Of a stretch of DNA of 64,000 nucleotides, positions 1-64,000 are shown in pieces (positions within the stretch are counted from its first letter, which is position 1; each line of letters begins with the position of its first letter). The notes beneath the pieces are model-generated. The model saw only the letters and a program-made list of their open reading frames with translations. It was not told where the DNA came from and made no database searches. Origin of the DNA: Rhodobacterales bacterium 32-67-9 (GTDB taxonomy: Bacteria; Pseudomonadota; Alphaproteobacteria; Rhodobacterales; Rhodobacteraceae); NCBI GenBank assembly GCA_002280515.1, contig NCEA01000014.1:1-64000 (forward strand), read 5' to 3'. The translations under genes and the position numbers were made by a program.

Positions 1-1
1 G

Positions 2-82
2 ATGGAAGAGAAGCTGCGCTTCGCCATCCGCGAAGGCGGCCGCACCGTCGGCGCCGGCGTCGTCTCCAAGATCATCAAGTAA
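2..82 (+). CDS. tuf: Elongation factor Tu, C-terminal end (partial)
   Basis: Only the last 26 residues and the stop codon are inside the window. They read as the end of the third beta-barrel domain of EF-Tu, with the conserved [15 protein letters not shown] stretch followed by SKIIK. EF-Tu carries aminoacyl-tRNA to the ribosome as a GTP complex. Its position 74 bases before rpsJ is the classical str-S10 order. The upstream part of the gene lies outside the window. Confidence 0.95.
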
Positions 83-99
83 GACGACGGTTCGAAGCA

Positions 100-150
100 G
101 GCCGGGCAAGAGGCCCGGTCTGCCTCTCAACTCTGAAGCCCGCGAGAGGC
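100..150 (+). promoter_or_regulatory. Two leader hairpins before rpsJ
   Basis: Between tuf and rpsJ there are two inverted repeats. The first pairs CCGGGC with GCCCGG at about 102-118. The second pairs GCCTCTC (122-128) with GAGAGGC (144-150). The second right arm contains the purine stretch that would be the ribosome binding site for rpsJ, seven bases before the ATG, so the stem could limit translation. Neither hairpin has a T run, so they do not look like terminators. The regulatory role is inferred. Confidence 0.35.
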
Positions 151-156
151 AAGACA

Positions 157-468
157 ATGTCCAGTCAGAATATCCGCATCCGGCTCAAGGCCTTCGATTA
201 CCGCGTTCTGGATTCCAGCACGCAGGAAATCGTCAACACGGCCAAGCGCACCGGTGCCCAGGTCCGGGGTCCGATCCCGCTCCCGAACAAGATCGAGAAA
301 TTCACGGTTCTGCGCGGTCCGCACATCGACAAGAAGTCGCGCGACCAGTGGGAAATCCGTACGCACAAGCGGCTTCTCGACATCGTCGACCCGACCCCGC
401 AAACCGTGGACGCGCTGATGAAGCTCGACCTCGCGGCCGGCGTCGACGTCGAAATCAAGCTGAACTGA
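157..468 (+). CDS. rpsJ: 30S ribosomal protein S10
   Basis: 103 residues, the normal length for S10. The conserved blocks GPIPLP (about residues 38-43), FTVLRGPH and DKKSRDQWE are present. S10 sits in the head of the small subunit and also pairs with NusB in antitermination. It is the first gene of the S10 operon and is followed 14 bases later by rplC. The ATG follows a GAGAGG ribosome binding site. Confidence 0.98.
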
Positions 469-482
469 GGAGGGCACAGACA

Positions 483-1343
483 ATGTTGCGCTCTGGCGTT
501 ATCGCAAAGAAGCTGGGCATGACCCGGCTGTTCCTGGAGGACGGCCGGCAGGTTCCGGTGACCGTTCTTCAGCTCGACAACCTGCAGGTCGTGGCGCAGC
601 GCACGGCCGAGAAGGATGGCTATTCCGCCGTCCAGCTCGGTGCGGGCTCGGCCAAGGCCAAGCGGACCACCGCCGCGATGCGCGGCCATTTCGCGGCCGC
701 CAACGTGGCCCCGAAGCGCAAGGTCGCGGAATTCCGGGTTTCCCCGGAAAACCTGATCGGCGTGGGCGAGGAAATCACCGCTGACCACTATTTCGCCGGT
801 CAGTTCGTGGACATCGCCGGCACCTCGATCGGCAAGGGCTTTGCCGGCGCGATGAAGCGGCACAACTTCGGCGGTCTCCGGGCGTCGCACGGTGTGTCGA
901 TCTCGCACCGTTCGCACGGCTCGACCGGCCAGTGCCAGGATCCGGGCAAGGTGTTCAAGGGCAAGAAGATGGCTGGCCATCTTGGCGCCGTCCGCGTCAC
1001 CACGCAGAACCTGCAGGTGGTCCGCACCGACAGCGACCGTGGCCTGATCATGGTCAAGGGCTCGGTTCCGGGTTCCAAGGGTGGCTGGGTGACGATCAAG
1101 GACGCGGTGAAGAAGCCGTTCCCGGAAAACGCCATTCTGCCCGCCGGTCTGAAGTCGCTGGGCGAGGCTGCCAAGAAGGCCGCTGAAGAGGCTGCCGCCG
1201 CTGCCGCCGCCGAGGAAGAAGCCGCCCGCAAGGCCGCGGCCGAGGCCGAGGCCGCCGCGATCGCCGCCGCCGAAGCGGAAGCCGCCGCGGCACCGCAGCA
1301 GGACGCTGGCGACGAGGCCGCGCCCGAAGGAGAGAAAGAATGA
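483..1343 (+). CDS. rplC: 50S ribosomal protein L3 with an Ala/Glu-rich tail
   Basis: 286 residues. The ATG at 483 follows GAGGAGGGC and gives the canonical L3 beginning [14 protein letters not shown]. The central loop near the peptidyl transferase centre ([12 protein letters not shown], then [10 protein letters not shown] at about residues 159-168) is conserved. L3 normally ends near residue 225. Here a tail of about 60 residues follows, made almost only of Ala, Glu and Lys and ending PEGEKE; it should form a charged helix. The stop overlaps the rplD start as ATGA. A longer frame runs upstream into rpsJ but has no support. Confidence 0.97.
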
Positions 1344-1975
1344 AACTCGATGTGATCAAGCTCGACGCCAAGAAGGCTGGCTCGATCGATCTCTCCGACG
1401 AGATCTTCGGGCTGGAGCCGCGCGCCGACATCCTGCACCGCGTCGTGCGCTGGCAGCGCGCCAAGGCGCAGGCCGGCACCCACTCGGTGCTGGGCAAGTC
1501 GGACGTGTCCTACTCGACCAAGAAGATCTATCGCCAGAAGGGCACCGGCGGCGCACGCCACGGTTCCAAGAAGGCGCCGATCTTCCGTCACGGCGGCACC
1601 TACAAGGGCCCGACCCCGCGCAGTCACGCCCATGACCTTCCCAAGAAGTTCCGGGCGCTCGGCCTCAAGCATGCGCTCTCGGCCAAGGCAGGGGCGGGGC
1701 AGCTCATCATTCTCGACAGCCTCGATATGAAGGAAGCCAAGACCAAGATCCTCGCCAAGGCGGCGAAAGAGCTTGGCTGGAAGCGCGTCCTGATCATCGA
1801 CGGCGCCGACGTGAACGAAAACTTCGCCCGCGCGGCCGCCAACATCGAGGGCATCGACGTGCTGCCGTCGATGGGCGCCAATGTCTACGACATCCTCAAG
1901 CGTGACACGCTCGTGCTCACCAAGGCAGGTGTCGAGGCGCTGGAGGCCCGTCTTGGCAAAGGGGACCTGAAATGA
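1340..1975 (+). CDS. rplD: 50S ribosomal protein L4
   Basis: 211 residues. The conserved loop with [12 protein letters not shown] (about residues 60-71) and [10 protein letters not shown] lines the peptide exit tunnel. In E. coli L4 also represses its own operon, but whether it does so here cannot be told from the sequence. The start overlaps the rplC stop (ATGA) and the stop overlaps the rplW start in the same way, so translation of the three genes is probably coupled. Confidence 0.98.
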
Positions 1976-2268
1976 GCGTGAAGTCGGAACATTACGACGT
2001 GATCGTCAAGCCGATCATCACCGAAAAGGCGACGATGGCCTCCGAGGCCGGCGCGGTCGTCTTCCAGGTGGCGAAGACCGCGACCAAGCCGCAGATCAAG
2101 GAAGCGGTCGAGGCGGTCTTCGGCGTTAAGGTGAAGGCGGTGAACACCACCATCACCAAGGGCAAGACCAAGCGCTTCCGCGGCCAGCCGGGCGTGCGGA
2201 GCGACGTGAAGAAAGCCTACGTCACCCTCGAAGAGGGGAACACTATCGACGTCTCTTCGGGGCTTTGA
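1972..2268 (+). CDS. rplW: 50S ribosomal protein L23
   Basis: 98 residues, normal length. The start of the core, [14 protein letters not shown], and the loop with GKTKRFRGQ are typical. L23 surrounds the tunnel exit and is the docking site for trigger factor and SRP. It is the last gene of the tightly overlapping rplC-rplD-rplW block. An unusual gap of 120 bases separates it from rplB and contains a terminator-like hairpin. Confidence 0.98.
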
Positions 2269-2287
2269 TAGAAGGCGGCGAATCTCG

Positions 2288-2317
2288 CGGCCCCGGACAC
2301 CGGGGCCGTGCGTTTTT
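2288..2317 (+). terminator. Terminator-like hairpin inside the S10 operon
   Basis: An 8 bp GC stem (CGGCCCCG with CGGGGCCG) and a 5-base loop are followed four bases later by five Ts. This fits a rho-independent terminator or attenuator just after rplW. It is unusual within a ribosomal operon and is followed at once by a promoter-like sequence. Confidence 0.5.
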
Positions 2318-2346
2318 GACAGTTGGGGACCTACGGGGCCCTAGAA
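2316..2346 (+). promoter_or_regulatory. Candidate promoter for rplB onward
   Basis: A perfect -35 hexamer TTGACA (2316-2321) lies just after the hairpin. At a spacing of 17 to 19 bases the sequence CCCTAGAA gives only a weak -10 element. The rplB start is about 45 bases further on. This would let rplB and the downstream genes be transcribed separately from rpsJ to rplW. Confidence 0.35.
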
Positions 2347-2388
2347 CGGAACGGACCGACAGGTCCAAAGCAACGGAAGACAGAAAGC

Positions 2389-3225
2389 ATGGCACTCAAG
2401 TCGTATAAGCCGACGACGCCGGGCCAGCGAGGGCTGGTTCTGATCGACCGTTCGGAGCTTTGGAAAGGTCGCCCCGTCAAGTCCCTCACCGAGGGTCTGA
2501 CGAAGACGGGCGGCCGGAACAATACCGGGCGGGTCACGATGTGGCACAAGGGTGGGGGCGCCAAGCGTCTTTACCGCGTCGTCGATTTCAAGCGTCGCAA
2601 GTTCGACATGGCGGCGACGGTCGAGCGGATCGAATACGATCCCAACCGCACCGCCTTCATCGCGCTGGTGAAATACCAGGATGGCGAACAGGCCTATATC
2701 CTCGCACCGCAGCGTCTGGCCGTGGGCGACAAGGTGATCGCCGGCGCCAAGACGGACGTGAAGCCCGGCAACGCGATGCCGTTCTCCGGCATGCCGATCG
2801 GCACGATCGTCCACAACGTCGAGCTGAAGCCCGGCAAGGGCGGCCAGTTGGCCCGCGCCGCAGGCACCTATGCCCAGTTCGTCGGCCGTGACGGTGGCTA
2901 CGCGCAGATCCGCCTCTCGTCGGGCGAATTGCGCATGGTCCGCCAGGAATGCATGGCGACGGTCGGTGCGGTCTCGAACTCGGATCACTCGAACCAGAAC
3001 TTCGGCAAGGCCGGCCGCATGCGTCACAAGGGCGTCCGCCCGACGGTGCGCGGTGTCGCGATGAACCCGATCGACCACCCGCATGGCGGTGGCGAGGGCC
3101 GGACCTCCGGTGGCCGTCATCCGGTCACCCCGTGGGGCAAGGGCACCAAGGGGAACAAGACCCGCAAGAACAAGACGACGGACAAGTACATCGTCCGCTC
3201 GCGCAATGCGAAGAAAGGGCGGTAA
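2389..3225 (+). CDS. rplB: 50S ribosomal protein L2
   Basis: 278 residues from the ATG at 2389, which gives the usual start [15 protein letters not shown]; the frame runs 22 codons further upstream but that part is not L2. The highly conserved HPHGGGEGR near the C-terminus, with the histidine at the subunit interface, is present. L2 is needed for subunit joining and peptidyl transfer. rpsS follows after three bases. Confidence 0.98.
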
Positions 3226-3228
3226 TCC

Positions 3229-3507
3229 ATGTCGCGTTCTATTTGGAAAGGCCCGTTCGTCGATTCCTATCTGCTGAAGAAGGCAGAGAAGTCTCAGGCC
3301 TCGGGCAAGTCGGAAGTGATCAAGATCTGGTCGCGCCGCTCCACCATCCTGCCGCAGTTCGTCGGCCTCACCTTCGGGGTCTACAACGGGCACAAGCACA
3401 TCCCGGTCAACGTGACCGAGGAGATGATCGGCCAGAAGTTCGGGGAATATTCGCCGACGCGGACCTATTACGGTCACGCCGCCGATAAGAAAGCCAAGAG
3501 GAAATAA
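3229..3507 (+). CDS. rpsS: 30S ribosomal protein S19
   Basis: 92 residues, full length. It begins [12 protein letters not shown] and contains the conserved WSRRSTILP and YNGHKHIPV blocks. S19 forms a complex with S13 in the small-subunit head near the decoding site. It is separated by three bases from rplB and from rplV. Confidence 0.98.
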
Positions 3508-3510
3508 GCC

Positions 3511-3891
3511 ATGAGCAAGGAAAAAAATCCGCGCCGCGTGGCCGATAACGAAGCGATGGCCAAGTCCAAGATGCTTCGTACCTCGCCGCAGAAGCTGAAC
3601 CTCGTTGCCGCGATGATCCGTGGCAAGAAGGTCGAAAAGGCGCTTGCCGACCTGACCTTCTCGAAGAAGCGGATCGCCGAGGACGTGCGCAAGTGCCTGC
3701 AGTCGGCCATCGCCAACGCCGAGAACAACCATGGTCTCGACGTTGACGGCCTCGTCGTCGCCGAAGCCTATGTCGGCAAGAACATCACGCTGAAGCGCGG
3801 TCGCCCGCGGGCCCGTGGCCGGTTCGGCAAGATCATGAAACCGTTCAGCGAGCTGACCATCAAGGTGCGGCAAGTCGAGGAGCAAGCGTAA
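3511..3891 (+). CDS. rplV: 50S ribosomal protein L22
   Basis: 126 residues. The [20 protein letters not shown] start of the domain and the tunnel hairpin ending in [10 protein letters not shown] (about residues 98-107) are clear. This hairpin reaches into the exit tunnel, where macrolide resistance changes occur in other bacteria. The last base of the stop codon is the first base of the rpsC start. Confidence 0.98.
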
Positions 3892-4601
3892 TGGGACAGA
3901 AGGTCAACCCGATCGGCATGCGCCTCCAGGTCAACCGCACCTGGGACAGCCGCTGGTACGCCGACAGCAAGGACTACGGCAACCTGCTTCTTGAAGACCT
4001 CAAGATGCGCGAGTTCATCCACGACTACGCCAAGCAGGCCGGTGTCTCGAAGGTCATCATCGAGCGTCCGCACAAGAAGTGCCGCGTGACGATCCACACG
4101 GCGCGTCCGGGTGTCATCATCGGCAAGAAAGGCGCGGACATCGAGACGCTGCGCAAGAAGCTGGCGAACTTCACCGCGTCGGAACTGCACCTAAACATCG
4201 TCGAGGTCCGCAAGCCTGAACTGGACGCCGCCCTGGTCGCGGAATCGATCGCCCAGCAGCTCGAGCGTCGGGTCTCGTTCCGCCGCGCGATGAAGCGTGG
4301 CGTGCAGAACGCGATGCGGATGGGCGCCCTTGGCATCCGGGTCAACGTCGCCGGCCGTCTCGGCGGCGCGGAAATCGCCCGGACCGAGTGGTACCGCGAA
4401 GGCCGCGTGCCTCTGCACACCCTGCGTGCCGACATCGACTATGCTCTGGCCGAGGCGACGACCCCCTACGGGATCATCGGCATCAAGGTCTGGATCTTCA
4501 AAGGCGAGATCATGGAGCATGACCCCCAGGCTCGCGACCGCAAGGCCGCCGAGGCCCAGGACGGTCCGGCACCCCGCGGCCCGCGCCGCGACGCCCGGTA
4601 A
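3891..4601 (+). CDS. rpsC: 30S ribosomal protein S3
   Basis: 236 residues. It begins [12 protein letters not shown]. The KH domain carries the [12 protein letters not shown] loop (about residues 64-75), and the C-terminal domain has [12 protein letters not shown]3 lines the mRNA entry channel. The end is a short, variable, Pro/Arg-rich tail. rplP follows after 12 bases. Confidence 0.98.
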
Positions 4602-4613
4602 GGAGTAGGAAAG

Positions 4614-5027
4614 ATGCTGCAACCGAAACGGACCAAGTTCCGTAAACAGTTCAAGGGCAAGATCAGCGGCGAGGCCAAGGGCGGCTTCGAGTTGAGCTTC
4701 GGCGGCTTCGGCCTGAAGGCGACCGAGCCCGAGCGCATCACCGCGCGGCAGATCGAGGCGGCCCGCCGCGCGATCACCCGCCACATGAAGCGTCAGGGCC
4801 GGGTGTGGATCCGCGTGTTCCCGGACGTTCCGGTCTCGTCGAAACCGACCGAGGTGCGTATGGGTAAGGGCAAGGGCTCCGTCGATTACTGGGCGGCCAA
4901 GGTCAAGCCCGGCCGCGTGATGTTCGAGATCGACGGCGTCAACGAGGTCATCGCCCGCGAGGCGCTCCGCCTCGGCGCGATGAAGCTGCCGATCAAGACC
5001 CGCGTCGTGGTCCGCGAAGACTGGTAA
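4614..5027 (+). CDS. rplP: 50S ribosomal protein L16
   Basis: 137 residues, full length: it begins [15 protein letters not shown] and ends with the conserved [12 protein letters not shown] stretch. L16 helps position A-site tRNA. The gene is intact and followed by a terminator. In most bacteria rpmC follows directly; here about 1.7 kb intervenes. The last ~100 bases, plus the terminator, are present a second time in degraded form at 5773-5914. Confidence 0.97.
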
Positions 5028-5037
5028 GCTGATAAGC

Positions 5038-5058
5038 GGATGGGCATATTGCCCATCC
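5038..5058. repeat. Palindrome in the rplP 3' region
   Basis: GGATGGGCA and TGCCCATCC form a 21-base palindrome with almost no loop, followed by CTACGG. It looks like a dispersed palindromic (REP-like) unit of the kind common between Rhodobacter genes. The second rplP copy has a different sequence ending in CCTACGG at the matching place. Confidence 0.45.
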
Positions 5059-5068
5059 TACGGGATTG

Positions 5069-5097
5069 GCCCCCGCCGGAAACGGTGGGGGCTTTTT
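5069..5097 (+). terminator. Rho-independent terminator after rplP
   Basis: A strong stem GCCCCCGCC / GGTGGGGGC with a short loop is followed directly by five Ts. It should end S10 operon transcription after rplP, so the spc half needs its own promoter. A degraded copy lies at about 5879-5914. Confidence 0.85.
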
Positions 5098-5146
5098 CGT
5101 TGCATTCCGTCCGTGTATGCCGGGCCAAGCGCAAAGGAACCCCGTC

Positions 5147-5770
5147 ATGGCCGACATCACCTCTCTCTTCGTCACCCGCCTCTACCGCGCCGCTCTGAAC
5201 GATCTGGCGAGGCCCAGGATCGACGGCGATGAACTGCGGGCCACGTGCGAGTTGATCGCCGAGGAGGACGAGGCGGGCCAGATGTGGTGCGAGGAGAACG
5301 GCTATCCCGGCTATACCTCCTATGCCTCGCTGAACGATCTGCCCTTGCGCGCACCGGTCTTTGCCGATCTCAGGAAGGCGCTCGACAAGCACGTCGCGGC
5401 CTTCGTGACAGACCTCGGCTTCGATCTCGGCGCGGGCAAGCTCAAGTGCGACAGCCTCTGGATCAACATCCTGCCCGAGGGCGGCACCCATGCGAGCCAT
5501 ATCCACACCCATTCGGTGATCTCCGGCACCACCTATGTCGCGATGCCCGAAGGCACCTCGGCGCTGAAGCTCGAAGACCCCCGCCTGCCGATGATGATGC
5601 ACGCGCCCCTGCGCCGGAAGGATGCGGGGCGGGAGCTGCAACCCTTCGTCTACGTGAAGCCCGAGGTCGGGGACGTCCTCTTGTGGGAAAGCTGGCTCCG
5701 CCACGAAGTGCCGATGAACATGGCCGAAGACGAGCGGATTTCGGTGAGTTTCAACTACAACTGGGCGTAG
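5147..5770 (+). CDS. Putative 2OG-Fe(II) oxygenase (TIGR02466-like)
   Basis: 207 residues from the ATG at 5147. The C-terminal half has the features of the small 2-oxoglutarate/Fe(II) oxygenase family with a jelly-roll core: WINILPEGGTHASHIH, then SGTTYV, and later WESWLRHEVP with NMAEDERISVSFNYNW at the end. The HIH and the later RHEV histidine are the likely iron ligands. The substrate is unknown. The gene is the cargo between rplP and a displaced rplP fragment: its stop codon is only two or three bases before that fragment begins. It sits after a terminator, so it must have its own promoter or be read through. GC content is like its neighbours. Confidence 0.8.
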   Translation: MADITSLFVTRLYRAALNDLARPRIDGDELRATCELIAEEDEAGQMWCEENGYPGYTSYASLNDLPLRAPVFADLRKALDKHVAAFVTDLGFDLGAGKLKCDSLWINILPEGGTHASHIHTHSVISGTTYVAMPEGTSALKLEDPRLPMMMHAPLRRKDAGRELQPFVYVKPEVGDVLLWESWLRHEVPMNMAEDERISVSFNYNWA

Positions 5771-5772
5771 CT

Positions 5773-5914
5773 GGCTCGCGTGGCGTTCGAGATCGACGGC
5801 GAAGCTGCCGATCACAACTCGCATCGTGGTTCGCGAGGACTGGCAAATGGGTTGGGCTGAAGTCCGGCCTACGGATTTGGCCCCTGCCGAAAACGGCGTG
5901 GGTCTTTGCTTTTT
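5773..5914 (+). repeat. Degraded second copy of the rplP 3' end and terminator
   Basis: Base-by-base reading matches this stretch to 4915-5100. GTTCGAGATCGACGGC is identical to 4922-4937. A deletion of 44 bases follows. Then 43 bases ending GACTGG match 4982-5024 with six differences by eye. The rplP stop TAA has become CAA. The terminator region (CCTACGG, GGCCCCTGCCG...) is still recognisable but its stem is eroded. The unit is a direct repeat flanking the oxygenase gene. It cannot encode functional L16. Confidence 0.85.
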
Positions 5915-5971
5915 GGGCTGACTTCGTTCTATGGTCGCGCCGCACTCCTACAGAGACGCAGGTGCGTTTTT

Positions 5972-6559
5972 ATGAACTTGCTACACGCCTTCAATTGCTT
6001 GCTCCTACCGTGTCGTGACAACGCCGATGAGCACCATTGGATGAGCCAATGGGAGGCGGCGCTGCCGAACTTGACCCGCGTCGTTCAGGACGAATGGGTC
6101 GACCCGAAACTGGGGCCTTGGGCCGCGCGTCTGGACGAATATGTCGCCCGATGCACCCGGCCGGTTGTTCTGATCGCCCACAGCTTAGGGACGTCCTTGA
6201 TCATGCACCGGGCGCACCATTCGTTGGCGTCGCGCGTTGCGGGCGCCTTCATGGTTGCGCCATCGGATCGCGGCCCTGCTGACATCTGGCCGAATGCCGA
6301 CAGAAATGGCTTTGCGCCGATGATACTGAAACGGTTTCCGTTTCCCTCAATGGTGCTGGCCAGCCGCAATGATCCCTACGTCGCTTATCACCGCGCCCAG
6401 ACATTCGCCGAAGCCTGGGGGTCCGATCTGGTCGACATGGGCCAGTCAGGGCACATGGGGAACGCAGATCGCCTTGGGCTTTGGCCTCAGGGTCTAGAGC
6501 ACTTTGGGGCGTTTCTCTCTCGGATTGCGGTTGAGCGGAAACTTCTCACCAGCCAATAG
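5972..6559 (+). CDS. RBBP9/YdeN-family serine hydrolase
   Basis: 195 residues from the ATG at 5972. The alpha/beta-hydrolase fold is suggested by NCLLLP (first strand), DEHHWMSQWE, the nucleophile elbow LIAHSLGTSL (Ser at about residue 73), the acid in ASRNDPYV and the base in SGHMGNADRLGLWPQG. The last motif is typical of the RBBP9/YdeN group. The family normally has Pro-Gly after the first strand; here it reads PCRDN, so the first loop differs. The base composition is less GC-rich than the neighbouring ribosomal genes, suggesting transfer. The ribosome binding site is weak. The physiological substrate is not known. Confidence 0.75.
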   Translation: MNLLHAFNCLLLPCRDNADEHHWMSQWEAALPNLTRVVQDEWVDPKLGPWAARLDEYVARCTRPVVLIAHSLGTSLIMHRAHHSLASRVAGAFMVAPSDRGPADIWPNADRNGFAPMILKRFPFPSMVLASRNDPYVAYHRAQTFAEAWGSDLVDMGQSGHMGNADRLGLWPQGLEHFGAFLSRIAVERKLLTSQ

Positions 6560-6600
6560 CGCTGGGAGAACATGGGAATGGCAACACCCCACCTTTCCCC

Positions 6601-6629
6601 TTGCCCCCCGCCCGCACCTCCCTTATAGG
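6601..6629 (+). promoter_or_regulatory. Candidate promoter of the spc gene block
   Basis: TTGCCC (6601-6606) and TATAGG (6624-6629) are spaced by 17 bases, a good sigma-70 arrangement. It lies 110 bases before rpmC. A leader follows that contains an inverted repeat CACCAGA/TCTGGTG (6682-6718). As rplP ends in a terminator, this is the natural start for rpmC to rpmD transcription. Confidence 0.5.
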
Positions 6630-6738
6630 GACGCATCCTGCGATTCCGGGGTTCCGGGATTCGCATGTCCATCATTGACTCCACCAGATCAAGGGTGACC
6701 CGCAAGGGCCCTCTGGTGATGTGAGAAGGAAGAGGCGC

Positions 6739-6942
6739 ATGAACGCCACCGAACTGAAAGCGAAGACGCCCGACCAGCTCCGCGATGAGCTTGTCGCGCT
6801 GAAGAAGGAGGCCTTCAACCTCCGCTTCCAGCAGGCCACCGGCCAGCTTGAGAACACCGCCCGCATGCGCGCCGTCCGCCGCGACGTTGCCCGCATCCAG
6901 ACCGTTCTGAACCAGAAAGCCGCTGCGGCGGCGGCGAACTGA
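6739..6942 (+). CDS. rpmC: 50S ribosomal protein L29
   Basis: 67 residues from the ATG at 6739, preceded by GAAGGAAGAGG; this gives the normal [18 protein letters not shown] start. An in-frame GTG six codons upstream is less likely. Two helices, with the family signature [22 protein letters not shown], are present. L29 lies next to the tunnel exit beside L23. rpsQ follows after 11 bases. Confidence 0.97.
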
Positions 6943-6953
6943 GGACCACGCAC

Positions 6954-7193
6954 ATGCCCAAACGTATCCTGCAAGGCGTCGTGACCTCGGACAAGAACGA
7001 GCAGACGATCACCGTCCTCGTCGAGCGTCGCTTCAAGCACCCGCTGCTGCACAAGACCGTGCGGAAGTCGAAGAAATACCGCGCCCATGACGCGGAGAAC
7101 AAGTTCAAGGTCGGCGATACCGTGCGCATCGAAGAATGCGCGCCGATCTCGAAGACGAAACGCTGGACGGTGGTGAGCGACGCAACTGCGTAA
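6954..7193 (+). CDS. rpsQ: 30S ribosomal protein S17
   Basis: 79 residues. The OB-fold signature [19 protein letters not shown] and the [10 protein letters not shown] and [13 protein letters not shown] blocks are conserved. S17 binds 16S rRNA early in assembly. A 61-base gap with a small CTGGGG...CCCCAAAG hairpin separates it from rplN. Confidence 0.98.
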
Positions 7194-7254
7194 GCGCCCC
7201 TGAAAGCTCAATCGAAACCCTGGGGAATGATCCCCAAAGGTCGGGAGAAACCAA

Positions 7255-7623
7255 ATGATCCAGATGCAGACCAATCTGGATGTTGCTGACAACAGCGGCG
7301 CTCGCCGTGTTCAGTGCATCAAGGTCCTGGGTGGTTCCCATCGCCGTTACGCCTCTGTGGGCGACATCATCGTGGTGTCGGTGAAAGAAGCCATCCCGCG
7401 CGGCCGCGTGAAGAAGGGCGACGTCCGCAAGGCCGTCGTCGTGCGCACCGCCAAGGAAGTCCGCCGTGAAGACGGCACCGCAATCCGCTTTGACCGAAAC
7501 GCCGCCGTCATCCTGAACAACCAGGGCGAACCGGTCGGCACCCGTATCTTCGGGCCGGTCGTGCGCGAACTGCGCGCCAAGAACTTCATGAAGATCATCT
7601 CGCTGGCTCCGGAGGTGCTCTGA
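7255..7623 (+). CDS. rplN: 50S ribosomal protein L14
   Basis: 122 residues, exactly the family length. It begins [17 protein letters not shown] and contains [12 protein letters not shown]14 contacts the small subunit and is the target of the silencing factor RsfS. The last A of its stop codon is the first base of the rplX ATG. Confidence 0.98.
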
Positions 7624-7928
7624 TGGCTGCGAAACTCAAAAAAGGCGACACGGTCGTCGTCCTTGCCGGCAAGGACAAGGGCAAGAAGGGTGACATCCAG
7701 TCCGTCGATCCGAAGGCCAACAAGGCCGTGGTCGAGGGCATCAACGTCGCCATCCGTCACACCCGCCAGTCCCAGTCGAACCAGGGCGGCCGCCAGCCGA
7801 AGGCGATGCCGGTCGACCTGTCGAACCTGGCGCTGATGGACAAGAACGGCAAGGCAACCCGCGTCGGCTTCCGCATGGAAGAGGGCAAGAAGGTGCGCTT
7901 CGCCAAGACCACGGGGGATGTGATCTGA
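7623..7928 (+). CDS. rplX: 50S ribosomal protein L24
   Basis: 101 residues. A KOW motif ([17 protein letters not shown], about residues 6-22) and the conserved [10 protein letters not shown] and [12 protein letters not shown] blocks are seen. L24 starts large-subunit assembly and lies at the tunnel exit. It shares a base with both the rplN stop and the rplE start. Confidence 0.98.
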
Positions 7929-8488
7929 TGCTCGACCAAGCAACCTACACCCCGCGCCTCAAGGCCGCCTACCAGAGCAAGATCCGTGCCGCGCTGAAGG
8001 AGGAATTCTCCTACAAGAACGACATGCAGATCCCGCGGCTCGACAAGATCGTCCTGAACATGGGCGTCGGCGAGGCCGTCAAGGATACCAAGAAGGTCAA
8101 GCAGGCCGCGGACGAACTGAGCCTGATCGCCGGTCAGAAGGCGGTGATCAACAAGGCGAAGAAGTCGATCGCCGGCTTCCGCGTGCGTGAAGAGATGCCG
8201 CTCGGCACCAAGGTCACGCTGCGCGGCGACCGGATGTACGAATTCCTCGACCGCCTGATCACCATCGCGCTCCCGCGCGTCCGCGACTTCCGCGGCGTCA
8301 AGGGTTCCTCGTTCGATGGTCGTGGCAACTACGCGATGGGCCTGAAGGAACACATCGTGTTCCCCGAGATCGACTTCGACAAGGTCGACGAAGTTCTCGG
8401 CATGGACATCATCATCTGCACCACCGCGAAAACCGACGCGGAAGCGAAGGCGCTGTTGAAGCAATTCAACATGCCCTTCACCAGCTGA
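7928..8488 (+). CDS. rplE: 50S ribosomal protein L5
   Basis: 186 residues. Conserved blocks: [21 protein letters not shown]-equivalent region [30 protein letters not shown] and [19 protein letters not shown]5 binds 5S rRNA and P-site tRNA. rpsN follows after 19 bases. Confidence 0.98.
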
Positions 8489-8507
8489 TCGCGGGAGGAA
8501 AGAGACA

Positions 8508-8813
8508 ATGGCGAAGAAATCCATGGTGAACCGCGAAACGAAGCGCGCCAAGCTGGTCAAGCAGTATGCGGCCAAGCGCGCAGGCCTCAAGGCGGTGATC
8601 GAAGACCAGTCGCTGCCGATGGAAGAGCGTTTCAAGGCGACGATGAAACTGGCGAAGCTGCCGCGCAACTCGTCGGCGACGCGAATCCACAACCGCTGCC
8701 AGCTCACGGGGCGTCCGCACGCCTATTATCGCAAACTCAAGCTCAGCCGCATCATGCTGCGCGATCTCGCCTCGATGGGCCAGATCCCGGGCATGGTGAA
8801 GTCGAGCTGGTAA
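8508..8813 (+). CDS. rpsN: 30S ribosomal protein S14 (zinc-free type)
   Basis: 101 residues, the long zinc-free form. It begins [10 protein letters not shown] and has [15 protein letters not shown] followed by [12 protein letters not shown]. The four-cysteine zinc ribbon of the short form is absent. S14 binds in the head of the 30S subunit next to S3 and S10. Confidence 0.98.
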
Positions 8814-8826
8814 GGAGGAACGGGAA

Positions 8827-9225
8827 ATGTCGATGAACGATCCTCTCGGCGATATGCTGACCCGCATCCGCAACTCGCAGATGCGCGGCAAGTCCACCGT
8901 CCGCACGCCGGCCTCCAAGCTTCGCGCCTGGGTGCTCGATGTGCTGGCCGGCGAGGGCTATATTCGCGGCTATGAGAAGGTGACGGGGCCGACCGGGCTG
9001 CCGGAGCTGGAAATCAGCCTGAAATACTTCGAAGGCACTCCGGTGATCCGCGAAATCAAGCGCGTGTCGAAGCCGGGCCGCCGGGTCTACGCGAGCGTGA
9101 AGGACATTCCGTCCGTTCGCAACGGCCTGGGTGTCTCGATCGTCTCCACGCCGAAGGGCGTGATGTCGGATGCAAGCGCACGAACCGCCAATGTCGGCGG
9201 CGAAGTGCTCTGCACCGTCTTCTGA
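8827..9225 (+). CDS. rpsH: 30S ribosomal protein S8
   Basis: 132 residues. It begins [16 protein letters not shown] and ends with [12 protein letters not shown] and GGEVLCTVF, as expected. S8 binds helix 21 of 16S rRNA and in E. coli represses the spc operon. Eleven bases separate it from rplF. Confidence 0.98.
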
Positions 9226-9235
9226 GGAGGGCAAG

Positions 9236-9769
9236 ATGTCTCGTATTGGAAAAAGACCGGTCGAGCTGCCCAAGGGGGTGACTGCCTCCGTCTCGGGCCA
9301 GACCGTCGAAGTGAAGGGGCCGAAGGGCACCCGCAGCTTTTCGGCAACCGACGACGTGACCATCGCCATCGACGGCGATGCGATCACCGTGACGCCGCGC
9401 GGCACCTCGAAGCGGGCGCGCCAACAGTGGGGCATGTCCCGCTCGATGGTCGCGAACCTCGTCGAGGGCGTGTCGAGCGGCTTCAAGAAGGAGCTTGAGA
9501 TCAACGGCGTCGGCTACCGCGCGAACATGCAGGGCAATGTCCTGAAACTGTCGCTCGGCTACAGCCACGAAGTGAATTTCGACGTGCCGCAGGGCGTGAC
9601 CGTCACGACCCCGAAGCAGACCGAAATCGTTGTGGAAGGGATCGACCAGCAGCTTGTGGGTCAGGTCGCGGCGAATATCCGCGAATGGCGCGCGCCGGAG
9701 CCCTACAAGGGCAAGGGCATCAAGTACAAGGACGAGTACATCTTCCGCAAGGAAGGCAAGAAGAAGTAA
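9236..9769 (+). CDS. rplF: 50S ribosomal protein L6
   Basis: 177 residues from the ATG at 9236 after GAGGAGGGCAAG. It begins [15 protein letters not shown]. Two repeated alpha/beta domains are visible and the C-terminus ends [21 protein letters not shown] in two parts. A longer frame reaches back into rpsH without support. L6 lies near the factor-binding site. Confidence 0.98.
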
Positions 9770-9780
9770 GGACGCACATC

Positions 9781-10140
9781 ATGGCAAACAGCAAACGGGA
9801 TCTGTTCCTCAAGCGCCGCCTGCGCGTCCGGAACAAGCTTCGCAAGATGGCCGACGGGCGCGCGCGCCTCTCGGTTCATCGCTCCTCCAAGAACATCAGC
9901 GTGCAGCTGATCGACGACGTCAAAGGCGTGACCCTCGCCTCGGCCTCCAGCCTCGAGAAGGATCTGGGTGTCGTCGGCAAGAACAACGTCGAAGCGGCGG
10001 CGAAGATCGGCAAGGCGATTGCCGAGCGCGCCAAGAAGGCCGGGATCGACACCTGCTATTTCGATCGCGGCGGCTTCCTCTTCCACGGCAAGATCAAGGC
10101 CCTGGCGGATGCGGCCCGCGAAGGCGGTCTGAAGTTCTGA
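9781..10140 (+). CDS. rplR: 50S ribosomal protein L18
   Basis: 119 residues from the ATG at 9781. The basic N-terminus ([18 protein letters not shown]) and the C-terminal [21 protein letters not shown], read as two adjoining blocks, are typical. L18 binds 5S rRNA with L5. It is followed by an unusually long gap of 124 bases before rpsE. Confidence 0.98.
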
Positions 10141-10147
10141 GAACGGC

Positions 10148-10256
10148 GGGTGGCGTTCGCCGCGAGCGGCGCGTCACCCCGATGATCCGGGTCTCCGATC
10201 CAGTCGGGACACCAGGATTGGCCCAAACGGCGCGAGGCTCGCGCTACCATGCAAGG
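10148..10256. other. Structured spacer between rplR and rpsE
   Basis: These bases contain an imperfect inverted repeat in which GGTGGCG near 10149 can pair with GCGTCACC near 10171, and a second one, GCGCGAGGCTCGCGC, at about 10230-10245. There is no T run and no credible reading frame. The spacing between these two genes is short in most bacteria, so it may be a remnant of an insertion or a processing site. Confidence 0.35.
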
Positions 10257-10264
10257 AATGCCTG

Positions 10265-10831
10265 ATGGCAAGAGAAGACAACCGCAGGGACCGTCGCGAG
10301 CGCGACGAGAACCCGGAATTCGCCGATCGCCTCGTCGCGATCAACCGTGTGTCGAAGACGGTGAAGGGCGGCAAGCGCTTCGGCTTCGCGGCTCTCGTGG
10401 TGGTCGGTGACCAGCGCGGCCGCGTCGGCTTCGGCAAGGGCAAGGCCAAGGAAGTGCCGGAAGCGATCCGCAAGGCGACCGAACAGGCGAAGCGCAGCCT
10501 CGTCCGGGTGCCGCTGCGCGACGGTCGGACGCTTCACCACGACATCGAGGGCCGCCACGGCGCCGGCCGCGTCGTGATGCGCACCGCCCCCGCCGGTACC
10601 GGCATCATCGCCGGTGGTCCGATGCGTGCGGTGTTCGAGATGCTCGGCGTTGCGGACGTGGTTGCGAAGTCGATGGGCAGCCAGAACCCCTACAACATGA
10701 TCCGCGCCACGATCGACGGCCTCAAGCTGGAATCGAGCCCCCGGATGGTCGCGCAGCGTCGCGGCAAGAAGGTGGCCGACATCCTGAAGAAACCGGAAGC
10801 TGAGGCCTCGGCCGAAGCCGCCGAAGCGTAA
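10265..10831 (+). CDS. rpsE: 30S ribosomal protein S5
   Basis: 188 residues. The double-stranded RNA-binding domain ([20 protein letters not shown]) and the following [18 protein letters not shown] are conserved, as is the [19 protein letters not shown] loop. S5 takes part in decoding accuracy and helicase activity at the mRNA entry. rpmD follows after 12 bases. Confidence 0.98.
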
Positions 10832-10843
10832 GGAGCGAGAGAC

Positions 10844-11035
10844 ATGGCCAAGAAAACCATCGTCGTGAAGCAGATCGCTTCCGCCGCCCGTCGTCCGGAC
10901 ATCCAGCGCCGCACCCTGATCGGGCTCGGCCTGAACAAGATCAACCGCACGCGCGAGCTTGAGGACACGCCCTCGATCCGCGGCATGGTCAACAAGATCC
11001 CGCATCTTGTGACCATCGTCGAAGAGCGCGGCTGA
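10844..11035 (+). CDS. rpmD: 50S ribosomal protein L30
   Basis: 63 residues, complete: [13 protein letters not shown], then [13 protein letters not shown] and a C-terminal [14 protein letters not shown]. The last 128 bases including the stop codon occur again at 11890-12017 with one difference. rplO would normally come next; here a terminator and non-ribosomal DNA follow. Confidence 0.97.
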
Positions 11036-11068
11036 GTTCAAAGTAATATCCTCGAACGAGGTTTCAGG

Positions 11069-11100
11069 CGCCCCGGAGAAACCGGGGCGTTTTCGCTTTT
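11069..11100 (+). terminator. Rho-independent terminator after rpmD
   Basis: CGCCCCGG and CCGGGGCG form a stem with the loop AGAAA, followed by TTTTCGCTTTT. It ends the spc transcription unit after the intact rpmD. No matching sequence follows the second rpmD copy. Confidence 0.85.
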
Positions 11101-11110
11101 ACTCCCGCGA

Positions 11111-11138
11111 TTGTTGTGCCGAGGGCTGTTCCTATCGG
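11111..11138 (+). promoter_or_regulatory. Candidate promoter of the rpmD-linked cargo gene
   Basis: TTGTTG (11111-11116) and TATCGG (11133-11138) are spaced by 16 bases, downstream of the terminator and 70 bases before the cargo ATG. Both hexamers are imperfect. Confidence 0.3.
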
Positions 11139-11211
11139 CTCACGAAGGCTTGAAAACCCGTGATGGCCATCCAATGTGGAAGTCATGGAGCAACTCAAGG
11201 GGGATGGTGCA

Positions 11212-11868
11212 ATGCGTGGTGTCAAGGTGCTGCTGCCTTCGTTTGCTGTCATCAGCGCGCTCGCTGGTAACGCAAGCGCTGGCGTGTGTGATTATCGGCT
11301 CAGCCACTTGGTCAATCCGCCAGCAGCCACCACCGTGGTCAGTCTCGGCTGAGGCACAGCGGCAACTGGCGCTTTGTTCCATGCTGCCGGCTTCTATATC
11401 ATCACCCATTCCACTTCGGGCGCAGCGATGATCGGATCGACGGCTGTGGGATCATCCGCTGCCGGCACCGTTGGAATCATGGGCGGAACTGCAGGCGTAG
11501 CTGGAACAGTCGCCTCCATAATCAGCGCACCTGTAACCATCGTCGCCGGCGCTGTGACGGCGGTTGGCGTCAGCGTTGTCGAGGGCGGATGTTATTTTAC
11601 TGATGAGCGGATCACCGACTTTGGTCAGGTTCTCGCCGTGCTCGAGAAGGTTGATGAGAAAGCCGAAAAACAACACTTCGAGTTGGTGCGAACGACCGCT
11701 GCCCCCGCCTACATTCTGATCAACTTTGACGGCAGTGGTCTTGCGCGATTCGAGGTGGCGGACCTCTACATCGTCAACGGCGAGTTGCTGCACCGCGACT
11801 GGTTCCTCAACACCAGTCTGGGGTACATCGCAGCAACTATCGAGGAGGAGCAGGCTTCAGTTCCGTGA
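11212..11868 (+). pseudogene. Secreted glycine-rich protein gene with in-frame TGA
   Basis: One frame runs from the ATG at 11212 (preceded by AAGGGGGA) to the stop at 11866-11868, 219 codons in all, but is cut by TGA at 11350-11352 (codon 47). The first 23 residues look like a signal peptide ending in NASA, followed by GVCDYRLSHLVNPP. After the stop come glycine/alanine-rich hydrophobic stretches (STAVGSSAAGTVGIMGG and more, with GxxxG spacing), then EGGCYFTDERITDFG and a soluble C-terminal domain with [16 protein letters not shown]. The frame on both sides of the TGA reads as one protein, so this is a nonsense mutation, a sequence error or readthrough. Translation could restart at the ATG at 11374. 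GC content is visibly lower than in the ribosomal genes. I recognise no named family; the function is unknown. Confidence 0.7.
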
Positions 11869-12017
11869 AACTCGCTATTGACCGTCCAGGCCGCACCCTG
11901 ATCGGGCTCGGCCTGAACAAGGTCAACCGCACGCGCGAGCTTGAGGACACGCCCTCGATCCGCGGCATGGTCAACAAGATCCCGCATCTTGTGACCATCG
12001 TCGAAGAGCGCGGCTGA
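11865..12017 (+). pseudogene. Truncated L30 copy, possibly translated
   Basis: A GTG at 11865 overlaps the cargo stop (GTGA) and opens a 50-codon frame to the TGA at 12017. After eight new residues it reads as residues 22-63 of L30 with one change, Ile to Val, in [13 protein letters not shown]. The N-terminal strand and loop of L30 are missing, so it probably cannot replace L30. Selection or recent origin has kept the frame open. A purine-rich GAGGAGGAG lies about 15 bases before the GTG, which is far for a ribosome binding site. Confidence 0.6.
11890..12017 (+). repeat. Direct repeat of the rpmD 3' end
   Basis: These 128 bases equal 10908-11035 except for one substitution (AAGATC in the first copy, AAGGTC here). 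Similarity falls off within about ten bases on the left and stops exactly at the TGA on the right. The two copies bracket the terminator and the cargo gene, about 850 bases of intervening DNA. Confidence 0.95.
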
Positions 12018-12096
12018 CCGCGTGGCGGGGCAAGCCCCCGCCGTCCACCCCGGCCGTGTACGGGGCGTTCACATTAAAAGGACTTGGGTCCGACCA

Positions 12097-12130
12097 GCCT
12101 GCCGGCAGAAATGCCGGCAGGCTTCTGCTT
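12097..12130 (+). terminator. Terminator downstream of the second rpmD fragment
   Basis: GCCTGCCGGCA and TGCCGGCAGGC pair perfectly around a GAAA loop and are followed by TTCTGCTTT. Between 12018 and this hairpin no gene is visible. It may end read-through from the cargo, and on the other strand lies 80 bases past the end of the next minus-strand gene. Confidence 0.7.
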
Positions 12131-12209
12131 TCAGGGTGTGGTGTCACCTGAACCGACGCGCGGTGCGGAACGCGGGGCGCAGCTTCGGCCCGGCGGCCTC
12201 GGCCGCGCA

Positions 12210-12536
12210 TCAGCCCTTGTTGATCCGCTCGATATAGGCGCGCAGTTCTTCCGCTTCGTGACGGGCGTCGCGCAACCCGTCCATCGCGGCGCGAAGCTCC
12301 GCATCGCTCTGCCGGATCTGGTTCGTCAGCTCCGCTTCCCTGCTCTCAAGGAAGTTGACCGCCGCGTCGCGGGTCTCTTCCGCGTCGTGCAGGTCGCGCG
12401 CCATCTTCTCCAGTTCGCCCATTTCGGCCTGGGTGACGCGGCTCAGCCTGTGCAGAAGCCAGCAGGCGAACCAGCCGAGTCCGAAGGCCACGAAGAGGAT
12501 GATCGCCGTCGCGATGATGAATTCGGTTCTGTTCAT
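12210..12536 (-). CDS. Small membrane-anchored coiled-coil protein
   Basis: 108 residues. One N-terminal transmembrane segment (about residues 7-29, IIATAIILFVAFGLGWFAC) is followed by a long, charged, probably coiled-coil region rich in Glu, Arg and Ala. It lies 63 bases downstream of the OmpA-family gene on the same strand and may share its transcript. No enzyme motif is visible. The function is not recognised. Confidence 0.7.
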   Translation of the reverse strand: MNRTEFIIATAIILFVAFGLGWFACWLLHRLSRVTQAEMGELEKMARDLHDAEETRDAAVNFLESREAELTNQIRQSDAELRAAMDGLRDARHEAEELRAYIERINKG

Positions 12537-12599
12537 GGCCCTGCTTTGGCCTCTCCCTCGTTTCCGGTCAAGTGCCGGTGCCGCCGGTGTCTCCGGCGT

Positions 12600-14606
12600 T
12601 CAGTTGTCGGCTGGCTGGTCCGGCCGGGCTTTCGGTTTCGGCGTGGTGTCGTCGGGCGTCTGGACGGCGATCGCGACGTCGCCTCCGGCAACCTCCCCTC
12701 CGGTAACCTCCCCGCCGGTGGCATCTTCTCCGGCGGCCGTGGGCGTCGTCGTCTCCTGCGGCTTCAGCAGCCGGAACTCGATCCGCCGGTTCGCCTCGCG
12801 CCCTTCCTCTGTGTCGTTGTCGGCGATCGGCACGGTTTCGCCGTAGCCTTCCGCGACGAGGTTGCCGGTCAGCACCCGCCGGTTCATCAGCGCGGTGATG
12901 ATCGCCCCGGCGCGGTCCTGGCTGAGCGAGAGGTTCATCTCCTCGCGGCCCTGGCTGTCGGTATGGCCGCCGACTTCCATCGGAAAGTCGGAGCAGTCCT
13001 TCATCCGCTCGGCGATCTTGTCGAGCGTGTCACGCCCGTCAGCGGTGATCTGGGCGGAGCCAGGTTCGAAGTTGATCTTGTGCGCGGTGAGGATCGCGTT
13101 GATCTCGGCGACGCATTCCTCATCCGTCGGCAGGCCGAGCAGGGGATCGAGCTTTTCGTCGTAGCGGATCGAAAGCTCGTAATTCGCGCCCTCGCCAAGC
13201 CGGTCGGAGAGCAGCCGCGCGACAGTGTCGCTGGCATCTGTGGAGCCGGTGACGCCGGTGATGCGGATGATCTCGGGCCGCACATGGGCCGTGCCGTTGT
13301 CCAGTTCCCCGAGCGCTTCGAGGGCCGCCAGAACCCGGATCGGCCAGCCCGGCGGCATATCGGGCGCGAGCCGCGTCGCGGCATGAACAGAGGCCGAACC
13401 GAAGCGCGACCGGGCAAAGCTTTCGACCGCCCCACGCGACAACTCGTCGCCCAGCCGGCCGCGCATGTCGACCCGTCCGTCCGACGAAAGGGTCGCGGTG
13501 AATTCCGGGATCGTCGGGCTGCCGGCCTGCGCCACCGTCTTCGGCGTCAGCACGGCATGGAGGGAGAAGACCTCGGGCAGGTTCGATTCCAGCTCTCCTA
13601 CGACGCGGTCGAAGACTTCCTGGCTGACCGTTTCCGCCGCGATCAGCGAAATGTCGGCATCCGAATAGGTGATCGAGCCGGAGCCAAGCTCCTTCATCGC
13701 GGCAAGCCCCATCGTCACCGCGTCTGCCCAGGCCGGGGTCGGGACGCCAAGGCCGATGGTGCAGGCGTTCTTGCGGGTGGCGCCGGCGTCGGTCGCGGCG
13801 GCGAGGATGCGGTCGCGGGCGCGCTCGTTGTCGGCCGAGCAGGCATCGAACCGCGCGCCGTTGCCGTCGATGAGGAACCGCAAGGTGAAGGGCGTGATCA
13901 CCGGGCGCGGCGCCGAAATGTCGAGCGCGAGCCGAAGCCCCTTCGGCGCCTTGCGGCTCAGATCGGCCTCAAGCCGGGCCTTTTCGGCCGGGCTGTCGGA
14001 GATCGCGGTGATCGACACGCGGTCGGCGGCGATCGAGATCTTCGCGCGCGGCAGGCCGGCGAGCGCCTTGATGCCGTAGTCGAGCGCCTCGCGCCAGCCG
14101 GCAGGCACCGGGTGGTCGGCGGTCTCCAGCATGTCCGTCACGCTGCCGTCGCCGGCAAGCCCGTTGAGGTCGGCAACGATCTTTTCGCGCCCCGCGCCGG
14201 CCGGCACCAGCCCGATGAGAGAGATGCCGTCTCCGTTGCGCAGGATCTCGATGGTGAAATCCGGGGCTTTCAGGGCGGCGGGGTCGAGCACGTCCATCGC
14301 GTCGATCACCCGGTCGGCGTCGACCACGGTGGCCGCGACAGAGAGGGCGCGGAACCGTGCCGCCTCGGTCGGAGCGGTGCCGGCGAGCGCCACCTGAAGC
14401 CCGTCGGTCGTTACCTCGGCCCAGGTGTGGCCCGCCTCGGCCAGCGCCGCGGCGACGCCTTCGGCCGACCGCCGTTCCACCACTCCGGCGGCCCAGGTCG
14501 CGGTGAAGAGGCTGAGCGCGCCGGCCACCACGAAGGCGACAGGGGCGATCGCCTTGACCGGGACGGTCCGAGGCAGGCGGAGGGACTTCAGAAAGGGCAG
14601 AGACAT
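12600..14606 (-). CDS. OmpA-family protein with N-terminal anchor
   Basis: 668 residues. A membrane anchor lies at about residues 19-42. A long middle region resembles repeated BON-like or periplasmic segments. The C-terminal OmpA domain has ITADGRDTLDKIAE, VGGHTDSQGREEMNLSLSQDRA and NRRIEFRL, which are the peptidoglycan-binding signatures. A Pro/Thr/Gly-rich tail with repeated GGEV(T/A)GGEV follows. It probably links the envelope to peptidoglycan. The start gives MSLPFLKSLRLP. It lies 65 bases from the ubiA end on the same strand. Confidence 0.85.
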   Translation of the reverse strand: MSLPFLKSLRLPRTVPVKAIAPVAFVVAGALSLFTATWAAGVVERRSAEGVAAALAEAGHTWAEVTTDGLQVALAGTAPTEAARFRALSVAATVVDADRVIDAMDVLDPAALKAPDFTIEILRNGDGISLIGLVPAGAGREKIVADLNGLAGDGSVTDMLETADHPVPAGWREALDYGIKALAGLPRAKISIAADRVSITAISDSPAEKARLEADLSRKAPKGLRLALDISAPRPVITPFTLRFLIDGNGARFDACSADNERARDRILAAATDAGATRKNACTIGLGVPTPAWADAVTMGLAAMKELGSGSITYSDADISLIAAETVSQEVFDRVVGELESNLPEVFSLHAVLTPKTVAQAGSPTIPEFTATLSSDGRVDMRGRLGDELSRGAVESFARSRFGSASVHAATRLAPDMPPGWPIRVLAALEALGELDNGTAHVRPEIIRITGVTGSTDASDTVARLLSDRLGEGANYELSIRYDEKLDPLLGLPTDEECVAEINAILTAHKINFEPGSAQITADGRDTLDKIAERMKDCSDFPMEVGGHTDSQGREEMNLSLSQDRAGAIITALMNRRVLTGNLVAEGYGETVPIADNDTEEGREANRRIEFRLLKPQETTTPTAAGEDATGGEVTGGEVAGGDVAIAVQTPDDTTPKPKARPDQPADN

Positions 14607-14671
14607 AAGGCAGCGGACTTTCGCCGAAAATGGAACGCGCCCTTCCTAAGCGCCCCGGCCGGATGGATCAA

Positions 14672-15637
14672 TCAGAGGAACGCAGCTGCGGCAAGAAACA
14701 GCGCAGCGAGAAGCCCGGTCTCGCGGTTGGCGCGGAAAACCGCGAGACAGCCGGCCGGATCGTCGATGTCGAGCCGCCGCATCTGCCACAGAAGATGCCA
14801 GCCCACCGCCCAGGGCGCCGCCAGCGCCACGGCAAGCTTGAGCGGCCCCGCCACCGAAAGAAGCGCCACGAGAATCGCCGCCGACATCAGCGTCACGGTG
14901 AGGATCAGGAAGAGGCCGAGCCATTTCCCGGTCGCCGCCCCGAAGAGCCGCGCAGTGGACTTCACGCCGATCAGCACGTCGTCCTCCTTGTCCTGATGGG
15001 CGTAGATCGTGTCGTAGAAGAGCGTCCAGGCGATCCCCGAGGCATAAAGTAGAAGGCTCGCCACAGTGACGGTGCCGGAATGGGCGGCATAGGCGAGGAT
15101 CGCGCCCCAGTTGAAGGCCAGCCCGAGGAAGACCTGCGGCCACCAGGTGAAGCGCTTGGCGAAGGGATAGATCGCCACGAGCCCAAGCGAGGAGACACCA
15201 AGAAGGACCGTCACTCCGTTGTAGGAGAGAAGCACGAGGCCGGCGAGCGCCACCTGCGCCGCCATCCAGATCAAGGCCTGCCGCACCGTGACCTGCCCCG
15301 AGGGGATCGGCCGCGACCGGGTGCGGGCGACAGCCGCGTCGAAGTCGCGGTCGGTGATGTCGTTCCAGGTGCAGCCCGCCCCGCGCATCAACCAGGCGCC
15401 GGCCGCACAGCCGAACCAGATCCAGACGTCCCAGCCGCGCCAGCCATCGACGGCGGCGGCCAGCGCCACGCCCCACCAGCAGGGCAGGAGCAGGAGCCAG
15501 GTCCCGATCGGCCGGTCGGCGCGGCTGAGCCTCAGAAAGGGCCGCGTGGCTTCCGGCGCGAAACGGTCCACCCAGTTTCCCGTCACCGCGTCGGCGACCC
15601 GGTTCTCGGGCTCTGGCGTTCCGACGTTCGGGCTCAT
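14672..15637 (-). CDS. ubiA: 4-hydroxybenzoate polyprenyltransferase
   Basis: 321 residues from the ATG ending at 15637. It has the prenyltransferase motif NDITDRDFD (residues 92-100), followed by ARTRSRPIPSG, and a second Asp-rich motif near DTIYAHQDKEDD (about residues 205-216). Eight or nine membrane helices are apparent. The enzyme attaches the isoprenoid chain to 4-hydroxybenzoate in ubiquinone synthesis. It is divergent from rsmE with only 12 bases between the start codons. A longer upstream frame would run through rsmE and is rejected. Confidence 0.93.
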   Translation of the reverse strand: MSPNVGTPEPENRVADAVTGNWVDRFAPEATRPFLRLSRADRPIGTWLLLLPCWWGVALAAAVDGWRGWDVWIWFGCAAGAWLMRGAGCTWNDITDRDFDAAVARTRSRPIPSGQVTVRQALIWMAAQVALAGLVLLSYNGVTVLLGVSSLGLVAIYPFAKRFTWWPQVFLGLAFNWGAILAYAAHSGTVTVASLLLYASGIAWTLFYDTIYAHQDKEDDVLIGVKSTARLFGAATGKWLGLFLILTVTLMSAAILVALLSVAGPLKLAVALAAPWAVGWHLLWQMRRLDIDDPAGCLAVFRANRETGLLAALFLAAAAFL

Positions 15638-15649
15638 AAGTTCGGCCTC

Positions 15650-16387
15650 ATGGCAATGGCGAAGATCAGGCTCTGTGTAGACCATGCGCTCGGGGCGGGG
15701 CAATCGCTTCCCCTGTCCGAGGCGCAGGCGCATTACCTTTTCGGGGTGATGCGCGAAGGGGTGGGCAGCCGGGTTCTGGTCTTCAACGGACGCGACGGCG
15801 AATGGCTGGCCGAGGTGGTCGACGCCGGCAAGCGCAAGGGCCTCGTGTCCTGCATCGAGCGGACGAAGGCGCAATCGGCGCCCGCCGACATCTGGCTTGT
15901 CTTCGCGCCGGTCAAGAAGGCGCGCACCGATTTCATCGTCGAAAAGGCGGTGGAGCTTGGCGTGGCGCGCCTGGTGCCGGTTTCGACCGAGTTCACCAAC
16001 TCCGAACGGCTGCGCCGCGACAAGGCCGAGGCGCATGTGCGCGAGGCGGCCGAGCAATGCGGCGCGCTGTACCTGCCGGAGGTGGACGAGGTGATGCCGC
16101 TGCCGAAGCTGCTTTCCGGCTGGGACACGGCCCGTGGCCTGCTCTGGGCCGACGAGGCGCAGGCCGGGGCGGGCGCATCGCCGGCGGCAGTCCTTCGCGA
16201 TCTGGCGCCCGGTCCCTGGGCGATCCTGATCGGCCCCGAAGGCGGCTTCTCGGAGGTCGAGCGCGACCGGCTGCGCGCCCTGCCGTTCGTCCGGTCATTG
16301 CCGCTCGGCCCCCGCATCCTCAGGGCGGAAACGGCCGCGCTCGCGGCGCTGACACTCTGGCAGGCGCATCTCGGGGACTGGCGGTGA
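15650..16387 (+). CDS. rsmE: 16S rRNA (uracil-1498-N3)-methyltransferase
   Basis: 245 residues. It shows the SPOUT fold signatures ILIGPEGGFSEVE (about residues 192-204) and LGPRILRAETA (about 219-229), which form the knot binding S-adenosylmethionine, and an N-terminal PUA-like domain. Two ATG codons at 15650 and 15656 are both possible. The stop overlaps a GTG start of the next gene. Confidence 0.93.
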   Translation: MAMAKIRLCVDHALGAGQSLPLSEAQAHYLFGVMREGVGSRVLVFNGRDGEWLAEVVDAGKRKGLVSCIERTKAQSAPADIWLVFAPVKKARTDFIVEKAVELGVARLVPVSTEFTNSERLRRDKAEAHVREAAEQCGALYLPEVDEVMPLPKLLSGWDTARGLLWADEAQAGAGASPAAVLRDLAPGPWAILIGPEGGFSEVERDRLRALPFVRSLPLGPRILRAETAALAALTLWQAHLGDWR

Positions 16388-16905
16388 GCGTGGGTTTCCT
16401 GCGCCCCGAGGTCGCGGCCGGCCTGGTCCGCTGGCGCGAGGTGATCGCCTCGGTGGCGGCGCTGGCCATCGGGGGCTGGCTGGTCTGGCTCGGCGGGTGG
16501 TTGCTGATGCCGCTCGGCGCGGCGGTCGCCGTCCTCGCCGTCGCCTGGGGCCTGATCGCGCTCCGGCGACTGCGGTTCCTGCGCGGCGTCGCGGCGCCGG
16601 GGGTGGTCGAGGTTGACGAAGGCCAGATCGGCTATTTCGGCCCGACCTTCGGCGGCTTCGTGGCACTCTCCGATCTGGCGGAGGTCCGGCTCGCAGTCTT
16701 CTACGGCGCCCGGCACTGGCGGTTGAAGACGACGGCGGGAGAGGTGCTTCTGGTGCCGGTGGACGCCGCCGGGGCCGAGAAGCTCTATGACGCGTTCGCC
16801 GCCCTGCCGGGGATCGACATGGCCCGGCTCGCCGCCGCCATCGACCGGGGGGTGGAGACGCTGCCGCTCTGGCGCCGCGAGACTACAGCGCTGGCGCGCG
16901 ACTGA
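16384..16905 (+). CDS. Hypothetical two-helix membrane protein
   Basis: 173 residues. The GTG at 16384 overlaps the rsmE stop (GTGA), so it is likely coupled to rsmE. Two hydrophobic segments lie at about residues 19-37 and 37-56 (AALAIGGWLVWLGGWLL, then MPLGAAVAVLAVAWGLIAL). The rest is a soluble domain that looks like a beta-rich PH-like module (VVEVDEGQIGYFGP, LSDLAEVRL). No catalytic motif. It may be a conserved protein of this lineage. Confidence 0.75.
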   Translation: MSVGFLRPEVAAGLVRWREVIASVAALAIGGWLVWLGGWLLMPLGAAVAVLAVAWGLIALRRLRFLRGVAAPGVVEVDEGQIGYFGPTFGGFVALSDLAEVRLAVFYGARHWRLKTTAGEVLLVPVDAAGAEKLYDAFAALPGIDMARLAAAIDRGVETLPLWRRETTALARD

Positions 16906-17019
16906 CCGATCACGAAATGTCATGACGATGGGCCGTCATTCCCGGCGCCGCGGGCTTGACTTGCGCCGGCCGGCGTTTCAGGTCTAACCCTTCCAAGGCG
17001 GCACAGATCGAGGTCCTTC

Positions 17020-18390
17020 ATGTCCATTCCCCAGTCCGGCGGCGGCCCGATCGAGCGGTTCGAGCAGCTTGCCGAATACATGGAAAGCGGCTGCAAGCCG
17101 ACGAGCGACTGGCGCATCGGCACCGAGCACGAGAAGTTCGGCTACTGCAAGGACACGCTTCTGCCGCTGCCCTATGACGGGCCGCGCTCGATCCGGGCAA
17201 TGCTGGAGGGAATGCAGCAGCGCTTCGGCTGGGAGCCGGTTTATGAGCAGGGCCATATCATCGGCCTCACCCAGGACGGCGCCAATATCAGCCTAGAGCC
17301 GGGCGGCCAGCTTGAGCTGTCCGGCGCGCCGCTGGAGACGATTCACCAGACCTGCGACGAGGTGAACGAGCACCTGCGCGAAGTGCAGGAGGTCGCGGAC
17401 CGGATCGGCGCGCGGTTCATCGGGCTCGGCGCGGCGCCGATCTGGACGCATGAGCAGATGCCGCTGATGCCGAAGGGCCGCTACAAGCTGATGAACGACT
17501 ACATGGCCAAGGTCGGCACGCACGGCACCCAGATGATGCGCCGGACCTGCACGGTTCAAGTCAACCTCGACTTCGCGTCAGAGGCGGACATGGTCAAGAA
17601 GATGCGTGTCGCCTTGGCGTTGCAGCCGGTGGCAACGGCGTTGTTCGCCAATTCGCCCTTCTTCGAGGGCAAGCCGAACGGCATGAAAAGCTGGCGCAGC
17701 CGGATCTGGCGCGGGCTCGACGACAGCCGGACCGGGATGCTGCCCTTCGTCTTCGAGGACGGCATGGGGTTCCAGCGCTACGTCGACTACGTGCTCGATG
17801 TGCCGATGTATTTCGTCTACCGCGACGGCAAGTACATCGACGCGCTGGGCCAGAGCTTCCGCGACTTTCTCAAGGGCGAATTGCCGGCGCTGCCGGGCGA
17901 AAAGCCGACGCTGTCGGACTGGGCCGATCACATGACCACGGTTTTCCCCGAGGCGCGGGTGAAGAAATACATCGAGATGCGAGGCGCCGACGGCGGCCCG
18001 TGGCGGCGGCTCTGCGCGCTGCCGGCGTTCTGGGTCGGCCTGCTCTACGATCAGTCGGCGCTCGATGCCGCCTGGGATCTGGTGAAGGGCTGGGATGCCG
18101 AAACCCGCGAGGCGCTGCGCGTCGCCGCTTCGATCGACGCGCTTCAGGCCGAGACCCACGGCGTGAACATGCTGTCGCTTGCGCGCGAGACGGTGAAGAT
18201 CGCCAACGCCGGTCTCAAGGCCCGCGCGCGGCCCGGTGCCGGTGGCATGGTTCCGGACGAGACGCATTTCCTCAACGCGCTTCAGGACAGCGTCGAGAGC
18301 GGCATGACGCCGGCCGACGAGCTTCTGGCGAAGTATCGCGGCGAGTGGAACGGTGATCTGACCCGCATCTACGGCGAATACAGCTACTGA
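17020..18390 (+). CDS. gshA: Glutamate-cysteine ligase, proteobacterial/plant type
   Basis: 456 residues. RIGTEHEKFGY (about residues 32-42) contains the ATP/metal-binding glutamates; QDGANISLEPGGQLELSGAPL and GTHGTQMMRRTCTVQVNLDF are typical of this group, which is unrelated in length to the E. coli enzyme. It makes gamma-glutamylcysteine, the first step of glutathione synthesis. A TTGAC at 16956 may belong to its promoter. The end is four bases from the convergent DUF805 gene. Confidence 0.95.
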   Translation: MSIPQSGGGPIERFEQLAEYMESGCKPTSDWRIGTEHEKFGYCKDTLLPLPYDGPRSIRAMLEGMQQRFGWEPVYEQGHIIGLTQDGANISLEPGGQLELSGAPLETIHQTCDEVNEHLREVQEVADRIGARFIGLGAAPIWTHEQMPLMPKGRYKLMNDYMAKVGTHGTQMMRRTCTVQVNLDFASEADMVKKMRVALALQPVATALFANSPFFEGKPNGMKSWRSRIWRGLDDSRTGMLPFVFEDGMGFQRYVDYVLDVPMYFVYRDGKYIDALGQSFRDFLKGELPALPGEKPTLSDWADHMTTVFPEARVKKYIEMRGADGGPWRRLCALPAFWVGLLYDQSALDAAWDLVKGWDAETREALRVAASIDALQAETHGVNMLSLARETVKIANAGLKARARPGAGGMVPDETHFLNALQDSVESGMTPADELLAKYRGEWNGDLTRIYGEYSY

Positions 18391-18393
18391 CCG

Positions 18394-18816
18394 TCAGCGC
18401 CGGGGAACCCGCGGGACCGTGGTCGCGGTGAAGTCCTCGCCGGCGATCGGGTCCGGCCCGTAGTCGTTCGGCCCTTCGTCACTGGCGGTCGCGTACCACC
18501 AGATCAGGACGACGAAACCGACCAGCGGGATCAGGATCAGCAGGATCCACCAGCCGGATTTCCCGGTGTCGTGCAGCCGTCGCGCCGTGACCGCCAGCGA
18601 CGGCAGCAGGACGGCAAGCGAGAAGAGCCCCGACAGCGGTTGGCCACCGCCCATCATGCCGTGGCCGAGGCCGAAGAAGATCAGGTCGACGAAGCTCAAG
18701 GCGAAACTGGCGGCGAAGTTGAACAGCACGAACCACCAGAATTCGGCGCGGCGGGCACGCCCGCTGAAGGTGGCGTAATTCGAGAAACACCTGCGAACGG
18801 CGGTTGCGAAATTCAT
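18394..18816 (-). CDS. DUF805-family membrane protein
   Basis: 140 residues from the ATG at 18816, which gives the family start MNFATAVRRCFSNYATFSGRARRAEFWWF; an in-frame ATG eight codons further upstream is possible. Several membrane helices, with the conserved TARRLHDTGKSGWW motif, identify DUF805 (inner membrane, role unknown). The C-terminal tail is Thr/Pro/Arg-rich. It lies 20 bases downstream of the broken plsY on the same strand. Confidence 0.85.
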   Translation of the reverse strand: MNFATAVRRCFSNYATFSGRARRAEFWWFVLFNFAASFALSFVDLIFFGLGHGMMGGGQPLSGLFSLAVLLPSLAVTARRLHDTGKSGWWILLILIPLVGFVVLIWWYATASDEGPNDYGPDPIAGEDFTATTVPRVPRR

Positions 18817-18836
18817 GGCCGGCGCCTCGCGATTGG

Positions 18837-19435
18837 TCATTTCCTGCCGCCGATCTTCGGTTCCGTCCCGGCCTTGATCCGCTCGATGTTCGGCAGGTGC
18901 CGCCAGAAGACCAGCGTGGCAAGGGTCACGATCAGGATCACCATGTCGCCGTGACCAAGAAAACCGGCCCAGATCGCCGCGAGTGCCGCCGAGACCAGCG
19001 CCGAAAGCGACGAGATACGACTGATGAGCGCGGTGACGAGCCAGGTCGCGCAGGCCGCAAGCCCGACCGGGAAGGAAAGCGCAAGGAGCGTGCCGAGGAA
19101 GGTCGCGACGCCCTTGCCACCCCTGAACCCGAGCCAGACGGGGAAGAGGTGGCCGAGAAACGCGCTCAGCCCGGCAAGTTGCGCCGCGTCCTCGCCCGCC
19201 AGCGCCCGGGCGATCAGCACCGCCGCCGCCCCCTTGCCGCCGTCAAGAACCAGCGTCGCGAAGGCCGCCGCCTTGTTCCCACGTTCGTCGCCCCGATATT
19301 GCCCGAGCCGATCTGCCTGAGGTCGCCAAGACCCATGAGTTTTGTGATCACGACGCCGAAGGGAATCGATCCGAGCAGGTAGCCCAGGACCGCCGTCAGG
19401 ATCAGGACCGTGGCCCCGCTTGCAAGCTCCGGCAT
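18837..19435 (-). pseudogene. plsY: Acyl-phosphate glycerol-3-phosphate acyltransferase, frameshifted
   Basis: The first frame starts at 19435 and reads [25 protein letters not shown] and the PlsY motif [11 protein letters not shown], then becomes nonsense. In another frame the protein continues [19 protein letters not shown]..., [23 protein letters not shown] and HLPNIERIKAGTEPK to the stop at 18837. Between NV and NK the usual Leu-Arg-Thr-Gly is missing, so about ten bases seem deleted near 19279-19281. PlsY makes lysophosphatidic acid and is normally essential where PlsB is absent. This is either a recent knockout, an error in the sequence, or the cell has another acyltransferase. It sits just downstream of the pyrC-like gene. 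Confidence 0.85.
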
Positions 19436-20728
19436 CTACGCCTCCGCGCTGAAAACTTGGGTTCCGCCCACGAAGGTCGCGAGCACCCTGCCCTCCATCC
19501 GCTGCCCGTCGAAGGGCGTGTTCTTCGACTTCGAGTGCAGTTTGAAGCGGTCGAGAACGAAGGGCGCATGGGGATCGAAAAGCACGAGGTCGGCCGGGGC
19601 GCCCACTGCCATCCGCCCCTGCGGCAGGCCGAGCCGATTGGCGGGGTTGAGCGCCATGGCGCGGAAAAGCTGCGGCAGGGTCAGCTGGCCCGCGTGGTAG
19701 AGCCGCATCGCGGCGGGCAGGAAGGTCTCCAGCGCCACCGCGCCCGAGGCCGCATCCTCGAACGGCAGGCGCTTCGATTCCTCGTCCTGCGGCGTGTGCA
19801 TGGAGGAGATGATGTCGATGACGCCGGAGGCCACCGCCTCGACCACCGCGACCCGGTCATCCTCGCTGCGTAGCGGTGGCTTTACCTTGAAGAAGGTGCG
19901 GTAGTCGCCGACGTCGAATTCGTTGAGCGTGAGGTGGTGGATCGAGGTGCCGGCCGTCACGTCGAAGCCGTTGCGCTTGGCGCGTTCAAGGGGCGGCAGG
20001 GCGCGGGCGGTGGTGATCTGGTCGAAGTGGTACTTCGCCCCGGTCATCTCGACCATTCCCATGTCGCGGTCGAAGCCGATGCGCTCGGCCATTGGCGACA
20101 CCCCCGGCAGGCCGCGCAGCGAGGCGAACTTGCCGGAGGTCGTGGCGGCGCCGGCCGAGAGGACCGGCTCCTGCGGGTGGCCCATGACGAGCGCGCCGAG
20201 AGATTTCGCGTAGGTGAGCGCGCGGGCCAGTACCTTGGTGTCGGTGACGACATGGTCGCAGTCGGTGAAGGCGATGGCGCCGGCGTCGAGCAAAAAACCG
20301 ATCTCGGTCATCTCGCGCCCCTCGCGGCCCTTGGTCAGCGCCGCCATGTGGCGGATGCGGACCGGCGAGGCTTCGGCGGCGCGGCGGGTGACGAATTCGA
20401 GCGTCTCGGGCGTGTCGATGGCAGGGTTGGTATCGGGCCGGGCGATGATCGTCGTGACGCCGCCGGCGGCAGCGGCAAGCCCGGCGGAGCGGAACGACTC
20501 CTTGTGCCGCTCGCCCGGCTCGCCGATCTTGACACCGAGATCGACGATGCCGGGGGCGAGGTATTTGCCTTGACAGTCGAGGACCTTCCCCGCGGGGAAG
20601 GTATCAGCCTTTTCAAGGGGTTGCGTTAAGACTTCGGTAATCTTTCCGTCGGTGATGACGAGCGCGCCGAGGGTCTCGGTCAAGGCCTCTGGGTCGATCA
20701 GGCGGGCGTTGGTGAGGAGGGTGGTCAT
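19436..20728 (-). CDS. Dihydroorotase-like protein, probably non-catalytic (PyrX type)
   Basis: 430 residues with the overall amidohydrolase architecture: LAPGIVDLGVKIGEPG near residues 58-73, GGVTTIIARPDTNP and the C-terminal LDRFKLHSKSKNTPFDG. The metal-binding His-x-His of active dihydroorotases (DxHVHLREPG) is replaced by DLGVKIGEPG, and the DHAPH motif by MHTPQDE. This matches the inactive pyrC-prime proteins that are structural partners of aspartate transcarbamoylase in Pseudomonas. It lies downstream of pyrB on the same strand. A separate active PyrC must exist elsewhere. Confidence 0.85.
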   Translation of the reverse strand: MTTLLTNARLIDPEALTETLGALVITDGKITEVLTQPLEKADTFPAGKVLDCQGKYLAPGIVDLGVKIGEPGERHKESFRSAGLAAAAGGVTTIIARPDTNPAIDTPETLEFVTRRAAEASPVRIRHMAALTKGREGREMTEIGFLLDAGAIAFTDCDHVVTDTKVLARALTYAKSLGALVMGHPQEPVLSAGAATTSGKFASLRGLPGVSPMAERIGFDRDMGMVEMTGAKYHFDQITTARALPPLERAKRNGFDVTAGTSIHHLTLNEFDVGDYRTFFKVKPPLRSEDDRVAVVEAVASGVIDIISSMHTPQDEESKRLPFEDAASGAVALETFLPAAMRLYHAGQLTLPQLFRAMALNPANRLGLPQGRMAVGAPADLVLFDPHAPFVLDRFKLHSKSKNTPFDGQRMEGRVLATFVGGTQVFSAEA

Positions 20729-20750
20729 CTCGCGTGCTCTCCCGCCCTGC

Positions 20751-20798
20751 CCGGTCCGCTTGCGGACCGGACCGCGTCCGCCCGCCCCCAGGCGGGCG
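20751..20798. repeat. Two GC-rich inverted repeats between pyrB and pyrC-like gene
   Basis: CCGGTCCGC/GCGGACCGG (20751-20770) is a perfect dyad, and CGCCCGCC/GGCGGGCG (20779-20798) is a second one with a four-base loop. They lie in the 124-base spacer of an operon. No T run follows. They may be RNA-processing or REP-like elements. Confidence 0.5.
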
Positions 20799-20852
20799 CG
20801 GTTCCCGCCCCCGCCTCGGTCGGTCGCGGTCCTTTGTCGTGACGCGGCCCGC

Positions 20853-21815
20853 TCACACCATCACCCCGACCGCCTGCCGGCCCCGCTCGGCGCGCAGGTT
20901 CCGCGCCAAGAGGTCCATGCAGGCCATGCGGACGGCCACTCCCATCTCCACCTGGTCCTGGATGACGGAACGGTTGATGTCGTCGGCAAGTTCGCCGTCG
21001 ATCTCCACGCCCCGGTTCATCGGGCCGGGGTGCATGACGATGGCATCCTCCTTCGCGAAGCCCAGCTTTTCGGCGTCGAGCCCGTAGCGGTGGTAATACT
21101 CGCGCTCGGATGGGATGAAGCCGCCGTCCATGCGTTCCTTCTGCAAGCGCAGCATCATCACAACGTCGCAGCCCTTCAGCCCCTCGCGCATGTCCTCGTA
21201 GACCTCGCAGCCAAGCTCCGCGACGCCCGAGGGCATCAGCGTCGGCGGCGCGATCAGGCGGATGCGGTTTTCCATCTTGCCCAGAAGGATCAGGTTCGAC
21301 CGGGCCACGCGGGAATGCGCGATGTCGCCGCAGATCGCGACCGTCAGGCGCTGGATGCGGCCCTTGGCGCGGCGGATGGTGAGGGCATCGAGCAGGGCCT
21401 GCGTCGGGTGTTCGTGCCGCCCGTCGCCGGCGTTCAGGACGGCGCAGTTGACCTTCTGGGCCAGAAGATCGACAGCACCGGAAGCCGGGTGGCGCACGAC
21501 CAAGAGGTCGGGGTGCATCGCGTTCAGCGTCAGCGCGGTGTCGATCAGCGTCTCGCCCTTTTTCACTGACGAGTGCTGCATCGCCATGTTCATCACGTCG
21601 GCGCCAAGCCGCTTGCCAGCGAGTTCGAACGAGGCCTGCGTGCGGGTCGAGGCCTCGAAGAACATGTTGATCTGGGTCATGCCCTCGAGCGCGTCGGAAT
21701 GCTTCACGGTGCGCTGGTTCAACTCGACGTATTTCTCGGACAGGTCGAGGACGCTGCGAATCTCTTCCGGGGCCAGATGTTCGATCCCCAGAAGGTGACG
21801 CGCGCGGAATGTCAT
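20853..21815 (-). CDS. pyrB: Aspartate carbamoyltransferase catalytic subunit
   Basis: 320 residues. The carbamoyl-phosphate motif STRTQASFE (STRT at residues 56-59) and HPTQALLD are intact, as are [12 protein letters not shown] and [13 protein letters not shown]. It catalyses the first committed step of pyrimidine synthesis. Its length fits the class that works with a dihydroorotase-like partner, here encoded downstream. Confidence 0.95.
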
Positions 21816-21923
21816 TCAGGCCTCCGGTCCCCGTTTCGCACGCTTATGGCAAATGGACGCGGCGCGGGCAACGAAGAATGCGGGCGCTTGCCCCGGCGCG
21901 GGCGGGGGCCTAGCTTGGCGGGC

Positions 21924-22709
21924 ATGGACTCAGGCCTCGCACAGATGGATTTCCGCGCCGCCAAGGCCCTTCTGGAATGGCAGATGGAGCTTGGCGCCGA
22001 CGAGCCCATGGGCGAGGTGCCGGTCAACCGCTACGAGGTGGCGGCGGAGGCGCCGAAACCGGCTGCCGGGGCGGTGGTGACGACCGTTGCCGAAGCGCCC
22101 GCCGACCCGGTCGAGGCGGCAAAGGCCGCCGCCGCGACGGCGACCGCGCTCGACACGCTCGCGGCCGTCCAGTCGGCCTACGAGTTCTGCGAGTTGAAGA
22201 AGGGCGCGCGCAACTTCGTCTTCGCCGACGGCAACCCGCAAGCGCGGGTGTTGATCCTCGGCGAGGCACCGGGGCGCGACGAGGATCTGGAGGGGCGGCC
22301 CTTCGTCGGCCGGGCGGGGCAGCTTCTCGAACGGATGTTCGCGGCCATCGGCCTCGCGCGGACGGCGCATCACGCCGATGAGGCGCTCTACATCACCAAC
22401 GTGATGCCCTGGCGCCCGCCGCAGAACCGCGACCCGGAGCCGGACGAGATCGCGATGATGCTGCCCTTCGTGGCGCGGCATGTGGAGCTGGTGAACCCCG
22501 ATGTCGTCGTATTGATGGGCAACACGCCCTGCGCCGCGGCGCTGGGCAAGCGCGGCATCCTCAGGCTGCGCGGCAACTGGACCGAGGCGTTCGGGCGTCC
22601 GGCCATGCCGATGACGCATCCGGCCTACCTTCTGCGCAACCCGGCCGCGAAGCGCGAGGCCTGGGCGGATCTGCTGGAGATCAAGGCGAGGTTGAAGGGC
22701 CGGACATGA
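21924..22709 (+). CDS. Uracil-DNA glycosylase, family 4-like
   Basis: 261 residues from the ATG at 21924. A variable, Ala-rich N-terminus is followed by VLILGEAPGRDEDLEG and RPFVGRAGQLLERM, then YITNVMPWRPPQNRDP and the late MTHPAYLLRN. These are the catalytic and uracil-binding motifs of the family 4/5 superfamily. Classic family 4 enzymes hold a 4Fe-4S cluster by four cysteines; here three of the four positions are Tyr/Ala-, Trp- and Met-like, leaving only the Cys in EFCELKKGA. The enzyme removes uracil from DNA. Its stop overlaps the moaB start (ATGA). Confidence 0.85.
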   Translation: MDSGLAQMDFRAAKALLEWQMELGADEPMGEVPVNRYEVAAEAPKPAAGAVVTTVAEAPADPVEAAKAAAATATALDTLAAVQSAYEFCELKKGARNFVFADGNPQARVLILGEAPGRDEDLEGRPFVGRAGQLLERMFAAIGLARTAHHADEALYITNVMPWRPPQNRDPEPDEIAMMLPFVARHVELVNPDVVVLMGNTPCAAALGKRGILRLRGNWTEAFGRPAMPMTHPAYLLRNPAAKREAWADLLEIKARLKGRT

Positions 22710-23248
22710 GCCGTATTGACGAGAGCAAGGAGTTCATCCCTGTCCGCATCGCGGTTCTGACCGTGTCGGATACCCGGTCGCTGGCGGAAGACCGCTCCGG
22801 CGACACGCTGGTGGCGCGGCTGACCGACGCGGGCCATATCCTTGCCGACCGCAGGATCGTTCAGGACGAGCGTGCCGATATCGCGGCGCAACTGCGGGCC
22901 TGGGTGGCCGATCCCGAGGTCGATGTCGTCCTCTCGACCGGCGGCACCGGGCTCACCGGGCGCGACGTGACGGTCGAGGCGCACCGCGATGTCTACGAGA
23001 AGGAGATCGAGGCCTTCGCCACTGTCTTCACCATCGTCTCGATGCAGAAGATCGGCACCTCGGCGGTGCAAAGCCGTGCCACGGGCGGTGTTGCAGGGGG
23101 AACCTACCTGTTCGCGCTGCCCGGCAGTCCCGGTGCCTGCAAGGACGCCTGGGACGAAATCCTGAAATGGCAGTTCGACTACCGCCACAGGCCCTGCAAT
23201 TTCGTCGAGATCATGCCCCGCCTTGATGAGCATCTGCGGCGGAAGTAA
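22706..23248 (+). CDS. moaB: Molybdenum cofactor biosynthesis protein B
   Basis: 180 residues. The MoaB/MogA fold is shown by VLTVSDTRSLAEDRSGD, VVLSTGGTGLTGRDVTVEA and LFALPGSPGACKDAWDEIL. Proteins of this family adenylate molybdopterin or take part in its maturation. It overlaps the glycosylase gene by four bases and is probably co-expressed. Confidence 0.93.
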   Translation: MSRIDESKEFIPVRIAVLTVSDTRSLAEDRSGDTLVARLTDAGHILADRRIVQDERADIAAQLRAWVADPEVDVVLSTGGTGLTGRDVTVEAHRDVYEKEIEAFATVFTIVSMQKIGTSAVQSRATGGVAGGTYLFALPGSPGACKDAWDEILKWQFDYRHRPCNFVEIMPRLDEHLRRK

Positions 23249-23335
23249 CGCCCTCGTGCGGTGCTGTGGATTGCGCTTGGCGGTTTGAGCGGCGAGGTCT
23301 AAAATCCCACCCGAGCCTCTAAATGATCGGATTAC

Positions 23336-24805
23336 ATGCGTTTTCTTTCCCACAGCCTCCTCGGCCTCTTTCTGCTGGCGCTGACGCTGGCGCTTCTGGC
23401 TGTGGCGGGGGTGACGCTGAAGCAGGCGTTCGATATCCGCAACGCCGATAGCGGGCCGTCGCGGCCGGCCGAGGAGCGCGCCTTCACCGCCCGGGTGGTG
23501 ACGCTGGCGCCCGACCGGATCGCGCCGGTCATGACCGCGTTCGGCGAGGTGCGGAGCCGCCGCCACCTGGAACTGCGCGCCGCCGCGGCCGGCCCGATCG
23601 TCGAGCTTGCGACCGAATTCGCCGACGGAACCTTCGTTACCGCGGGCCAGTTGCTGGTCCGGATCGACCCGGCCGACGCGCAATCCGCCCTCGACGCCGC
23701 CCGCACCGGGATGCGCGAGGCCGAGGCCGAGGCGCGCGATGCCGAACGGGCGCTCGGCCTTGCCAATGACGACCTTGCCGCCGCCGAGGTGCAGGAGACG
23801 CTGCGCGCCCAGGCGGTGGAACGGCAGAAGGGCATCGCCGGGCGCGGCCTTGGCACGGCGGCCGACCTTGAGGCGGCGGAACTCGCGATGTCGAACGCCA
23901 GCCAGGGCGTGGTCTCGCGCCGGCAGGCGCTGGCGCTGGCCGAGGCGCGGGCCGAAAAGGCGCTGACCGCGCTCGACCGGCAGCGGCTGACCGTCGCGGA
24001 TGCCGAGCGGCGGCTGGCCGAAACCGAGCTGCGGGCGGAATTTTCCGGTGCTTTGTCAGGGGTTACGGCAGTTGCCGGCGGGCTTGTCGGCAAGACCGAG
24101 AAGCTGGGCGAACTGATCGACACCGAAGCGCTCGAAGTCGCGTTCCGCGTCTCGACGGCGCAATATGCGCGGCTGATCGACCGCGAGGGGCGGCTGAAAC
24201 CATTGCCGGTCACCGCCGCGCTCGACGTGCTCGGTGCCGAATTGACGGCGCGGGGCAGCCTTGCAAGGGTCGATGCGGCGGTGACCGAGGGGCTGAGCGG
24301 GAGGCTGATCTTCGCGACGCTCGACACCGCGCGCGGATTCCGGCCGGGTGACTTCGTGACCCTCGCCATCGCCGAGCCGCCGCTTGACGGGGTGGCGCTG
24401 ATCCCGGCGCAGGCGGTCGGGTCGGACGGAACCCTTCTGCTTCTCGGCTCCGGCGAGCGGTTGGAATCGGTGCCGGCCGAGGTGCTGCGGCGGCAGGGCG
24501 ACGACGTGATCGTGCGGGTCGGCGCGCTGGCCGGGCGCGAGGTCGTGGTCGAGCGTACATCGCTTCTCGGCGCAGGCATCCTTGTCCGGCCGGTGCGCGG
24601 CAACGGCGCGGCACTGGCGGGCGGCGCGGACGATCAGACCGCCCTCATCGACCTGACGCCGGAACGCCGCGCCGCGCTGATTGCCTTTGTCGAGGACAGC
24701 GGCGCGATGCCGGCCGAGGCGAAAAGCCGGGTTCTGGCGCAGTTGCGCGAAGGCCGGGTGCCGGCCGAGGTCGTCAACCGGATCGAAGCCCGGATGGGGG
24801 GTTAG
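23336..24805 (+). CDS. RND efflux periplasmic adaptor (HlyD/MFP family)
   Basis: 489 residues. An N-terminal signal or anchor (about residues 7-27) is followed by a lipoyl-like half (GEVRSRRHLELRAAAAGPIVEL), a long Ala/Glu/Arg-rich coiled-coil hairpin at about residues 110-230, and a barrel domain. It connects an inner-membrane pump to an outer-membrane channel. The pump gene starts three bases after its stop, but that gene is frameshifted. A long Ala-rich C-terminal tail is unusual. Confidence 0.88.
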   Translation: MRFLSHSLLGLFLLALTLALLAVAGVTLKQAFDIRNADSGPSRPAEERAFTARVVTLAPDRIAPVMTAFGEVRSRRHLELRAAAAGPIVELATEFADGTFVTAGQLLVRIDPADAQSALDAARTGMREAEAEARDAERALGLANDDLAAAEVQETLRAQAVERQKGIAGRGLGTAADLEAAELAMSNASQGVVSRRQALALAEARAEKALTALDRQRLTVADAERRLAETELRAEFSGALSGVTAVAGGLVGKTEKLGELIDTEALEVAFRVSTAQYARLIDREGRLKPLPVTAALDVLGAELTARGSLARVDAAVTEGLSGRLIFATLDTARGFRPGDFVTLAIAEPPLDGVALIPAQAVGSDGTLLLLGSGERLESVPAEVLRRQGDDVIVRVGALAGREVVVERTSLLGAGILVRPVRGNGAALAGGADDQTALIDLTPERRAALIAFVEDSGAMPAEAKSRVLAQLREGRVPAEVVNRIEARMGG

Positions 24806-24808
24806 GCA

Positions 24809-27800
24809 ATGGCCAGGCGGCGCGACCGATTCGCGGCGGCGGGGGGCGTCCTGTCCTACTTCACCCGCCATGCGACGGCGGCCAACCTCGTCCTTGTGCT
24901 GTTCATCGCGGCGGGCCTTGCCGTCCTGCCCCGGATGCGGGCGCAGTATTTTCCCGACGTGGTCATCCAGGAGATCAACGTCTCGGTCACATGGGAAGGG
25001 GCCGGCGCCGAGGATGTCGACCGCGGCATCGTCCAGCTTCTCGAACCCGGGCTGATCGCTGTCGAGGGGGTCGAGACCACGACCTCCACCGCGCGCGAGG
25101 GGCGGGCCAACATTTCGCTCGAATTCGAGCCGGGCTGGGACATGGGCCGCGCCGTCGACGAGGTCGAGGCCGCCGTCGCCGCCGTGACCAACCTGCCCGA
25201 GGATGCCGACCCGCCGGAGGTGGTCCGCCGCGCCTGGCGCGACCGGGTGACCGACATGATCATCACCGGCCCGGTCGCCCCCGAACAGCTGATCCGGATC
25301 GCCGACGAATTCCTCGCCCGGCTCTTCCAGGCCGGCGTCACACGGGCGACGATCGAGGGGTTGACCGCGCCCGAGATCGTCGTCGAGGTGTCGATGGTCG
25401 AACTGATGCGCCACGACCTGACGCTGGCCGACATCGCCGACCGCATCGCGGCCGAGGCCCGGGCCGATCCGGCAGGCGAGGTCGCCGACGGCTCCGCCCG
25501 CCTGCGGACCGGCAGCGAGCGGCGCAGTCCCGATGCGCTCTCCCGGATCGTCCTCAGGTCCGAACCGGACGGCACCTCGCTGACACTCGGCGACGTGGCC
25601 CGGATCACCGATAGCGGCGGGACCGGGGAACACAGCATTTCGTCGGCGACAACCCCGCCATCGCGCTGCGAGCCGACCGTTCGGCAGAAGGCGACGCCAT
25701 CGCCATCCAGCGCAAGGTCGAGGCCGTCGCCGACGAGATGCGCCCCTCGCTGCCGGCGGGCGTCAGCATCGACATGATCCGGGTCCGTTCGGCCGACATC
25801 ACGGCGCGGCTCGACATCCTGCTGGTGAACGGGGCGATGGGCCTCGGCCTTGTCCTTGCACTGCTCTTTCTGTTCCTGAATGCCCGCACGGCATTCTGGG
25901 TCGCGGCGGGCATCCCGGTGGCGATGCTCGCCGCCGTCGCGCTGATGCATGCCTTCGGGCTTACCTTCAACATGATCTCGCTCTTCGCGCTGATCCTGAC
26001 GCTCGGCATCGTCGTCGACGACGCGATCGTCGTGGGCGAACACACCGATTTCCGGGTCCGCAAACTCGGCGAGCCGCCGTTCACGGCAGCCGAGACCGCG
26101 GTGCGCCACATGGCGGCGCCGGTGTTTTCGTCGACCATCACGACGATCATCGCCTTTCTCGGGCTGATGACGATCACCGGGCGGTTCGGCGACATGATCC
26201 AGGACATTCCCTTCACCGTGACCGTGGTTCTCGCCGCCTCGCTGCTCGAATGCTTCCTGATCCTGCCCAACCACATGGCGCATGCGCTGTCGAAGACCGC
26301 GCGGGGCCATTGGTACGACGCGCCGAGCCGGGTGATGAACCGCGGCCTCGGCTGGGTCCGCGACCGGTTGGTGCGGCCGCTGACCGGCTGGGTGATCGCG
26401 GCGCGCTATCCGGTTCTGGCCGGGGTGCTGGCGCTTCTGGCCTACGAGGCGGGGCTTTTCATTCGTGGCGACGTACAGTGGCGCTTCTTCAACTCGCCAG
26501 AACAGGCCTCCGTCACCGGCAATTTCACCATGCTGGCCGGGGCCACGCGCGCCGATACGGTCGAGGTGATGAAGGGGCTTCAGGACGCCGCCGAAAAGGT
26601 CGCGGACCGGTTCCGCGACGACTACGGGGTGGAGCCGCTGTCCTATGTCATCACCGAGGTCGGCGCGAATGCCTTCCGGCCGCTGGCGAGCGCGGAAGGC
26701 AAGGACGGCGATCTTCTGGGCGCGATCTCGATCGAGCTGACCGACCCCGATCTCAGGCCCTGGTCCAGTTCCGAATTCGTGACGGCCTTGCAGGAGGCCG
26801 CCCCCAACCACCCCTTTCTCGAAGAGCTGTCGTTTCGGGGTTGGCGGCACGGGCCGGCCGGCGAAACCCTCGACGTGCAGCTTTCCGGCGCCGAGGCGGC
26901 AAAGCTGAAGGCCGCGGCCGAGGCGCTGAAACGAGCGCTGGCCCCGTTCCCCGAGGTTTCGGCGCTGGAGGACAGCCTGCCCTATGACAAGGACGAGCTG
27001 ATGCTCGACCTCACGCCGCAGGGCCGCGCGCTGGGCTTCACGGTCGAGGCGCTTGGCCGCGAGCTTCGGGCGCGGCTGAACGGCATCAAGGCGGCGAGCT
27101 TTCCCGATGGCACCCGCACGGTGGATGTACGGGTGGAGATGCCGGCCTCCGACCTCACCGCCGATTTCCTCGACCGGATGCTGATGCGGACGGCGTCTGG
27201 CGGCTACGTGCCCCTGTCGGATATCGTCACGGTTTCTTCGCGGAGCGGCTTTTCGACGATCCGGCGCGAGAACGGATTGCGGGTCGTTTCGGTCACCGGC
27301 GATGTCGCCGAGGACGATCCCGACCGGGCGGCGGCGATCCTCGATACGCTCGACCGCGACATCCTGCCCCGCATCGCCGAGGAGTACGGCGTCGGCTACC
27401 ACCTTGCCGGCCTCAGCGAGCAGGAAAACACTTTCCTCAGCGACGCCCTGATCGGGCTCATGGCGGCGCTGGCCGGCATCTACGCGGTGCTGGCCTGGAT
27501 CTTTTCAAGCTGGACGCGGCCGGTCGTCGTCATGGCGGTCATCCCCTTCGGCCTGATCGGCGCGATCCACGGCCATGCGGCCTGGGATGTACCCCTGTCG
27601 ATGTTCTCGGTGGTCGGGCTGATCGGCATGTCGGGGATCATCATCAACGATGCCATCGTGCTGATCAGCACGGTGGACGACTACGCCGCCCGGCGCGCCC
27701 GGATTCCGGCGATCATCGACGCGGTGGCCGACCGGCTGCGACCGGTGATGCTGACGACGGCGACGACCGTGCTTGGCCTCGCGCCGCTTCTCTATGAAGG

Positions 27801-28167
27801 CTCGCGCCAGGCGCAGTTCCTGAAGCCGACGGTGATCACGCTCTGCTACGGGCTCGGGTTCGGGATGGTTCTGGTACTTCTGGTGGTGCCGGCGCTTCTG
27901 GTTGTGCAGACCGATGTGGCGCGGCATCTATCCGCCTTCCGTCGCGCCCGGCGGCGGGGCCGTCTGCGGCCGCTGGTCCGGGGCGCCGCGCTGGCGCTGG
28001 CGCTGCTCTTCGCCGTTATCCTCGGGCCGGCGCTCGTTTCGGGCGAGGGGCTAGGCATGGCGCTTGGATGGTTCGCCCTAGGAGCGGCGCTATTGCTGCT
28101 GGCGGTCCGGGCCGTCGCGGCGATCGTGATCGGACGGAAGTCGCGGTCTCAGCCAGTGCAGCCCTGA
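24809..28167 (+). pseudogene. RND efflux pump (AcrB/MdtB-like), frameshifted
   Basis: The first part (24809 to about 25630) holds transmembrane segment 1 and the first porter region (YFPDVVIQEINVSVTWEGAGAEDVD). The second part, continuing to 28167 in another frame, holds FVGDNPAIALRADRS, the TM2-TM6 block with GIVVDDAIVVGEH, and TM7-TM12. At 25629-25636 the sequence GAACACAG should probably be GAACAG, a two-base insertion of AC. Without it the protein would be about 1118 residues, a normal length. The pump would be non-functional as written, unless the frame is an error. The C-terminus has two extra hydrophobic segments. Confidence 0.85.
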
Positions 28168-28985
28168 ACCTCGACCACCCGGCCCGAGCCGCCGAAGACG
28201 GTGATCCGGACCGAAGCCCGGTCAAGCGCGAAGGGCTTCGCGTTCGCCGGCACCAGATCGGCGGTGGCGCTGAGGTCGAAGCCGGTGCGGAGGGTGTCGG
28301 CCTGCGAAATCCAGATGCTCTGATCGGCCAGTTCGACGACCGCGAATTCATCCGGCCCGACCGGCGGCAGGGTGAGGAGCGAGGTCAGTCTCAGCCCGTC
28401 GCGGATCGGCTCGGCCGAGCAGCGCGACGCCGACAGCCCGGCCTCAGCCCCCGTCTCCGGCATCCGGTCGAGCGAGGCAAGGATCACCGGGTCGGGGCGG
28501 GTGCTCTCATCGAAGGCGGCGCGGATAGCCACCGTCACCGGCACGCAGATCTGTTCGCATACCCCGAGGTCGACGCGGGCCACCGCCGAAATCGGCCGGT
28601 TCGCGTCAGCGGGGCTGATCTCGATCGGCAGGACAAGTTCGTGGTAATAGCCGATGGTGCGCAGCCCGTTCAGGTCGAAGACTTCCGGCCTAGGCCAGTG
28701 GAAGGTCACGCCGCCAATGTTCTTGGACCCGCTCCAGTCGAAGCGCGGCGGGATTCCGCCTTCGCCCGGCGCGCGCCAGTAGGTCTTCCACCCCGGCGCG
28801 AGGTCGAGCCTGAGCGCAGCCATCTGGGTTCCGCTCTCGGTGCGCCAGCCTTCGAGCAGGGTCGCGCGCACGATATTGTCGGGCAAACCCTGATTGTCGG
28901 GCAAACCCTGGGCGGCGGCGGGAACGGCCACGCCGAGGGCGAGTATCGCGCCGATCACGGCGTGTGTTGGGGTTCGGGTGCTCAT
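28149..28985 (-). CDS. Secreted DsbD N-terminal-domain-like protein
   Basis: 278 residues. A signal peptide (about residues 1-25, ending AAAQ) is followed by [30 protein letters not shown], and [12 protein letters not shown], which is the Cys-containing motif of the DsbD alpha-domain group (thiol-disulfide exchange in the periplasm). No transmembrane or thioredoxin domain follows, so it is a stand-alone domain. A perfect 18-base tandem repeat encodes GLPDNQ twice right after the signal peptide. Its 3' end overlaps the RND gene by 19 bases, convergently. Confidence 0.8.
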
Positions 28986-29112
28986 TCCCGTGAAACTAGG
29001 CGGTCAGACGCCGAATGGAAGTCACAACCGTGCCACTCACGAAGAGTTTTGTCGCGACCGGCCCTTGCACCTCCGGCCGGCACGGCCGATCTTGGCAGGA
29101 GGAGGTGCCAAG

Positions 29113-29667
29113 ATGAATCTCAGTGGCAAGCTTCTGATCGCGATGCCCGGAATGGGCGATCCCCGCTTCGATCACAGCGTGATCTTTCTCTGCGCGCATT
29201 CCGATGACGGGGCGATGGGCCTGATCGTCAACAAGCCGGCGCCGGACCTGTCGTTCGACCAGCTTCAGGAACAGCTCGGCATCGCAAGGACCGACCGGGC
29301 GCAGCAGATCCGGGTGCATTTTGGCGGGCCGGTCGAACATTCGCGCGGTTTCGTGCTGCATTCGGCCGACTACGGCGGCGCGGGGACGACCCTGAAGGTC
29401 GACGACCGCTTCGGCATGACCGCGACCATCGACATACTGGAGGCGATATCGCAGGGGCGCGGGCCGCAATCCTCGCTCCTGGCACTCGGCTATGCCGGCT
29501 GGGGACCCGGGCAGCTCGAGGATGAGATCCTCAGGAACGGCTGGCTGACCTGCGAGGCGGCGCCCGACCTGGTCTTCTCCGACCAGAACGACCGGAAATG
29601 GAGCCGCGCGCTGAAGACGCTGGGCGTCGATCCCCTGACCCTGTCGGCGGCGGCGGGACGGGCCTGA
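29113..29667 (+). CDS. YqgE/AlgH family protein (DUF179)
   Basis: 184 residues from the ATG at 29113, preceded by GGAGGAGGTG. Family signatures: [51 protein letters not shown] and [13 protein letters not shown]. The role is uncertain; the family has been linked to transcription in Pseudomonas (AlgH). Its start is divergent from the DsbD-like gene, with a small spacer. Confidence 0.93.
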
Positions 29668-29679
29668 CGTGGGGGTCGC

Positions 29680-30630
29680 TCAGTCCGGCGGCCGTGGGGC
29701 CGCAGCGCGGCGCAAGCGGTCGTTGATCGCGCGGCCGAGGCCCTTGTCGGGGATCGGCGACACGCAGATCGGGCCGGCCGCCCGCGAATCGGCCTCCCGG
29801 AGATAGTGAAAGAGGTTGGCCGCCGCCTCCACCAGATCGCCGGAGGGCGACAGGTTGAGATCGGCCGACGATGCGCCGGGGCCGAAGCCGAGCCAGAAGG
29901 CGCCGGGTTCGGGGGTCGCGACACCGAGCCGCACCGGCGCCGAAGGCGCGTAGTGCGAGGCAAGCTGTCCGGGCGCGTTCGGGCGCGCCGCGTCGCCGCC
30001 GGCCTCCAGCCTCTGCCCGAGGCAATCCTCAAGCGCCTCTGCCGGGATGCCGCCGGGGCGCAGCAGCGCCGGGCCGTCGGTGAGGCCGAGGATCGTCGAT
30101 TCGACCCCGACCGCGCAGGCGCCACCATCGACCACCGCCGCGATCCGCCCCGCAAGTCCCGCCATCACATGTTCCGCCCGCGTCGGGCTGACCTTGCCGG
30201 AAGGGTTGGCCGAAGGTGCCGCGAGCGGCCCGCCGAAGGCGCGAAAGAGCGCCTGCGCCACCGGATGCGCCGGCACCCGCACCGCGACCGACGGCAGGTC
30301 GGCGGTCACGAGAGGCGAGAGCCGCGCCGAGGGCCGGAGCGGGAGTACCAGCGTCAGCGGCCCCGGCCAGAAGGCGGTGGCCACCCGTTCGGCCCTCTCA
30401 TCGAAGACCGCCACGGCGCGGGCCGCGTCCAGATCGGCCACATGGACGATCAGCGGGTTGAAGCGCGGCCGCCCCTTCGCCTCGAAGATCCGCGCCACGG
30501 CAATGTCCGAGCGCGCGTCGCCGCCAAGGCCGTAGACCGTCTCGGTCGGAAAGGCGACCAACGCGCCTTCCGACAGAAGCCGCGCGGCCGTTGCGATGCC
30601 GGTTTCGGTGGGGTTCAGCAGATCGGTCAC
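29680..30630 (-). CDS. L-threonylcarbamoyladenylate synthase (Sua5/TsaC)
   Basis: 316 residues from a GTG at 30630 with GGAGGA six bases before it; a longer frame to 30735 exists but would lack this site. Motifs: FPTETVYGLGGDA, KGRPRFNPLIVHV, FWPGPLTLVLP, SVAVRVPAHP and APSANPSGKVSPT, then a C-terminal Sua5 domain with GVESTILGL. It makes threonylcarbamoyl-AMP for the t6A37 modification of tRNA. It is the long, two-domain form. Confidence 0.9.
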   Translation of the reverse strand: MTDLLNPTETGIATAARLLSEGALVAFPTETVYGLGGDARSDIAVARIFEAKGRPRFNPLIVHVADLDAARAVAVFDERAERVATAFWPGPLTLVLPLRPSARLSPLVTADLPSVAVRVPAHPVAQALFRAFGGPLAAPSANPSGKVSPTRAEHVMAGLAGRIAAVVDGGACAVGVESTILGLTDGPALLRPGGIPAEALEDCLGQRLEAGGDAARPNAPGQLASHYAPSAPVRLGVATPEPGAFWLGFGPGASSADLNLSPSGDLVEAAANLFHYLREADSRAAGPICVSPIPDKGLGRAINDRLRRAAAPRPPD

Positions 30631-30755
30631 ACGTCCTCCGCATTCGTGACGCAGCGTTTGGGTTGAAGGGGGCTGACCTTGCGGCAATTCTGCCAACCAG
30701 ACTATGTGAATACGCGCCGGGGCGGATTTTGCCAAGGCGACGTGGAGGAAAGAAC

Positions 30756-32447
30756 ATGCCCTATCGCGCCCCCCTTGCCGACATCCGCTTCATTCTCGAC
30801 GAGGTGGTTCCTCTCGGCACAGTCGCCGCGACCGAGCGTTTCGCCGAAGCGACACCGGATCTGACCGAAGCCGTGCTGACCGAGGCCGCGAAGCTGTGCG
30901 ATACGGTGATGGCGCCGGTGCAGCGCGCGGGCGACCTGACGCCGGCGCGGCTGGAAAACGGCGTGGTCCGCGCCTCGCCGGGTTTCGCCGAGGGGTTCCG
31001 GGCAATTGCCGATGGCGGCTGGGTCGCCGTCTCTGCCCCGGTCGAGCATGGCGGCATGGGCCTGCCGCAGACGCTCAACATGGCGATCAACGACATGATG
31101 TCGGGTGCCTGCCTTGCCCTTCAGCTCAACCCGCTGCTGACACAGGGCCAGATCGAGGCGCTCGACCATCATGCGAGCGCGGACCTGAAAGCGCTCTACC
31201 TGCCGAAGCTGATTTCCGGCGACTGGTCCGGCACGATGAACCTGACCGAGCCGCAGGCGGGCAGCGATGTCGGCGCGCTCCGCACCAGGGCGGAGCCGAA
31301 CGGCGACGGCACCTATGCGGTTTCGGGCCAGAAGATCTTCATCTCCTGGGGCGACAGCGACGTGACCGGCAATATCTGCCACCTCGTCCTTGCCCGTCTG
31401 CCGGGCGCGGCGGCCGGCACCAAGGGGATCAGCCTCTTCCTCGTGCCGAAGTTCATTCCAGATGCGGATGGCAATCCCGGCCGCCGCAACGGGGTCAATG
31501 TCGTCAGCCTTGAACACAAGCTTGGCCTTCATGGCTCGCCCACCTGCGTGATGGAATACGACAAGGCGACCGGCTGGCTCGTCGGGGCGGAGCACAAGGG
31601 CATGGCAGCGATGTTCACCATGATGAACAACGCCCGTCTCGGCGTCGCGATGCAGGGCATCGGCGTGGCCGAGGCCGCCTGCCAGGCCGCCGTCGAATAC
31701 GCCGCCGAGCGGAGCCAGATGGGCAGGATCATCGACCATGCCGATGTGCGCCGGATGCTGGCGACGATGAAGGCCGAGGTCTTCGCCGCACGCGCCATCG
31801 CGCTCGCCTGCGCCGTCGCGACCGACATGACGACCGCGACCGGAGAGGACGACTGGCGCGCCCGCGCCGCGTTCCTCACGCCGATTGCCAAGGCCTATGG
31901 CACCGATACCGGCTGCTCGGTGTCCGAAACCGCGATGCAGGTGCATGGCGGCATGGGCTATGTCGAGGAAACCGGCGTCGCCCAGTTCTACCGCGACGTC
32001 CGCGTGACGGCGATCTACGAGGGCACCAACGGCATTCAGGCGATGGACCTTGTCGGCCGCAAGATGGCCGATGGCGGCGAGGCGGCGTTCCGCCTGCTTG
32101 AGGAGGTCGAGGCGGGCGCCGAGGCGGCGCGCGCCGCCCTGCCGCAGCTTGCCGGCGATGTCTGGTCGGCGGCCGAGACGCTGCGCGAGACGACCGAATG
32201 GATGGTCGGGCAGGGCACCCAGGACCGCTTCGCCGGCGCCGTGCCCTATCTGCGCGCCTTCGCCCGCGTCCTCGGCGCGCATTACCACCTGCGCGCGGCC
32301 CTGGCCGAGGGCGGCGCGGGGCCGCGCACGGCGCTGGCGCGGGTCCATATCCGCCGGCTCCTGCCGCAATACGCGGGCCATCTGGCCGAAGCGCGGGAGG
32401 GGGCCGAGGATGTCTTTGCCCTGACGCCCGAGTCGCTGGCCTCGTGA
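30756..32447 (+). CDS. Acyl-CoA dehydrogenase (DmdC-like)
   Basis: 563 residues. FAD and substrate motifs: MNLTEPQAGSDVGALRT, SGQKIFISWGD, EYAAERSQMG and QVHGGMGYVEETGVAQFYRD, with the probable catalytic region YEGTNGIQAMDLVGRK. It has the extra C-terminal domain seen in the 3-methylmercaptopropionyl-CoA dehydrogenase (DmdC) and long FadE-related group. The true acyl-CoA cannot be told from sequence. A metallo-hydrolase gene overlaps its stop. The start has AGGAAAGAAC before it. Confidence 0.85.
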   Translation: MPYRAPLADIRFILDEVVPLGTVAATERFAEATPDLTEAVLTEAAKLCDTVMAPVQRAGDLTPARLENGVVRASPGFAEGFRAIADGGWVAVSAPVEHGGMGLPQTLNMAINDMMSGACLALQLNPLLTQGQIEALDHHASADLKALYLPKLISGDWSGTMNLTEPQAGSDVGALRTRAEPNGDGTYAVSGQKIFISWGDSDVTGNICHLVLARLPGAAAGTKGISLFLVPKFIPDADGNPGRRNGVNVVSLEHKLGLHGSPTCVMEYDKATGWLVGAEHKGMAAMFTMMNNARLGVAMQGIGVAEAACQAAVEYAAERSQMGRIIDHADVRRMLATMKAEVFAARAIALACAVATDMTTATGEDDWRARAAFLTPIAKAYGTDTGCSVSETAMQVHGGMGYVEETGVAQFYRDVRVTAIYEGTNGIQAMDLVGRKMADGGEAAFRLLEEVEAGAEAARAALPQLAGDVWSAAETLRETTEWMVGQGTQDRFAGAVPYLRAFARVLGAHYHLRAALAEGGAGPRTALARVHIRRLLPQYAGHLAEAREGAEDVFALTPESLAS

Positions 32448-33493
32448 TGGACGCGCCGGCGCCCGAAGGCGGCATCCGCTACCCCTCCGCCGTGCCGCCG
32501 GAGCCGGGCAAGGCCATCGAGATCGCCGAGGGCGTGCTCTGGCTGCGGCTGCCGTTGCCGATGGCGCTCGATCACGTCAATGTCTACGCGCTTGACGATG
32601 GCGAGGGCTGGACGCTGGTCGATACCGGGCTCGATACCAGACGGACGCGGGCGCTCTGGGAGGCGATCCTGAGCCGGCCGCTGGCGGGAAAGCCGGTGCG
32701 GCGGGTTGTCGTGACCCATTACCACCCCGATCACATCGGCCTTGCCGGCTGGTTCCAGCGGCAGGGGGCGGAGCTGGTGACGACCCGCACATCGTGGCTG
32801 TTCGCGCGGATGTTGGTGCTTGACGAACAGCCCTTGCCGGTGGCCGAGACGCTGGACTTCTGGCGCCGGGCGGGGATGGAGCCCGCGCTTTTCGCCAAGC
32901 GCGCGGCCGAACGGCCGTTCAACTTCTGCGATGTGGTGGCGCCCCTGCCGCTTGGCTACACCCGGATCGGCGAAGGCGACCGGCTCCGCATCGGCGGTCG
33001 CGACTGGCTGGTGCGGATCGGCGACGGCCACGCGCCGGAACACGCGACGCTCTGGCAGGAGGGCGGCGATCTGGTGCTGGGCGGCGATCAGCTTCTGCCG
33101 TCGATCTCGGCCAATCTCGGGGTCTACGCGACCGAACCCGGCGCCGATCCGGTGCGCGACTGGATCGAGAGTTGCGAAGGCTTCCTTCACCATGCCAACG
33201 AGGCGCAACTGGTCCTGCCCGGCCACAAATTGCCCTTCACGGGGCTGCCGCTGCGGCTCGGCCAGATGATCGAGAACCATACCGGCGCACTCATTCGGCT
33301 GGAGGCGCATCTGGCGCGCCCGCGCACGGCGGCGGAATGCTTCACGCCGCTTTTCAAACGCCCGATCGGTGAGGCGGAATACGGCCTCGCGCTGGTCGAG
33401 GCGGTTGCGCATCTCAACCATCTTCTCCATCTTGGACGTGTGGCGCGCGAGCGTCGGGAGGATGGAGCCTGGCTTTGGCGGACAAGGAACTGA
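32447..33493 (+). CDS. MBL-fold metallo-hydrolase
   Basis: 348 residues. The ATG at 32447 overlaps the dehydrogenase stop. The metallo-beta-lactamase motif THYHPDHIG (about residues 90-98) and a later GDGHAPEH and PGHKLPF give the zinc ligands. The C-terminal part resembles the helical region of the glyoxalase II-like / long MBL group. Together with the acyl-CoA dehydrogenase it may act on an acyl thioester. The 3' end overlaps the next frame by 19 bases. Confidence 0.85.
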   Translation: MDAPAPEGGIRYPSAVPPEPGKAIEIAEGVLWLRLPLPMALDHVNVYALDDGEGWTLVDTGLDTRRTRALWEAILSRPLAGKPVRRVVVTHYHPDHIGLAGWFQRQGAELVTTRTSWLFARMLVLDEQPLPVAETLDFWRRAGMEPALFAKRAAERPFNFCDVVAPLPLGYTRIGEGDRLRIGGRDWLVRIGDGHAPEHATLWQEGGDLVLGGDQLLPSISANLGVYATEPGADPVRDWIESCEGFLHHANEAQLVLPGHKLPFTGLPLRLGQMIENHTGALIRLEAHLARPRTAAECFTPLFKRPIGEAEYGLALVEAVAHLNHLLHLGRVARERREDGAWLWRTRN

Positions 33494-33951
33494 CCGACCT
33501 GATCCAGACATCAGCGGAGGTGCACGAAGCTTCGGCGATGCCCTGCGCGCGGGTGACCCACGCCGATCCGGACGCGCCGCGGACGGCGGAGATGGAGCCG
33601 CTGCCCGAAGGCATATCGGGCGAACCGATCGACGCGAAGAGCCCGGCGCAATGGGCCTATGAGCGCCTGATCCTCTACATCCGGAACTTCGAAAGCCAGC
33701 TCGACAACGAACACGAGGTCGCGATGGGGTTCACCGGCGGCGACGCCGGTGTGCTGCGGATCGAGGGCATCGGCTATTTCGATCCCGACATCGTCACCTT
33801 CTACGGTCGCGACGAGGACGACGCCCGGACCCAGCTTATCCAGCATGTGACGCAGCTCAACGTCATGTTGCGGGCGCTGCCCAAGGCGCCGGAGATTGAA
33901 GAGCCACGCCGGATCGGCTTCCGCCTTGCCGCCGATCTGGATCGGAAGTGA
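33475..33951 (+). CDS. Conserved hypothetical protein, DUF6173-like
   Basis: 158 residues if a TTG start at 33475 is used; GGAG lies seven bases before it. A shorter ATG start exists at 33538. The core YERLILYIRNFESQLDNEHEVAMGF and IEGIGYFDPDIVTFYG with TQLIQHVTQLNVML is well formed and soluble. No known catalytic motif; the assignment to DUF6173 is from memory and unsure. Confidence 0.65.
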   Translation: MADKELTDLIQTSAEVHEASAMPCARVTHADPDAPRTAEMEPLPEGISGEPIDAKSPAQWAYERLILYIRNFESQLDNEHEVAMGFTGGDAGVLRIEGIGYFDPDIVTFYGRDEDDARTQLIQHVTQLNVMLRALPKAPEIEEPRRIGFRLAADLDRK

Positions 33952-34072
33952 CGGGGCGGCGGCGCAGGCCGTCGCAAATCGATCACCGGTTCGCGATCAA
34001 TGATGCCCCGGGGCGTGACAGGGCAGGATGAATCGGCTATTCGGGCAGAAACGCAGGATCTGGAGCGCAAAG

Positions 34073-34207
34073 ATGGCCGAACACAAGCACGGAAGCATGG
34101 ATGTCAGGGTTCAGGAGAGAACCTTCGGCAGCTTCGTCCGCATGGTGACCTGGGGCGCGATCATCGCGATCGGGGTTCTTGTTTTCCTGGCGCTCGCCAA
34201 CGCCTGA
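34073..34207 (+). CDS. aa3-type cytochrome c oxidase subunit IV
   Basis: 44 residues. MAEHKHGSMDVRVQERTFGSF precedes one transmembrane segment (VTWGAIIAIGVLVFLAL). This is the pattern of the tiny subunit IV of alphaproteobacterial aa3 oxidases. GGAG lies seven bases before the ATG. It stands alone, away from the other cox genes. Confidence 0.8.
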   Translation: MAEHKHGSMDVRVQERTFGSFVRMVTWGAIIAIGVLVFLALANA

Positions 34208-34230
34208 CTGTCCCCGGGAGACGAAGTGAC

Positions 34231-34848
34231 ATGCGCCGGCTTGCTTTCAGTCTTGCCCTGACACTTGCGCTGGCCGCCTGTGGCGCCGAGCCGGTCTGGG
34301 CCCCCGACGACGCGGTCGCCCGGGCGCGCTATGTCACCGGCGAACAGCCGTCGATCACGCTTTTCACCGTGGTCCGCAAGCGCGGCAACGAAGGCGCGCA
34401 TTCCGGCCTGATGATCGACGGCAGCCAGCGGGTGATGTTCGATCCTGCCGGAACCTGGCGCCACCCTGCGGCGCCCGAGCGGAACGACCTGCATTACGGC
34501 ATCACCGAGCGGATGCGGAAGTTCTACATCGACTACCACGCGCGCGAGACCTACGACGTGATCGAGCACAAGGTCTTCGTCAGCCCCGAGGTCGCCGAAC
34601 TGGCGATCCGCCGGGCCGAGGCCTACGGCGCGGTCAACAAGGCCTTCTGCGGCAATTCGGTGAGCGATATCCTGAAGGGCCTGCCGGGCTTCGAATCCGT
34701 GCCGCGCACCTTCTTCCCGAACGCGATCATGCGCGCCTTCGCGGAACTGCCCGGCGTCACCACCAAGATCCACCACGACGGCGACCCGGACAACAATTCC
34801 GGCGTCCTCCTGATCCAGAACAGCTCGGTCAGCCAGAGCGGTTACTGA
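34231..34848 (+). CDS. Putative lipoprotein of unknown function
   Basis: 205 residues from the ATG at 34231. The signal peptide LAFSLALTLALAACG has a lipobox (LAAC, Cys at about residue 17). The mature part has GEQPSITLFTVVRKRGNEGAHSGLMIDGSQRVMFDPAGTW, in pieces, and FCGNSVSDILKGLPG. It may be an outer-membrane-linked lipoprotein; no family was recognised. Confidence 0.75.
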   Translation: MRRLAFSLALTLALAACGAEPVWAPDDAVARARYVTGEQPSITLFTVVRKRGNEGAHSGLMIDGSQRVMFDPAGTWRHPAAPERNDLHYGITERMRKFYIDYHARETYDVIEHKVFVSPEVAELAIRRAEAYGAVNKAFCGNSVSDILKGLPGFESVPRTFFPNAIMRAFAELPGVTTKIHHDGDPDNNSGVLLIQNSSVSQSGY

Positions 34849-34852
34849 GGCG

Positions 34853-35893
34853 TCAGTCGAAGATTCCCGTCACCCGCCCGAGCAGCATGAAGGCACGTGC
34901 CGTGCGCGTCTCGGCCAGGGCCGCGATGTCCTGGTCGCTGGCGTTCTTCTCGAACTCGGAAAAGGTCTTGTCGAACTGCCGCAGGAAGTGGTGGGCGGCA
35001 TCGCGGAAGATGGTGTCCTGACGCATCCGGCCGGCTGTCAGGGCAAGGCTGGAACGGTCGCGCACCCCGCCGAGGGCGGCGATCGTGCGGCCGCGTTCGC
35101 CTTGCGCAAAACGGCGCCAGATCTCGGGCCGCGCCCGGTCGGGGCGCAGGTCGTCCATGTAGATCCCGTCCTGGCTGAGCAGTGTCAGCGCATCCTGCGC
35201 CGCGCGGATCAGCTTGGCCAGCGCCCGGTCGTCGAGCGCCCGGCGCAGCGCGCGGAAGCCCTCCTTGTCATTGGCGTTGTCAGGGAAATTCAGCGACTTG
35301 ATGAAATCCGCCACCGAGACCGGGTTGGTCATCGGTTCGGCCGGCGTGCCAAGCGCCAGGGCCGGCTGGTCGTCGCCCGCAGCCGCCGGTTTGGGCGCGG
35401 CGAGGGCCGCCTTGCGCTCGGCCGAGGGCTGGAGCGTCTGGTCGTCGCGACGCGAGGTGAAGGTGGCGATGGCGCTTTCGGTCTGTCGCGCCGAGGCCGC
35501 GATCTCCTCCAGCCGCTTCTCGACCGAGGGCTTGGTCAGTCCGGACTGCGACTGGCTCACATAGGCGTGGCGCATCGCGTCGATCGCCGCCTGCAGGCGC
35601 TGCGATTCCGATTTCATCGTCCGCGCGGTCCTGAGCGTGATCGCCGCGATCCAGATCAGCGCGATTGGCAGGAAGATGGCCACCAGCACCATGATCGTGC
35701 CCAAGGGGCCGCCGGAGCCGTCGCTGTCGCCCGCGAAAAGGAAGAATCCGCCGACGAGCGCGAGCCAGAGCAGGCTGACGGCACCGGCGACGAGGTCGCC
35801 TGGCGCGATGGCCGGCTCTTCCGCCGGGCGCGAATAGAGCCCGAAATCGGCGCGCGGGGCGCTGCCGGTTTCCGCTGTTTGCTCTTCTGCCAT
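34853..35893 (-). CDS. Hypothetical protein with two membrane helices
   Basis: 346 residues. Two hydrophobic helices lie at about residues 35-54 and 67-88. A coiled-coil-like segment (SESQRLQAAIDAMRHAY, then VEKRLEEIAASARQTESAI) and a soluble C-terminal domain (LIRAAQDALTLLSQDGIYMDDLRPDRARP) follow. It is 21 bases downstream of greA on the same strand. The function is not recognised. Confidence 0.7.
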   Translation of the reverse strand: MAEEQTAETGSAPRADFGLYSRPAEEPAIAPGDLVAGAVSLLWLALVGGFFLFAGDSDGSGGPLGTIMVLVAIFLPIALIWIAAITLRTARTMKSESQRLQAAIDAMRHAYVSQSQSGLTKPSVEKRLEEIAASARQTESAIATFTSRRDDQTLQPSAERKAALAAPKPAAAGDDQPALALGTPAEPMTNPVSVADFIKSLNFPDNANDKEGFRALRRALDDRALAKLIRAAQDALTLLSQDGIYMDDLRPDRARPEIWRRFAQGERGRTIAALGGVRDRSSLALTAGRMRQDTIFRDAAHHFLRQFDKTFSEFEKNASDQDIAALAETRTARAFMLLGRVTGIFD

Positions 35894-35914
35894 CTATTGC
35901 CCTCCGCGCCGGCT

Positions 35915-36385
35915 TCAGACGTAGCGAATACTCAGAACTTCATAACTCTTCTCGCCGCCGGGGGTGCGCACCTCGACGCTGTCGCCTTCGTCCTTGCCGA
36001 TCAGCGCCCTGGCAAGCGGTGAACGGATGTTGAGCAGTCCCGCCTCGATGTCGGCCTCTGCCTCGCCGACGATCTGGTAGGTCTTTTCCTCGTCGCTGTC
36101 CTCGTCGACGAGGGTGACGGTCGCGCCGAACTTGATCGCGCCGGAAAGCTTGGTGGGGTCGATGACCTCGGCCCGCGACAGCAGCGACTCGATTTCCTTG
36201 ATGCGGCCCTCGACAAAGCTCTGGCGTTCACGCGCCGCATGGTATTCGGCGTTCTCCGACAGGTCGCCATGTTCGCGCGCCTCGGCAATCGCCTTGATCA
36301 CGGCGGGGCGTTCCACCGACTTCAGGGCTTTCAGTTCCTGGTCGAGCGCGGCATGGCCAGCGCGGGTCATTGGTATCTTTTCCAT
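35915..36385 (-). CDS. greA: Transcription elongation factor GreA
   Basis: 156 residues from the ATG at 36385, giving [11 protein letters not shown]; an upstream extension in frame is not GreA. The coiled-coil with [18 protein letters not shown] carries the acidic tip (Asp and Glu) that enters the RNA polymerase channel. GreA rescues stalled RNA polymerase. Confidence 0.95.
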
Positions 36386-36530
36386 ATTCGCTCGTAATTT
36401 AGAACTGGCCCAAAAATTGCCCGGTTTATGCACGACACAAGCTGTAAATCCGGGATGCGGCCCCACGTCAATAGTAGGGGCTGGCTAAGCCCGTCGTGAG
36501 GCGGAAAAAGACCAGAAGGCTGCGGCGAAG

Positions 36531-37541
36531 TTGAAACTGTTCTTTCGGATCGTGCTTGTCTACGCGGCTGTGAGCCTTGGGGTGATTGTCGTTCTGCGCT
36601 ATCCCTCGCCTGCGCTCGCCTCTCAGGCAATGGCGGCGACGCGGACCTTTGGCCTGCAATTCACTGCTGCCGCGATCTACATGATGCCGCTTCTCCTTCT
36701 GGTGCCATTCGTGCTGGGCTGGCGCAGATTCGTCTCGCAACTTGGACTTGTCGGATACGCGGTCATGGGCAGCGTGACGTTGCAGGTGGCCTTTTCGTTC
36801 CTGAAGTCGGCAATCCCGATGATCGTTCCCTTCTATGCCGACCGTGCGCTTGCGGATGCGGACCGATGGCTGCACGGCGGCGCCGATCCCTGGGAACTTG
36901 CCCATCGCTGGACCGAGGGCCTGCCGGTCGATGCCCTGATGCCCGTCTACCTGTCGGTCTGGACCATCCCTGCCGTCGCCCTCGCCCTGGTGATCGCCGT
37001 TTCGGACCGCGATGCCGAGCGGACGGCGCGGTTCGTCCTGCTTTACCTGTCGTGCTGGATCGTTCTCGGCAACCTGTTCGCACTTGCCGGATCGTCAGTC
37101 GGGCCGGTGTTTTACGACGCGCTGATCGGCGGGGACCGCTTTGCGGGCCTCCATCGCGCGCTGGCCGAAAGCGGTTTGTCGAATGGCGCTGTCGGCGGCA
37201 TCCAGAGCTATCTCTGGACATCCTACACGGACCGGAGCATGGCCCTTGCGTCAGGCATTTCGGCATTTCCAAGCGTCCACGTCAGCATAGCGACGCTGAC
37301 CGCGATCTACATGGCGGAACGGAGCCGCTGGCTCCTGCTTCCCGGTCTCATCTTCGTGGCCACCATCCAGTTCCTGTCCGTCTACACGGGCTATCACTAT
37401 GCACTCGACGGATATTTCTCGATGTTGTTCGTCGTCGGGTTCTGGGCGGTCCTGCGCCGCATTCGGCTGACTGGTGCAGAGGGCGCAGTGGCGCGCTTCG
37501 CCCAGGTCCCGGACGCCCCCCTTGCGATACGCAGGGGTTGA
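36531..37541 (+). CDS. PAP2-like membrane phosphatase/phosphotransferase
   Basis: 336 residues from a TTG at 36531. About six transmembrane segments are apparent. SAFPSVHVSIAT and TGYHYALDGYFS are the two His-containing motifs of the PAP2-like Aur1/Ipt1 (PF14378) group. It probably acts on lipid phosphates or transfers an inositol-like head group. No strong ribosome binding site precedes the TTG. An ATG is available at 36630 but would lose the first helix. Confidence 0.75.
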   Translation: MKLFFRIVLVYAAVSLGVIVVLRYPSPALASQAMAATRTFGLQFTAAAIYMMPLLLLVPFVLGWRRFVSQLGLVGYAVMGSVTLQVAFSFLKSAIPMIVPFYADRALADADRWLHGGADPWELAHRWTEGLPVDALMPVYLSVWTIPAVALALVIAVSDRDAERTARFVLLYLSCWIVLGNLFALAGSSVGPVFYDALIGGDRFAGLHRALAESGLSNGAVGGIQSYLWTSYTDRSMALASGISAFPSVHVSIATLTAIYMAERSRWLLLPGLIFVATIQFLSVYTGYHYALDGYFSMLFVVGFWAVLRRIRLTGAEGAVARFAQVPDAPLAIRRG

Positions 37542-37649
37542 CAGAGCGTCCCTTTCGTCGCGGCGTTATTGTTGCCTCTGCCGCTGCGGTAGGCTAACGA
37601 TCTTGCGCGACGAAAGAGCCGAGCGAGAGCGCTGCGAAGGGGAGAAGGC

Positions 37650-39299
37650 ATGTCCGAGATGACGCGCGAATCTATGGAATATGACGTGGTGATCGTCGGG
37701 GCGGGGCCGGCGGGGTTGTCGGCGGCGATCCGGCTGAAGCAGCTTGACGCCGACCTCAATGTCGTCGTGCTGGAAAAAGGCTCCGAGGTCGGCGCGCATA
37801 TCCTCTCGGGCGCGGTTCTCGATCCCTGCGGTCTCGACGCGCTGATGCCGGACTGGCGGGAACGGGGCGCGCCGATCAAGACCGAAGTGAAGCGCGACAA
37901 CTTCTACATCCTCGGCGAAGGCGGGCAGGTCCGCATCCCGAACTGGCCGATGCCGCCCCTGATGAACAATCACGGCAAGTACATCGTCTCGATGGCCAAT
38001 GTCTGCCGCTGGATGGCGGGCGAGGCCGAGGCGCTGGGCGTGGAGATCTTTCCCGGTTTCGCCGCATCCGAACTCGTCTACGGCGACAAGGGCGAGGTGA
38101 AGGGCGTCGTTGCCGGGGTGATGGGGCTCAACGCCGACGGCACGCCCGGCCCGAATTACGAGCCGGGGATGGAACTGCATGGCAAGTATGTCTTCCTCTC
38201 GGAAGGGGTGCGCGGCTCGCTCGCCAAGGAGGTCATCGCAAAATTCGACCTCTCCAAGGGCCATTGCCCGCAGAAATTCGGCCTTGGCATGAAGGAGATC
38301 TGGGAGATCGACCCCGCCAAGCACCGCGAGGGCACCGTCACCCACACCTCCGGCTGGCCGCTTGGCAAGAATGCCGGGGGCGGGTCCTTCATCTATCACC
38401 TTGAGAACAACCAGGTCTATGTCGGTTTCGTGGTTCACCTGAACTACGAGAACCCGCATCTTTATCCCTACATGGAGTTCCAGCGCTTCAAGCATCACCC
38501 GATGGTGGCGGAGCTTCTTAAGGGCGGCAAGCGCGAGGCCTACGGCGCCCGCGCGATCAGCGAAGGCGGCTGGCAGTCGATCCCGAAAGTGGTGGCGCCG
38601 GGCGTGGCGCTTCTCGGCTGTTCGGCGGGCCTCGTGAACGTGCCGCGGATCAAGGGCAACCACAATGCGATGCTCTCGGGCAAGGCGGCGGCCGAGGCGG
38701 CGTTCGAGGCGATGAAGGCCGGGCGGTCGGGTGACGAACTGGCGGCCTACGAGGCCGACCTGCGCTCCGGCCCCATCGCCAAGGACCTCAAGAAGGTCCG
38801 CAACGTGAAGCCGATGTGGTCGCGCTGGGGCTTCCTCGCGAGCCTGACGCTCGGCGGCTTCGACATGTGGACAAACAACCTCTTCGGGCTCTCGCTCTTC
38901 GGCACGCTTAAGCACCGCAAATCGGACGCCGCGGCGACCGGCGAGGCGTCGAAATTCCCGAAGATCGACTATCCGAAGCCCGACGGGGTTCTCTCTTTCG
39001 ACCGGCTGACCAATGTCAGCTTCTCGGCGACGAACCACGAGGAAAGCCAGCCCTGCCACCTGAAACTCAAGGATCCCACGGTCCCGATCAAGGTGAACCT
39101 GCCGAAATACGACGAGCCGGCACAGCGCTATTGCCCGGCTGGCGTCTACGAGGTGCTGGAAGGGGACGGCGGCCCGCGGTTCCAGATCAACTTCCAGAAC
39201 TGCGTCCACTGCAAGACCTGCGATATCAAGGACCCGAGCCAGAACATCAACTGGACCACGCCGCAGGGCGGCGACGGGCCGAACTATCCGAACATGTAA
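37650..39299 (+). CDS. Electron-transfer flavoprotein-ubiquinone oxidoreductase
   Basis: 549 residues, family length. It starts with an FAD-binding VIVGAGPAGLSAA (about residues 13-25) and has GCSAGLVNVPRIKG and near the C-terminus NFQNCVHCKTCDIKDPSQN, which together with CPAGVYE supplies the 4Fe-4S cysteines. It passes electrons from acyl-CoA dehydrogenases through ETF to ubiquinone, so it is a partner of the dehydrogenase at 30.8 kb. Confidence 0.95.
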   Translation: MSEMTRESMEYDVVIVGAGPAGLSAAIRLKQLDADLNVVVLEKGSEVGAHILSGAVLDPCGLDALMPDWRERGAPIKTEVKRDNFYILGEGGQVRIPNWPMPPLMNNHGKYIVSMANVCRWMAGEAEALGVEIFPGFAASELVYGDKGEVKGVVAGVMGLNADGTPGPNYEPGMELHGKYVFLSEGVRGSLAKEVIAKFDLSKGHCPQKFGLGMKEIWEIDPAKHREGTVTHTSGWPLGKNAGGGSFIYHLENNQVYVGFVVHLNYENPHLYPYMEFQRFKHHPMVAELLKGGKREAYGARAISEGGWQSIPKVVAPGVALLGCSAGLVNVPRIKGNHNAMLSGKAAAEAAFEAMKAGRSGDELAAYEADLRSGPIAKDLKKVRNVKPMWSRWGFLASLTLGGFDMWTNNLFGLSLFGTLKHRKSDAAATGEASKFPKIDYPKPDGVLSFDRLTNVSFSATNHEESQPCHLKLKDPTVPIKVNLPKYDEPAQRYCPAGVYEVLEGDGGPRFQINFQNCVHCKTCDIKDPSQNINWTTPQGGDGPNYPNM

Positions 39300-39409
39300 C
39301 ATTTCCGGCAGAAACGGGCTTGCGGGGCGTCCGAAAGGGCGCCCTGCATTGCTTTGGGCCAGCGCCCGGCTTAGGTTCGGGCGATGCCCATTCGGAAGGA
39401 CCCGGCACC

Positions 39410-41116
39410 GTGACATCCCTTTTGCGCCCGCTTCCCCTGATCCTCGCGCTCGGCCTCGGGGCCGGGATGCCCGCTCATGCCGGGGACGGGTTGGCAGGCC
39501 CCTATCTGGCCGGCCGGCTGGCGAGCTACGAATCCGACTATGTCGCGGCGACGGATTATTACACGCGGGCCCTTGCGGCAGACCCGGCGAACCCCGGCCT
39601 GATGGAGAACCTGGTGATTTCCCAGATCGGGCGCGGGGCGATCGACAAGGCGCTGGCCCCGGCGCTGCTCATCGCCGATCTCGGAGCAAAAAGCCAGGTT
39701 GCCGATCTGGTCGTGCTGTCAAACCTTGCCGCGAAAAAGGACTACGCCGGCGCCATTGCCGAGCTGGACAACGGCCGCAGCGCCGGGCCGCTGGTCGACG
39801 GATTGTTCCGTGCCTGGGCGCTGCTCGGGCTGGGCCAGATGTCGGATGCGACGGCGTCCTTCGACAAGGTCTCCGAAGCCTCGGGCAGCCGCGCCTTCGG
39901 GCTTTACCACAAGGCGCTTGCGCTGGCATCCGTCGGCGATTTCGAAGGCGCCGACCGGATCTTCTCGGGCGAGGAGGGCGGTCCCCTGCGCGCGACGCGG
40001 CGCGGCGTTCTTGCCCATGCCCAGATCCTCAGCCAGCTGGAGCGCAACGCTGATGCGGTCGAACTGATCGACAAGACGATGGGCGAGGCGATCGACCCGG
40101 CCTTTGCCGCGCTGCGCGACGAGTTGAAGGCGGGCAAGCCGCTCCCGTTCACGGTCGTCACCTCTCCGACCGACGGCCTCGCGGAGGTCTTCTATACCGT
40201 TGCCACGGCGCTGAACGGCGAATCGTCGGACGTGAACACGCTGGCCTATGCCCGGATGGCCGAATACCTCGCGCCGGGCCAATCGGACGCGGTGCTTCTC
40301 TCAGCCACGATCCTCGAGGCGCAGGGGCAGTACGATCTGGCGACCGAAACGTTCAACCGCATTCCGCGCGACGATCCGGCCTATGTCGCGGCCGAGCTTG
40401 GCCGCACCGACGCGCTTATCGCCGCCGGCCGGGTCGATGCGGCGATCGAGGCGTTGCAGCAACTGGCCAAGACCGTGCCGGGCCGTGCCGACATCTGGGG
40501 CGCGCTGGGCGACACCTTCCGCCGCCAGGAACGCTACGCGGAGGCGGTCGATGCCTATGATCAGGCCATTGCCACCTTCACGACCGATGAACCGGGCCAG
40601 TGGGTGGTCTATTACACCCGCGGCATCGCCAACGAACGCGAGGAGAACTGGCAGAAGGCCGAGGCCGATTTCCGCAAGGCGCTGGAGCTGCGACCCGATC
40701 AGCCGGCGGTGCTGAACTACCTCGGCTATTCCTATCTGGAGATGAACACCAATCTCGACGAAGCGCTCGACATGATCGAACGCGCCGTCGCGGCGCGGCC
40801 CGATGACGGTGCCATCGTCGACAGCCTTGGCTGGGCGCTCTTTCGGCTCGGGCGCTATGACGACGCGGTGACGCAGCTTGAGCAGGCGGTGCAGCTGATG
40901 CCGGTCGATCCGGTGGTCAATGACCACCTCGGCGATGTCTACTGGGCCGTCGACCGCAAGCGCGAGGCGGAGTTCCAGTGGCGCCGGGCGCTCTCGTTCG
41001 AGCCGGACACCGAGGAGGAGGCCGCGCGCATCCGCCGCAAGATCGAGGTCGGGCTTGACGTGGTCCTGAAGGAAGAGGGTGCGAAACCCCTCGCCATCAC
41101 GAAGAATGGCAATTGA
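39410..41116 (+). CDS. TPR-repeat secreted protein
   Basis: 568 residues from a GTG at 39410; GGAAGGA lies about ten bases before it. The first 25 residues form a signal peptide (ending AHAG). Then come many tetratricopeptide repeats, for example [16 protein letters not shown]-like and [22 protein letters not shown] blocks. It is likely periplasmic or outer-membrane associated. The stop overlaps ispE by 11 bases. Confidence 0.85.
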
Positions 41117-41963
41117 AGTCGCGGCGCCGGCCAAGCTGAACCTTGCGCTGCATGTCACGGGCCTGCGGGCGGACGGGTATCACCTGCTCGACAGTCTCGT
41201 CGTCTTTGCCGATATCGGCGACCGGGTCCGGGTCGGCCCGGCCGACCGCCTGTCGCTGGAGATCACCGGCCCGGAATCCGCCGGCCTGAGTGCCGGCGAG
41301 GACAACCTTGTCCTGCGCGCGGCGCGAAGCTTCGCCGCCGGGGGCGGGGCGAAGATCGTCCTTGAGAAAAACCTGCCGGTCGCGTCCGGCATTGGCGGCG
41401 GTTCGGCCGATGCGGCGGCGACGCTGACGGCGCTGGCGCGGCTCTGGGGGCGGACGCCGCCGGATGACCGGGCGATCCTCGCGCTCGGCGCCGACGTTCC
41501 GGTCTGCCTTGCCGGACGACCGGCGCGCATGTCGGGGATCGGCGAGGCGCTGGCGCCGGTGCCGCCATTGCCCGAGGGCCTTGCCGTCGTTCTGGTCAAT
41601 CCGCGCGTGCCGGTGGCGACCCCGGCCGTCTTCGGCGCGCTTGCCCACAAGGACAATCCGGCGATGGCGGCGATCCCCGGGGCATTCGCGGATGCAGCGG
41701 CGCTGGCCGGCTGGCTGACGCGCCAGCGCAACGACCTCGAGGCGCCGGCGATCCGGACGGCGCCGGTCATCGCGACGGTTCTCGACAGCATCGCCGCCAC
41801 AGGGCCGCTTCTGACACGGATGTCCGGTTCCGGCGCGACATCGTTCGGGCTTTTCGGCGCTTTCGCTCCGGCGGCGGCGGCGGCGGCCGAACTGGCGGCC
41901 GCGCATCCCGGCTGGTGGGTGCGCGCGGCGCGCCTTCTTCCGTCGCCTGGCCGAGGGCGGTGA
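41106..41963 (+). CDS. ispE: 4-diphosphocytidyl-2-C-methyl-D-erythritol kinase
   Basis: 285 residues from the ATG at 41106. GHMP-kinase motifs: [13 protein letters not shown] near the start and [18 protein letters not shown] in the middle (ATP loop), with the C-terminal [12 protein letters not shown]. It phosphorylates CDP-ME in the MEP isoprenoid pathway. It overlaps the preceding TPR gene and ends 36 bases before the convergent polyprenyl synthetase. Confidence 0.93.
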
Positions 41964-41999
41964 AGGAATCGCCGGGATCAGACCGCCTGAGACCGGCTG

Positions 42000-43001
42000 T
42001 CAGCTGACGCGGGCGACGACGTAATCCGCAAGGTCCGACAGCATGTCGCGAAGCTCGTGCCGGGGCAGGGCGGCAATCGCCGTCTTCGCCCTCGCGACCC
42101 ACCCGAGCGCATCGGCGCGCGTCGCCTCCATCGTCCCGTGCCGCGCCATCAGCGCCAGTGCCTCTTCCAGATCGCCCTCGCGCTGGTCGCCCTTCTCGAT
42201 GACCCGGCGCCAGAAGTCGCGTTCCGCCGGTGTCGCCTTCGCCACCGCCTTGATCACCGGCAGCGTCAGCTTGCGTTCGCGGAAATCGTCGCCGACGTTC
42301 TTGCCGATCGTGGCGCTGGTTCCGCCGTAGTCCAGCAGATCGTCGGCTATCTGGAACGCGATGCCGAGCGCGTCACCGTAGACATGAAGTGCCGTGATCT
42401 GATCCTCGGACGTTCCGGCGATGACGCCGCCGACCTCGGTCGCGGCGGAAAAAAGCGCCGCCGTCTTGCCCCGCACGACCTTGAGGTAGGTGCCTTCATC
42501 CGTGCGCAGATCCTGCGCCGCGGTCAGTTGCAGCACCTCGCCTTCGGCGATCGTGGCCGAGGCGTTGGCGAGGATGTCGAGCACCCGGAGCGATCCGGTC
42601 TCGGTCATGAGCTGGAAGGCGCGCGCAAAAAGGTAGTCGCCGACGAGGACCGAGGACTTGTTGTCCCAGAGCAGGTTCGCCGTCGGCCGCCCGCGTCGCT
42701 GGGCACTTTCGTCCACCACGTCGTCGTGCAGAAGCGTCGCGGTATGGATGAACTCCACCGTCGCGGCCAGCCGGATATGATGGTCGCCGCCATAGCCGCA
42801 AAGCCGCGCAGCGGCGAGGGTCAGCATCGGCCGCAGCCGCTTGCCGCCGGCCTCGACCAGATGCGCCGTCACCTCGGGAATCCGCGGGGCGTGTTCCGAC
42901 GCCATCCGCGTGCGGATCAGTGCGTTCACCCGCTCCATATCGGCTGCGAGAAGGGCACTCAGCCGGTCAAGGGGTTTCTGCGCGGTCTCGTCCAGGCTCA
43001 T
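42000..43001 (-). CDS. ispB: Polyprenyl diphosphate synthase (octaprenyl/decaprenyl-type)
   Basis: 333 residues from the ATG at 43001; frame continues upstream without family likeness. Two Asp-rich motifs: LLHDDVVDESAQRRG and QIADDLLDYGG. They bind the diphosphate of allylic and homoallylic substrates. The product is the side chain of ubiquinone, linking it with ubiA. Confidence 0.92.
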   Translation of the reverse strand: MSLDETAQKPLDRLSALLAADMERVNALIRTRMASEHAPRIPEVTAHLVEAGGKRLRPMLTLAAARLCGYGGDHHIRLAATVEFIHTATLLHDDVVDESAQRRGRPTANLLWDNKSSVLVGDYLFARAFQLMTETGSLRVLDILANASATIAEGEVLQLTAAQDLRTDEGTYLKVVRGKTAALFSAATEVGGVIAGTSEDQITALHVYGDALGIAFQIADDLLDYGGTSATIGKNVGDDFRERKLTLPVIKAVAKATPAERDFWRRVIEKGDQREGDLEEALALMARHGTMEATRADALGWVARAKTAIAALPRHELRDMLSDLADYVVARVS

Positions 43002-43055
43002 ATGGTTTCCATGGCACCTCGACAAAGCTGGTGCTCTGTCCTTAAGTCTTGGATT

Positions 43056-43265
43056 ATGAAAGAGCTTCTTAGTACCACTGACCCAACCAAAATCGCATTT
43101 GCGACAGCTCTTCTCGACGCTGAGGGTATAACGGCGTTTCAGATGGACGTCCACATGAGCGTGCTAGAAGGATCCATTGGCATTTTGCCGCGCCGGCTGA
43201 TGGTGCGGGATGCCGATCTCTTCATGGCGCGGGCGATCCTGAAGGACAACGGGATCGAGCTTTGA
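43056..43265 (+). CDS. DUF2007-family protein
   Basis: 69 residues from the ATG at 43056: MKELLSTTDPTKIAFATALLDAEGI, in pieces, then MSVLEGSIGILPRRLMVRDADLFMARAILKDNGIEL. This is the small DUF2007 fold with a putative signal-transducing, PII-like-size core. It is divergent from ispB and 1 base ahead of a methyltransferase gene, so it is probably co-transcribed with that gene. Confidence 0.85.
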   Translation: MKELLSTTDPTKIAFATALLDAEGITAFQMDVHMSVLEGSIGILPRRLMVRDADLFMARAILKDNGIEL

Positions 43266-43266
43266 G

Positions 43267-44022
43267 ATGTTCGACGAAGCCGACCTGAGCGAGGATGCGT
43301 TTCTGGGTGGGCGGATTCGCATCGTCCAGCCGCGCCACGGCTACCGCGCGGCGATGGACCCGGTACTGCTTGCCGCCGCGGTGCCGGCGCGGGCCGGGGA
43401 CAGCGTGCTTGACCTCGGCTGCGGCGCCGGCGTGGCGAGCCTTTGTCTCGGCCACCGGGTGCCGGGTCTGCGCCTTGCCGGGCTTGAGCTTCAGCCGGCC
43501 TACGCCGCGCTGGCGCGGCGCAACGCGGCGGCGAACGGGCAGGAATTCGAGGTGCATGACGGTGATCTTGCGCGGTTGCCGGAGGGCCTGCGGGTGCGGA
43601 GCTTCGACCACGTGATCGCCAATCCGCCCTATTTCCCGGCAGGCGCCGGCACGCCCGCCGCCGATTGCGGCCGCGAGACGGCGCAGCGCGAGGCGACGCC
43701 TCTCGAGCTCTGGCTCGGCGTGGCGCTGCGCCGGCTTCGCCCCGGCGGCTGGCTGACGGTAATCCAGGCGGCGGAGCGGTTGCCCGAGCTTCTGGCAGGG
43801 CTGTGGTGCGGGGCGGGCAGCATCACGGCCCGGCCCGTCGCCGCGCGCCAGGGGCGGGAGGCGAATCGGGTGATCATTCAGGCCCGCAAGGGCGGCCGCG
43901 GCGCCTTTCGGCTGGCCGCGCCTTTCGTCCTGCACGAGGGTGCTGCGCATCTTCGCGACGGCGACGACCACAGCGCCGCCGCACGGGCGATTCTGCGCGA
44001 TGGTGCGGCGTTCTTGCTCTGA
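43267..44022 (+). CDS. tRNA1(Val) (adenine37-N6)-methyltransferase-like protein
   Basis: 251 residues. A class I AdoMet domain has VLDLGCGAGVASLCLGHR (about residues 47-64) and VIANPPYFPAG (about 118-128), which is an N6-adenine methyltransferase motif (NPPY). The early RIRIVQPRHGYRAAMDPVLLAA is typical of the TrmN6/YfiC group. It likely methylates A37 of tRNA-Val. Confidence 0.88.
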   Translation: MFDEADLSEDAFLGGRIRIVQPRHGYRAAMDPVLLAAAVPARAGDSVLDLGCGAGVASLCLGHRVPGLRLAGLELQPAYAALARRNAAANGQEFEVHDGDLARLPEGLRVRSFDHVIANPPYFPAGAGTPAADCGRETAQREATPLELWLGVALRRLRPGGWLTVIQAAERLPELLAGLWCGAGSITARPVAARQGREANRVIIQARKGGRGAFRLAAPFVLHEGAAHLRDGDDHSAAARAILRDGAAFLL

Positions 44023-44117
44023 CACCGTTAACGGCCGCGCAAGGATTTGCACGTCACCTTGTGATTGCGCGGAGGGTCACGGTTCCGCGTGACACGACTC
44101 ATCTTATGTGATGGGAT

Positions 44118-44133
44118 TGTGACAGGTTTCACA
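44118..44133. promoter_or_regulatory. CRP-type palindrome before ydcH-like gene
   Basis: TGTGA-CAGGTT-TCACA is an exact TGTGA-N6-TCACA dyad. It lies 15 bases before the start of the small gene and just upstream of its GGAGAGG, so a bound CRP/FNR-type protein would block expression. Such a site is only suggestive without knowledge of the regulators in this organism. Confidence 0.35.
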
Positions 44134-44148
44134 GGAGAGGAGACACCG

Positions 44149-44316
44149 ATGTCGCTGGGTTCGCACCTGCAAGAACTTCGGAAGAAACATCAATCCCTGT
44201 CAGAGGCCGTAGAGGAGGCGTTGCGCCATCCCGGCACCGATGACCTCGTCATCGCTGACATGAAAAAGCAGAAATTGCGGATCAAGGAAGAAATCACCCG
44301 GCTGAGCGAAAACTGA
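44149..44316 (+). CDS. DUF465 protein (YdcH family)
   Basis: 55 residues: MSLGSHLQELRKKHQSLSEAVEEALRH then DDLVIADMKKQKLRIKEEITRL. This is the small helical-hairpin YdcH/DUF465 family of unknown function. A clear GGAGAGGAG lies before the ATG. It lies alone after the methyltransferase gene. Confidence 0.88.
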   Translation: MSLGSHLQELRKKHQSLSEAVEEALRHPGTDDLVIADMKKQKLRIKEEITRLSEN

Positions 44317-44571
44317 TCCTCGCCGCCGCCACGATACGTCGGTTGGCGACGGGCAGGTTCAATCGCATGGCCAGAAACACGACCCTGCCGCGCTGACCTA
44401 TCGCGGGGAGGTGCGGCAGGTTTGTGATCGGCGTCATTGAGAATGGCCGCGCGTCCGGTCGGATTGTGCGGAAGATACCTTTCGGGCGCAGATTTTTTTT
44501 CACGACATGGTCGGGCCAGGCAACGCGGGCAATCGCGACGCGCCGGTCTTTGCATGGCCCGAAAAAATGAC
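44317..44571. other. Non-coding stretch between ydcH-like gene and phbB terminator
   Basis: This region of about 255 bases has no convincing gene. A minus-strand frame of about 100 codons crosses it and the terminator, with an Arg/Ala-rich composition unlike a protein. A run of eight Ts at 44493-44500 and several short dyads are present. No RNA gene was recognised. Confidence 0.5.
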
Positions 44572-44601
44572 GAAGGGCCGGTCGCGCGCGACCGGCCCTT
44601 C
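44572..44601 (-). terminator. Terminator after phbB
   Basis: GAAGGGCCGGTCGCGC and its complement GCGCGACCGGCCCTTC form a nearly perfect stem. On the minus strand, T-rich sequence (TCATTTTTTC) follows. It ends the phbA-phbB transcript. Confidence 0.75.
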
Positions 44602-44620
44602 GCAAATCCTGCAGCCGACG

Positions 44621-45346
44621 TCAGACGAAGAACTGCCCGCCGTTGGCCGAGATGGTCGATCCGGTGATGAACCCGGCATCGTCGGCGGCGAGGAACACGA
44701 CGCAGCGCGCGATCTCTTCCGGCTCGCCGAGGCGGCCGACCGGGATCTGCGGGATGATGCGTTCGGCCAGCACCTTCTCGTCGATGGCGCGCACCATCTC
44801 GGTGCCGATATAGCCCGGGCAGATCGCGTTCACGGTGATTCCGGCGCGCGCGCCTTCCTGCGCCAGAGCCTTGGTGATGCCGAGATCGCCGGCCTTTGCG
44901 GCGGAGTAGTTGGCCTGCCCGGCCTGACCCTTCTGGCCGTTGATCGACGAGATGTTTATGACGCGGCCGAACTTGCGGTCGCGCATCCCCGACCAGATCG
45001 GATGGGTCATGTTGAAGACGCCCGAAAGGTTGGTGTCGATCACCTCTTTCCACTGCTGCGGGGTCATCTTGTGGAACATCGCGTCGCGGGTGATGCCGGC
45101 GTTGTTGACCAGGATGTCGACCGGACCGAGGTCGGCCTCGACCTTGGCGATGCCGGCGGCGCAGGCGTCGTAATCGGCGACGGACCACTTGTAGGTCGGA
45201 ATGCCGGTCTCCTTGGTGAAGGCGGCGGCGGCGTCGTCATTGCCGGCATAATTGGCGGCAACCTTGTAGCCCGCGTTCTTCAGGGCGACTGAAATCGCCG
45301 CGCCGATGCCGCGCGACCCGCCGGTGACCAAAGCTACTCTCGACAT
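44621..45346 (-). CDS. phbB: Acetoacetyl-CoA reductase
   Basis: 241 residues. The SDR motif TGGSRGIGAAI (about residues 8-18) and NYSAAKAGDLG (YxxxK catalytic Tyr/Lys), with NNAGITRDAMFHKM, are typical of PhaB/PhbB. It reduces acetoacetyl-CoA to (R)-3-hydroxybutyryl-CoA with NADPH for PHB synthesis. It lies downstream of phbA and has an AGGAGG site. Confidence 0.95.
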   Translation of the reverse strand: MSRVALVTGGSRGIGAAISVALKNAGYKVAANYAGNDDAAAAFTKETGIPTYKWSVADYDACAAGIAKVEADLGPVDILVNNAGITRDAMFHKMTPQQWKEVIDTNLSGVFNMTHPIWSGMRDRKFGRVINISSINGQKGQAGQANYSAAKAGDLGITKALAQEGARAGITVNAICPGYIGTEMVRAIDEKVLAERIIPQIPVGRLGEPEEIARCVVFLAADDAGFITGSTISANGGQFFV

Positions 45347-45393
45347 GATTCCTCCTTTGCGAATATCCCCTTGGAATCCTGTTACCGAAACGT

Positions 45394-45439
45394 AAAAGCG
45401 GCCGCAACATTATTGCGCCCGCTTTTTTGCATTTGCAGC
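45394..45439 (-). promoter_or_regulatory. Hairpin and PhaR-like site between phbA and phbB
   Basis: AAAAGCGGCCGCAA and TTGCGCCCGCTTTTTT can pair (45394-45428). Directly next to it, GCATTTGCAG (45429-45438) resembles the CTGC-N3/4-GCA half-site pattern reported for the PHB regulator PhaR in this group. The hairpin could attenuate phbB relative to phbA. Binding is inferred only. Confidence 0.35.
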
Positions 45440-45451
45440 AAAATTGCGCGA

Positions 45452-46627
45452 TCAGGCGCGCTCAAGGCACATGGCAACGCCCATGCCGCCGCCGATGCAG
45501 AGCGTGGCGAGGCCCTTCTTCGCACCCGAACGCTGCATCTCGAAGAGGAGCGTGTTGAGGATGCGGGCACCGGACGCGCCGATCGGGTGGCCGATGGCGA
45601 TGGCGCCGCCGTTCACGTTGACCCGCGCCGGATCCCAGCCCATGTCCTTGTTGACCGCGCAGGCCTGCGCCGCGAAGGCCTCGTTCGCCTCGATCAGGTC
45701 GAGGTCGGCGGCCTTCCAGCCGGCCTTTTCCAAGGCCTTGCGGCTCGCGTAGATCGGGCCGGCGCCCATGATCGCGGGGTCGAGCCCGGTGGTCGCGTAG
45801 GAGGCGATTCGGGCCAGCGGCGTCAGCCCGCGCTTCGCCGCCGCGTCGGCCGACATCAGCAGCACGCCCGCCGCGCCGTCGTTGAGGCCGGAGGCGTTGC
45901 CGGCCGTCACCGTGCCTTCCTTCGAGAAGGCGGGCCTGAGCTTGGCCATCGCGTCGAGCGTGGCGCCATGTCGGATATACTCATCCTGATCGACGACGAT
46001 GTCGCCCTTGCGGGTCTTCACCGTGAAGCCGACGATCTCGTCCCTGAACTTGCCGGCCTTCTGCGCGGCCTCGGCCTTGTTCTGGCTCGCCACCGCGAAG
46101 GCGTCTTGCTCGTCGCGGCTGATCTGCCACTTCTCGGCGACATTCTCGGCCGTGGTGCCCATGTGATAGCCGTTGAACGCGTCCCAGAGCCCGTCCTTGA
46201 TCATCGAATCGATGAACTTCATGTCGCCCATCTTCTGGCCCGCGCGCAGATGCGCGACATGGGGGCTGAGCGACATGCTTTCCTGACCGCCGGCGCAGAC
46301 TATGGCGGCATCGCCAAGCTGGATGTGCTGGGCGGCGAGGGCGACGGACCGCAGGCCCGAGCCGCAGACCTGGTTGATCGACCAGGCCGCACTTTCCTGC
46401 GGCAGGCCGGCATTGATATGCGCCTGACGCGCCGGGTTCTGGCCTTGCCCGGCGGTCAGCACCTGGCCGAGGATCGTCTCCGAAACTTCCGCCTTGTCGA
46501 TGCCGGCGCGGGCCACGATGGCCTCGAGCACGGCCGCGCCGAGATCGTGGGCGGGGGTGTTGGCGAAGGCGCCGTTGAAGCTGCCCACGGGCGTGCGGGC
46601 AGCGGATACGATAACGACGTTGGTCAT
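45452..46627 (-). CDS. phbA: Acetyl-CoA acetyltransferase (beta-ketothiolase)
   Basis: 391 residues from the ATG at 46627 with AGGAGG before it. Thiolase motifs: [11 protein letters not shown] (active-site Cys near residue 89), [20 protein letters not shown] and [10 protein letters not shown] with the second Cys. It condenses two acetyl-CoA to acetoacetyl-CoA, the first PHB step. The 177 bases upstream contain the dyad CGAAA-CAATAT-TTTCG near 46754. Confidence 0.95.
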
Positions 46628-46804
46628 GGGCAAGGTCCTCCTGAAGGCGCGAATCCGCGCGCGAAGACGCTGTCGAAGCGGCCCCCGCGCCGCTCTGCAG
46701 CATGCCGATAGGAACGGGGGCGTCAAGCGCGATGGGCAGAATGCCGGGTCGCTGCGAAACAATATTTCGTGCTGCCCGCCGCGTTGGCCGGCAGCCCGTT
46801 GGAA

Positions 46805-47644
46805 TCAGGCGCGTTTCTTCGCCTGCGGCATTTTCCACGGCGGGGTCACCGTAGGCGCCCCGAAATAGTAGCCTTGCATGCAGTCGATCCCGATGTCGGT
46901 CAGCCAGGCCGCATCGCGGGCATTCTCGACCGATTCCGCGACAGCGAACATGTCGAACTGCCGGGCGATCGACAAAAGCGCCCGGGTCAGGCACTGGTTG
47001 TCGGGGCTGTCGGCGATGCCACGGATGAATTGGCCGTCGATCTTGAGAATGTCGAAATAGAATTCCCTCAGATAGCGGAACGACGTGTAGCCGGCGCCGA
47101 AATCGTCGAGCGCAAAGGAAATCCCCTCCGTCTGCAACTCGGCCATGAAGACCGAAACCGCGTCGGGCATGATCATGGCGGAGCTTTCGGTGATCTCGAG
47201 GATCAGCCGTTCCGCAAGCGTCGCATCCGTCTTCAGCCCTCGCCGGAGGACCTGCTTCCAGCGCGGATAGGCGATCGAGCGCGCCGACATGTTGATGGCG
47301 AGCCTCAGCGACGGATCCGCCTTCAGCGAGGCGAGCCCCATGTCGAGCGACAGGCAGTCGACGATGCGGCCAAGCTCCGTCGTCTCGATCGTCTCGATGA
47401 AATCGCGGGCCGGGATGATCCGGCCGGTCTCGTCCAGAAGCCGGATCAACCCCTCGTAGAAGGCGGGCCTGCCTGGCCGCGCCGACTGCACGACCGGCTG
47501 GAAGGCCAGCAGCACGTCGCGCCGTTCGACCGCGCGTTTCACCATCGACAGGGTTTCACGGTCGCGCAGGCCGACCGCCGCGCTCAGCGGGCTGTCCTGA
47601 CCGGGGTCGCGTGGGATTGGTCCGGGGCCGCCGCCGCTTCGCAT
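46805..47644 (-). CDS. EAL-domain protein (putative cyclic-di-GMP phosphodiesterase)
   Basis: 279 residues from the ATG at 47644. The EAL domain starts with AFQPVV and has FYEGLIRL in the place of the EAL signature (EGL here), NMSARS, EITESSAM, LDDFGAGYTSFRYLREFYFDILKID in pieces and VAESVEN. The acidic and Lys residues for metal and catalysis appear present. No GGDEF or sensor domain. It probably lowers cyclic-di-GMP. Confidence 0.85.
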   Translation of the reverse strand: MRSGGGPGPIPRDPGQDSPLSAAVGLRDRETLSMVKRAVERRDVLLAFQPVVQSARPGRPAFYEGLIRLLDETGRIIPARDFIETIETTELGRIVDCLSLDMGLASLKADPSLRLAINMSARSIAYPRWKQVLRRGLKTDATLAERLILEITESSAMIMPDAVSVFMAELQTEGISFALDDFGAGYTSFRYLREFYFDILKIDGQFIRGIADSPDNQCLTRALLSIARQFDMFAVAESVENARDAAWLTDIGIDCMQGYYFGAPTVTPPWKMPQAKKRA

Positions 47645-47750
47645 CGCATTTCTCCTCGCCGTCCGGCGACAGATTGGGCAGAAGGGGATAAGAAGCCGTA
47701 AACGCCTGCGGCCTAATTGCGGCCCGGACCACGAAACCCCGGAGGATGAC

Positions 47751-48320
47751 ATGACCGAGCGCTGCGGATGGTGCGGAACCGAGGCCATTTACATCGACTA
47801 TCACGACACCGAATGGGGCTTGCCGGAACGTGACGCGCGGGCGCTCTGGGAAAAGCTGATCCTCGACGGGTTCCAGGCGGGACTGTCGTGGATCACGATC
47901 CTGAAGAAGCGCGAGAACTTCCGCGCGGCGTTTCAGGGCTTCGACCCTGCCATCATCGCCGGCTGGGGCGAGGCCGAGGTCGCGCGGCTTCTCGCTGATC
48001 CCGGCATCGTGCGGTCACGCGCCAAGATCGAGGCGACAATCGGCAATGCGCGCGCCTTTCTCGACATCGACGGACGCGAAGGGTTCGACCGCTACCTCTG
48101 GCGCTATGTCGATGGAGCGCCGCTCCAGAACCGGTTTCGCACGCTTGCAGAGGTGCCGGCTGCCACCCCGCTGTCGGAGCAGATATCGAAGGACCTGAAG
48201 AAGGCCGGGTTCCGCTTCGCCGGCCCGACGATCGTATACGCGTTCATGCAGGCGGTCGGCATGGTCAACGACCACCTCGTCACCTGTCCGGCGCATGACC
48301 GGATCGCCCGGCTCGGCTGA
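47751..48320 (+). CDS. tag: DNA-3-methyladenine glycosylase I
   Basis: 189 residues. RCGWCGTEAIYIDYHDTEWG (N-terminal, in pieces), LILDGFQAGLSWITILKKRENFR and the KKAGFRFAGPTIVYAFMQAVGMVNDH block are Tag signatures, including the zinc-binding Cys and His. It removes 3-methyladenine from alkylated DNA. The start is divergent from the EAL gene by about 100 bases. Confidence 0.95.
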   Translation: MTERCGWCGTEAIYIDYHDTEWGLPERDARALWEKLILDGFQAGLSWITILKKRENFRAAFQGFDPAIIAGWGEAEVARLLADPGIVRSRAKIEATIGNARAFLDIDGREGFDRYLWRYVDGAPLQNRFRTLAEVPAATPLSEQISKDLKKAGFRFAGPTIVYAFMQAVGMVNDHLVTCPAHDRIARLG

Positions 48321-48426
48321 GCCATTCAATATGGCGGAAATCCCCGGAGGACGTTCACCGGCCCGGTGTGCCAATGGGCGGCGGCGGCAGCCCCCCCCGG
48401 CGCACTGGCAGGGGGGCGAAACCGGC

Positions 48427-48984
48427 TCAGTCCTCCGCGACGAGGGCCGCGACGATCGCCCGGGCGCTCTCGCTCGCCCACTCCGCATCGCCGGTCATCC
48501 GCGCAATCTCCCGCCCCTCGCGGTCGAGGATCACCGTGACCGGCAGTCCGAAGACCGCCATGTCCCGCGCGAGGTCCTGCCTGGGGTCGAGAAGGACCGG
48601 CAGCGTCTTCACCCCCGTCTCCTCGAACAGCCGGGTGATCGCGGGCAACGGGTTGCGCCCGGTGGCGATCGTCACGACCGCGAAATCATCGCCGCCGAGA
48701 TCCCGGTTCAGCGCGTCGAGCGCCGGCAGTTCCTTGCGGCAGGGCGCGCACCAGGTCGCCCAGAAGTTCACCGCGACGATCTTGCCGCGCCAGTCCGTCA
48801 GCCGGTGCTCCGCCCCCGAGGCGTCGGTGAACGCGAGATCGGACACCTCGGCCGGTTCCGCCGCGAACATCAGCTTCTTCATCGACCCGTCGCGCAGCGC
48901 CTCGATGTCGGCCGTGCCGGCCAAGGCGGCATTTGCACCAAGGCCAAGGGCCGTGTAGAGGACGGCGAAGAGGAACCAGCGCAT
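48427..48984 (-). CDS. TlpA-like periplasmic thioredoxin
   Basis: 185 residues from the ATG at 48984; GGAGG lies six bases before it. A signal peptide or anchor (RWFLFAVLYTALGLGANAALA) is followed by WRGKIVAVNFWATWCAPCRKELPALDAL, containing the WCAPC redox motif, then FGLPVTVILDREGREIARM with the cis-Pro. It probably reduces or maintains thiols in the periplasm, for instance for cytochrome maturation. It is divergent from argH by only 20 bases. Confidence 0.88.
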   Translation of the reverse strand: MRWFLFAVLYTALGLGANAALAGTADIEALRDGSMKKLMFAAEPAEVSDLAFTDASGAEHRLTDWRGKIVAVNFWATWCAPCRKELPALDALNRDLGGDDFAVVTIATGRNPLPAITRLFEETGVKTLPVLLDPRQDLARDMAVFGLPVTVILDREGREIARMTGDAEWASESARAIVAALVAED

Positions 48985-49004
48985 AAGAGCCTCCGGGGGC
49001 AAGA

Positions 49005-50396
49005 ATGACCGACAAGACCCAGAACGCGATGTGGGGCGGGCGCTTCGCCGCCGGGCCGGACGCGATCATGGAGGCGATCAACGCCTCGATCGGCTTCGAC
49101 AGGCGGCTTCACGCCCAGGACATCGCAGGGTCCCGTGCCCATGCGGCGATGCTCGCCGCGCAGGGCATCATCAGCGATAAAGATGCAAAGGCCATTCGGG
49201 AAGGCCTGCTCACGGTCTTGTCAGAGATCGAGGCCGGAAATTTCGCGTTCTCGACCGCGCTCGAGGATATTCACATGAATGTCGAGGCGCGGCTGAAGGA
49301 GGTGATCGGCGAACCGGCCGGCCGGCTCCACACCGCGCGGAGCCGCAACGACCAGGTCGCGACCGATTTCCGGCTCTGGGTGCGCGACCAGACGGATGCT
49401 GCCGTCGCGGGACTTACCGCGCTGCAAAAGGCGCTTTTGCGGCAGGCCGAGGCGGGCGCGGACTGGGTGATGCCGGGCTTCACCCATCTTCAGACCGCAC
49501 AGCCGGTGACCTGGGGCCATCACATGCTGGCCTATGTCGAGATGTTCGGCCGCGATGCCGGCCGCTTCCGCGATGCGCGGGTGCGGATGAACGAATGCCC
49601 GCTCGGTGCCGCCGCGCTGGCCGGCACCTCGTTCCCGATCGACCGCCATGCGACCGCCACGGCGCTCGGCTTCGACCGGCCGATGGCAAACTCGCTCGAC
49701 GCGGTCAGCGACCGCGACTTTGCGCTGGAATTCCTCGCCGCCGCGTCGATCTCGGCCATGCACCTCAGCCGATTCGCCGAAGAGCTGGTGATCTGGTCCT
49801 CGGCCCAGTTCCGCTTCGTGGCACTTTCGGACCGGTTCTCGACCGGCTCCTCGATCATGCCGCAGAAGAAGAATCCCGACGCGGCTGAACTGATCCGGGC
49901 CAAGATCGGCCGGATCATGGGCGCGAATGTCGCGCTGATGATGGTGATGAAAGGCCTGCCGCTCACCTATTCCAAGGACATGCAGGAGGACAAGGAACAG
50001 GTCTTCGACGCCGCCGACAACCTGATGCTGGCGCTCGCGGCGATGGAGGGCATGGTACGCGACTTGACCGCGAATCGCGCCAACCTGGAGGCCGCCGCCT
50101 CCTCCGGCTTCTCGACCGCGACCGACCTCGCCGACTGGCTGGTCCGCGAACTCGGCCTGCCGTTCCGCGAGGCGCACCACGTCACCGGCAGCCTCGTGGC
50201 GCTGGCCGAGAAGAAGGGCTGCGACCTGCCGGAGCTGACGCTTGAAGAGATGCGATCCGCCCATGCCGGGATCACCGACGCGGTCTACTCGGTCCTTGGC
50301 GTCCACAATTCCGTCGCAAGCCGGCAGAGCTACGGCGGCACGGCGCCCGATCAGGTCCGCGCCCAGGTCGCGCGCTGGACGGAACGGCTCGGATGA
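49005..50396 (+). CDS. argH: Argininosuccinate lyase
   Basis: 463 residues. The fumarase/aspartase-family signature [17 protein letters not shown] (about residues 284-300) with the catalytic Ser is present, as are [14 protein letters not shown] and [18 protein letters not shown]. It splits argininosuccinate to arginine and fumarate. The ATG is at 49005 after GGGGGC. Its stop overlaps a small frame. Confidence 0.95.
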
Positions 50397-50542
50397 AGGC
50401 CGCAGGGCTGACATTCCCCGGCGCCGTGCTGTTCGGCTTTGCGCAGCCGCGCGCGCAGGCGTTCATGTCACCCCGGATCGCGCGCGTCGTGCCGCCGGTT
50501 TCGACCTCCATCGCCGGTATCGGCATAACCCTGAGCGAATGA
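50393..50542 (+). CDS. Small frame overlapping the argH stop
   Basis: 49 residues; the ATG overlaps the argH TGA and its own TGA overlaps the next ATG. It reads [18 protein letters not shown] and later [13 protein letters not shown]. The composition is unremarkable and it lacks a clear signal or ribosome binding site. It could be a translation-coupling leader or a random frame. Confidence 0.3.
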
Positions 50543-50676
50543 TGCGTGTCCCGATCTCTCTTCTCTGTCTCGCCCTCCTCGCCTCCTGCGGCGCCGACGG
50601 CGCGCCAACGCCTCCGTCAGAACCCGGTCTGACGATCAGCGGCACTGCCAAGGTCGGCGTCTCCGGCAGCCTCTGA
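50539..50676 (+). CDS. Small lipoprotein (LptM/YifL-like position)
   Basis: 45 residues. A signal peptide (PISLLCLALLASC) ends in a lipobox LASC at about residue 17, then CGADGAPTPPSEPGLTISGTAKVG. Small lipoproteins of the LptM/YifL group sit between argH and lysA or dapF in many proteobacteria and assist the LPS translocon. The lysA that would usually follow is not here. There are two adjacent ATGs (50539, 50542). Confidence 0.65.
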   Translation: MMRVPISLLCLALLASCGADGAPTPPSEPGLTISGTAKVGVSGSL

Positions 50677-50768
50677 CCGAGTATCCAGCGGAGCGCGCGG
50701 TCCGCGCGCAAGTTTTTCGTCTCACCCTTTCCGCATTCGCGAAAAGGGCTCGGGGCCGCTCCGCGGGG

Positions 50769-50823
50769 GAGGTATTTCGGAACAGAAGAAATCCCCCCAC
50801 TTTCTTCTGTTTGAAAATACCTC
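50769..50823. repeat. Long palindromic repeat (REP-like)
   Basis: GAGGTATTT..GAACAGAAGAAA pairs with TTTCTTCTGTTT..AAAATACCTC around ATCCCCCCAC. Arms of about 20 bases match with one or two interruptions. The AACAGAAGAA/GAGGTATTT core is one I have often seen as a dispersed repeat between Rhodobacterales genes, from memory. It lies in the 207-base gap after the small lipoprotein and may also terminate transcripts. Confidence 0.65.
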
Positions 50824-50883
50824 TGCCGGAGGCAACCGCACGAAGTGCCAGACGGCTTGCGCGCGCAATCGGATCGCGCCGGC

Positions 50884-51765
50884 TCAGCCGTCGTCCTTCA
50901 GGAGAAGCACCAGCGCCAGCGCCGTCAGGCAGACCCCGGCGAGGACCAGGACCGGGGGCGCCGGCTGGCCGAGGGCGATCTGCCAGAGGATCACCCAGGA
51001 GGGGGTGAGATAGGTATAGGCCGTCACTTTCGCCGACGGCAGGCGCAGGGTCGCGTATTGCAGAAGGACGAAGGTCGCCGCGCTGGCGAAGACCGCCGTA
51101 TAGGCGACGGTGATCCAGACGATTCTCGGCAATGCGGCCCAATCCGTGGCCCGGATCGCCCCCCAGCCATAGAGCGTCGTGACCATGCAGCCCGCGACCA
51201 GCATGCCGAAGGTGAAGACCACCGGGCTCTCGCCCCGGTTCAGCTTCCGCACCAGCGGCGTGTAGACGGCATGGGCCACGCAGCCGGCGAAATAGATCGC
51301 CTCGCCGCCGCCGACGTCGAACCGCAAGAGTGTCTGCCAGTCGGCCCGGAAGATCACCCAGAGCGCCCCGGCCGCACCGATGGCGAGCGCGAGCGCGATG
51401 CGCGGCGTCGCGACCTGGCGCAGCAGGAGCCAGCCGAACCCGGCGGAGAGGATCGGCGTCAGCGTGAAGACCGCCGCGGCCGACACCGCCGGCGCGGTCT
51501 TCAGCCCCTCGAACATCAGCACGAAGTAGCCCGCGGAGATCGTGCCCAGAACGGCGTAGCGCCAAGGCGACCGGAACGCGCCGCGCGGCAGTCCGCCGGT
51601 GGCCTGCGCCGCCCCGCCGATGATCGCGGCTGCGAGGATGAAGCGCAGCGCCGTGAATGCCACCGGCGAGATCGCGTTGGCCATCAGCACGCCGAGCGAG
51701 AACGATCCCGCCACCAGCGCCGAAAAGAGCAGCATCGCGAGATGCCCGCGCGCGGCGGCACTCAT
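50884..51765 (-). CDS. EamA/DMT-family exporter
   Basis: 293 residues with ten predicted transmembrane segments in two EamA repeats (AALRFILAAAIIGGAA and TAYTYLTPSWVILWQIALGQP). It is probably an amino-acid or metabolite exporter. It follows the LysR gene by 15 bases on the same strand, so it is likely in its operon and may be its target. Confidence 0.85.
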   Translation of the reverse strand: MSAAARGHLAMLLFSALVAGSFSLGVLMANAISPVAFTALRFILAAAIIGGAAQATGGLPRGAFRSPWRYAVLGTISAGYFVLMFEGLKTAPAVSAAAVFTLTPILSAGFGWLLLRQVATPRIALALAIGAAGALWVIFRADWQTLLRFDVGGGEAIYFAGCVAHAVYTPLVRKLNRGESPVVFTFGMLVAGCMVTTLYGWGAIRATDWAALPRIVWITVAYTAVFASAATFVLLQYATLRLPSAKVTAYTYLTPSWVILWQIALGQPAPPVLVLAGVCLTALALVLLLKDDG

Positions 51766-51780
51766 CGCCGGGTCATCCGC

Positions 51781-52662
51781 TCACTCCAGGCCGCAATGGC
51801 GCGCGTCGTCCTTCAGCGCCTTGAGGAACAGCTGGATGCGCGGCGTGCGGTGCAGGTCGACGTGGGTCACGAGCCAGAGCGGCGTGTCCCATTCGGTACG
51901 CTGCGGCAGGGCCTCGACGAGGCCGGGCAGGCTCCGGGCCGCGAGCACTGACAGGAAACCGAGCCCGGCGCCCTCGAGCACCGCCTCGAAGGACACGCGC
52001 GCCTCGTTGGTACGAAAGACGATCGCCGAGTCGGGAACCAGCGCCGCCAGCCAGCGCAGGAACGGCGCCCGGCTGTTGGGGTCCGAATGGCCGATGAACC
52101 GGTGATTGGCGAGGTCCTCCTCGTGCTTGGGCAGGCCGTGACGGGCGACATAGGCTTCCGACGCGTAAAGGCCCATGCGATGGGTGCAAAGCGACTGCAC
52201 CACGTTGTCCGGCTCCTGTGGCTGGCCGCCGGCGCGGATCGCCACATGCGCCTCGCCGTATTCGAGCCGGAAGAGCCGGGCGTCGCTGACATAACGGATC
52301 CTCAGGTCCGGATACTCCTGTTGCAGCCTGACCAGTGTCGGGGTGACGAGGTCTGACAGGCCCGGTACCGAGGTCACGACCAGTTCGCCGGAAATCTCCG
52401 TCGCCGTCCCGGTGATCCGGGCGGCGAGATGGGCGAACTGGTCCTCGGTGGTCTGCGCGACTTTCAGAAGCTCCTGCCCGGCTTCCGTGGCCGTGTACCC
52501 GCGCGGGTGGCGCTGGAAGAGTTTCGCGCCGAGCCGGCCTTCCAGCGAGTCGATATGGCGGATCACCGTGGCATGGTGAACGCCGAGCACCTCGGCGGCG
52601 CCGGACACCGTTCCGATCCGCGCAACCTGATAGGCGGTTCTGATCTCGTCCCAGTTCTCCAT
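51781..52662 (-). CDS. LysR-family transcriptional regulator
   Basis: 293 residues. N-terminal winged helix-turn-helix: TVSGAAEVLGVHHATVIRHIDSLEGRLGAKLF, in pieces, followed by the substrate-binding domain with ELVVTSVPGLSDLVTP. It precedes the exporter gene and probably regulates it or the divergent small secreted-protein gene. The inducer is unknown. Confidence 0.9.
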   Translation of the reverse strand: MENWDEIRTAYQVARIGTVSGAAEVLGVHHATVIRHIDSLEGRLGAKLFQRHPRGYTATEAGQELLKVAQTTEDQFAHLAARITGTATEISGELVVTSVPGLSDLVTPTLVRLQQEYPDLRIRYVSDARLFRLEYGEAHVAIRAGGQPQEPDNVVQSLCTHRMGLYASEAYVARHGLPKHEEDLANHRFIGHSDPNSRAPFLRWLAALVPDSAIVFRTNEARVSFEAVLEGAGLGFLSVLAARSLPGLVEALPQRTEWDTPLWLVTHVDLHRTPRIQLFLKALKDDARHCGLE

Positions 52663-52854
52663 GCGGCATCCCTTTGAAATCTTTGATGATGTTACGAACG
52701 GCTCACGAAGATTTAATGTGCACCAGCGAACAGATACCCCCGAAATTTGCCGGTTTTCATGAAAGTTTCAACACCTATCTCGGTCCTGTCAGCGCCGACG
52801 ATCCTCCCCGTCGCCGCAACACCGGCCCAGCCGGTCTATTTGAAAGGACAGACC

Positions 52855-53127
52855 ATGACTTCGAAACTGACCCTCTCCACCCTCGCGCTTCTCATCGCCG
52901 CCCCGGCTTTCGCCGGCGCGACCCAGCTTGAGCGTTCCGCCGGCGTCGAGCCCGGCCTCTATACGGTCGCCCAGGCCGGTGAGATTGCCTCGGCCGAAAC
53001 CGTTGCGGACGCGGCACGCCTGCGGGACTTCTATGCCGATCAGAATGCCGGCGACGTTAGCCGCAACGCCGTGGCGCCCAGCGCGTCGGACGAACCGGTT
53101 CGGCTTGGCGGCTCCGACCGCCTCTGA
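52855..53127 (+). CDS. Small secreted protein of unknown function
   Basis: 90 residues from the ATG at 52855, behind GAAAGGACAG. A signal peptide (LTLSTLALLIAAPAFAGA) is followed by a short, acidic mature part: RSAGVEPGLYTVAQAGEIASAE and RDFYADQNAGDVSRN. No Cys in the mature chain. It is divergent from the LysR gene, with a TTTCATGAAA palindrome at about 52754 between them. Confidence 0.7.
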   Translation: MTSKLTLSTLALLIAAPAFAGATQLERSAGVEPGLYTVAQAGEIASAETVADAARLRDFYADQNAGDVSRNAVAPSASDEPVRLGGSDRL

Positions 53128-53154
53128 GCCGGCCCTGCCCGTCCGGGCACGATC

Positions 53155-53186
53155 AAGGCGCGCGACTCCTGTCGCGCGCCTTTTTC
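53155..53186 (+). terminator. Terminator after the small secreted-protein gene
   Basis: AAGGCGCGCGAC and GTCGCGCGCCTT form a 12-bp stem with a TCCT loop, followed by TTTTTC (T run). A clear rho-independent terminator. Confidence 0.85.
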
Positions 53187-53296
53187 CTGTCCCGGCGTAA
53201 TTGTTGCTCTGCGCACATAGCATGTGTGTTTTGCCGGAATGTGATTGTCAGCGCACAGATGTATGTATGGAGCAGACCACTCACAAAGGACCCGCC

Positions 53297-53887
53297 ATGA
53301 CCCGCATTCTCCGTATCGAAACCTCCATCAAGGGCGAGGCCTCGGTCTCGCGCAAGCTCACCGACCGGCTTCTCGCCCGGCTCACAAAGGCGCATCCGGG
53401 CGTCGCGGTGACGGAACGCGACCTTTCGCGCGGTGTGCCCGCGATCGACACCGCCTGGATCGGCGCGATTTTCACGCCGGCGGATCAGCGGACGCCCGAA
53501 CAGGCGAAGATCGCCGCCTATTCCGACGCGCTTCTGGACGAAGTGAAGGCCGCCGATCTTCTGGTGATCGCGCTTCCGGTCTACAATTTCGGCGTTCCGG
53601 CCCAGTTGAAGAGCTGGATCGACCATCTCGCCCGCAAGGGAGAGACCTTCACCTACACCGACAAGGGGCCGGAAGGGCTTCTGAAGAACAAGCGCGCCAT
53701 TGTCGCGCTGTCGTCGGACGGCACCAAGATGGGGTCGGAAATCGACTTCGCGTCGGGCTACCTGCGCCACATGCTCGGTTTCTTCGGCATCACCGATGTC
53801 GAATTCGTCGCGGCCGACCAGATGGTCTTCGACCCCGAGACGACCCTGAAGGCCGCCGAGGCGCAGGTCGACGCCATAGCGGCCTGA
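53297..53887 (+). CDS. azoR: FMN-dependent NADH-azoreductase
   Basis: 196 residues from the ATG at 53297. Flavodoxin-like motifs: RILRIETSIKGEASVSRKL, VIALPVYNFGVPAQLKSWIDHL and the LSSDGTKMGSE... substitution at the third loop, with GFFGITDVEFV. It reduces quinones or azo compounds with NADH and FMN. The upstream 70 bases are AT-rich with GTGTGTTTTGCCGG. Confidence 0.9.
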   Translation: MTRILRIETSIKGEASVSRKLTDRLLARLTKAHPGVAVTERDLSRGVPAIDTAWIGAIFTPADQRTPEQAKIAAYSDALLDEVKAADLLVIALPVYNFGVPAQLKSWIDHLARKGETFTYTDKGPEGLLKNKRAIVALSSDGTKMGSEIDFASGYLRHMLGFFGITDVEFVAADQMVFDPETTLKAAEAQVDAIAA

Positions 53888-53895
53888 CCTGACAA

Positions 53896-53922
53896 CGCGG
53901 CGGCGCAAACGGCGCCGCCGCG
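53896..53922 (+). terminator. GC hairpin between azoR and pyk
   Basis: CGCGGCGGCGC and GGCGCCGCCGCG form a stem with an AAAC loop, just after azoR. No strong T run follows on either strand. Possibly a shared terminator for the convergent azoR and pyk. Confidence 0.45.
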
Positions 53923-53983
53923 AACTGTCGTGCCTGCCGGATGATGCCGGGCCGACGTTCCTCCGCCCCGTTAAAGGGCCGGA

Positions 53984-55432
53984 TTATTCTGGGTCGGTAC
54001 GGAAGATCAGCCGTTCGTCGCAGGGGGCGACGCGCAGGATGTTCGTCGTGCCCTTGACGTTGAAGGGCACGCCGGCGGTGACGACGATCTGATCCTTCTC
54101 GGTCGCGAAACCGTATTCGCGGGCGGCCTTCGCGGCATTGACGACGGCCATCTTGAAGCGGTCGACCGGGTCGTGGGTCTGCACACAGTGGACACCCCAG
54201 GTCAGCGAGAGCCGCCGCACCGTCGCGAGGATCGGGCTCAGCGCGATGATCGGCACGCTCGGCCGTTCGCGCGCGACGAGGCTCGCCGTGGTGCCCGACT
54301 GGGTGAAGCAGCAAATCGCGTTGATTTCGGTCGCCTCGGCGATCTCGCGCGCGGCGGCGACGATGCCGTCGGCGATGCTCGTCCGCTCGACCCGGCGCGA
54401 GGCTTCGATCACCTCGCGGTAGGTCGGGTCGCTTTCGACCGATTTCGCGACATTGTCCATCGTCTCGACCGCCTGGACCGGATACTGGCCGGCGGCACTT
54501 TCGGCCGAGAGCATGACCGCGTCGGCGCCTTCGTAGATCGCGGTGGCGACGTCGGAGACCTCGGCCCGGGTCGGCATCGGGCTTTCGATCATGCTCTCCA
54601 GCATCTGGGTGGCGACGATGACCGGCTTTGCCGCCGTGCGCGCGCCGCGCACCAGGCGCTTCTGGATCGGCGGCACCGAATGGACCGGCAGTTCGACGCC
54701 GAGATCGCCGCGCGCCACCATGATCCCGTCGGAGGCTGCGAGGATCGCGGGATAGGCCTTGACCGCCGCGGGTTTCTCGATCTTCGACAGGATCGCGGCG
54801 CGGCCCTTGGCCAGCGCCCGCGCTTCGGTCACATCCTCGGGGCGCTGAACGAAGGACAGCGCCAGCCAGTCGACGCCAAGTTCGCAGGCGAATTCCAGGT
54901 CGGCGCGGTCCTTGTCGGAAAGCGCGGCGAGCGGCAGCACCACGTCGGGCACGTTGACGCCCTTGCGGTTGGAGATCGTGCCCCCCGCCGTCACCTTGCA
55001 CTCGGCGAAATCGGGGCCGCAGGATTCCACCGTCAGGCGGATCTTGCCGTCGTTGACCAGAAGCCGCGACCCCGGTTCGAGCGCGGCGAAAATCTCGGGA
55101 TGCGGCAGGCAGACCCGCCTGCCGTCGCCCTCGGCAGGGTCGAGGTCAAAGCGGAAGAGGTCGCCGTCGTTTAACTCATGCGCGCTGGCGACGAAAGTTC
55201 CGACCCGAAGCTTAGGCCCCTGAAGGTCGGCGAGGATGGCGATGGGGCGGCCGACATCGGCCTCCACCTTGCGGATGATCGCGTGGCGGGCGGCCTGTTC
55301 GGCGTGGGTTCCGTGGCTCATGTTCAGACGGAACACATCCGCCCCGGCCTCGAAGAGCGCGCGGATCGTCTCGTAGCTGCTGGAGGACGGGCCGAGGGTT
55401 GCCACGATCTTCACATTCCGCAACCGTCTCAT
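53984..55432 (-). CDS. pyk: Pyruvate kinase
   Basis: 482 residues from the ATG at 55432, giving MRRLRNVKIVATLGPSS; an in-frame start 11 codons upstream is possible. Motifs: RLNMSHGTH, LADLQGPKLRVG, ILSKIEKPAAV with the catalytic Lys, and ATQMLESMI. It makes pyruvate and ATP from phosphoenolpyruvate. The C-terminal allosteric domain is present. Confidence 0.95.
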   Translation of the reverse strand: MRRLRNVKIVATLGPSSSSYETIRALFEAGADVFRLNMSHGTHAEQAARHAIIRKVEADVGRPIAILADLQGPKLRVGTFVASAHELNDGDLFRFDLDPAEGDGRRVCLPHPEIFAALEPGSRLLVNDGKIRLTVESCGPDFAECKVTAGGTISNRKGVNVPDVVLPLAALSDKDRADLEFACELGVDWLALSFVQRPEDVTEARALAKGRAAILSKIEKPAAVKAYPAILAASDGIMVARGDLGVELPVHSVPPIQKRLVRGARTAAKPVIVATQMLESMIESPMPTRAEVSDVATAIYEGADAVMLSAESAAGQYPVQAVETMDNVAKSVESDPTYREVIEASRRVERTSIADGIVAAAREIAEATEINAICCFTQSGTTASLVARERPSVPIIALSPILATVRRLSLTWGVHCVQTHDPVDRFKMAVVNAAKAAREYGFATEKDQIVVTAGVPFNVKGTTNILRVAPCDERLIFRTDPE

Positions 55433-55566
55433 CCCGATGTCTCCCCGTCCTGTTTGCGCTACCATACACGCCGCGCGCTGTATGGACGAATTTGCCCGCT
55501 ACGGCAACTGGCGCTTTCCTGCACCCTCGTCTAAACGATCTTTCATCGCGGAACGATGAAAATCTC

Positions 55567-56310
55567 ATGACCGATCATCCCTTTCACATTCTCGGTGCCG
55601 ACCGCCCCTCCCGCTGGCTGATCACCTGCGATCATGCGACCAACCGGGTGCCCGACTGCGTCGGCGGCGGCTCCCTCGGCATCGCGCCCGAGGATATGGA
55701 GCGTCACATCGCCTACGACATCGGCGCAGCGGCGGTGACGAAACGGCTGGCCGAAAACCTGAACGCCCCGGCGATCTTCAGCGATTTCTCGCGCCTCGTT
55801 ATCGACCCCAACCGGGGCGAGGATGACCCGACGCTGATCATGAAGCTTTACGACAGCACGATGATTCCGGTGAACCGCCATGTCGACGCGGCGGAAACCG
55901 AGCGGCGGTTGGCCGCCTTCCACCGGCCCTATCACGACGCGCTCGAAACCCTCGCGGCCCGGCGCGCCGACACGGTGATCTGCGCCGTCCACAGCTTCAC
56001 GCCCCGTCTCTTCGGCCGCGCCGACCGGCCCTGGCAGGTGGGCATCCTCTATTCCCATGTCGACCCGAAGCTCTCGCTCCACATCCTCGACCGGCTCCGC
56101 GCCGAACCCGACCTGACGGTGGGCGAGAACGAACCTTATGGCGGCCATCTCGACGGCGATTCCATCGACCGGCACGCGCTGCGCCCCGGCCGGCCGAACG
56201 TTCTGATAGAGATCCGCCACGACCTGATCCGGACCGAGGACGGCCAGATCGCCTGGGCCGACCGGCTGGCGCCGATCCTTGAAGAGGCGCTTGGCCTTTC
56301 CAATCTCTGA
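55567..56310 (+). CDS. N-formylglutamate amidohydrolase
   Basis: 247 residues from the ATG at 55567. Conserved blocks: ITCDHATNRVP (about residues 20-30), FSDFSRLVIDPNRG, ICAVHSFTPRLFG and LIEIRHDLIRTEDGQ. It cleaves N-formylglutamate to formate and glutamate in the histidine degradation route, or may act on a similar N-acyl acid. It is divergent from pyk. Confidence 0.88.
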   Translation: MTDHPFHILGADRPSRWLITCDHATNRVPDCVGGGSLGIAPEDMERHIAYDIGAAAVTKRLAENLNAPAIFSDFSRLVIDPNRGEDDPTLIMKLYDSTMIPVNRHVDAAETERRLAAFHRPYHDALETLAARRADTVICAVHSFTPRLFGRADRPWQVGILYSHVDPKLSLHILDRLRAEPDLTVGENEPYGGHLDGDSIDRHALRPGRPNVLIEIRHDLIRTEDGQIAWADRLAPILEEALGLSNL

Positions 56311-56325
56311 GACAGGAGGACCGCC

Positions 56326-56646
56326 ATGGACGAACAGACCCGTATCGAGATCGAGGCCGCCGCCTTCCGCACCCTGCGCCATCACCTGATGGAAAAGCGG
56401 GCGGATGTGCAGAACATCGACCTGATGAACCTTGCCGGCTTCTGCCGCAACTGTCTTGCCCGCTGGTATCAGGAAGCCGCGAACGAACGCGGTATCGCGA
56501 TGACCAAGGACGAGGCGCGCGAGATCTACTACGGCATGCCCTACGAAGACTGGCGTACGCAGAACCAGACGGCGGCGGACGACGCCAAGAAGGCCGCCTT
56601 CGAGGTCGCTTTCCGCGAGAATGTCGGCGAGATCAAGGAAAGCTGA
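56326..56646 (+). CDS. DUF1244-family protein
   Basis: 106 residues: AAAFRTLRHHLMEKRADVQNIDLMNLAGFCRNCLARWYQEA (read in pieces) and EAREIYYGMPYEDWRTQNQT. These are the signature of the small helical DUF1244 family with a conserved Cys pair. It follows the amidohydrolase by 15 bases with GACAGGAGGACC, so it is probably in the same operon. It overlaps the LysR gene's end. Confidence 0.9.
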   Translation: MDEQTRIEIEAAAFRTLRHHLMEKRADVQNIDLMNLAGFCRNCLARWYQEAANERGIAMTKDEAREIYYGMPYEDWRTQNQTAADDAKKAAFEVAFRENVGEIKES

Positions 56647-57520
56647 GAGCAGCCGCACGCAGATGCGTGACAAGGGCGCGCAGGAGTGGCCGCCGATCGA
56701 GCGCCTTCGGCCAGACCATCACATAGTCCCATGACATCGCCAGCCCGTCGGGTTCGGCCATGACCAGCCGCCCCGCCGCCAGATCGGCACCCGCAATCCG
56801 CTCGGGCACCAGCGCCGCGCCGAGGCCGGCGCGGGCGGCGGCGGCGGCGAGCCCGGTCCGGTCGACGCGGAGGCCGGCCTGCGGATCGGGCCGGCGAGCC
56901 GATTTCTTCTCCGCGAACCACGCGGCCCAGGTGGGTTGCGTGGCATAGGCGGGACCCCAGTCGGTATGGATGAAATTCCCGTCCGGTGCGGTATCGAGGC
57001 TACCCTGTGACACCGCCAGACCGGGGGCGGCGACAGCAACGATGCGGTCGCGAAACAGCCGCTCAACCTCGTGGTCCGGATAGTAGTGCCCGCCATAGGT
57101 GATCCGCAGGTCCACGCCGTCGCGGGCGAAAACCACCGGATCCTCCTCCACCCTGATCTCGACGCCACCTGCATGGAACCCCGCGAGCGCGGGCGCCAGC
57201 CAGAGTTCCGCGACCGACGGCAGGACCGAGACGACAAGCCGCGCGCGGTTCCGCCCCTCGTGCAACTCCTCGACCACCGCGGCAAGATCGGTCAGGGCGA
57301 GTTCGATGCGCGGATAGATCGCCCGCCCGGCATCGGTCAGCGTAATCCGGTTGCCCTGCCTCAGGAACAGCCGTTTGCCGAGATGTTCTTCCAGCGCCTT
57401 GACCTGCTGGCTTACGGCCGCCGCCGTCACTCCAAGCTCCGTCCCCGCCTGCACGAAACTGCCGGTGCGGGCGGCGACTTCGAAGGCCCGGATTGCATTG
57501 AGAGGAAGGGTATTCGCCAT
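56633..57520 (-). CDS. LysR-family regulator (GcvA-like)
   Basis: 295 residues. N-terminal domain: LNAIRAFEVAARTGSFVQAGTELGVTAAAVSQQVKALE (in pieces), with the GcvA-like KRLFLRQGNRITLTDAG. The C-terminal domain has VEEDPVVFARDGVDLRITYGGHYYPD. It is divergent from the BesD-family oxygenase gene and probably controls it. The 3' end overlaps DUF1244 by 14 bases. Confidence 0.9.
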   Translation of the reverse strand: MANTLPLNAIRAFEVAARTGSFVQAGTELGVTAAAVSQQVKALEEHLGKRLFLRQGNRITLTDAGRAIYPRIELALTDLAAVVEELHEGRNRARLVVSVLPSVAELWLAPALAGFHAGGVEIRVEEDPVVFARDGVDLRITYGGHYYPDHEVERLFRDRIVAVAAPGLAVSQGSLDTAPDGNFIHTDWGPAYATQPTWAAWFAEKKSARRPDPQAGLRVDRTGLAAAAARAGLGAALVPERIAGADLAAGRLVMAEPDGLAMSWDYVMVWPKALDRRPLLRALVTHLRAAALSFP

Positions 57521-57534
57521 GTTCAGCCAAACTT

Positions 57535-57553
57535 TTTCTTATGCTCCGCGAAA
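57535..57553. promoter_or_regulatory. LysR-type dyad between regulator and oxygenase gene
   Basis: TTTC-N11-GAAA is a T-N11-A type dyad in the 96-base spacer between the divergent LysR and oxygenase starts, as expected for a LysR operator. Assignment is by position and symmetry only. Confidence 0.35.
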
Positions 57554-57616
57554 TTTTTCCACATTGCAAGCCGCAAGGCTCCGCGCCACGCTCCACCAGA
57601 CAACAAGGAGACCGCC

Positions 57617-58411
57617 ATGAGTGCCATCTCGGACATCATCGACCTCGACCGCTATCCGCTCGATCGACCGGAAAGCGCCGATTGGACGGCGCTTGTCGCC
57701 AGTGCCCGTGCCGACCTGGCACGGGACGGCATGTTCAATCTTCCGGACTTTGTCCGGCCGCAGGCGATCAAGGCCGCCGCCGCCGCCCTCATGCCGCGCT
57801 TCGACGCGGAGAGCTTCCGACATGCCCGCAGCCACAACATCTATTTCCGCAAGGAGGTGCCGGGGATTGCGCCCGATCACCCCGCACTCCGGCAGTTCGA
57901 GACGATCAGCCGCACACTTTGCGGCGACCAGATCGGCGGTGCCGTGCAACACCTCTACGAATGGCCCGAGTTCGCCCGTTTCCTCGCCGCCGTGATGTCG
58001 AAGCCCGCGCTTTTCACGATGGACGATCCCCTTGCCCGGATCAACGCGATGGCCTACGGGCCGGGCGAGGCGCTGAACTGGCATTTCGACCGTTCGGAAT
58101 TCACCACGACGCTGCTGCTTCAGGCGCCCGAGGCGGGCGGCGCGTTTGAATACCGCTCAGATCTCAGGAGCGACGCCGAACCCAATTACGAGGGCGTTGC
58201 CCGGCTCCTCGCCGGCGAGGAGCCCGAGCTTCGCCGGCTGACCCTCGCCCCTGGCACGCTCAACGTCTTCAAGGGCCGGAACACCGCCCATCGGGTCACG
58301 CCGGTAGAGGGCCAAAGGGCGCGAATCATCACGGTCTTTTCCTTCTACGACCGGCCGGGGGTATGCTTCAGCGACGAGGAGCGGATCGGCTTCTACGGCC
58401 GCGCCGCCTGA
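57617..58411 (+). CDS. BesD/HalD-family 2OG-Fe(II) oxygenase (HxD type)
   Basis: 264 residues from the ATG at 57617, with AAGGAG before it. The core has NWHFDRSEFTTTLLLQ (iron ligands His and Asp), EAGGAFEYRSDLR, LAPGTLNVFKGRNTAHRVTPVEG (second His) and RIITVFSFYDRPG (Arg for 2-oxoglutarate). This matches the amino-acid halogenase family BesD/HalD. True halogenases have HxG or HxA where this protein has HFD, so a hydroxylase is more likely. The substrate is probably a free amino acid; unknown. Confidence 0.8.
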   Translation: MSAISDIIDLDRYPLDRPESADWTALVASARADLARDGMFNLPDFVRPQAIKAAAAALMPRFDAESFRHARSHNIYFRKEVPGIAPDHPALRQFETISRTLCGDQIGGAVQHLYEWPEFARFLAAVMSKPALFTMDDPLARINAMAYGPGEALNWHFDRSEFTTTLLLQAPEAGGAFEYRSDLRSDAEPNYEGVARLLAGEEPELRRLTLAPGTLNVFKGRNTAHRVTPVEGQRARIITVFSFYDRPGVCFSDEERIGFYGRAA

Positions 58412-58527
58412 TCCGGGCGGCGTGATCCGGTTGCGCGCCGGTTCCGGGTGGACCGCCCCGGCGTCAGGCTGCTCCCTTCACGGCATCTTCACGTGACCTT
58501 CGGCGCGGTTCTGCTACGATTGCACCC

Positions 58528-59178
58528 ATGCCGTTCCTTGCCGCCCGTACTGGTTATTCACGCGCCGAGCGCCTGTCCGACGGCATCATTCATGTCTCGG
58601 GCCTCGCGCTCGTCCTCGTCGCGGTGCCGGCGCTGATCGCCGTCGCCGCCGTTCTGAACGATGACCTGACGGCCCTGTTCGCCGTCTCGGTCTACGGCCT
58701 TGCGCTTGTCGCGATGATCCTCTTCTCGGCGCTTTACAACATGATCCCGCATCCGGGCTGGTCGGGGCTGCTGAAGCGGCTCGACCATTCGGCGATCTAT
58801 GCGAAGATCGCCGGTACCTACACGCCCTTTACCCTGCTCGGCGGCCATGGCACCTGGCTTCTGGCCGGGCTCTGGGGCGCGGCCATCGCCGGGATCGGGC
58901 TCAAGATCGCCGCGCCCGACCGGTTCCGGCTGCTGTCCGTCGGGCTTTACCTTGCGATGGGCTGGGCCGGCGTCTTCGCCGGTGGCACCTTCATCGGCAC
59001 GCTCTCGACGCCGGTCTTCGTGCTGATCCTCACCGGCGGCGGGCTTTATTCGGCCGGCGTGATCTTCTACCTGCTCGAGCGGCTCCCCTTCCACTACACG
59101 ATCTGGCACGGCTTCGTGCTGGCGGCGAGCCTTGTCTTCTATGCCGCCGTCACCCTGCACGTCGTGCAAACTGCCTGA
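58528..59178 (+). CDS. Hemolysin III / PAQR-family membrane protein
   Basis: 216 residues, seven transmembrane segments. HlyIII motifs: AERLSDGIIHVSG (first His), LFSALYNMIPH, LKRLDHSAIYAKIAGTYTPF (second), and HYTIWHGFVLAAS with the third zinc-type His. Probably a lipid hydrolase (ceramidase-like). Stands alone between the oxygenase and the DUF1089 gene. Confidence 0.9.
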   Translation: MPFLAARTGYSRAERLSDGIIHVSGLALVLVAVPALIAVAAVLNDDLTALFAVSVYGLALVAMILFSALYNMIPHPGWSGLLKRLDHSAIYAKIAGTYTPFTLLGGHGTWLLAGLWGAAIAGIGLKIAAPDRFRLLSVGLYLAMGWAGVFAGGTFIGTLSTPVFVLILTGGGLYSAGVIFYLLERLPFHYTIWHGFVLAASLVFYAAVTLHVVQTA

Positions 59179-59343
59179 CGGTCTTTCCCATGCGACGGCC
59201 TGAACCAGCGTCTTGACGGAAGGCATTCCGGGGCCGATCCTTCTTTCCCAGGAGGGCCGGTAAATGGAATGGACAAGGGTCAGGCGGGCGTCAGCCTGCC
59301 ACAGGATCGCCAACGCAGATCCGGCCAGAAGGGGCACGCAACC

Positions 59344-59877
59344 ATGATCGCGGGATCACACGTGGTGATGTGGATCGCGCATCAGCCGCCTGGCAACGAT
59401 GCGTGCCGCTTCGCCGTTACCTCGCGGAGCCTCCTGATCGAGGGGTCCTGCACCGGAGAGGCCACCACGCGATACCGGGTCCGGGCGGAGCGGTCGGGGA
59501 TCACCCGGCGCGCCCGGATCTACAGCCGGCTGGGCGAGCATCTGATCGAACGCGACAAGTCCGGCCGCTGGGAGATGGACGGGCGCGAGGTGCCGGAGGT
59601 GGCCGGGGCGCTCGATATCGACCTCGGCTTCACGCCGGCGACCAACACGCTGCCGATCCGGCGGCTGGGGCTCGCCATCGGCGAGGCGGCGGATGTGACC
59701 GCGGCCTGGTTCGACCCGGCGGACCGGCGACTTAAACCGCTGCGCCAGCGTTACGAACGCATTGACGCGGACCATTATCGCTACAGTGCCGCCGACCACG
59801 GGTTCGAAGCGGATCTGACGGTGGATAAATTCGGCGCCGTCACCCATTATCCGGGCTACTGGGACACGGCCGGATAG
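59344..59877 (+). CDS. Putative glycolipid-binding domain protein (DUF1089)
   Basis: 177 residues from the ATG at 59344. NDACRFAVTSRSLLIEGSC near the start, then YRVRAERSG, GRWEMDGREVPEVAGALDIDLGFTPATNTLPIRRLGL (in pieces), with the final DLTVDKFGAVTHYPGYW, match the putative glycolipid-binding family. A start 25 codons upstream (59269) gives residues foreign to the family. The ATG overlaps a small upstream frame (59264-59346). Confidence 0.75.
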   Translation: MIAGSHVVMWIAHQPPGNDACRFAVTSRSLLIEGSCTGEATTRYRVRAERSGITRRARIYSRLGEHLIERDKSGRWEMDGREVPEVAGALDIDLGFTPATNTLPIRRLGLAIGEAADVTAAWFDPADRRLKPLRQRYERIDADHYRYSAADHGFEADLTVDKFGAVTHYPGYWDTAG

Positions 59878-59882
59878 CTGCC

Positions 59883-60746
59883 TCAGATCGCCGCCTTGCG
59901 GCTTTCCTCAAGGTAGATCTCGCGCAGCCGCGTGGCGACCGGCCCCGGCTTGCCGGAACCGAGCACGGCGCCGTCGATCTCCACCACCGGCATGACGAAG
60001 GCCGAGGCGGAGGTGACGAAGGCCTCGTCCGCCCCCTTGGCCTCGTCGATGGTGAATGGTCGTTCCTCGACCTCCATCTGCGCCTCGCGGGCGAAGCGCA
60101 GGACCGCCGCCCGGGTGATGCCGTGCAGGATGTCGTTCGACAGTTGCCGCGTGATGATCCGCCGGCCCTTGACGATATAGGCGTTGTTCGACGTGCCTTC
60201 GGTCACTGCGCCGTCCTCGGTGAACCAGGCGTCGTCGACGCCGGCGTTCTTCGCCATCATCTTGCCCATCGACGGATAGAGGAGCTGCACTGTCTTGATG
60301 TCGCGCCGGCCCCAGCGGATATCGGGGATGGAGATCACCTTCATCCCGGCCTTCGCTGCCGGATTGTCGGCCAGCCCCGGCTTCGACTGGGTGAAAAGGA
60401 CGATCCCCGAGGGCACCTTCGCCGGATCGGGAAAGACGAAATCGCGGTCGCCCGGGTTGCCGCGCGTGACCTGTAGGTAGATCAGCCCGTCCACGATCCC
60501 GTTCCGCGCCACCAGTTCGCGGTGGATTGCCAGCAGCTCGTCCGGGGTCACCGGTGCCGCCATGTCGAGTTCGCCGAGCGACCGGGCGAGCCGTGCCGCG
60601 TGGCCGCCGAAGTCGATCAGCTTGCCGCCAAGGACGCTCGTGACCTCGTAGACCGCGTCGGCCATCAGGAATCCCCGGTCGAAGACCGAGATCTTCGCCT
60701 CTTCCTCGGGCAGGTATTCTCCGTTCACGTAGACGATGCGGCTCAT
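59883..60746 (-). CDS. D-amino-acid transaminase
   Basis: 287 residues from the ATG at 60746. Class IV aminotransferase motifs: VYVNGEYLPEEEAKISVFDRGFLMADAVYE (in pieces), the PLP lysine in WGRRDIKTVQLL, EGTSNNAYIV and AFVTSASAFVMPVV. It converts D-Ala and 2-oxoglutarate, giving D-Glu for the cell wall, or acts in degradation. It is divergent from mcl1. Confidence 0.88.
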   Translation of the reverse strand: MSRIVYVNGEYLPEEEAKISVFDRGFLMADAVYEVTSVLGGKLIDFGGHAARLARSLGELDMAAPVTPDELLAIHRELVARNGIVDGLIYLQVTRGNPGDRDFVFPDPAKVPSGIVLFTQSKPGLADNPAAKAGMKVISIPDIRWGRRDIKTVQLLYPSMGKMMAKNAGVDDAWFTEDGAVTEGTSNNAYIVKGRRIITRQLSNDILHGITRAAVLRFAREAQMEVEERPFTIDEAKGADEAFVTSASAFVMPVVEIDGAVLGSGKPGPVATRLREIYLEESRKAAI

Positions 60747-60958
60747 GGCGGTCTCCTCGGCTCTCCCAGGCTTCATCGGACCTTAGGGAGCCAAGGTCAA
60801 GCCCGGCCGCGCGGCCCCGGGGCAGGGCGGATCGCCCGGCGCCGCACCGCGCCGGCGTCGGTTTTTCTGCAACTGCGAAAGGATGCTTGCGTGGGCTCGC
60901 GCAATATTCTATCCGAACGCAGACACGCAACGTAACTTCCTTGCCGAAAGATCGTGCC

Positions 60959-61915
60959 ATGAGCTTCCGCCTCCAGCCTGCCGCCCCCGCCCGTCCGAAC
61001 CGCTGCCAGCTTTTCGGTCCCGGCTCGCGTCCGGCGATCTTCGAGAAGATGGCGACGAGCGCCGCCGACGTGATCAACCTTGATCTGGAGGATTCGGTCG
61101 CCCCCGACGACAAGCCGCAGGCGCGCCGGAACATCATCGAGGCGGTGGGCGACATCGACTGGGGCACGAAACACCTTTCGGTGCGGATCAACGGCCTCGA
61201 CACGCCCTACTGGTACCGCGACGTGGTCGAGGTTCTGGAAGAGGCGGGCGACCGGATCGACCAGATCATGATCCCGAAGGTCGGCTGTGCCGCCGATGTC
61301 TACGCGGTCGATGCGCTGGTGACGGCCGTCGAACGGGCGAAAGGCCGGACAAAGCCGATCGGCCTTGAGGTGATCATCGAAACCGCCGCCGGCATCGCCC
61401 ATGTCGAGGAGATCGCGGCCAGCAGCCCGCGGCTTCAGGCGATGAGCCTCGGGGCGGCTGATTTCGCCGCCTCGATGGGGATGCAGACCACCGGCATCGG
61501 CGGCACGCAGGAGAACTATTACATGGCGCGCGAGGGCCAGAAATACTGGTCCGACCCCTGGCACTGGGCGCAGGCGGCCATCGTCGCGGCCTGCCGCACC
61601 CACGGCGTGCTGCCGGTCGATGGCCCCTTCGGCGACTTTTCCGACGATGAGGGCTTCATCGCGCAGGCGCGGCGGTCGGCAACGCTCGGCATGGTCGGCA
61701 AATGGGCCATCCATCCCAAGCAGGTGGCGCTTGCCAACGAGGTCTTCACCCCCTCGGCCGAGCAGGTGGCCGAAGCGCGCGAGATCCTCGCGGCCATGGA
61801 GAAGGCCAAGAAGGACGGCGCCGGGGCGACGGTCTACAAGGGCCGGCTCGTCGATATCGCCTCGATCCGCCAGGCTGAGGTGATCGTGCGGCAGTTCGAG
61901 ATGATCGGGGGCTGA
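60959..61915 (+). CDS. mcl1: L-malyl-CoA / beta-methylmalyl-CoA lyase
   Basis: 318 residues from the ATG at 60959, the length of Rhodobacter Mcl1. CitE-like motifs: NRCQLFGPGSRPAIFEKMA, DVINLDLEDSVAPDDK, KVGCAADVYAVDALV, GLEVIIETAAGIAHVEEI and GKWAIHPKQVALANE. It splits or forms L-malyl-CoA and beta-methylmalyl-CoA, the step of the ethylmalonyl-CoA pathway that makes glyoxylate and propionyl-CoA. Confidence 0.95.
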   Translation: MSFRLQPAAPARPNRCQLFGPGSRPAIFEKMATSAADVINLDLEDSVAPDDKPQARRNIIEAVGDIDWGTKHLSVRINGLDTPYWYRDVVEVLEEAGDRIDQIMIPKVGCAADVYAVDALVTAVERAKGRTKPIGLEVIIETAAGIAHVEEIAASSPRLQAMSLGAADFAASMGMQTTGIGGTQENYYMAREGQKYWSDPWHWAQAAIVAACRTHGVLPVDGPFGDFSDDEGFIAQARRSATLGMVGKWAIHPKQVALANEVFTPSAEQVAEAREILAAMEKAKKDGAGATVYKGRLVDIASIRQAEVIVRQFEMIGG

Positions 61916-61989
61916 GGTCCAGGAGGCGCGCGCGGCGCACAGGCGCCGCCCGGAGAGGGGGGGCTCGATGCCCCCCGAGACGGTCCAGT

Positions 61990-63201
61990 TCAGGCCGCCG
62001 CCAGACGCGGGCGCGACCGGACGAGAACCGTCAGCACGATGCCGAGGTTCAGCACGTTCCAACCGATGCCGTTGATGAACGCCATCCGGTAGGATCCGGT
62101 CAGATCATAGATCCAGCCCGACATCCAGCCGCCCAGCGCCATGCCGACAATTGTCGCCATCATCACGAACCCGACCCGCGCACCGGCCTCTTTCGCCGGC
62201 AGGTATTCCCGCACGATCAGTGCATAGGACGGCACGATCCCGCCCTGCGACAGGCCGAAGACGAGGCTCACCAGATACAGCGAGGTCAGGCCCGCCGAAG
62301 GCAGGTAGAGGATCAGCGCCAGCCCCTGCAGGGCCGAACCGATCAGGAGCGTCCGCACGCCACCGAGCACATCCGCCAGCAACCCCGAGACAATGCGCGA
62401 AGCGACCCCGCCGAGGAGCATCAGCGACAGCATCTCGGCCCCGATCGCCGGGCCGAAGCCGAGATCGACGCTATAGGCGACGATATGGACCTGCGGCATC
62501 GACATCGCAACGCAACAGCCCACCCCCGCCAGCGCCAGCAGCCACTGAAGCGCGCGCGGGCTGAGCCCCGTCGTCGTTGCCCGGATCGCCGCGAGCCGGG
62601 TCGTCTCGGCCGACATCGCCTCGGGCAGGCCGCGGCGGAGAAGGAGCGCCAACGGGATCACCACGACCAGAGTCAGCGCGCCAAGAAGCAGGTAGACCAC
62701 GCGCCATCCGTCGGTGGCGAGTACGCCGGACAGGGCCACGGGCCAGATCGCGCCCGAAAGATAATTGCCGCTCGCCACCAGCGCCACGGCGATGCCGCGC
62801 CGCTTCAGGAACCATTGCGAGGCATCCGCCATAAGCGGGCCGAAGCTCGCCGATGAGCCAAAGCCTATCAGGAACTGCGCCACCGACAGCATCGCGACCG
62901 ATCCCGCCGTCGCCGCGAATCCGTAGCTTGCCGCAATCAGGATCGCCGAACCGATCAGTGCCGTGCTCATGCCGAACCGGTCGACGGCCCGCCCGATCCA
63001 GAAAATGCCTAGCGCGAATCCGATCATCGTCACCGTGTAGGGTAGCGATGCATCGGCACGGTCTACGCCGAATTCCGCCTGCACCGCCGGCAGGATCAGG
63101 ATGATCGCCCACATGCCGACATTGCCGACGATCCCGGCAAGGAGCGATATCCCCAAGCGGATCCACGAGGCGCGACTGTCTAGGCTGGCGATACTGCTCA
63201 C
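61990..63201 (-). CDS. MFS transporter
   Basis: 403 residues, 12 transmembrane segments, with GRAVDRFGMSTALIG as the family A-motif region and LSLMLLGGVASRIVSGLLADVLGGVRTLLIG (in pieces) in the second half. It resembles the monocarboxylate or oxalate/formate subgroup. Convergent with mcl1 and divergent from accA; the substrate is unknown. Confidence 0.85.
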   Translation of the reverse strand: MSSIASLDSRASWIRLGISLLAGIVGNVGMWAIILILPAVQAEFGVDRADASLPYTVTMIGFALGIFWIGRAVDRFGMSTALIGSAILIAASYGFAATAGSVAMLSVAQFLIGFGSSASFGPLMADASQWFLKRRGIAVALVASGNYLSGAIWPVALSGVLATDGWRVVYLLLGALTLVVVIPLALLLRRGLPEAMSAETTRLAAIRATTTGLSPRALQWLLALAGVGCCVAMSMPQVHIVAYSVDLGFGPAIGAEMLSLMLLGGVASRIVSGLLADVLGGVRTLLIGSALQGLALILYLPSAGLTSLYLVSLVFGLSQGGIVPSYALIVREYLPAKEAGARVGFVMMATIVGMALGGWMSGWIYDLTGSYRMAFINGIGWNVLNLGIVLTVLVRSRPRLAAA

Positions 63202-63253
63202 GATTGCGCGACGCTAGCCGCCGCGCGGAGCCTTGTCCATCGCCGCAGCGCGG

Positions 63254-63284
63254 TTGCATTGCCCCGCTGGTGCCGTCATATAAG
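63254..63284 (+). promoter_or_regulatory. Candidate accA promoter
   Basis: TTGCAT (63254-63259) and TATAAG (63279-63284) at 19-base spacing lie 27 bases before the accA ATG. The spacing is slightly long, so the call is weak. Confidence 0.3.
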
Positions 63285-63310
63285 CCGGTGACCGTTCCCG
63301 GGAGAGCGCC

Positions 63311-64000
63311 ATGAACTACCTCGAATTCGAAAAACCGCTGGCCGAGATCGAAGGCAAGGCCGAGGAACTTCGGGCGCTGGCGCGCAAGAACGAGGGGATG
63401 GATGTCTCGAAAGAGGCGACTGCGCTCGACAAGAAGGCGGGCGACCTTCTCCGTGACCTCTACAAGAACCTCGATCCCTGGCGCAAATGCCAGGTGGCGC
63501 GGCATCCCGACCGGCCGCACTGCAAGGATTACATCGACCGGCTCTTTACCGAGTTCACCACCCTCGCCGGCGACCGCAACTTCGCCGACGATCACGCGGT
63601 GATGGGCGGCCTCGCCCGGTTCGAGGACCAGCCGGTTGTGGTGATCGGGCAGGAAAAGGGTTCCGACACCAAGACGCGGATCGAGCGCAATTTCGGCATG
63701 GCCCGGCCCGAAGGGTACAGGAAGGCGATCCGCCTGATGGACCTCGCCGACCGATTCCGGCTGCCGGTCATCACCCTCGTCGACACGCCGGGCGCCTATC
63801 CCGGCAAGGGCGCCGAGGAACGCGGGCAAAGCGAGGCGATCGCGCGTTCGACGGAAAAGTGCCTGCAGATCGGCGTGCCGCTGATCTCGGTCATCATCGG
63901 CGAGGGCGGGTCGGGCGGCGCGGTGGCATTCGCGACCGCGAACCGGATCGCGATGCTGGAACATTCGATCTATTCGGTGATCACGCCCGAGGGCTGCGCC
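63311..64000 (+). CDS. accA: Acetyl-CoA carboxylase carboxyltransferase subunit alpha (partial)
   Basis: 230 residues are visible before the window ends; the gene is usually about 318 residues. It begins [16 protein letters not shown] with GGGAGAG before it. The carboxyltransferase core has [56 protein letters not shown] (in pieces) and [15 protein letters not shown]. It transfers the carboxyl group from biotin to acetyl-CoA in fatty acid synthesis. Confidence 0.95.

Follow-up and report, generated by a model that had tools for sequence, protein, structure and literature searches.

Displaced 3′ Ends of rpmD and rplP in a Ribosomal Gene Cluster of Rhodobacteraceae: Probable Homology-Anchored Gene Capture

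Introduction

The S10-spc ribosomal operon is usually regarded as fixed. The minimal mobile elements of Neisseria are exchanged by homology on both sides, and integrative elements that insert at the 3′ ends of genes carry an integrase gene and recombine at a constant crossover site. For example, SGI1 is reported to insert at the 3′ end of trmE (PMC8409611). According to the account of experiments in E. coli with DNA carrying one homologous end, partial duplications were found in 56 of 60 Lac- clones; they measured 109-950 bp in the 14 that were sequenced, and the authors read them as single crossovers of circularised molecules (Amarir-Bouhram 2011, PMC3240628). True homology-facilitated illegitimate recombination (HFIR) was rare in that study, where it is described as leaving a deletion (PMC3240628). 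The T6SS effector-immunity modules of Vibrio cholerae are described as being displaced stepwise behind a conserved anchor, with HFIR as the putative mechanism (Kirchberger 2017, PMC5361080). The gene transfer agent RcGTA is reported to move fragments of ~4.5 kb, which are integrated by allelic replacement (PMC9690577), and gene insertions in the same operon cluster have been treated for Gammaproteobacteria and Bacilli (PMC8046335). Among the matches listed for insertions or partial duplications in ribosomal operons, none was on scars of the kind described below, and among those listed for rpmD with integration terms, none mentions rpmD. In this study, what we regard as new is that such a scar is seen at two genes within one ribosomal gene cluster and that one of them, rplP, offers an empty/filled pair.

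Results

The Repeated End of rpmD and Its Cargo Gene

The window, by which we mean the whole stretch of 64,000 nucleotides analysed here, comes from Rhodobacterales bacterium 32-67-9 (genome G000), and the genes, repeats and terminators located in it below are on the forward strand. The intact rpmD gene encodes ribosomal protein L30 of 63 aa (10844-11035; Pfam PF00327, E 1.3e-18). Its 3′ end (copy 1, 10908-11035) recurs as a displaced fragment (copy 2, 11890-12017, traceable from ~11885; PF00327, E 3.6e-13), and the alignment of the two confirmed a repeat of 128 bases with one mismatch, at repeat position 33, where the intact gene has A and the fragment G. BLAST widens the repeat slightly (10902-11035 / 11885-12017, 98.5%), so that the fragment starts near nt 59 of rpmD. 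The sequences after the two stop codons gave an alignment score of 13, and 200 shuffles gave a mean of 9.0 and a maximum of 15.5; because these flanks align no better than shuffled sequence, the similarity stops at the stop codon. The preliminary description, which had proposed a nearly perfect repeat ending exactly at the stop codon and a functional gene standing first, was therefore right on these points: the intact L30 gene precedes the fragment.

An intrinsic terminator, a stem-loop with a T tail, lies 3′ of the intact gene (11066-11092), and a terminator-like stem-loop lies 3′ of the fragment (12096-12123). The 1110-base bracket region occurs at a single place in G000, and the one partial second copy of rpmD in that genome is the bracket's own. 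Within the first 20 kb of the window, the sole other such repeat is that of the rplP end (4982-5095 / 5801-5907). Rfam gave nothing at gathering thresholds in 10000-13000, and no sigma-70-like promoter was found in 4600-12300. The rpmD fragment still forms an open frame of 50 codons (11865-12017), whose GTG start overlaps the cargo stop, and by eye the corresponding fragment in Defluviimonas sp. SB22 (G018) likewise keeps the L30 frame. This is probably chance or youth, and a short L30 product from this frame is conceivable.

Between the copies, a terminator and one gene of lower GC had been described, and both are there: GC is 0.57-0.61 between the copies, compared with 0.57-0.71, mostly >0.61, upstream (8000-10899) and 0.64-0.74 downstream of the bracket, all in 300-base windows. 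The correction is that this cargo gene (11212-11868) carries an in-frame TGA at codon 47 (11350-11352). The frame is otherwise open in G000, and the single TGA would reflect either a recent loss of function or an error in sequencing. The intact relative in G018 encodes 216 aa, has a 100% match in NZ_WBUS01000009.1 and is 78% identical to the gene of G000. Over 215 codons the pair has a dN/dS of 0.18 at a dS of 0.78, which indicates that the cargo gene was under selection for most of the time since the two genes diverged. As had also been noted, no recombinase is visible in the bracket: a Pfam scan of its two cargo-frame ORFs returned no match, and thus no integrase. G000 as a whole has three PF00589 matches, and among the matches listed (two of the three), none lies inside the window.

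By eye, the cargo proteins have a signal-like start and a glycine/alanine-rich hydrophobic middle. The G018 protein had no match in Pfam or NCBIfam and no informative one in PDB, and the AlphaFold2 model of the cargo protein reached a mean pLDDT of 42.8. The G018 protein also had no match among phages; among plasmids there was one weak match, on a Roseivivax plasmid. Of the 394 sampled family genomes, 26 have a relative of the cargo gene, a count that takes in G000 and some weak matches, and 7 further loci lie in named genomes. In a cargo tree of 30 rows, 15 of the 27 inner branches stay open. G000 and G018 form a pair in it, as do the two rplP-linked members, and the rpmD-linked members do not all come together.

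The rpmD Locus in Related Genomes

When the locus was compared in relatives, the layout proved to be present in one and absent from others. G018 has the same arrangement. In the two genomes nearest by rpmD, G019 (97%) and G013 (95%), rpmD is followed by a GFA gene, and neither the cargo nor an rpmD fragment is found there. In G018, intact rpmD is followed by a flank beginning GTTCAAAG, as it also is in G000, and then by the cargo, a transposase tail (rve_3, E 5.3e-11, which we take to be of the IS3 family), the rpmD 3′ fragment (3 differences in 100 from its own rpmD) and, by eye, a terminator-like stem; DUF2585, MarC and GFA genes follow towards the contig end. A terminator-like stem 3′ of rpmD was also seen by eye in G019 and others. 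The fragment of G018 directly abuts the IS end (by eye, with the IS ends judged from the G013 copy), and its true start is therefore masked. In G018, rplO begins another contig, and alignment to contig C59 of G000 suggests that the rpmD and rplO contig ends of G018 adjoin.

A second partial rpmD that includes the 3′ end was found in 2 of 22 genus genomes, G000 and G018. In G006 there is also a 5′ piece of rpmD, at the edge of a contig; the matches in G020, G013 and G009 were short and weak. Of the 394 genomes in the family sample, which did not include G018, 373 matched rpmD, and two matches were found in G000 only, at a threshold that could miss a decayed fragment. Each rpmD fragment has the allele type of its own lineage, and intact rpmD therefore shows no foreign segment; the allele comparison was tried as a way to locate a foreign part of the gene and did not reveal one. 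The left edge of the G000 fragment briefly resembles the G016 type of rpmD by eye, over a stretch too short to use. The genomes compared hold no clean filled/empty pair for rpmD like the one described next for rplP.

A Second Scar at rplP

In the same cluster, intact rplP (ribosomal protein L16; 4614-5027; PF00252, E 1.5e-52) is followed by a terminator (5068-5093) and a second cargo gene, which is 2OG-Fe(II) oxygenase-like (5147-5770, start codon assumed; PF13759, E 2.8e-35). Behind it lies a displaced and decayed rplP 3′ fragment (5776-5847), with weaker similarity on to 5907 in the old terminator region, and then a serine hydrolase gene (5906-6559; PF06821, E 1.5e-45), a further non-ribosomal ORF of the rplP-rpmC slot. 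The slot ends at an ORF from GTG (6721-6942) with conserved tblastn hits in relatives, which we take to be rpmC, the next ribosomal gene. Thirteen genus genomes had rplP and rpmC on one fetched stretch, with the rplP of G017 cut by a contig end. The rplP 3′ fragment is present in three of these intervals (G000, G001 and G013), and the remaining 10 showed none at the threshold used.

The order in G013 is rplP, a methyltransferase-like gene on the opposite strand (PF13578), an rplP fragment with its terminator, and the oxygenase gene. The stretch of fragment, terminator and oxygenase in G013 aligns with the intact rplP end, terminator and oxygenase of G000 over 326 columns at 80.7%. Because this G000 arrangement is undisturbed, G000 is the empty site for the G013 cargo, and the pair fixes the direction of insertion at rplP: new cargo enters beside intact rplP, and the old gene end is pushed downstream together with what followed it. 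In both G000 and G001, the oxygenase gene precedes the fragment, and these two genomes may share one older event.

The rplP fragments do not begin at one point. That of G000 reaches back past nt 300 (0 of 1000 shuffles attain the score); that of G013 has no similarity above chance before ~nt 347 (273 of 1000 shuffles), and that of G001 none before ~nt 369 (863 of 1000), with the reservation that decay or deletion can shift apparent starts and that there is a gap within the G000 fragment. The G013 fragment seemed to extend weakly upstream, which would have brought its start nearly to that of G000, but this extension was at chance level and was rejected. Because the starts differ, no common attachment core is seen.

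Variable Slots in the Ribosomal Cluster

In the 13 genus intervals from rplP to rpmC, the length ranges from 364 to 4312 bases, and in the 12 from rpmD to rplO it ranges from 425 to 3141 bases. The rplP slot contains the oxygenase gene in 4 of 13 (G000, G001, G013 and G017), and its other ORFs were each found in a single species of the genus, except for one family common to G001 and G002. The rpmD slot is less varied, with the GFA gene in 9 of 12 and differing extra ORFs alongside. These contents were named by eye, apart from the oxygenase, hydrolase and methyltransferase genes and the GFA, MarC and DUF2585 genes of G018. The presence of different genes between the same conserved genes, as in a slot of the minimal mobile element kind, is clear for rplP-rpmC.

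The rpmD cargo family is itself found in both slots. Three genomes of other genera have it in the rpmD-rplO slot, namely Gemmobacter nectariphilus (L099), Pseudorhodobacter PARRP1 (L098) and G258 (L120), with no rpmD fragment in any of the three and no integrase-like ORF noticed by eye in their slots; G324 (L111) and G043 (L115) have it in the rplP-rpmC slot. By tblastn placement, 7 of 31 distinct genomes, G000 and G018 included, carry the family in the rpmD or the rplP slot; L128, which had no tblastn hit, was left out of this count.

Genome Context and Control Survey

Behind the rpmD fragment, at 12018-12210, lies a synteny-break zone, and the DNA from ~12210 on belongs to another chromosomal place in G013, where its counterpart is at C2:569740 and rpmD at C2:899948, 330 kb apart. 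In G000, rplO is on a separate contig, C59 (124700-124850), behind ychF-like and GFA genes. These two facts indicate that the S10-spc cluster is broken in G000, whose assembly is a 60-contig draft, 93.6% complete. A simple two-break exchange was not borne out as the cause of the rearrangement, the three places concerned being far from one another in G013. G014 likewise has rpmD and rplO on separate contigs, each gene ~4 kb from its contig end.

A control survey was made for direct repeats 200-6000 bases apart at E 1e-6. The 335 kb surveyed in G000 (contigs C11 and C59) gave 6 close direct repeats; two of them are the ribosomal protein gene ends, and three of the other four, on inspection, looked like protein domains in repeat or an intergenic repeat. 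The 400 kb surveyed in G013 gave 46 rows, namely the rplP scar, 5 others and 40 rows in a repetitive block (348-364 kb of the stretch). Two of the 5 others were inspected and are related neighbouring genes; rows outside the inspected set could hide another scar.

Discussion

Probable Homology-Anchored Capture

We believe that homology-anchored gene capture is probably the best explanation of the rpmD and rplP scars. Incoming DNA from a relative, consisting of a conserved ribosomal protein gene end, its terminator and the cargo, would arrive by gene transfer agent, transformation or conjugation, and would recombine by homology at the conserved gene end of the recipient. A GTA-type gene (PF13547) is present in all 22 genus genomes. 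On the far side, the fragment may have been end-joined into a circle and taken in by one crossover, which would duplicate part of the homologous stretch; alternatively, an illegitimate join may have formed inside the recipient's own copy (HFIR). Since what the scars show is a duplication, and HFIR products are described with a deletion, the single-crossover form fits at least as well as HFIR. The product would have the gene intact, then terminator and cargo, and behind them the old 3′ end in its displaced position, and the scar would persist because the essential gene remains whole. What we infer from these arrangements is the part of RecA, how the DNA entered, the sequence of steps and a single mechanism common to the rpmD and rplP scars.

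The end of the repeat at the stop codon, without an attachment site, would follow from capture because donor and recipient are alike in the conserved coding sequence and not in the flanks. Capture would have taken place at rpmD and at rplP, and at rplP at least twice. The scars stand at two genes with unrelated cargo, at rpmD in G000 and G018 and at rplP in G000, G001 and G013, and the scattered starts at rplP would be expected if a homologous anchor were combined with a non-homologous join to any cargo, which is support and not proof. Several findings count against capture. No donor was found, and the fragments, being of their own lineage's allele type, reveal no foreign segment in rpmD. The like cargo and flanks of G000 and G018 could stem from one old event, the left junction of G018 is masked by an IS end, G000 and G001 may share one rplP event, and decay can move the apparent starts. 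HFIR is rare in experiments and is described as giving a deletion, and relatives of the rpmD cargo lie in tRNA-repeat segments, once with an integrase remnant.

It is doubtful, though conceivable, that a unit of ribosomal protein gene end, terminator and cargo acts as a recombinase-free mobile cassette, with the ultra-conserved end of an essential gene serving for attachment and the RecA of the host for recombination. A crossover between the two direct repeats would then free a circle that the rpmD or rplP of a relative could take up; each uptake would regenerate gene and terminator, and GTA particles would be the natural carrier.

Alternative Explanations

An unlikely alternative, to which we still give some weight, is a decayed site-specific element whose tyrosine recombinase targeted rpmD and whose integrase was later lost, leaving the cargo between attL and attR. 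The layout itself speaks for it, for a direct repeat of the gene 3′ end with the gene left whole is present at rpmD, and the intact gene first and the displaced end second form the classical order. So does the cargo family. In a Loktanella MAG (L100, 4691-5892), a cargo relative lies in a 1.1-kb segment between 54-bp perfect repeats that cover 49 nt of the tRNA-Gln 3′ end, and in G277 (L108, 6558-9331) another lies in a 2.7-kb segment that is flanked by a 24-nt repeat of the tRNA-Ala end and contains the truncated arm domain of an integrase (PF13356, E 1.1e-12). These tRNA-end repeats and the integrase remnant indicate that the family travels on integrase islands elsewhere. The L100 segment also shows by eye what appear to be the last 50 residues of an integrase, which Pfam did not match. 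Near the cargo of L117 and L119 there are tRNA-Lys and tRNA-Gly genes without a clear repeat; moderate direct repeats surround the cargo at L104, L105, L108 and L113, those inspected not being neighbour-gene ends (by eye), and at other loci repeats are weak or absent.

Against a site-specific element stand the lack of an integrase match in the scanned ORFs of the G000 bracket, the other rpmD-linked cargo that has no rpmD fragment (Gemmobacter, Pseudorhodobacter and G258), and rplP, where the cargo is unrelated. Such an element predicts a constant crossover point, and the rplP start points differ. The preliminary description had likened the bracket to an integrated element that restores its target gene; the insertion that keeps the gene whole and displaces its old 3′ end is supported, and a recombinase-driven element at rpmD is not.

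A single old insertion in the ancestor of G000 and G018, lost elsewhere and with its repeat kept alike by gene conversion, is rather improbable as the full explanation. The cargo identity of 78% is about that of other G000/G018 DNA (77%, 12018-16900 region), and GTTCAAAG follows intact rpmD in both genomes, so the homologous cargo and flanks could reflect one old gene-converted event rather than two captures. However, the insertion is absent from G019 and G013, which are far closer to G000 in rpmD. The explanation also requires repeated conversion and losses, and it accounts for persistence and not for origin.

It is very unlikely that the cargo was brought in by an IS3-family element or that such an element gave rise to the duplication. 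The transposase tail between cargo and fragment in G018 and the fragment abutting the IS end (by eye) would favour it, as would a similar IS in the rpmD slot of G012 (by eye), but no IS trace was noticed in the G000 bracket, and IS ends on both sides of the cargo were not found, one end being seen, by eye, in G018 only. An IS insertion alone does not copy 130 bases of a gene end, and the IS of G018 is better read as a later arrival. An assembly artefact or strain mixture is the least credible reading, for although G000 is a 60-contig draft whose sequence past the fragment jumps to a region located elsewhere in relatives, G018 independently has the same layout and a two-copy repeat of such a kind should permit one linear path.

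Significance and Comparison with Known Systems

If homology-anchored capture is right, two junctions of the S10-spc cluster act as docking slots for unrelated genes, and the displaced ends record the direction of capture. Single genes would then enter a genome repeatedly without a mobility gene of their own, anchored by highly conserved DNA, and the displaced gene end would be a readable scar by which further captures can be found.

The rpmD and rplP scars resemble several described systems and differ from each. Like integrative elements such as SGI1, the rpmD bracket has its insertion at the 3′ end of a gene; unlike them, it showed no integrase in the ORFs scanned and no fixed crossover site as far as the fragment starts can be read, that of G018 being masked by an IS. 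Minimal mobile elements of Neisseria likewise have variable genes between fixed conserved genes and no mobility gene of their own, whereas the scars in the ribosomal slots show one-sided joining. The V. cholerae T6SS modules, as that study describes them, are alike in having a conserved upstream anchor, the new module adjoining it and old 3′ parts layered downstream, and they differ in that the effector gene or its domain is exchanged while the ancestral immunity genes persist (PMC5361080); at rpmD and rplP, the anchor is an essential housekeeping gene that stays whole, with cargo unrelated to it. The likeness to the E. coli system, as far as its account goes, lies in one homologous end, one non-homologous join and, mostly, a partial duplication around foreign DNA (PMC3240628). 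Those were laboratory events at lacZ with plasmids, whereas here the events are natural, lie in a ribosomal protein operon and concern two genes.
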